DNA of 12,267 bases from Bacteroidales bacterium (GTDB lineage Bacteria > Bacteroidota > Bacteroidia > Bacteroidales > UBA932). The notes beneath the pieces are model-generated. The model was not told the DNA's origin and ran no database searches. It worked only from the letters and a program-made list of their open reading frames with translations. Location: positions 1 through 12,267 of the forward strand of contig JAGABD010000045.1 in assembly GCA_017614795.1 (NCBI GenBank). Reading direction: 5' to 3'. This document shows, piece after piece, positions 1-12,267 of this stretch. Position 1 is the stretch's first letter. Every line of letters begins with the position of its first letter. Both the position numbers and the translations under genes were made by a program.

Positions 1-65
1 AGTGCTTTTATTATGCTTGCAAGTGCCATATCTTCAAATAGTACAGTTTGCAAATTTAATCAAAA

Positions 66-97
66 TTTGCCTATTACAAAAATATTGGCTATGTTTG
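66..97 (+). promoter_or_regulatory. Bacteroidota housekeeping promoter of tRNA-Gly
   Basis: A TTTG element (66-69) is followed after exactly 20 bases by TATGTTTG (90-97). This matches the Bacteroidota sigma-ABfr consensus, TTTG about 20 bases ahead of TAnnTTTG. The -7 box ends 10 bases before the tRNA 5' end, leaving room for a very short 5' leader. It is the best-formed promoter in the window and served as the yardstick for the others. Bases 1-65 are AT-rich and show nothing else I can support. Confidence 0.8.
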
Positions 98-107
98 CAG
101 ACCTTTC

Positions 108-178
108 GCAGGATTAGCACATCGGTAGTGCATTGGCTTCCCAAGCCAAGGAGGAGGGTTCGACTCCCTTATCCTGCT
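108..178 (+). tRNA. tRNA-Gly, anticodon CCC
   Basis: Full cloverleaf. The acceptor stem is 108-114 paired with 171-177, with T178 as discriminator and no encoded CCA. The D arm is GCAC (117-120) with GTGC (128-131). The anticodon stem is TTGGC (133-137) with GCCAA (145-149), around the loop TTCCCAA, so the anticodon CCC lies at 140-142 and reads GGG glycine codons. The variable loop is four bases, and the T arm is 154-158 paired with 166-170, closed by a G-U pair. It has its own promoter upstream and a terminator downstream, so it is probably a single-gene transcription unit. Confidence 0.95.
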
Positions 179-201
179 CTTCCCTGCGGTCGAGCAGGGC
201 A

Positions 202-234
202 GTGACCGGTCCAAACCGGTCACTTTTGTTTGTT
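202..234 (+). terminator. Intrinsic terminator after tRNA-Gly
   Basis: Perfect 9-base stem GTGACCGGT (202-210) and ACCGGTCAC (215-223) around the loop CCAA, followed by a T-rich tract (224-234, TTTTGTTTGTT). It lies 23 bases past the tRNA 3' end, on the same strand, and should end that transcript. Confidence 0.88.
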
Positions 235-503
235 AGGGGCTCTGCCCCTAATGTACCCCGCGGCTCTCGGCCTTTCGTTCCTTCGGAACCGGCCTCCGCC
301 GTGCGCCTGATGGCGCTTCGGCACTTCGTGCCTCATAACCCCGCACACTTCTTGTCCGAGCGGATAAGGGAGTCCCTCTTCCAACCCCCTGTCGCATGCG
401 ACATCCCCCTAGTCAGGGGGAATGCCAGAACCTGCTTCGCAGAACCTGGGTGGCTTCGCGTCTCGCATCGCTCGACAGCTACGCCACGCGGCTGAAGCCG
501 CTC
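234..503. repeat. Palindrome-rich non-coding region
   Basis: No credible gene lies between the tRNA terminator and the lipoprotein gene ending at 537. The region holds a string of short perfect inverted repeats: TAGGGGC/GCCCCTA (234-250, loop TCT), GTTCC/GGAAC (277-289, loop TTC), GGCAC/GTGCC (320-332, loop TTC), the 14-base palindrome TGTCGCATGCGACA (390-403), TCCCCCT/AGGGGGA (404-421, loop AGTC), CTGC/GCAG (432-442, loop TTC) and GCGGCT/AGCCGC (488-501, loop GA). Repeated TTC loops suggest dispersed palindromic elements of the REP kind. None is followed by a T tract on the minus strand, so no intrinsic terminator for the gene ending at 537 is evident. Whether copies occur elsewhere in the genome cannot be seen here. 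Confidence 0.6.
362..374 (-). repeat. Inverted copy of tRNA-Gly 3' end, first
   Basis: GGATAAGGGAGTC is the exact reverse complement of tRNA-Gly bases 162-174 (T-loop edge through acceptor stem). The match continues with one base missing: GAGC precedes it here, where the reversed tRNA has GAGCA. Confidence 0.6.
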
Positions 504-514
504 TCGCTTCGCTC

Positions 515-527
515 GATAAGGGAGTCG
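515..527 (-). repeat. Inverted copy of tRNA-Gly 3' end, second
   Basis: GATAAGGGAGTCG is the exact reverse complement of tRNA-Gly bases 161-173. It shares 12 bases with the copy at 362-374. The two are about 153 bases apart in the same orientation, so they also form a short direct repeat flanking the palindromes at 390-501. Confidence 0.6.
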
Positions 528-536
528 CCGTTACCA

Positions 537-1658
537 TTAAAAGCTGTAATCCGTGAGATTCTGGAGGCCGGGGAGACCGAAGTAGGACTCGACGATGGTG
601 CCCTTGAGGAATACCTGGCGACCGAGGAGAGAAGGATTGTCGACGAGATTCAGGGCATCGCGGATGTCGCCTTTTTGCAGTTGAACAGCAATGCAGGCGG
701 CCTTGTCTGTGCAGGTTGATTTTGCCGCTATCGCAATGTTGGTGCGGGAAGTGAACGGTGCCTCGAAACTGCAGGCCGAAGAAGTGAGGTCGCCGCCCAC
801 GATATACCCGTACACCCACACTCCCTTGTCGCCGACGTGAGCCTTTGCTTCGTCGATGCTGAATGCATCAGAGATGCCGGAACCGCCGTCCTGCCCATAG
901 CAGAAGCTCTCCTCAATCCAGATGCGGGTGGTGTCCACCTCCATCGAAATGCCGCCTCCCGCCGGATCGACCGGCCCGCCTGCCGCCGACAGGTTGATTG
1001 TAAGTATCTCCTGCTCGGAAAGGGCTCTTGTGAACAGCGACTCCTGCTTCCCGTTCCGTTCCAGTTGCAGGGTGATGCTACCAGGCTTGAAATACCCGAT
1101 TCTGCCTTCGGTGTAAGTGTACATCAGACGACCCTCGGCGGACTTGGCGTAAAGCACGGCATCGGGATAGGTCACGCGAAAATTGTAGTCCACCTTCATG
1201 CGAAGGCCGGCGTTTATCTGGCGGCAGTCAAGCCGCACCGAGATTTCCTTTCCGGCCTCCACTGCGACCACCTGCTCGTCACCGTACTGCGGGCAGTCGA
1301 AAAGCGGCGAACTGAATTCGCAGGACACCGCCCGAACGGTGTAGGAGCCGGGGTCGAGTTCGAACTTGCCGGGAGCCGCCCCGAAGCTTCCCTCGTACTC
1401 CTTGACGCCCTTGGAATTGGTGACCGTAAGCAGAAAAGAATTGGTGTCGGGATAGTCCGAAAGCGTACGCGCAGATACCTTGGAGGCCTGTTTGGGCACG
1501 AAACTTACCCTGACGATTCCCTTATTGGAAGATGAAGACGCGACGCCCTCGCGTGCGGAAGCGGACTTGCCGCCGTAACCGAGTTTGTCGCAGGAAGAAA
1601 TGGCCAGCGCTCCTATGAGAAGCAATGCGGCCCGGAAAAATGCAGTTTTTGTTTTCAT
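537..1658 (-). CDS. DUF4493 lipoprotein with C-terminal DUF6359-like domain
   Basis: A 373-residue protein with a lipoprotein signal: basic start, hydrophobic stretch about residues 7-20, then ISSC with the probable lipidated Cys at 23. A Ser-rich linker follows (about 34-46). Residues about 47-225 fit the Bacteroidota DUF4493 pattern: a FLLTVTNSKG-like strand, a PGSYTV turn, a FDCPQYGDEQ-like segment, then a beta-rich half. Residues 264-373 (VYGYIVGG, then SFEAPFTSRTNIAIA and a GLPGL turn) resemble DUF6359, a small OB-like beta domain of unknown function. It is the last gene of the minus-strand run, 98 bases past its neighbour, so it may be co-transcribed or use its own weak promoter. Likely an outer-membrane-anchored surface or periplasmic protein; ligand unknown. 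The domain calls come from remembered patterns. Confidence 0.85.
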   Translation of the reverse strand: MKTKTAFFRAALLLIGALAISSCDKLGYGGKSASAREGVASSSSNKGIVRVSFVPKQASKVSARTLSDYPDTNSFLLTVTNSKGVKEYEGSFGAAPGKFELDPGSYTVRAVSCEFSSPLFDCPQYGDEQVVAVEAGKEISVRLDCRQINAGLRMKVDYNFRVTYPDAVLYAKSAEGRLMYTYTEGRIGYFKPGSITLQLERNGKQESLFTRALSEQEILTINLSAAGGPVDPAGGGISMEVDTTRIWIEESFCYGQDGGSGISDAFSIDEAKAHVGDKGVWVYGYIVGGDLTSSACSFEAPFTSRTNIAIAAKSTCTDKAACIAVQLQKGDIRDALNLVDNPSLLGRQVFLKGTIVESYFGLPGLQNLTDYSF

Positions 1659-1672
1659 AAGCGTTTTTCCCG

Positions 1673-1680
1673 CAAAAATA
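1673..1680 (-). promoter_or_regulatory. Possible -7 element before the DUF4493 gene
   Basis: On the minus strand TATTTTTG fits TAnnTTTG and ends 14 bases before the start codon, inside an AT-rich 98-base gap. TTTG-like -33 candidates lie 15 and 24 bases upstream, neither at the preferred 19-21, so this is a weak call. It could allow the last gene to be expressed apart from the operon. Confidence 0.3.
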
Positions 1681-1756
1681 TGCTAAGGAAAAATGCAAAT
1701 CTTTCAAAAACCAATATTTCTTTTTTGATTCAAAAACAATTTTATGTTTTTTTATA

Positions 1757-2626
1757 TCACAACTTGAACCTGTAGCTCAGTCCGAGACCGAAGAACCAGA
1801 CATTGGAAAGCGTAAGGTAGGCATCCTGAGTCGGCTTTCCATACTTGTTGGCATTGCCTTTCAACTTGCCCGTCGAGGTGCAGTCGATGTCGAGGTCGAA
1901 ATTCCCCTCGACAATGCCGAAAATGTCCAGACTGTTCTTTTTGTCCATCTTCCAGGTTCCGCCGACATAGGTTCGCACCCGGTTGACGTAAATGTGATTG
2001 TACTGAGGGTCGTAGTTGGTCCACCACTGTTTGCGGTTGCCTTTTGCAGTCGTGTACCAGCCCCACTCGAAGCCGGCCGGATTCACAGCGTTAAGGGTGT
2101 TTCGCACTTCGACGCTGATGAACGGATCGAACTTGAACCGGGGGATATTGTATGATGCTTTCAGCCTGTGCTTCAGGTACAAGGCAGTCTGCGGAGCCTG
2201 ATATGTATTTATCTCATATGCCTTGTGGGTTGCCTGGAAAGTCTCGCGAAGCGACAGGGTAAGCCTGCCAAAATCGTGAGACAGCGTAATCCAGGCACTC
2301 CCCCGGTGGCGCGGCCTCCAGCCTTTGGTCTCGTGCTGAGTCTCCAGGAAGGAATACGACACCCCTGCTTTCAGCCATTTGGCAAACTTATAATCGGCTG
2401 ACAACTCGTTGTAGAACTTGTGAACGCCAACGTCGTTGTTGAACCTAAGTTCGCTTTCGTAGCCAAGGTGCAGCCTTCGCGCCAGCCTCCAGTCGAGATC
2501 CAGCGAAGTACGGGCACCAACCTGGAATCCGTTCTCGTGCGTCCATTCCAGCCCATACTCGTCGGCAGCTGCAGATAGGCAGGACACCACGAGCAAAAGC
2601 ACGGTTACAAGAAGCCTATCCTTCAT
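1757..2626 (-). CDS. DUF2490-type outer-membrane beta-barrel protein
   Basis: A 289-residue protein with a cleavable signal peptide (hydrophobic about 5-18, likely cut after the AAA at 19-21). The VVSC at 13-16 resembles a lipobox, but the rest reads as a barrel. The mature part is a series of alternating amphipathic strands rich in Tyr, Trp and Arg (for example LHLGYESELRF, ASYNIPRFKFDPFISVEVR, RVRTYVGGTW) separated by charged turns. It ends in an aromatic C-terminal strand, FFGLGLSYRFKL, typical of outer-membrane barrels. The pattern fits the DUF2490 family. The start overlaps the end of the DUF4956 gene by 11 bases, so the two are translationally linked. It probably sits in the outer membrane as a structural or export partner; no substrate can be read from the sequence. 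Confidence 0.82.
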   Translation of the reverse strand: MKDRLLVTVLLLVVSCLSAAADEYGLEWTHENGFQVGARTSLDLDWRLARRLHLGYESELRFNNDVGVHKFYNELSADYKFAKWLKAGVSYSFLETQHETKGWRPRHRGSAWITLSHDFGRLTLSLRETFQATHKAYEINTYQAPQTALYLKHRLKASYNIPRFKFDPFISVEVRNTLNAVNPAGFEWGWYTTAKGNRKQWWTNYDPQYNHIYVNRVRTYVGGTWKMDKKNSLDIFGIVEGNFDLDIDCTSTGKLKGNANKYGKPTQDAYLTLSNVWFFGLGLSYRFKL

Positions 2627-3341
2627 AATTCTTTATCTTGACCGCGCTGTCGATGCTGTTGTTTTCGCCCTTGCCGAGTTTGTAGAACACCTTGATATAG
2701 CAGGCGTCCCTGAGGAAATCCACGAAGCCTACTTCGATGGAATCAATCTTCAGCCCCAGCCTTGCCTCCAGGTCTGCCTTGAGTTCCTCGCGCTTCTCGG
2801 GCTGGATGTTGTCGATGCGGTCGTAGAACACCACCTTTGAAGAAGTATGCCTGATGTTCACACCCTCGCAAACGGCAATCAGGGCTATCACGAGGGCATT
2901 CGCAATCAGAAGTTCGCTCCACGACACCGACAGTGCTATGCTGTTCACCACCGACAGAGCAATGATGATGAAAAGATACGTCATTTCCCTCACAGGAATG
3001 GTCTCGGTTCGGTATCGTATCATCCCGAAAATGGCGAAGAGACCGAGGGTGAATCCTATCTGCATGCTCACGTTCTCCATCAGGTAAAGCAGGAGGAACA
3101 TCGAGGCGCTGAAGAGCATGAAGGTGAGGAAGTAATCGCGGCGGCCGCTCTTGCGGTAATAGAAAGCCCGCACCACTATGAAGGAAACCAGCAGGTTGAA
3201 TGCAAAACGCAGGAACAGCATCAGCAGCCCGTCTGCATACATTAGAGGAACGCCCAGGAATGTGGCACCCTTGGTTGCGGCATAGCCGAATTCTTCCGCG
3301 ATGGCCGGATCGAAATCCGGAAGTACTTGTAGAGGTATCAT
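2616..3341 (-). CDS. DUF4956 integral membrane protein
   Basis: A 241-residue protein with about five membrane segments (roughly 39-57, 71-88, 94-107, 120-139 and 144-158). A soluble C-terminal domain of about 80 residues follows (160-241), of mixed alpha/beta character and probably cytoplasmic. The stretch around GLFAIFGMIRYRTE (residues 100-113, with R109, R111 and E113) followed by the EMTYLF helix is the hallmark of DUF4956. The start codon overlaps the VTC gene's stop in an ATGA arrangement (4-base overlap), a sign of coupled translation and often of physical partnership. As I recall, DUF4956 genes often sit beside VTC-domain genes in Firmicutes and Bacteroidota. A reasonable inference is an inner-membrane anchor or conduit for the VTC enzyme. 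The biochemical function is unproven. Confidence 0.88.
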   Translation of the reverse strand: MIPLQVLPDFDPAIAEEFGYAATKGATFLGVPLMYADGLLMLFLRFAFNLLVSFIVVRAFYYRKSGRRDYFLTFMLFSASMFLLLYLMENVSMQIGFTLGLFAIFGMIRYRTETIPVREMTYLFIIIALSVVNSIALSVSWSELLIANALVIALIAVCEGVNIRHTSSKVVFYDRIDNIQPEKREELKADLEARLGLKIDSIEVGFVDFLRDACYIKVFYKLGKGENNSIDSAVKIKNYEG

Positions 3342-4105
3342 ATCAGTTTATTGTCTATTATCTTTTCGATTCTGCGAATTTTGGGAAGGAAGCGACCCTT
3401 GCGCACATTCCCCGTCAGGGCAGTGCCAATGGCATATTTGCTTACGCGCAATGGCCTGATACGGTGCTCGCGCAGCAGGTCCTTCGTGGCAGATGCAAGG
3501 TTTCCGTCCTGCTTCAGTTCGATGATGACGGCTGTGCCGAGACCGCCTTCGCGTCCGCTGCGGCGATTGGAAAAATGAAGATCCAGGTCGATGGTAAGCC
3601 GTTCGCTCATGGATGGGCTTACCAGAGTGATGCGGCGGAAGGAAGTGCTGCAGGCAGGAGAAAGGACCGAGCTGTCGAAGCCGGACTTCTCCAGTACGAA
3701 TGCGGCGTTATCCCCTGCAAAAGGAGAGTCGGGGCTGCACTCGCGGCGCTTTTTCTTCGTGCGTCCGTGGTTATTCTTGCGCTTGACCTCGAGATAGGAT
3801 ATTCCCGATTCGAGGTAGGTGCGCACCCTCACCTTGCGACGCGGAATACGCCGGTTGTGATGGTCGACATACATATTCAGTTCCGGGGTGTCGTAGTAGA
3901 GGGAATCGTAACGGCAGAGGCGCACCCCATCCAGCTCAAGAGCCCTGTAGCCACGCGCTGCGGCATCTTCCAGAAACCCCTCCAAACGATCCTGCGTGGT
4001 GACATACTTTGTGTCGATGCGGTTCATAAGCTTCACCGCATCCATCTCCGTAAGGGTGATGGGCGCGAAACGCGAAATCGCCGCACTTATGCCGCCGTCT
4101 GCCAT
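3338..4105 (-). CDS. VTC-domain protein, polyphosphate polymerase-like
   Basis: A 255-residue soluble protein without signal peptide, hence cytoplasmic. It shows the full bacterial VTC pattern of the triphosphate tunnel metalloenzyme fold: NRIDTKYV (R29, K33), a YDSLYYDTP strand (66-74), KVRVRTY (R93, R95), YLEVKRK (E106, K108), SERLTIDLDLHF (R169), IIELKQDG (E196, K198) and a late SKYAIG (K223). These match in order the basic tunnel residues and metal-binding acid of yeast Vtc4, which makes polyphosphate from ATP. The active site therefore looks intact. The family's length is usual (about 230-260). The start lies 3 bases past the upstream gene's stop, and the stop overlaps the DUF4956 start. 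The likely product is polyphosphate, or another nucleotide-dependent phosphoryl transfer; some TTM enzymes instead hydrolyse triphosphate. Confidence 0.9.
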   Translation of the reverse strand: MADGGISAAISRFAPITLTEMDAVKLMNRIDTKYVTTQDRLEGFLEDAAARGYRALELDGVRLCRYDSLYYDTPELNMYVDHHNRRIPRRKVRVRTYLESGISYLEVKRKNNHGRTKKKRRECSPDSPFAGDNAAFVLEKSGFDSSVLSPACSTSFRRITLVSPSMSERLTIDLDLHFSNRRSGREGGLGTAVIIELKQDGNLASATKDLLREHRIRPLRVSKYAIGTALTGNVRKGRFLPKIRRIEKIIDNKLI

Positions 4106-4108
4106 CTG

Positions 4109-4528
4109 CTATTCCGAAACGAGATATTCGTAGACCTTGATCTTGACGAGCTTGCCGGCAGGCGAATAGTTGTACTGTTTTGCCTTCCGATTCTTCTCGT
4201 CGTACTCGTATTTGCGGATGTAAACGGGCTTGTTGCGCCCGTCATAGCGCACTTCCTTTGCGATGCGGTCGTTGTCGCCGTATTCGTAGGTCTCACGCCA
4301 GACTACCCCGAACTGGTTGTACTCGGCTTCGGACACCTTGCGGCCCTGCGCGTCATAGACTGTTTCGTGGTCGAGCCATTTGGTTTTGCTCTTGGCGTCG
4401 GTGTTCCACTGACGCACGGTCAGGTTCTGCCTGCGGGCGAGTTTAAGCTTATAGAAATCGTCGCTTTCCTGAGCGAAGCTTGCAAACGTCGCCATTAGGA
4501 GCAATGCGCTGATTATCAGTTTTTTCAT
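4109..4528 (-). CDS. Small secreted protein with three YD-like repeats
   Basis: A 139-residue protein with a signal peptide (MKKLIISALLL, cleavage probably after FASFA at residue 19). After a basic segment come three tandem units of about 26 residues, each ending in an ETYEY/KYEY/VYEY motif and starting near a D-x-x-x-R turn: DAQGRK..., GDNDRI..., DEKNRK.... The pattern resembles the YD repeats of RHS-type proteins and other Tyr-rich beta-hairpin repeats, but is much shorter than an RHS protein. It probably folds as a small beta meander in the periplasm or outside the cell. It sits between the carbohydrate-binding lipoprotein and the VTC gene with 3-base gaps on each side, so it is a true operon member. 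I do not recognise a named family; function unknown. Confidence 0.8.
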   Translation of the reverse strand: MKKLIISALLLMATFASFAQESDDFYKLKLARRQNLTVRQWNTDAKSKTKWLDHETVYDAQGRKVSEAEYNQFGVVWRETYEYGDNDRIAKEVRYDGRNKPVYIRKYEYDEKNRKAKQYNYSPAGKLVKIKVYEYLVSE

Positions 4529-4531
4529 TCT

Positions 4532-6496
4532 CTATCGTTTGAGTGTTAAAGACGTTGAGGCGGAAGAACAAGTACCTCCGTAATAGTAGTATTTGCCCCA
4601 GTTTGACGTGGGATTCGAAGGCTTCGCACTCGTAGTATTTGCATACTTGTACGAGCCTCCGTTCGAAAATTCGGAAGATGCTATTATGGAATAACACTGG
4701 CTCAGGTCGCGCGGCACGTAGCAGCTCATCAGGACCTTCCCGCTTCCGTCGACCACGGTGAAGTATCCGGCCTTTACGCTGTAACTGGTCTTGTATGCGT
4801 AATGGCCGCTGCCGCCCATCGTGGCGGATGACGAGCCACCCTGGAGGCCACCCGATGAAAACACGGTGCCGCCGTTGTAGGTCAGACGGCTCATCGAGTC
4901 CGCATCGATGCCCTCCTCGGGCGAAGAAGTGGAGTGCGCCATAACGGTGCAGCCGCTGTTGAAAATTATGCTGCCGGTTTTGCCGTAGTTGCTGTCGATG
5001 GCGTCGTTGCCCGTGGAGTATGCGAAGACGTTGCCTCCGTTGAAAACAATCTGACCCGCTGCGTTCATGGCATCGTCATTGGCTTCCACCACTACATATC
5101 CGCCGTTGACGGCAAGAGAGTATTTGCTCTCGATGCCCTCGGCCTTGGACTTGTTGTCGCCTCCGCCGCCGGGAGTGGGGCCTCCTCCGCCACCGCCGGG
5201 AGGCGCAGTCCGCTCTATGATATTCGTCATCGAATTACCGCCGGTAGTGTAGACGTAAACCTTTCCGCCGTTGATTATGATGCCGCCGGCAGCAGTCCCC
5301 TTGGTTCCTCCCTTGATTCCTTTCGGTGAGCAGGTATAGGATCCGGAAGTGGATTTCGCCCCGGTAGTGGTCACATCTATCACCGGCCCTTCGCTGCCGG
5401 CATTCTTACCTATTATTATCTGGTTGGAAGCCCTGATTCCCTTGCCTCCGGCACCCGTGCTCCTGCAGGTGATTTCTCCGCCGTAGAGATATGCGTCGTG
5501 GTCCGCCTTGATGCAGGCGCAGCCGGTAAGGTCGCCATCCTCCACGACAGTGCCGCCGCTGGTACTGAGATTCAGGGTGCCGCCGTTGACAATCACGTCG
5601 TGTTCGCTCTTGATCGCCTTGGAAGCGGTGCCCGCGACCGAGATGTTCAGAGTGCCGCCGTCAATGGAAATGTCGCCAATTCCGGCAAGATCGGTCTTTA
5701 TGCCGTGGCCCTTCGCGCCGCTGGTCTTGATGGTGACGTTGCCCGAGCTCATCATAAAGGGGCCCTCGTCCACCTGAATGCCTTCGCCGGTGGAATTGAT
5801 GTTGATTATGCCGCCGGACACAAGGAGGGAATCGTTGGCGTGCAGGCCGTCCGTCGCCGCTTCCTCAACCGTGACCGTACCGCCTTCCACGCTTATGAAG
5901 TCATCGCTCGCAATTGCGTGCTTGGTACGCCCCGCCACCGTAAGACTGCCGCTGCCGCTGAACACCAGGCCACCTTCGCTGAAGAGCGTACCCTTGCAGT
6001 CCTCGGTTTCGACGAGACCGAGCGTGTATGCCCCGGTGCTGCTCTTCGCATCGGTGATGCTGTTGTTGCCGCCCAAAATGACGAAACATCGCTTCTTGCA
6101 CTGGATATTGATGGCGGCATTCTTCCCGGAAGTGATGCTGACGCCGTTCAAATTGAGGGTGAACTTGTTGGCATTGTAGATTTTCAGTGCTCCGGCGCTT
6201 GTGCTTCCGGAAACAGAAATCGTCAGATTCTTGACCGTGGTTGTGTCGTCACCCAGGACGACATACGCTCCGTCTATCGAAAACGGCCAGCCGATGGCGG
6301 CGGCGCCGCTGACCGAGGCCGAAGCGCCATTGAAAACGACGGAAATCTCCCCGTCCGCATCAAGGAATGTGGTGACTTCAGTCGATGTCGTGTCCGTCCA
6401 GTCTGTCACGGCCGTGACGCCGTCCATCTTGCGGCATCCCCATTCCGGAGCCAGGATTATTGCAAGCAGAAATATAATCGGCAACAACCTTTTCAT
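4532..6496 (-). CDS. Beta-helix carbohydrate-binding lipoprotein, Cthe_2159/DUF4353 type
   Basis: A 654-residue exported protein. The start at 6496 (MKRLLPIIFLL) is preferred over an in-frame ATG at 6547, because only it gives a normal signal sequence and because a TAnnTTTG promoter box lies between the two. Cys21 follows EWG, a non-canonical lipobox; lipidation is likely but not certain. The body consists of short repeats of the type VIVNGGTLNLSTSG and LLVSGGIININSTG, with recurrent D/N-G-G turns and KAIKSEHD/KGIRASNQ-type units, as in right-handed parallel beta-helices. The layout fits the calcium- and polysaccharide-binding Cthe_2159 family. A Gly/Pro-rich stretch (about 428-446) interrupts the helix. 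A Ser-rich C-terminal region of about 100 residues follows (KTSYSVKAGYFTVVDGSGK onwards). First gene of the operon; likely at the cell surface. Confidence 0.85.
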   Translation of the reverse strand: MKRLLPIIFLLAIILAPEWGCRKMDGVTAVTDWTDTTSTEVTTFLDADGEISVVFNGASASVSGAAAIGWPFSIDGAYVVLGDDTTTVKNLTISVSGSTSAGALKIYNANKFTLNLNGVSITSGKNAAINIQCKKRCFVILGGNNSITDAKSSTGAYTLGLVETEDCKGTLFSEGGLVFSGSGSLTVAGRTKHAIASDDFISVEGGTVTVEEAATDGLHANDSLLVSGGIININSTGEGIQVDEGPFMMSSGNVTIKTSGAKGHGIKTDLAGIGDISIDGGTLNISVAGTASKAIKSEHDVIVNGGTLNLSTSGGTVVEDGDLTGCACIKADHDAYLYGGEITCRSTGAGGKGIRASNQIIIGKNAGSEGPVIDVTTTGAKSTSGSYTCSPKGIKGGTKGTAAGGIIINGGKVYVYTTGGNSMTNIIERTAPPGGGGGGPTPGGGGDNKSKAEGIESKYSLAVNGGYVVVEANDDAMNAAGQIVFNGGNVFAYSTGNDAIDSNYGKTGSIIFNSGCTVMAHSTSSPEEGIDADSMSRLTYNGGTVFSSGGLQGGSSSATMGGSGHYAYKTSYSVKAGYFTVVDGSGKVLMSCYVPRDLSQCYSIIASSEFSNGGSYKYANTTSAKPSNPTSNWGKYYYYGGTCSSASTSLTLKR

Positions 6497-6503
6497 ATTC
6501 AGA

Positions 6504-6533
6504 CAAATATAATGACTTTTCGAAAAAAACAAG
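6504..6533 (-). promoter_or_regulatory. Promoter of the six-gene operon
   Basis: On the minus strand TATATTTG (6504-6511) is a perfect TAnnTTTG box, with CTTG (6530-6533) 18 bases upstream as a near-consensus -33 element. The box ends only 7 bases before the chosen ATG at 6496, which predicts a leaderless or near-leaderless mRNA. A longer transcript could also enter from the promoter at 6626-6656. Confidence 0.6.
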
Positions 6534-6547
6534 TTTGATGCCAGCAC

Positions 6548-6622
6548 AATAAAAATTCACGGGGCCACGCATCACTGCGAAGCCCCGCTACTTAACCTAA
6601 ACTTAAACTATGAAAAACTTCA
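6548..6622 (-). ncRNA. Candidate small RNA or attenuated leader
   Basis: On the minus strand a promoter (TTG, 20 bases, TACATTTG) predicts a transcript starting near 6622. It runs through an AU-rich stretch and then a GC-rich hairpin: outer stem GCGGGGC (6588-6582) with GCCCCGT (6565-6559), a 2x2 internal loop, and inner stem CGC/GCG around a six-base loop. UGAA and then UUUUUAUU (6555-6548) follow, which reads as an intrinsic terminator. The product would be about 75 bases. A short RNA bounded by a Bacteroidetes promoter and a terminator is how I recall the Bacteroidales-1 RNA family being described, but I cannot confirm membership. Because the operon's first start codon lies 51 bases downstream of the T run, it could instead be a leader with an attenuator. 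Confidence 0.5.
6559..6588 (-). terminator. Hairpin terminator or attenuator of the small RNA
   Basis: Six G-C pairs plus a closing G-U, an internal loop and a three-pair inner stem, followed after four bases by five Ts on the minus strand. It lies between an upstream promoter (6626-6656) and the operon's own promoter, so it could cut or gate read-through. It is not a useful terminator on the plus strand, where no T tract follows. Confidence 0.5.
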
Positions 6623-6625
6623 CGG

Positions 6626-6656
6626 CAAATGTACATATTTTTCTGAATATCAACAA
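6626..6656 (-). promoter_or_regulatory. Promoter of the candidate small RNA
   Basis: The minus strand has TTG (6654-6656), a 20-base spacer and TACATTTG (6626-6633), matching the consensus and spacing of the tRNA-Gly promoter at 66-97. No gene on this strand starts in the next 120 bases, which is why a short non-coding transcript is proposed. Confidence 0.6.
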
Positions 6657-6699
6657 CTCATTCGTAAAAAGTTTTACTTTTTTTGACGAAGATGTTTTA

Positions 6700-6707
6700 T
6701 ATCTTTG
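6700..6707 (+). promoter_or_regulatory. -7 element of the M16 peptidase gene
   Basis: TATCTTTG fits TAnnTTTG and ends 21 bases before the ATG at 6729. A TTTG lies only 14 bases upstream (6682-6685), so the -33 element is poor, although a T-rich run covers the expected place. The leader is A-rich, as is common for Bacteroidota start sites, with no Shine-Dalgarno sequence. Confidence 0.55.
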
Positions 6708-6728
6708 CAAAGCTTAAAGAAAAACGAT

Positions 6729-9632
6729 ATGAAGAAACTTATCCGAATTATTATTGCCGCAGTCGCGGCGATTGTCGCCCTGGGCGGGTGCCGCAGTTAC
6801 GAAAAAGTGGCCGGAGACCCCCTCAAGGCAAAGATCTACACCCTCGACAACGGGCTCAAGGTCTATATGACCGTCAACAAGGAAGAACCCCGCATCCAAA
6901 CTTATATCGCGGTGCGCGTCGGAGGCAAGAACGACCCCAAGGAGACCACCGGCCTCGCCCATTATTTCGAGCATCTTATGTTCAAGGGCAGCGAGAGTTT
7001 CGGCACGCAGGACTATGCCGCCGAGAAGCCCTATCTCGATGAGATCGAAGCCCTCTACGAAGAGTATCGCGGCATTACGGACCCGGCCGCCCGCAAGGCG
7101 CATTACCACAAGATCGACTCCGTGAGCCAGCTCGCGTCGCAGATCGCCATACCCAACGAGTACGACAAGATGATGAGCATGATCGGCGCCCGCGGCACCA
7201 ACGCCTGGACCTCGTATGACGAGACGGTATACACAGAGGACATCCCCTCCAACCAGATCGAGAACTGGGCGAAGATCCAATCGGACCGCTTCAAGCACAA
7301 TGTGATCCGCGGATTCCACACCGAGCTCGAGGCCGTGTACGAGGAATACAACCGCAGCCTTACCAGCGACAGCCGCAAGCTCTGGGAGACGCTTTTCGCA
7401 AAGCTCTTCCCCCACCATCCTTACGGCACCCAGACCGTGCTCGGCACCCAGGAGCAGCTGAAGAACCCCTCCATCGTCAATATCAAGCGCACCTTCAACA
7501 CCTACTACCGTCCCAACAACGTGGCGATCTGCCTTTCCGGCGATTTCAACCCCGGCGAGATGGTGAAGGTCATCGAGAAGTACTTCGGCGACTGGGAGCC
7601 CAATCCCGAGCTGCCCGAATTCAAATATGAAGAGGAAGAGCCCTTCACCGAGCCCGTCAAGGCCGAAGTTGTGGGACTCGAAGCCGAAATGGCCGCCCTC
7701 GGATGGAGGTTCCCCGGCCAGCGCGACGTGCAGACCACCGCGGTTGCCGAAATTGCCGGAGCCATCCTCACCAACGGACAGGCCGGCCTGGTGGACCTCG
7801 ACATCAACCAGAAGCAGAAGGCCATGTACATGTACGCCGGCGTCGAATCGATGCCCGACTACGGATGCTTCCTCGCTCTCGGAATGCCCAAGCAGGGACA
7901 GACACTCGACGAGATCCGCGACCTCGCCCTCGGTGAAATCGCGAAACTCCGCGAAGGCGACTTCCCCGAAAGCCTCATCCCCGCCACCATCAACAACATC
8001 CGCCTGAACAAGATGAAGGAACTGGAGAGCAACAGGGCCCGCGCCCACGCATTTGTGAACGCCTTCATCGCCGGAGTGGACTGGAAGGACGCCGCCCTCG
8101 ACATCGAGCGCTACAGCAAAGTGACCAAGGACGACATCGTGGCCTTCGCCAACAAGTATCTGGGAGACGACAACTACGCCATAGTGTACAAGCGCCAGGG
8201 CGTGGATCCCGACCAAAAGAAGATAGAGGCCCCCGAAATCACCCCCATCGCCACCAACCGCGACTGCAAGAGCGCTTTCCTGCAGGAGATCGAGGCGTCC
8301 GAGGTGAAGCCCATCAAGCCAGTCTTCGTGGATTTCGGCAAGGATATGAGCAAGAGCACCCTCTGCGAAGGTGTCGGCCTTCTCTACAAGAAGAACGAAA
8401 TCAACGGCATCGGCAACCTCCAGTTCATATTCAACGAAGGATATGAGGACGATCCCGCGATCAAGGCGGCGTTCGAATACCTGGGATACCTCGGCACTCC
8501 CGATATGAGCGCCGAACAGATTGCCACCAGGCTCTATGAACTCGGCTGCGACTTCAGTTTCAACCCCGGTTCGCATATGACCACCATCTCCGTCAGCGGA
8601 CTCGACGAGAACCTGTTCGAGGCCCTCGGCGTCGTGGAGAAGCTCATCTACGAGGGACAGCCCGACGAGGACATCCTCGCCAACCTCAAGCTCGACATCT
8701 TCAAGAGCCGCGTGGACGCCAAGGCCAGCCAGCAGAGCTGCTTCAGGGCACTCAGGCAGTACCTGTTCTACGGTCCCGAATTCATCAGGAAGAGCAACCT
8801 CGACAACGCGGCCATAAGCGCCCTCACTTCCGAAGTCCTGCTCGCCAAGTTTCGCGAACTCGCGGGCAAGGGTCACGAGGTCCTCTATTACGGCCCTACT
8901 TCAGAAGCTAAGGTGAAGGAAGCCCTCAAGGCGGGCCACAAGGTAGGAGAGAATCCCGAGGTCCTGCCCGAGCGTTTCACCGCCAATGTGCGCACCGAGA
9001 AGACCGAGGTGATCCTCGCCCCCTACGAGTCCAAGCAGTTCTACTATGTGCAGTACTCCGACCGCGGCGAGAAGTTCGACGCGTCGCAGCAGGCTTCCGT
9101 CGATATGTACAACGAGTACTTCGGCGGCGGAATGAACAGCATAGTCTTCCAGGAGATGCGCGAAGCCCGAGGCCTCGCCTACTCCGCCTACGCCTACCTC
9201 GACAGCCCCGACAACCTTGAGAACGACTACAGTTTCTTCGCCTTCATCGGTTCGCAGAACGACAAGCTCGCCAAGGCGGTCGAAGGATTCGACGAAATCA
9301 TCAACAGGATGCCCGAATCGCAGCCCGCGTTCGACATCGCGAAGAAGGGAATCCTTTCGAGGATGCGCACCGAGCGCGTCACCGGAATTGCGGTTCTCCT
9401 CAAATACCGCGAGTGCCGCAGGCTCGGCCTCGACAAGCCCCTCGACGAAGCCGTGTTCAAAGCCATCCAGGATATGACTCTCGAGGATGTCCTCGCCACC
9501 CAGAAGAAGTGGATTGCCGACCGTTCCTACGTCTATGCGATCCTCGGCGACGAATCCGACCTCGATGGCGCCTTCCTGAAGACTCTCGGCCCCGTGCGCC
9601 ACGTAAGTCTCGAAGAGATTTTCGGTTACTAG
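6729..9632 (+). CDS. M16 family zinc metallopeptidase lipoprotein, two-domain
   Basis: A 967-residue exported peptidase of the insulinase/pitrilysin (M16) family. It begins with a lipoprotein signal ending in LGGC (Cys21). The inverted zinc motif HYFEH lies at residues 78-82. An insertion of about 50 residues follows, and the third zinc ligand is probably E205 in ELEAVYEEY (199-207). The C-terminal half repeats the M16 fold without a zinc motif but keeps the substrate-binding FGGGM (798-802) and REARGLAY (811-818) segments, so the single chain should form the usual closed two-half chamber. Such enzymes degrade peptides in the periplasm or at the outer membrane. The start at 6729 is chosen because it gives the signal peptide and follows the promoter box. 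Monocistronic: terminator downstream, divergent from the minus-strand operon. Confidence 0.95.
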   Translation: MKKLIRIIIAAVAAIVALGGCRSYEKVAGDPLKAKIYTLDNGLKVYMTVNKEEPRIQTYIAVRVGGKNDPKETTGLAHYFEHLMFKGSESFGTQDYAAEKPYLDEIEALYEEYRGITDPAARKAHYHKIDSVSQLASQIAIPNEYDKMMSMIGARGTNAWTSYDETVYTEDIPSNQIENWAKIQSDRFKHNVIRGFHTELEAVYEEYNRSLTSDSRKLWETLFAKLFPHHPYGTQTVLGTQEQLKNPSIVNIKRTFNTYYRPNNVAICLSGDFNPGEMVKVIEKYFGDWEPNPELPEFKYEEEEPFTEPVKAEVVGLEAEMAALGWRFPGQRDVQTTAVAEIAGAILTNGQAGLVDLDINQKQKAMYMYAGVESMPDYGCFLALGMPKQGQTLDEIRDLALGEIAKLREGDFPESLIPATINNIRLNKMKELESNRARAHAFVNAFIAGVDWKDAALDIERYSKVTKDDIVAFANKYLGDDNYAIVYKRQGVDPDQKKIEAPEITPIATNRDCKSAFLQEIEASEVKPIKPVFVDFGKDMSKSTLCEGVGLLYKKNEINGIGNLQFIFNEGYEDDPAIKAAFEYLGYLGTPDMSAEQIATRLYELGCDFSFNPGSHMTTISVSGLDENLFEALGVVEKLIYEGQPDEDILANLKLDIFKSRVDAKASQQSCFRALRQYLFYGPEFIRKSNLDNAAISALTSEVLLAKFRELAGKGHEVLYYGPTSEAKVKEALKAGHKVGENPEVLPERFTANVRTEKTEVILAPYESKQFYYVQYSDRGEKFDASQQASVDMYNEYFGGGMNSIVFQEMREARGLAYSAYAYLDSPDNLENDYSFFAFIGSQNDKLAKAVEGFDEIINRMPESQPAFDIAKKGILSRMRTERVTGIAVLLKYRECRRLGLDKPLDEAVFKAIQDMTLEDVLATQKKWIADRSYVYAILGDESDLDGAFLKTLGPVRHVSLEEIFGY

Positions 9633-9649
9633 GCCCAAGCCGATATTCT

Positions 9650-9689
9650 AAGGCGGCAAACCGGGAGACCACTCCGGCTTGCCGCCTTT
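9650..9689 (+). terminator. Intrinsic terminator after the M16 gene
   Basis: Long stem: AAGGCGGCAA (9650-9659) pairs with TTGCCGCCTT (9679-9688), and after one A-C mismatch CCGG (9661-9664) pairs with CCGG (9674-9677), leaving a nine-base loop. The T tract is short (TTT, then GCTTT). It begins 18 bases after the stop codon. Confidence 0.75.
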
Positions 9690-9719
9690 GCTTTACGGGT
9701 CGGCCGCCACAAGATTGAG

Positions 9720-9754
9720 AAAAAAAGACGCCCGTTGTCCGTATGGCAACGAGC
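9720..9754 (-). terminator. Intrinsic terminator downstream of tRNA-Arg
   Basis: On the minus strand GCTCGTTGCC (9754-9745) pairs with GGACAACGGGC (9740-9730), with one bulged A and a T-G wobble, around the loop ATAC. GTC and seven Ts (9726-9720) follow. It lies about 125 bases past the tRNA 3' end. The AT-rich stretch between (9755-9879) contains nothing else I can identify. Confidence 0.65.
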
Positions 9755-9879
9755 GCAAAATAATCAGTTGTCCGAAGGCTTGCAAGAAAAGCAAAAAAAC
9801 AATTTGAAAGTTTTTCTGTTTCTTTAATTTTTAACTTTTTCCTATAGCCTTAAAACTGTTTCTTATATCGATTTTTTCG

Positions 9880-9951
9880 TACCCCCGAGGCGAATCGAAC
9901 GCCTATCGTCGGAACCGGAATCCGAAATTCTATCCATTAAACTACAGGGGC
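9880..9951 (-). tRNA. tRNA-Arg, anticodon CCG
   Basis: Minus-strand cloverleaf of 72 bases. The acceptor strand GCCCCTG (9951-9945) pairs with CGGGGGT (9887-9881) through one G-U and one U-G pair; the discriminator is A (9880). The anticodon stem TCGGA/TCCGA surrounds the loop TTCCGGT, giving anticodon CCG, which reads CGG arginine codons. The T arm is AGGCG, TTCGATT, CGCCT. No CCA is encoded. It is transcribed divergently from fabD. Confidence 0.94.
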
Positions 9952-9966
9952 GCGCGTAGCGGACTG

Positions 9967-9974
9967 CAAATTTA
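9967..9974 (-). promoter_or_regulatory. -7 element of tRNA-Arg
   Basis: The minus strand reads TAAATTTG, a perfect TAnnTTTG box ending 15 bases before the tRNA 5' end. No good TTTG is found at the usual -33 distance. Together with the box at 9988-9995 it forms an inverted repeat with a 13-base centre. Confidence 0.6.
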
Positions 9975-9987
9975 TGAAAAAGATTTG

Positions 9988-9995
9988 TAAATTTG
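9988..9995 (+). promoter_or_regulatory. -7 element of fabD
   Basis: TAAATTTG ends 7 bases before the fabD ATG at 10003, the same spacing as in the operon promoter at 6504-6511. With transcription expected to start a few bases past the box, the mRNA would be leaderless or nearly so. The -33 region is not recognisable. Confidence 0.55.
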
Positions 9996-10002
9996 TAGAA
10001 CT

Positions 10003-10890
10003 ATGAAAAAAGCGTACGTATTCCCCGGACAGGGCGCACAGTTCCCCGGGATGGGCAAAGAACTCTACGAATCCTCGCCCAAGGCAAAGTCCCTTATGGA
10101 CCGCGCGAACGAGATTCTCGGATTCGGAATCACTGACATAATGTTCGAAGGCACTCCCGACCAGCTGAAGGAGACGGCCGTCACGCAGCCCGCCATCTTC
10201 ATACATTCGGCTGTGCTCGCGCTTTGCGGCGAAGGACCCGCCCCGGACATGGTCGGAGGCCATTCTTTAGGCGAATTTTCCGCACTCGTGGCCTGCGGCG
10301 CCGTGGACTTCGAAGACGCCCTCAAACTGGTCGCCGTGCGCGCCAGCGAAATGCAGAAATGCTGCGAGAAGGTTCCCGGCACTATGGCCGCCATCATCGG
10401 CCTTCCTTCCGAAACCATCGAGAAGGTCTGCGAGCAGACCCCCGGCATCGTCATTCCGGCGAACTACAACTGCGACGGGCAGATAGTGATTTCGGGCGAA
10501 ACCGAGGCAGTGCTCGCCGCGTGCGAAAAGCTCAAGGAAGCCGGCGCCCGCCGCGCTCTTCCCCTCGCCGTGAGCGGAGCTTTCCACTCCCCTCTCATGG
10601 AACCCGCCCGCGCCGAACTCGCCAAGGCCATCGAGGCTACCGACATCAAGGCGCCCCGCTGCCCCATCTACCAGAACGTCAGCGCAAAACCGGAAACCGA
10701 CCCCGCCGTCATAAAGGCGAATCTCCTTGCCCAGCTCACCAGCCCCGTCCGCTGGACCCAGAGCGTGAAGCAGATGCTCGCCGACGGCGCCACCCACTTC
10801 GTGGAACTCGGTCCCGGCGCCGTCCTGCAGGGCCTTGTACGCCGCATCGCAGGTTCCGACGAATCGATAGTCATCGAAGGGAAAAATTGA
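10003..10890 (+). CDS. fabD: Malonyl-CoA:ACP transacylase
   Basis: A 295-residue cytoplasmic enzyme that moves the malonyl group from CoA to acyl carrier protein, supplying the elongation unit for fatty acid synthesis. It has the family's usual length and features: GQGAQFPGMG at residues 9-18, the nucleophile elbow GHSLGE with Ser88, the carboxylate-binding Arg113, and GAFHSPLM with the catalytic His195. A GQIVISG strand (159-165) and the late VELGPGAVL motif are also present. The start is firm, since MKKAYVFPGQG is the canonical N-terminus. No other fatty acid synthesis gene lies next to it here. It is divergent from tRNA-Arg and followed after 46 bases by the pyruvate oxidoreductase gene, with no terminator between, so read-through is possible. 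Confidence 0.96.
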   Translation: MKKAYVFPGQGAQFPGMGKELYESSPKAKSLMDRANEILGFGITDIMFEGTPDQLKETAVTQPAIFIHSAVLALCGEGPAPDMVGGHSLGEFSALVACGAVDFEDALKLVAVRASEMQKCCEKVPGTMAAIIGLPSETIEKVCEQTPGIVIPANYNCDGQIVISGETEAVLAACEKLKEAGARRALPLAVSGAFHSPLMEPARAELAKAIEATDIKAPRCPIYQNVSAKPETDPAVIKANLLAQLTSPVRWTQSVKQMLADGATHFVELGPGAVLQGLVRRIAGSDESIVIEGKN

Positions 10891-10891
10891 T

Positions 10892-10899
10892 TATATTTG
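10892..10899 (+). promoter_or_regulatory. -7 element of the pyruvate oxidoreductase gene
   Basis: TATATTTG begins 2 bases after the fabD stop and ends 37 bases before the next ATG. It is a perfect TAnnTTTG box in an otherwise short intergenic gap, so the downstream gene probably has its own promoter in addition to any read-through. No clear -33 element. Confidence 0.5.
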
Positions 10900-10933
10900 T
10901 AGGTTGGAAATCAATTAACAATAACCGATATAA

Positions 10934-12267
<1,334 letters not shown>

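Follow-up and report, generated by a model that had tools for sequence, protein, structure and literature searches.

We analyzed a window of 12,267 nt from a Bacteroidales bacterium (GCA_017614795.1, contig JAGABD010000045.1) by open reading frame prediction and a Pfam scan; signal peptides and lipoprotein cysteines were called by eye on the translations. The window carries a run of six minus-strand genes. The first (4532..6496) encodes a probable lipoprotein of 654 amino acids with a right-handed beta-helix of the Cthe_2159 type (PF14262, E 3e-44). It is followed by a small, secreted YD/RHS-like repeat protein of 139 amino acids (4109..4528), for which the RHS_repeat match is sub-threshold (18.5 bits, cut-off 22), and by a VTC-domain triphosphate tunnel enzyme of 255 amino acids, a candidate polyphosphate polymerase (3338..4105; PF09359, 1e-26). 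The fourth gene (2616..3341) encodes a DUF4956 inner-membrane protein with five predicted transmembrane helices and a soluble C-terminal domain, a candidate translocator (PF16316, 1e-50), and the fifth (1757..2626) a candidate outer-membrane barrel of the DUF2490 family with 289 amino acids (PF10677, 3e-12). The last gene (537..1658) encodes a lipoprotein with DUF4493 and DUF6359 domains (PF14900, 5e-21; PF19886, 4e-32), a neighbour outside the conserved system.

Along the run the genes are separated by gaps of 3 and 3 bases, followed by overlaps of 4 bases (VTC and DUF4956) and 11 bases, and then by a gap of 98 bases before the DUF4493 gene. An earlier sequence-only reading had reported the same six genes at the same places and the same tight coupling of the first five, and both were confirmed. 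Two matches to a Bacteroidota-type promoter pattern were found, at 51-80 and 66-97, and none upstream of the operon. No CotH protein, HlyD adaptor or OEP, and no ABC, RND or MFS pump was found among the six genes by Pfam, nor did the operon contain a glycosyltransferase.

Conservation of the gene run

The window was compared with the best 80 of 491 loci ranked by DUF4956 similarity. These 81 loci lean to one clade, and the counts include loci whose genes run off contig ends. By profile search the YD-VTC-DUF4956 genes were present in 81/81 loci, window included, mostly with short spacing, and the coupling of the genes is therefore beyond chance. DUF2490 was found in 76 of the loci. The conserved core thus consists of four genes, encoding the YD-repeat protein, VTC, DUF4956 and the DUF2490 barrel. 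The Cthe_2159 beta-helix is an optional partner, found in 9/81 loci and within 6 kb of DUF4956 in 7/40 window-class genomes (Pfam; the genomes of 40 of the 80 related loci). The DUF4493 gene occurred in a single locus, the window itself, with 73/81 loci reaching at least 3 kb past DUF4956 on that side; on this count and the 98-base gap it was set aside as a neighbour. The proposal that all six genes form one system was accordingly dropped: co-occurrence holds for the YD-repeat protein and the barrel, but not for the beta-helix and the DUF4493 gene.

In a survey of 148 Bacteroidota genomes 31 of 34 VTC matches lay beside DUF4956, which bears out the earlier statement that the two genes recur together in bacteria. 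DUF2490 was found in 10/13 survey loci of the window's branch, where the DUF2490 and CotH matches considered were those on contigs of VTC matches, chosen by eye. PPK1 was present in 27/29 genomes with VTC and in 108/119 others, and the idea of VTC as a substitute for PPK1 was dropped on these counts.

The outer-membrane partner was found to change by branch: one has DUF2490, the other a HlyD-type adaptor, alone or together with OEP. A HlyD-type adaptor lay beside VTC or DUF4956 in 19/19 sister-branch loci examined (19 of the 21 sister-branch VTC matches, the others being G026:C20 and a 54-position fragment, G029:C160), and locus L160 also carries a TolC-like OEP and CotH. No such adaptor was found within 1.5 kb in 12 survey loci of the window's branch. 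VTC-DUF4956 was also present in five Gram-positive loci; no adaptor was found there, with profiles built from Bacteroidota that could miss distant kin. The pairing was seen in five Gram-positive plasmid records (five of the six plasmid matches inspected). The DUF4956 family occurs in Bacteroidota, in Gram-positives and in one archaeal control genome. Of 16 DUF4956 matches without VTC nearby, seven loci were inspected and four of these had HlyD-DUF4956 pairs.

Properties of the core proteins

The VTC protein is predicted with high confidence to adopt the fold of the yeast Vtc4 tunnel domain, and its triphosphate-tunnel fold is closest to VTC tunnel domains. In a HMMER alignment the residues named as key in Vtc4, R264, R266, E426 and K458, were identical in the window protein (R93, R95, E196 and K223) (PMC9911596; PMC4641920). 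The fold prediction and the alignment together support a Vtc4-like protein in fold and published key residues, in agreement with the earlier identification of a VTC enzyme; that its product is polyphosphate we infer. Identity also extends to Vtc4 K200, K281, K294, R361 and R373, which we take to be further basic tunnel residues, at K33, K108, K118, R158 and R169. No signal peptide was seen on the translation by eye, and the VTC domain was the sole Pfam match up to E 0.1, so that no SPX domain was found. When compared with solved structures, profile A2 (19 of 120 listed VTC proteins and that of the window) on its own gave one match, to a cell-death protein (E 0.003), which was taken as chance, while profiles joined with second-branch sequences matched Vtc4. 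Judged from the Vtc4 alignment, the EXEXK motif of tunnel phosphatases corresponds to R29-I-D31-T-K33 in the window protein, with the acid kept at D31, and the place of AtTTM3 Glu171 is taken by K198; that of Glu90 falls outside the mapping (PMC4641920).

For DUF4956 a moderate-confidence model agrees with the five membrane segments described earlier, and the hydropathy is roughly concordant. The protein matched PF16316 (and PF12553 below cut-off) and nothing more up to E 0.1; a Vtc1-type membrane domain was absent and no known fold was matched. The IRYRTETIPVRE segment (codons 108-119; 2985..3020, minus strand) lies where TM3 is predicted to end on the cytoplasmic side. Its R-x-R has basic residues at both places in 28/28 aligned sequences, from both branches, from Gram-positives and from loci without VTC. 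Profile A1 comprised 18 of 120 listed DUF4956 proteins and that of the window. The mature parts of the two exported core proteins are basic, with a pI of 9.2 for the YD-repeat protein and 9.4 for DUF2490.

Proposed function

We propose that the core leads a phosphate polymer, for which inorganic polyphosphate is the likeliest identity, from the cytoplasm to the outside, and give this reading with its routes a probability of about 0.45. On the cytoplasmic side of the inner membrane the VTC protein, as a Vtc4-type tunnel enzyme, would polymerise the chain from ATP. The cytoplasmic C-terminal domain of DUF4956 would hold VTC in place, and the anionic chain, as it emerges, would be led by DUF4956 along its invariant basic-x-basic motif to enter and cross the membrane. 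Yeast pushes polyphosphate into the vacuole, and chain growth may drive the transit here as it does there; we place the energy in polymerisation because the window run has no ABC, RND or MFS pump. In the branch of the window, the YD-repeat protein, secreted and basic, and the likewise basic DUF2490 barrel would take over the polymer in the periplasm and either hand it on or fix it at the outer membrane. The outward step of the sister branch would be carried out by the HlyD-type adaptor, in at least one case with a TolC-type channel, and single-membrane bacteria would need neither set of partners. At the surface, the polymer or a cation-bridged glycan may be retained by the Cthe_2159 beta-helix. 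Of the envelope-spanning composition in the sequence-only reading, the recurring outer-membrane-capable partners are retained (DUF2490; in the sister branch HlyD, alone or accompanied by OEP), but the DUF4493 protein is a mere neighbour and Cthe_2159 is optional.

The pair could instead supply phosphate or short chains that decorate an exopolysaccharide, with Cthe_2159 binding the glycan, which we find unlikely. In Gram-positives the pel exopolysaccharide genes have genes for CotH, a polyphosphate polymerase and DUF4956 as neighbours (PMC7112168), and cellulose and polygalacturonic acid are ligands of Cthe_2159 proteins (PMC6712302). In Planococcus a glycosyltransferase gene comes two genes after VTC-DUF4956-CotH, and in Pseudobutyrivibrio CotH-VTC-DUF4956 lies among glycosyl-, acyl- and pyruvyl-transferase genes. 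Some window-class operons have glycoside hydrolases nearby (a GH2 family in 6/81 loci, GH64 in L031), and in L054 a carbohydrate-binding protein was found. However, the window operon has no glycosyltransferase, the neighbour proteins of window-class loci, among 40 selected for the Pfam scan, were of varied functions with no exopolysaccharide glycosyltransferase, and Cthe_2159 is confined to 9/81 loci. Scavenging or sensing, in which VTC would act as a regulator or tunnel phosphatase while DUF4956 would carry or sense incoming phosphate, polyphosphate or metal, appears quite unlikely. It would suit the HlyD-DUF4956 pairs without VTC, the lack of a fold match for DUF4956 and the acid kept at D31. 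The DUF4956-DUF2490 genes of B. thetaiotaomicron (BT3498-99) are moreover found in an iron stimulon table, in a row of -7.6 and 0.175 to whose sign no direction is assigned (PMC10434189). Against it, the window protein appears to have basic residues, R29 and K198, at two places of the patch where tunnel phosphatases have Glu (from the Vtc4 alignment and PMC4641920). The HlyD and OEP partners also point the other way. Such partners are typical of export.

CotH was found in 29/29 genomes with VTC against 31/119 others (Fisher 2e-14, uncorrected for kinship) and in 39/40 window-class genomes. Its gene lies near VTC at least in L141 (563 bases, among the CotH matches listed) and in the same gene run in L154, L155 and L160, and CotH in L141, L154 and L155 carries a Por secretion tail. 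Secreted CotH-type kinases could use exported polyphosphate as their phosphoryl donor where ATP is scarce; the ATP source of spore-coat CotH is called an unanswered question in a passage of PMC7821199. We nevertheless hold this to be very unlikely, since the window operon has no CotH, Bacteroides ihuae (a control genome with VTC, DUF4956, Cthe_2159 and DUF2490) and G186 (DUF4956 locus L076) have none either, 31 genomes have CotH without VTC, and known CotH is described as using ATP in vitro. A surface-adhesion gene run, with co-expressed members and no common product, is more doubtful still. The variable Cthe_2159 and DUF4493 genes would fit it, as would the presence of DUF2490 and CotH elsewhere in the genomes, but the constant, mostly closely spaced YD-VTC-DUF4956 genes and the pairing on Gram-positive plasmids argue against it.

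If polyphosphate export is correct, the core is a candidate machine for placing polyphosphate on or outside bacterial cells, DUF4956 gains a testable role, eukaryotic VTC is linked to a bacterial synthase-translocase pair, and the unexplained company of CotH kinases becomes a specific biochemical question. A bolder version, which we rate as a long shot, would make VTC-DUF4956 a dedicated bacterial polyphosphate secretion machine whose exported chain serves secreted CotH kinases in many hosts as an extracellular phosphoryl donor; diderms would have linked it to the outer membrane on at least two occasions (HlyD, in one locus with a TolC-type OEP; YD and DUF2490). Surface proteins would then be phosphorylated without ATP.

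Comparison with known systems

The sequence-only reading knew of no described bacterial system of such composition. For the outer-membrane partners this agrees with the open-access literature searched (bioRxiv lay outside the scope), in which no description of them was found, and none of a bacterial VTC route for polyphosphate export. No paper was found there joining VTC, CotH and polyphosphate with an operon, or three of polyphosphate, HlyD, DUF4956 and VTC. The statement has to be softened because Gram-positive CotH-VTC-DUF4956 sets are already in print, beside pel clusters (PMC7112168) and as a VTC/'tubulin'/CotH run in C. perfringens (PMC2879425), where the 'tubulin' genes of 222-226 amino acids are probably DUF4956, given their size and gene order. 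In the passages on these genes neither paper assigns VTC-DUF4956 a function. In Lacticaseibacillus a 'polyP export system' of the ABC type is annotated (PMC11604172).

Like the yeast VTC complex (Vtc1/Vtc3/Vtc4), the window has a Vtc4-type tunnel domain with its key residues, but without an SPX domain. The Vtc1-type membrane domain of the yeast complex is small, whereas the membrane part in the window is DUF4956, with five transmembrane segments and a soluble domain. The proposed target is the cell envelope and not the vacuole, and outer-membrane partners are added. In both cases the polymerase is paired with a membrane part bearing conserved basic residues (PMC9911596). The Gram-positive sets of pel clusters (PMC7112168) and of C. 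perfringens NELoc-2 (PMC2879425) likewise have VTC and DUF4956 together, but the window operon lacks CotH and pel genes and adds YD, DUF2490 and Cthe_2159. HlyD/TolC-type tripartite export is resembled by the sister branch, which pairs a HlyD-type adaptor with VTC-DUF4956, plus OEP in L160, while the window run has neither of these components nor a pump. The tunnel polyphosphatases ygiF of E. coli and TTM3 of plants have an acidic patch that serves a second metal (PMC4641920); the window VTC differs from them in apparently having R29 and K198 at two of the four patch places, with D31 at a third.

Gene Order in the Window and Its Close Relatives

The run of minus-strand genes described in the sequence-only reading (537..6496) stands, and open reading frames and Pfam matches bore out its order: Cthe_2159 (a beta-helix probable lipoprotein), YD (a small secreted YD-repeat protein), VTC (a candidate Vtc4-type polyphosphate polymerase), DUF4956 (its inner-membrane partner), DUF2490 (a candidate outer-membrane barrel) and then a DUF4493/DUF6359 lipoprotein gene, separated from DUF2490 by 98 bases. 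The operon and its neighbor are flanked by tRNA-Gly(CCC) at 108-179 (+) and tRNA-Arg(CCG) at 9879-9951 (-). A divergent M16-like peptidase gene at 6705-9632 (+) starts about 200 bases from the operon 5' end; its matches to the YfmF/YfmH and pitrilysin models were below cut-off.

Of 491 loci with a DUF4956 relative, the best 80 (49-63% DUF4956 identity to the window) were taken together with flanking sequence, and profiles made from the window proteins were used to list gene order in these and in the window, 81 loci in all. The named loci matching best were from uncultured Alistipes, Rikenellaceae and other Bacteroidales, and the window is accordingly read as DNA of an uncultured member of the Bacteroidales. 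YD-VTC-DUF4956 was found in 81/81 loci, DUF2490 in 76, Cthe_2159 in nine and the DUF4493 gene in the window only. With mechanically assigned, approximate starts, genes overlapped or lay at most 50 bases apart in 75/81 loci for YD-VTC, 65/81 for VTC-DUF4956 and 57/76 for DUF4956-DUF2490. By Pfam, Cthe_2159 was present in 23 of 40 window-class genomes (with loci resembling the window's own), within 6 kb of DUF4956 in seven.

Other families recurred nearby. A ~1840-aa family was encoded on the same strand within 9 kb in 15/81 loci (including L038, L040-L042, L045, and L046), mostly downstream of DUF2490; the member scanned was a bacterial alpha-2-macroglobulin. In seven loci a 771-aa family was also nearby, with a scanned member of penicillin-binding protein 1C type. 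A ~239-aa family lay upstream of YD in 30/81 loci (e.g., L064:7767-8516), the scanned member matching CarboxypepD_reg and transthyretin-like models, nearly always below cut-off. Parabacteroides sp. PF5-9 (G001, the genome of locus L061) carried two module copies (L142 and L081/L127), one with YD and the other ordered Cthe_2159-VTC-DUF4956-DUF2490 with no YD detected. In a 399-aa protein (P0200), YD-like sequence and VTC share a single frame and the middle resembles a shifted frame; this fusion is probably an assembly error.

VTC Mostly Lies beside DUF4956 in the Bacteroidota Genomes Sampled

Because the 81-locus set is skewed towards close kin, 148 Bacteroidota genomes were sampled by Pfam. 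VTC gave 34 matches in 29 genomes, and DUF4956 was on the same strand within 400 bases in 31 of them; in two others it was 2.7-2.9 kb away, and the last was a fragment. Sixteen of 49 DUF4956 matches had no VTC within 3.5 kb. Of 14 control genomes, Bacteroides ihuae, Corynebacterium glutamicum and Methanosarcina acetivorans matched both families, and the rest matched neither.

Two VTC Branches Have Different Candidate Outer-Membrane Partners

VTC sequences formed two branches in a 35-row tree, the window branch being one side of a 100/100 split and the unity of the sister branch weakly supported (71/84). In the window branch DUF2490 was present in 10/13 survey loci, ahead of VTC in three, and a check of 12 survey loci detected no HlyD. 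In the sister branch an HlyD-type adaptor was directly beside VTC or DUF4956 in 18/18 loci checked, a count that is not independent since the adaptor profiles were built partly from these loci, and in L160 (CotH, DUF4956, HlyD, the TolC-like channel OEP, VTC); no DUF2490 match was found at the range searched for the adaptor. One adaptor kind has clear Pfam HlyD matches (L154 and L160), and its profile detects 5/18 loci. For the commoner kind (358 aa, 13/18 loci) the case for HlyD consists of one match above cut-off (L152), one below (L155) and a profile match with the L154/L160 kind at an hhalign probability of 93.8; four others gave no Pfam HlyD match.

HlyD also adjoined DUF4956 in 4/7 VTC-less loci looked at (L101, L105, L106, and L107), where DUF4956 may serve other substrates. 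In Gram-positive plasmid-collection records (Planococcus, Pseudobutyrivibrio, Nonomuraea, Paenibacillus, and Acetoanaerobium) VTC adjoined DUF4956 in 5/5, with CotH, a secreted-type kinase family, near in 3/5; the same Bacteroidota-derived profiles found no adaptor in these five. The inner-membrane pair is therefore shared and the outer-membrane partner is an addition, made within the loci examined only where an outer membrane exists. Of the indirect evidence that favors export, this pattern is the strongest.

Properties of the Membrane and Exported Proteins

Hydrophobic segments of DUF4956 roughly fit five passes, and in the predicted structure (pLDDT 68) five long helices are followed by a mixed domain at the C terminus; a search for a fold relative found none. 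A basic loop (YYRKSGRRD) follows TM1 and the N-terminal start is acidic, which by the positive-inside rule suggests an N-out, C-in topology. This would place segment IRYRTETIPVRE at the cytoplasmic end of TM3. In an alignment that drew on the two branches, Gram-positives and loci with no VTC nearby, 28/28 sequences had a basic residue at each R of its R-x-R. The yeast chain is described as being guided from the Vtc4 tunnel into the pore by a basic belt of residues (PMC9911596).

Omitting the first 20 residues, median pI was 9.0 for YD and 9.3 for DUF2490, exceeding 8 in 86 and 95% of 81 copies each, vs. 10/50 and 14/82 size-matched exported-like ORFs from the same loci, selected by a crude filter that passes 65/81 YD and 69/81 DUF2490 copies. 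Cthe_2159 was acidic (median 4.4, nine copies). The basic proteins suit a polyanion in transit, or their charge may instead be a single inherited trait per family.

Discussion

The sequence-only reading of polyphosphate synthesis and export holds in part and is now sharper: the candidate synthase and its membrane protein form a conserved pair, the outer-membrane partners differ by branch, and product and transport are still proposed. Because we infer both, we give this candidate function of the conserved core a probability slightly under one half (about 0.45). An explanation in which VTC-DUF4956 phosphate decorates a surface glycan stays alive, since a GH2 family is near 6/81 window-class loci, GH64 occurs in L031, a carbohydrate-binding secreted protein is near the operon in L054, and the Gram-positive CotH/VTC/DUF4956 sets adjoin exopolysaccharide genes.

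CotH was found in 29/29 VTC genomes vs. 31/119 others, with a p of 2e-14 that takes no account of kinship, as well as in 39/40 window-class genomes; PPK1 was no commoner with VTC (27/29) than without (108/119). The ATP source for coat phosphorylation by CotH is left open in work on this family (PMC7821199), and together with this co-occurrence it raises the idea, a long shot, that polyphosphate is the phosphoryl donor for CotH. B. ihuae and G186, a genome likewise having the module and lacking CotH, speak against a strict link.

The passages on these genes in three papers give no function for VTC-DUF4956 (PMC7112168; PMC2879425; PMC10434189). A table of an iron stimulon includes BT3498-99 (DUF4956 and DUF2490), with the values -7.6 and 0.175 (PMC10434189), and VTC, CotH and 'tubulin' genes of DUF4956 size are listed together in C. 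perfringens (PMC2879425). In Gram-positive bacteria CotH, a polyphosphate polymerase, DUF4956 and DUF4832 adjoin pel clusters, with a role suggested for CotH only (PMC7112168).
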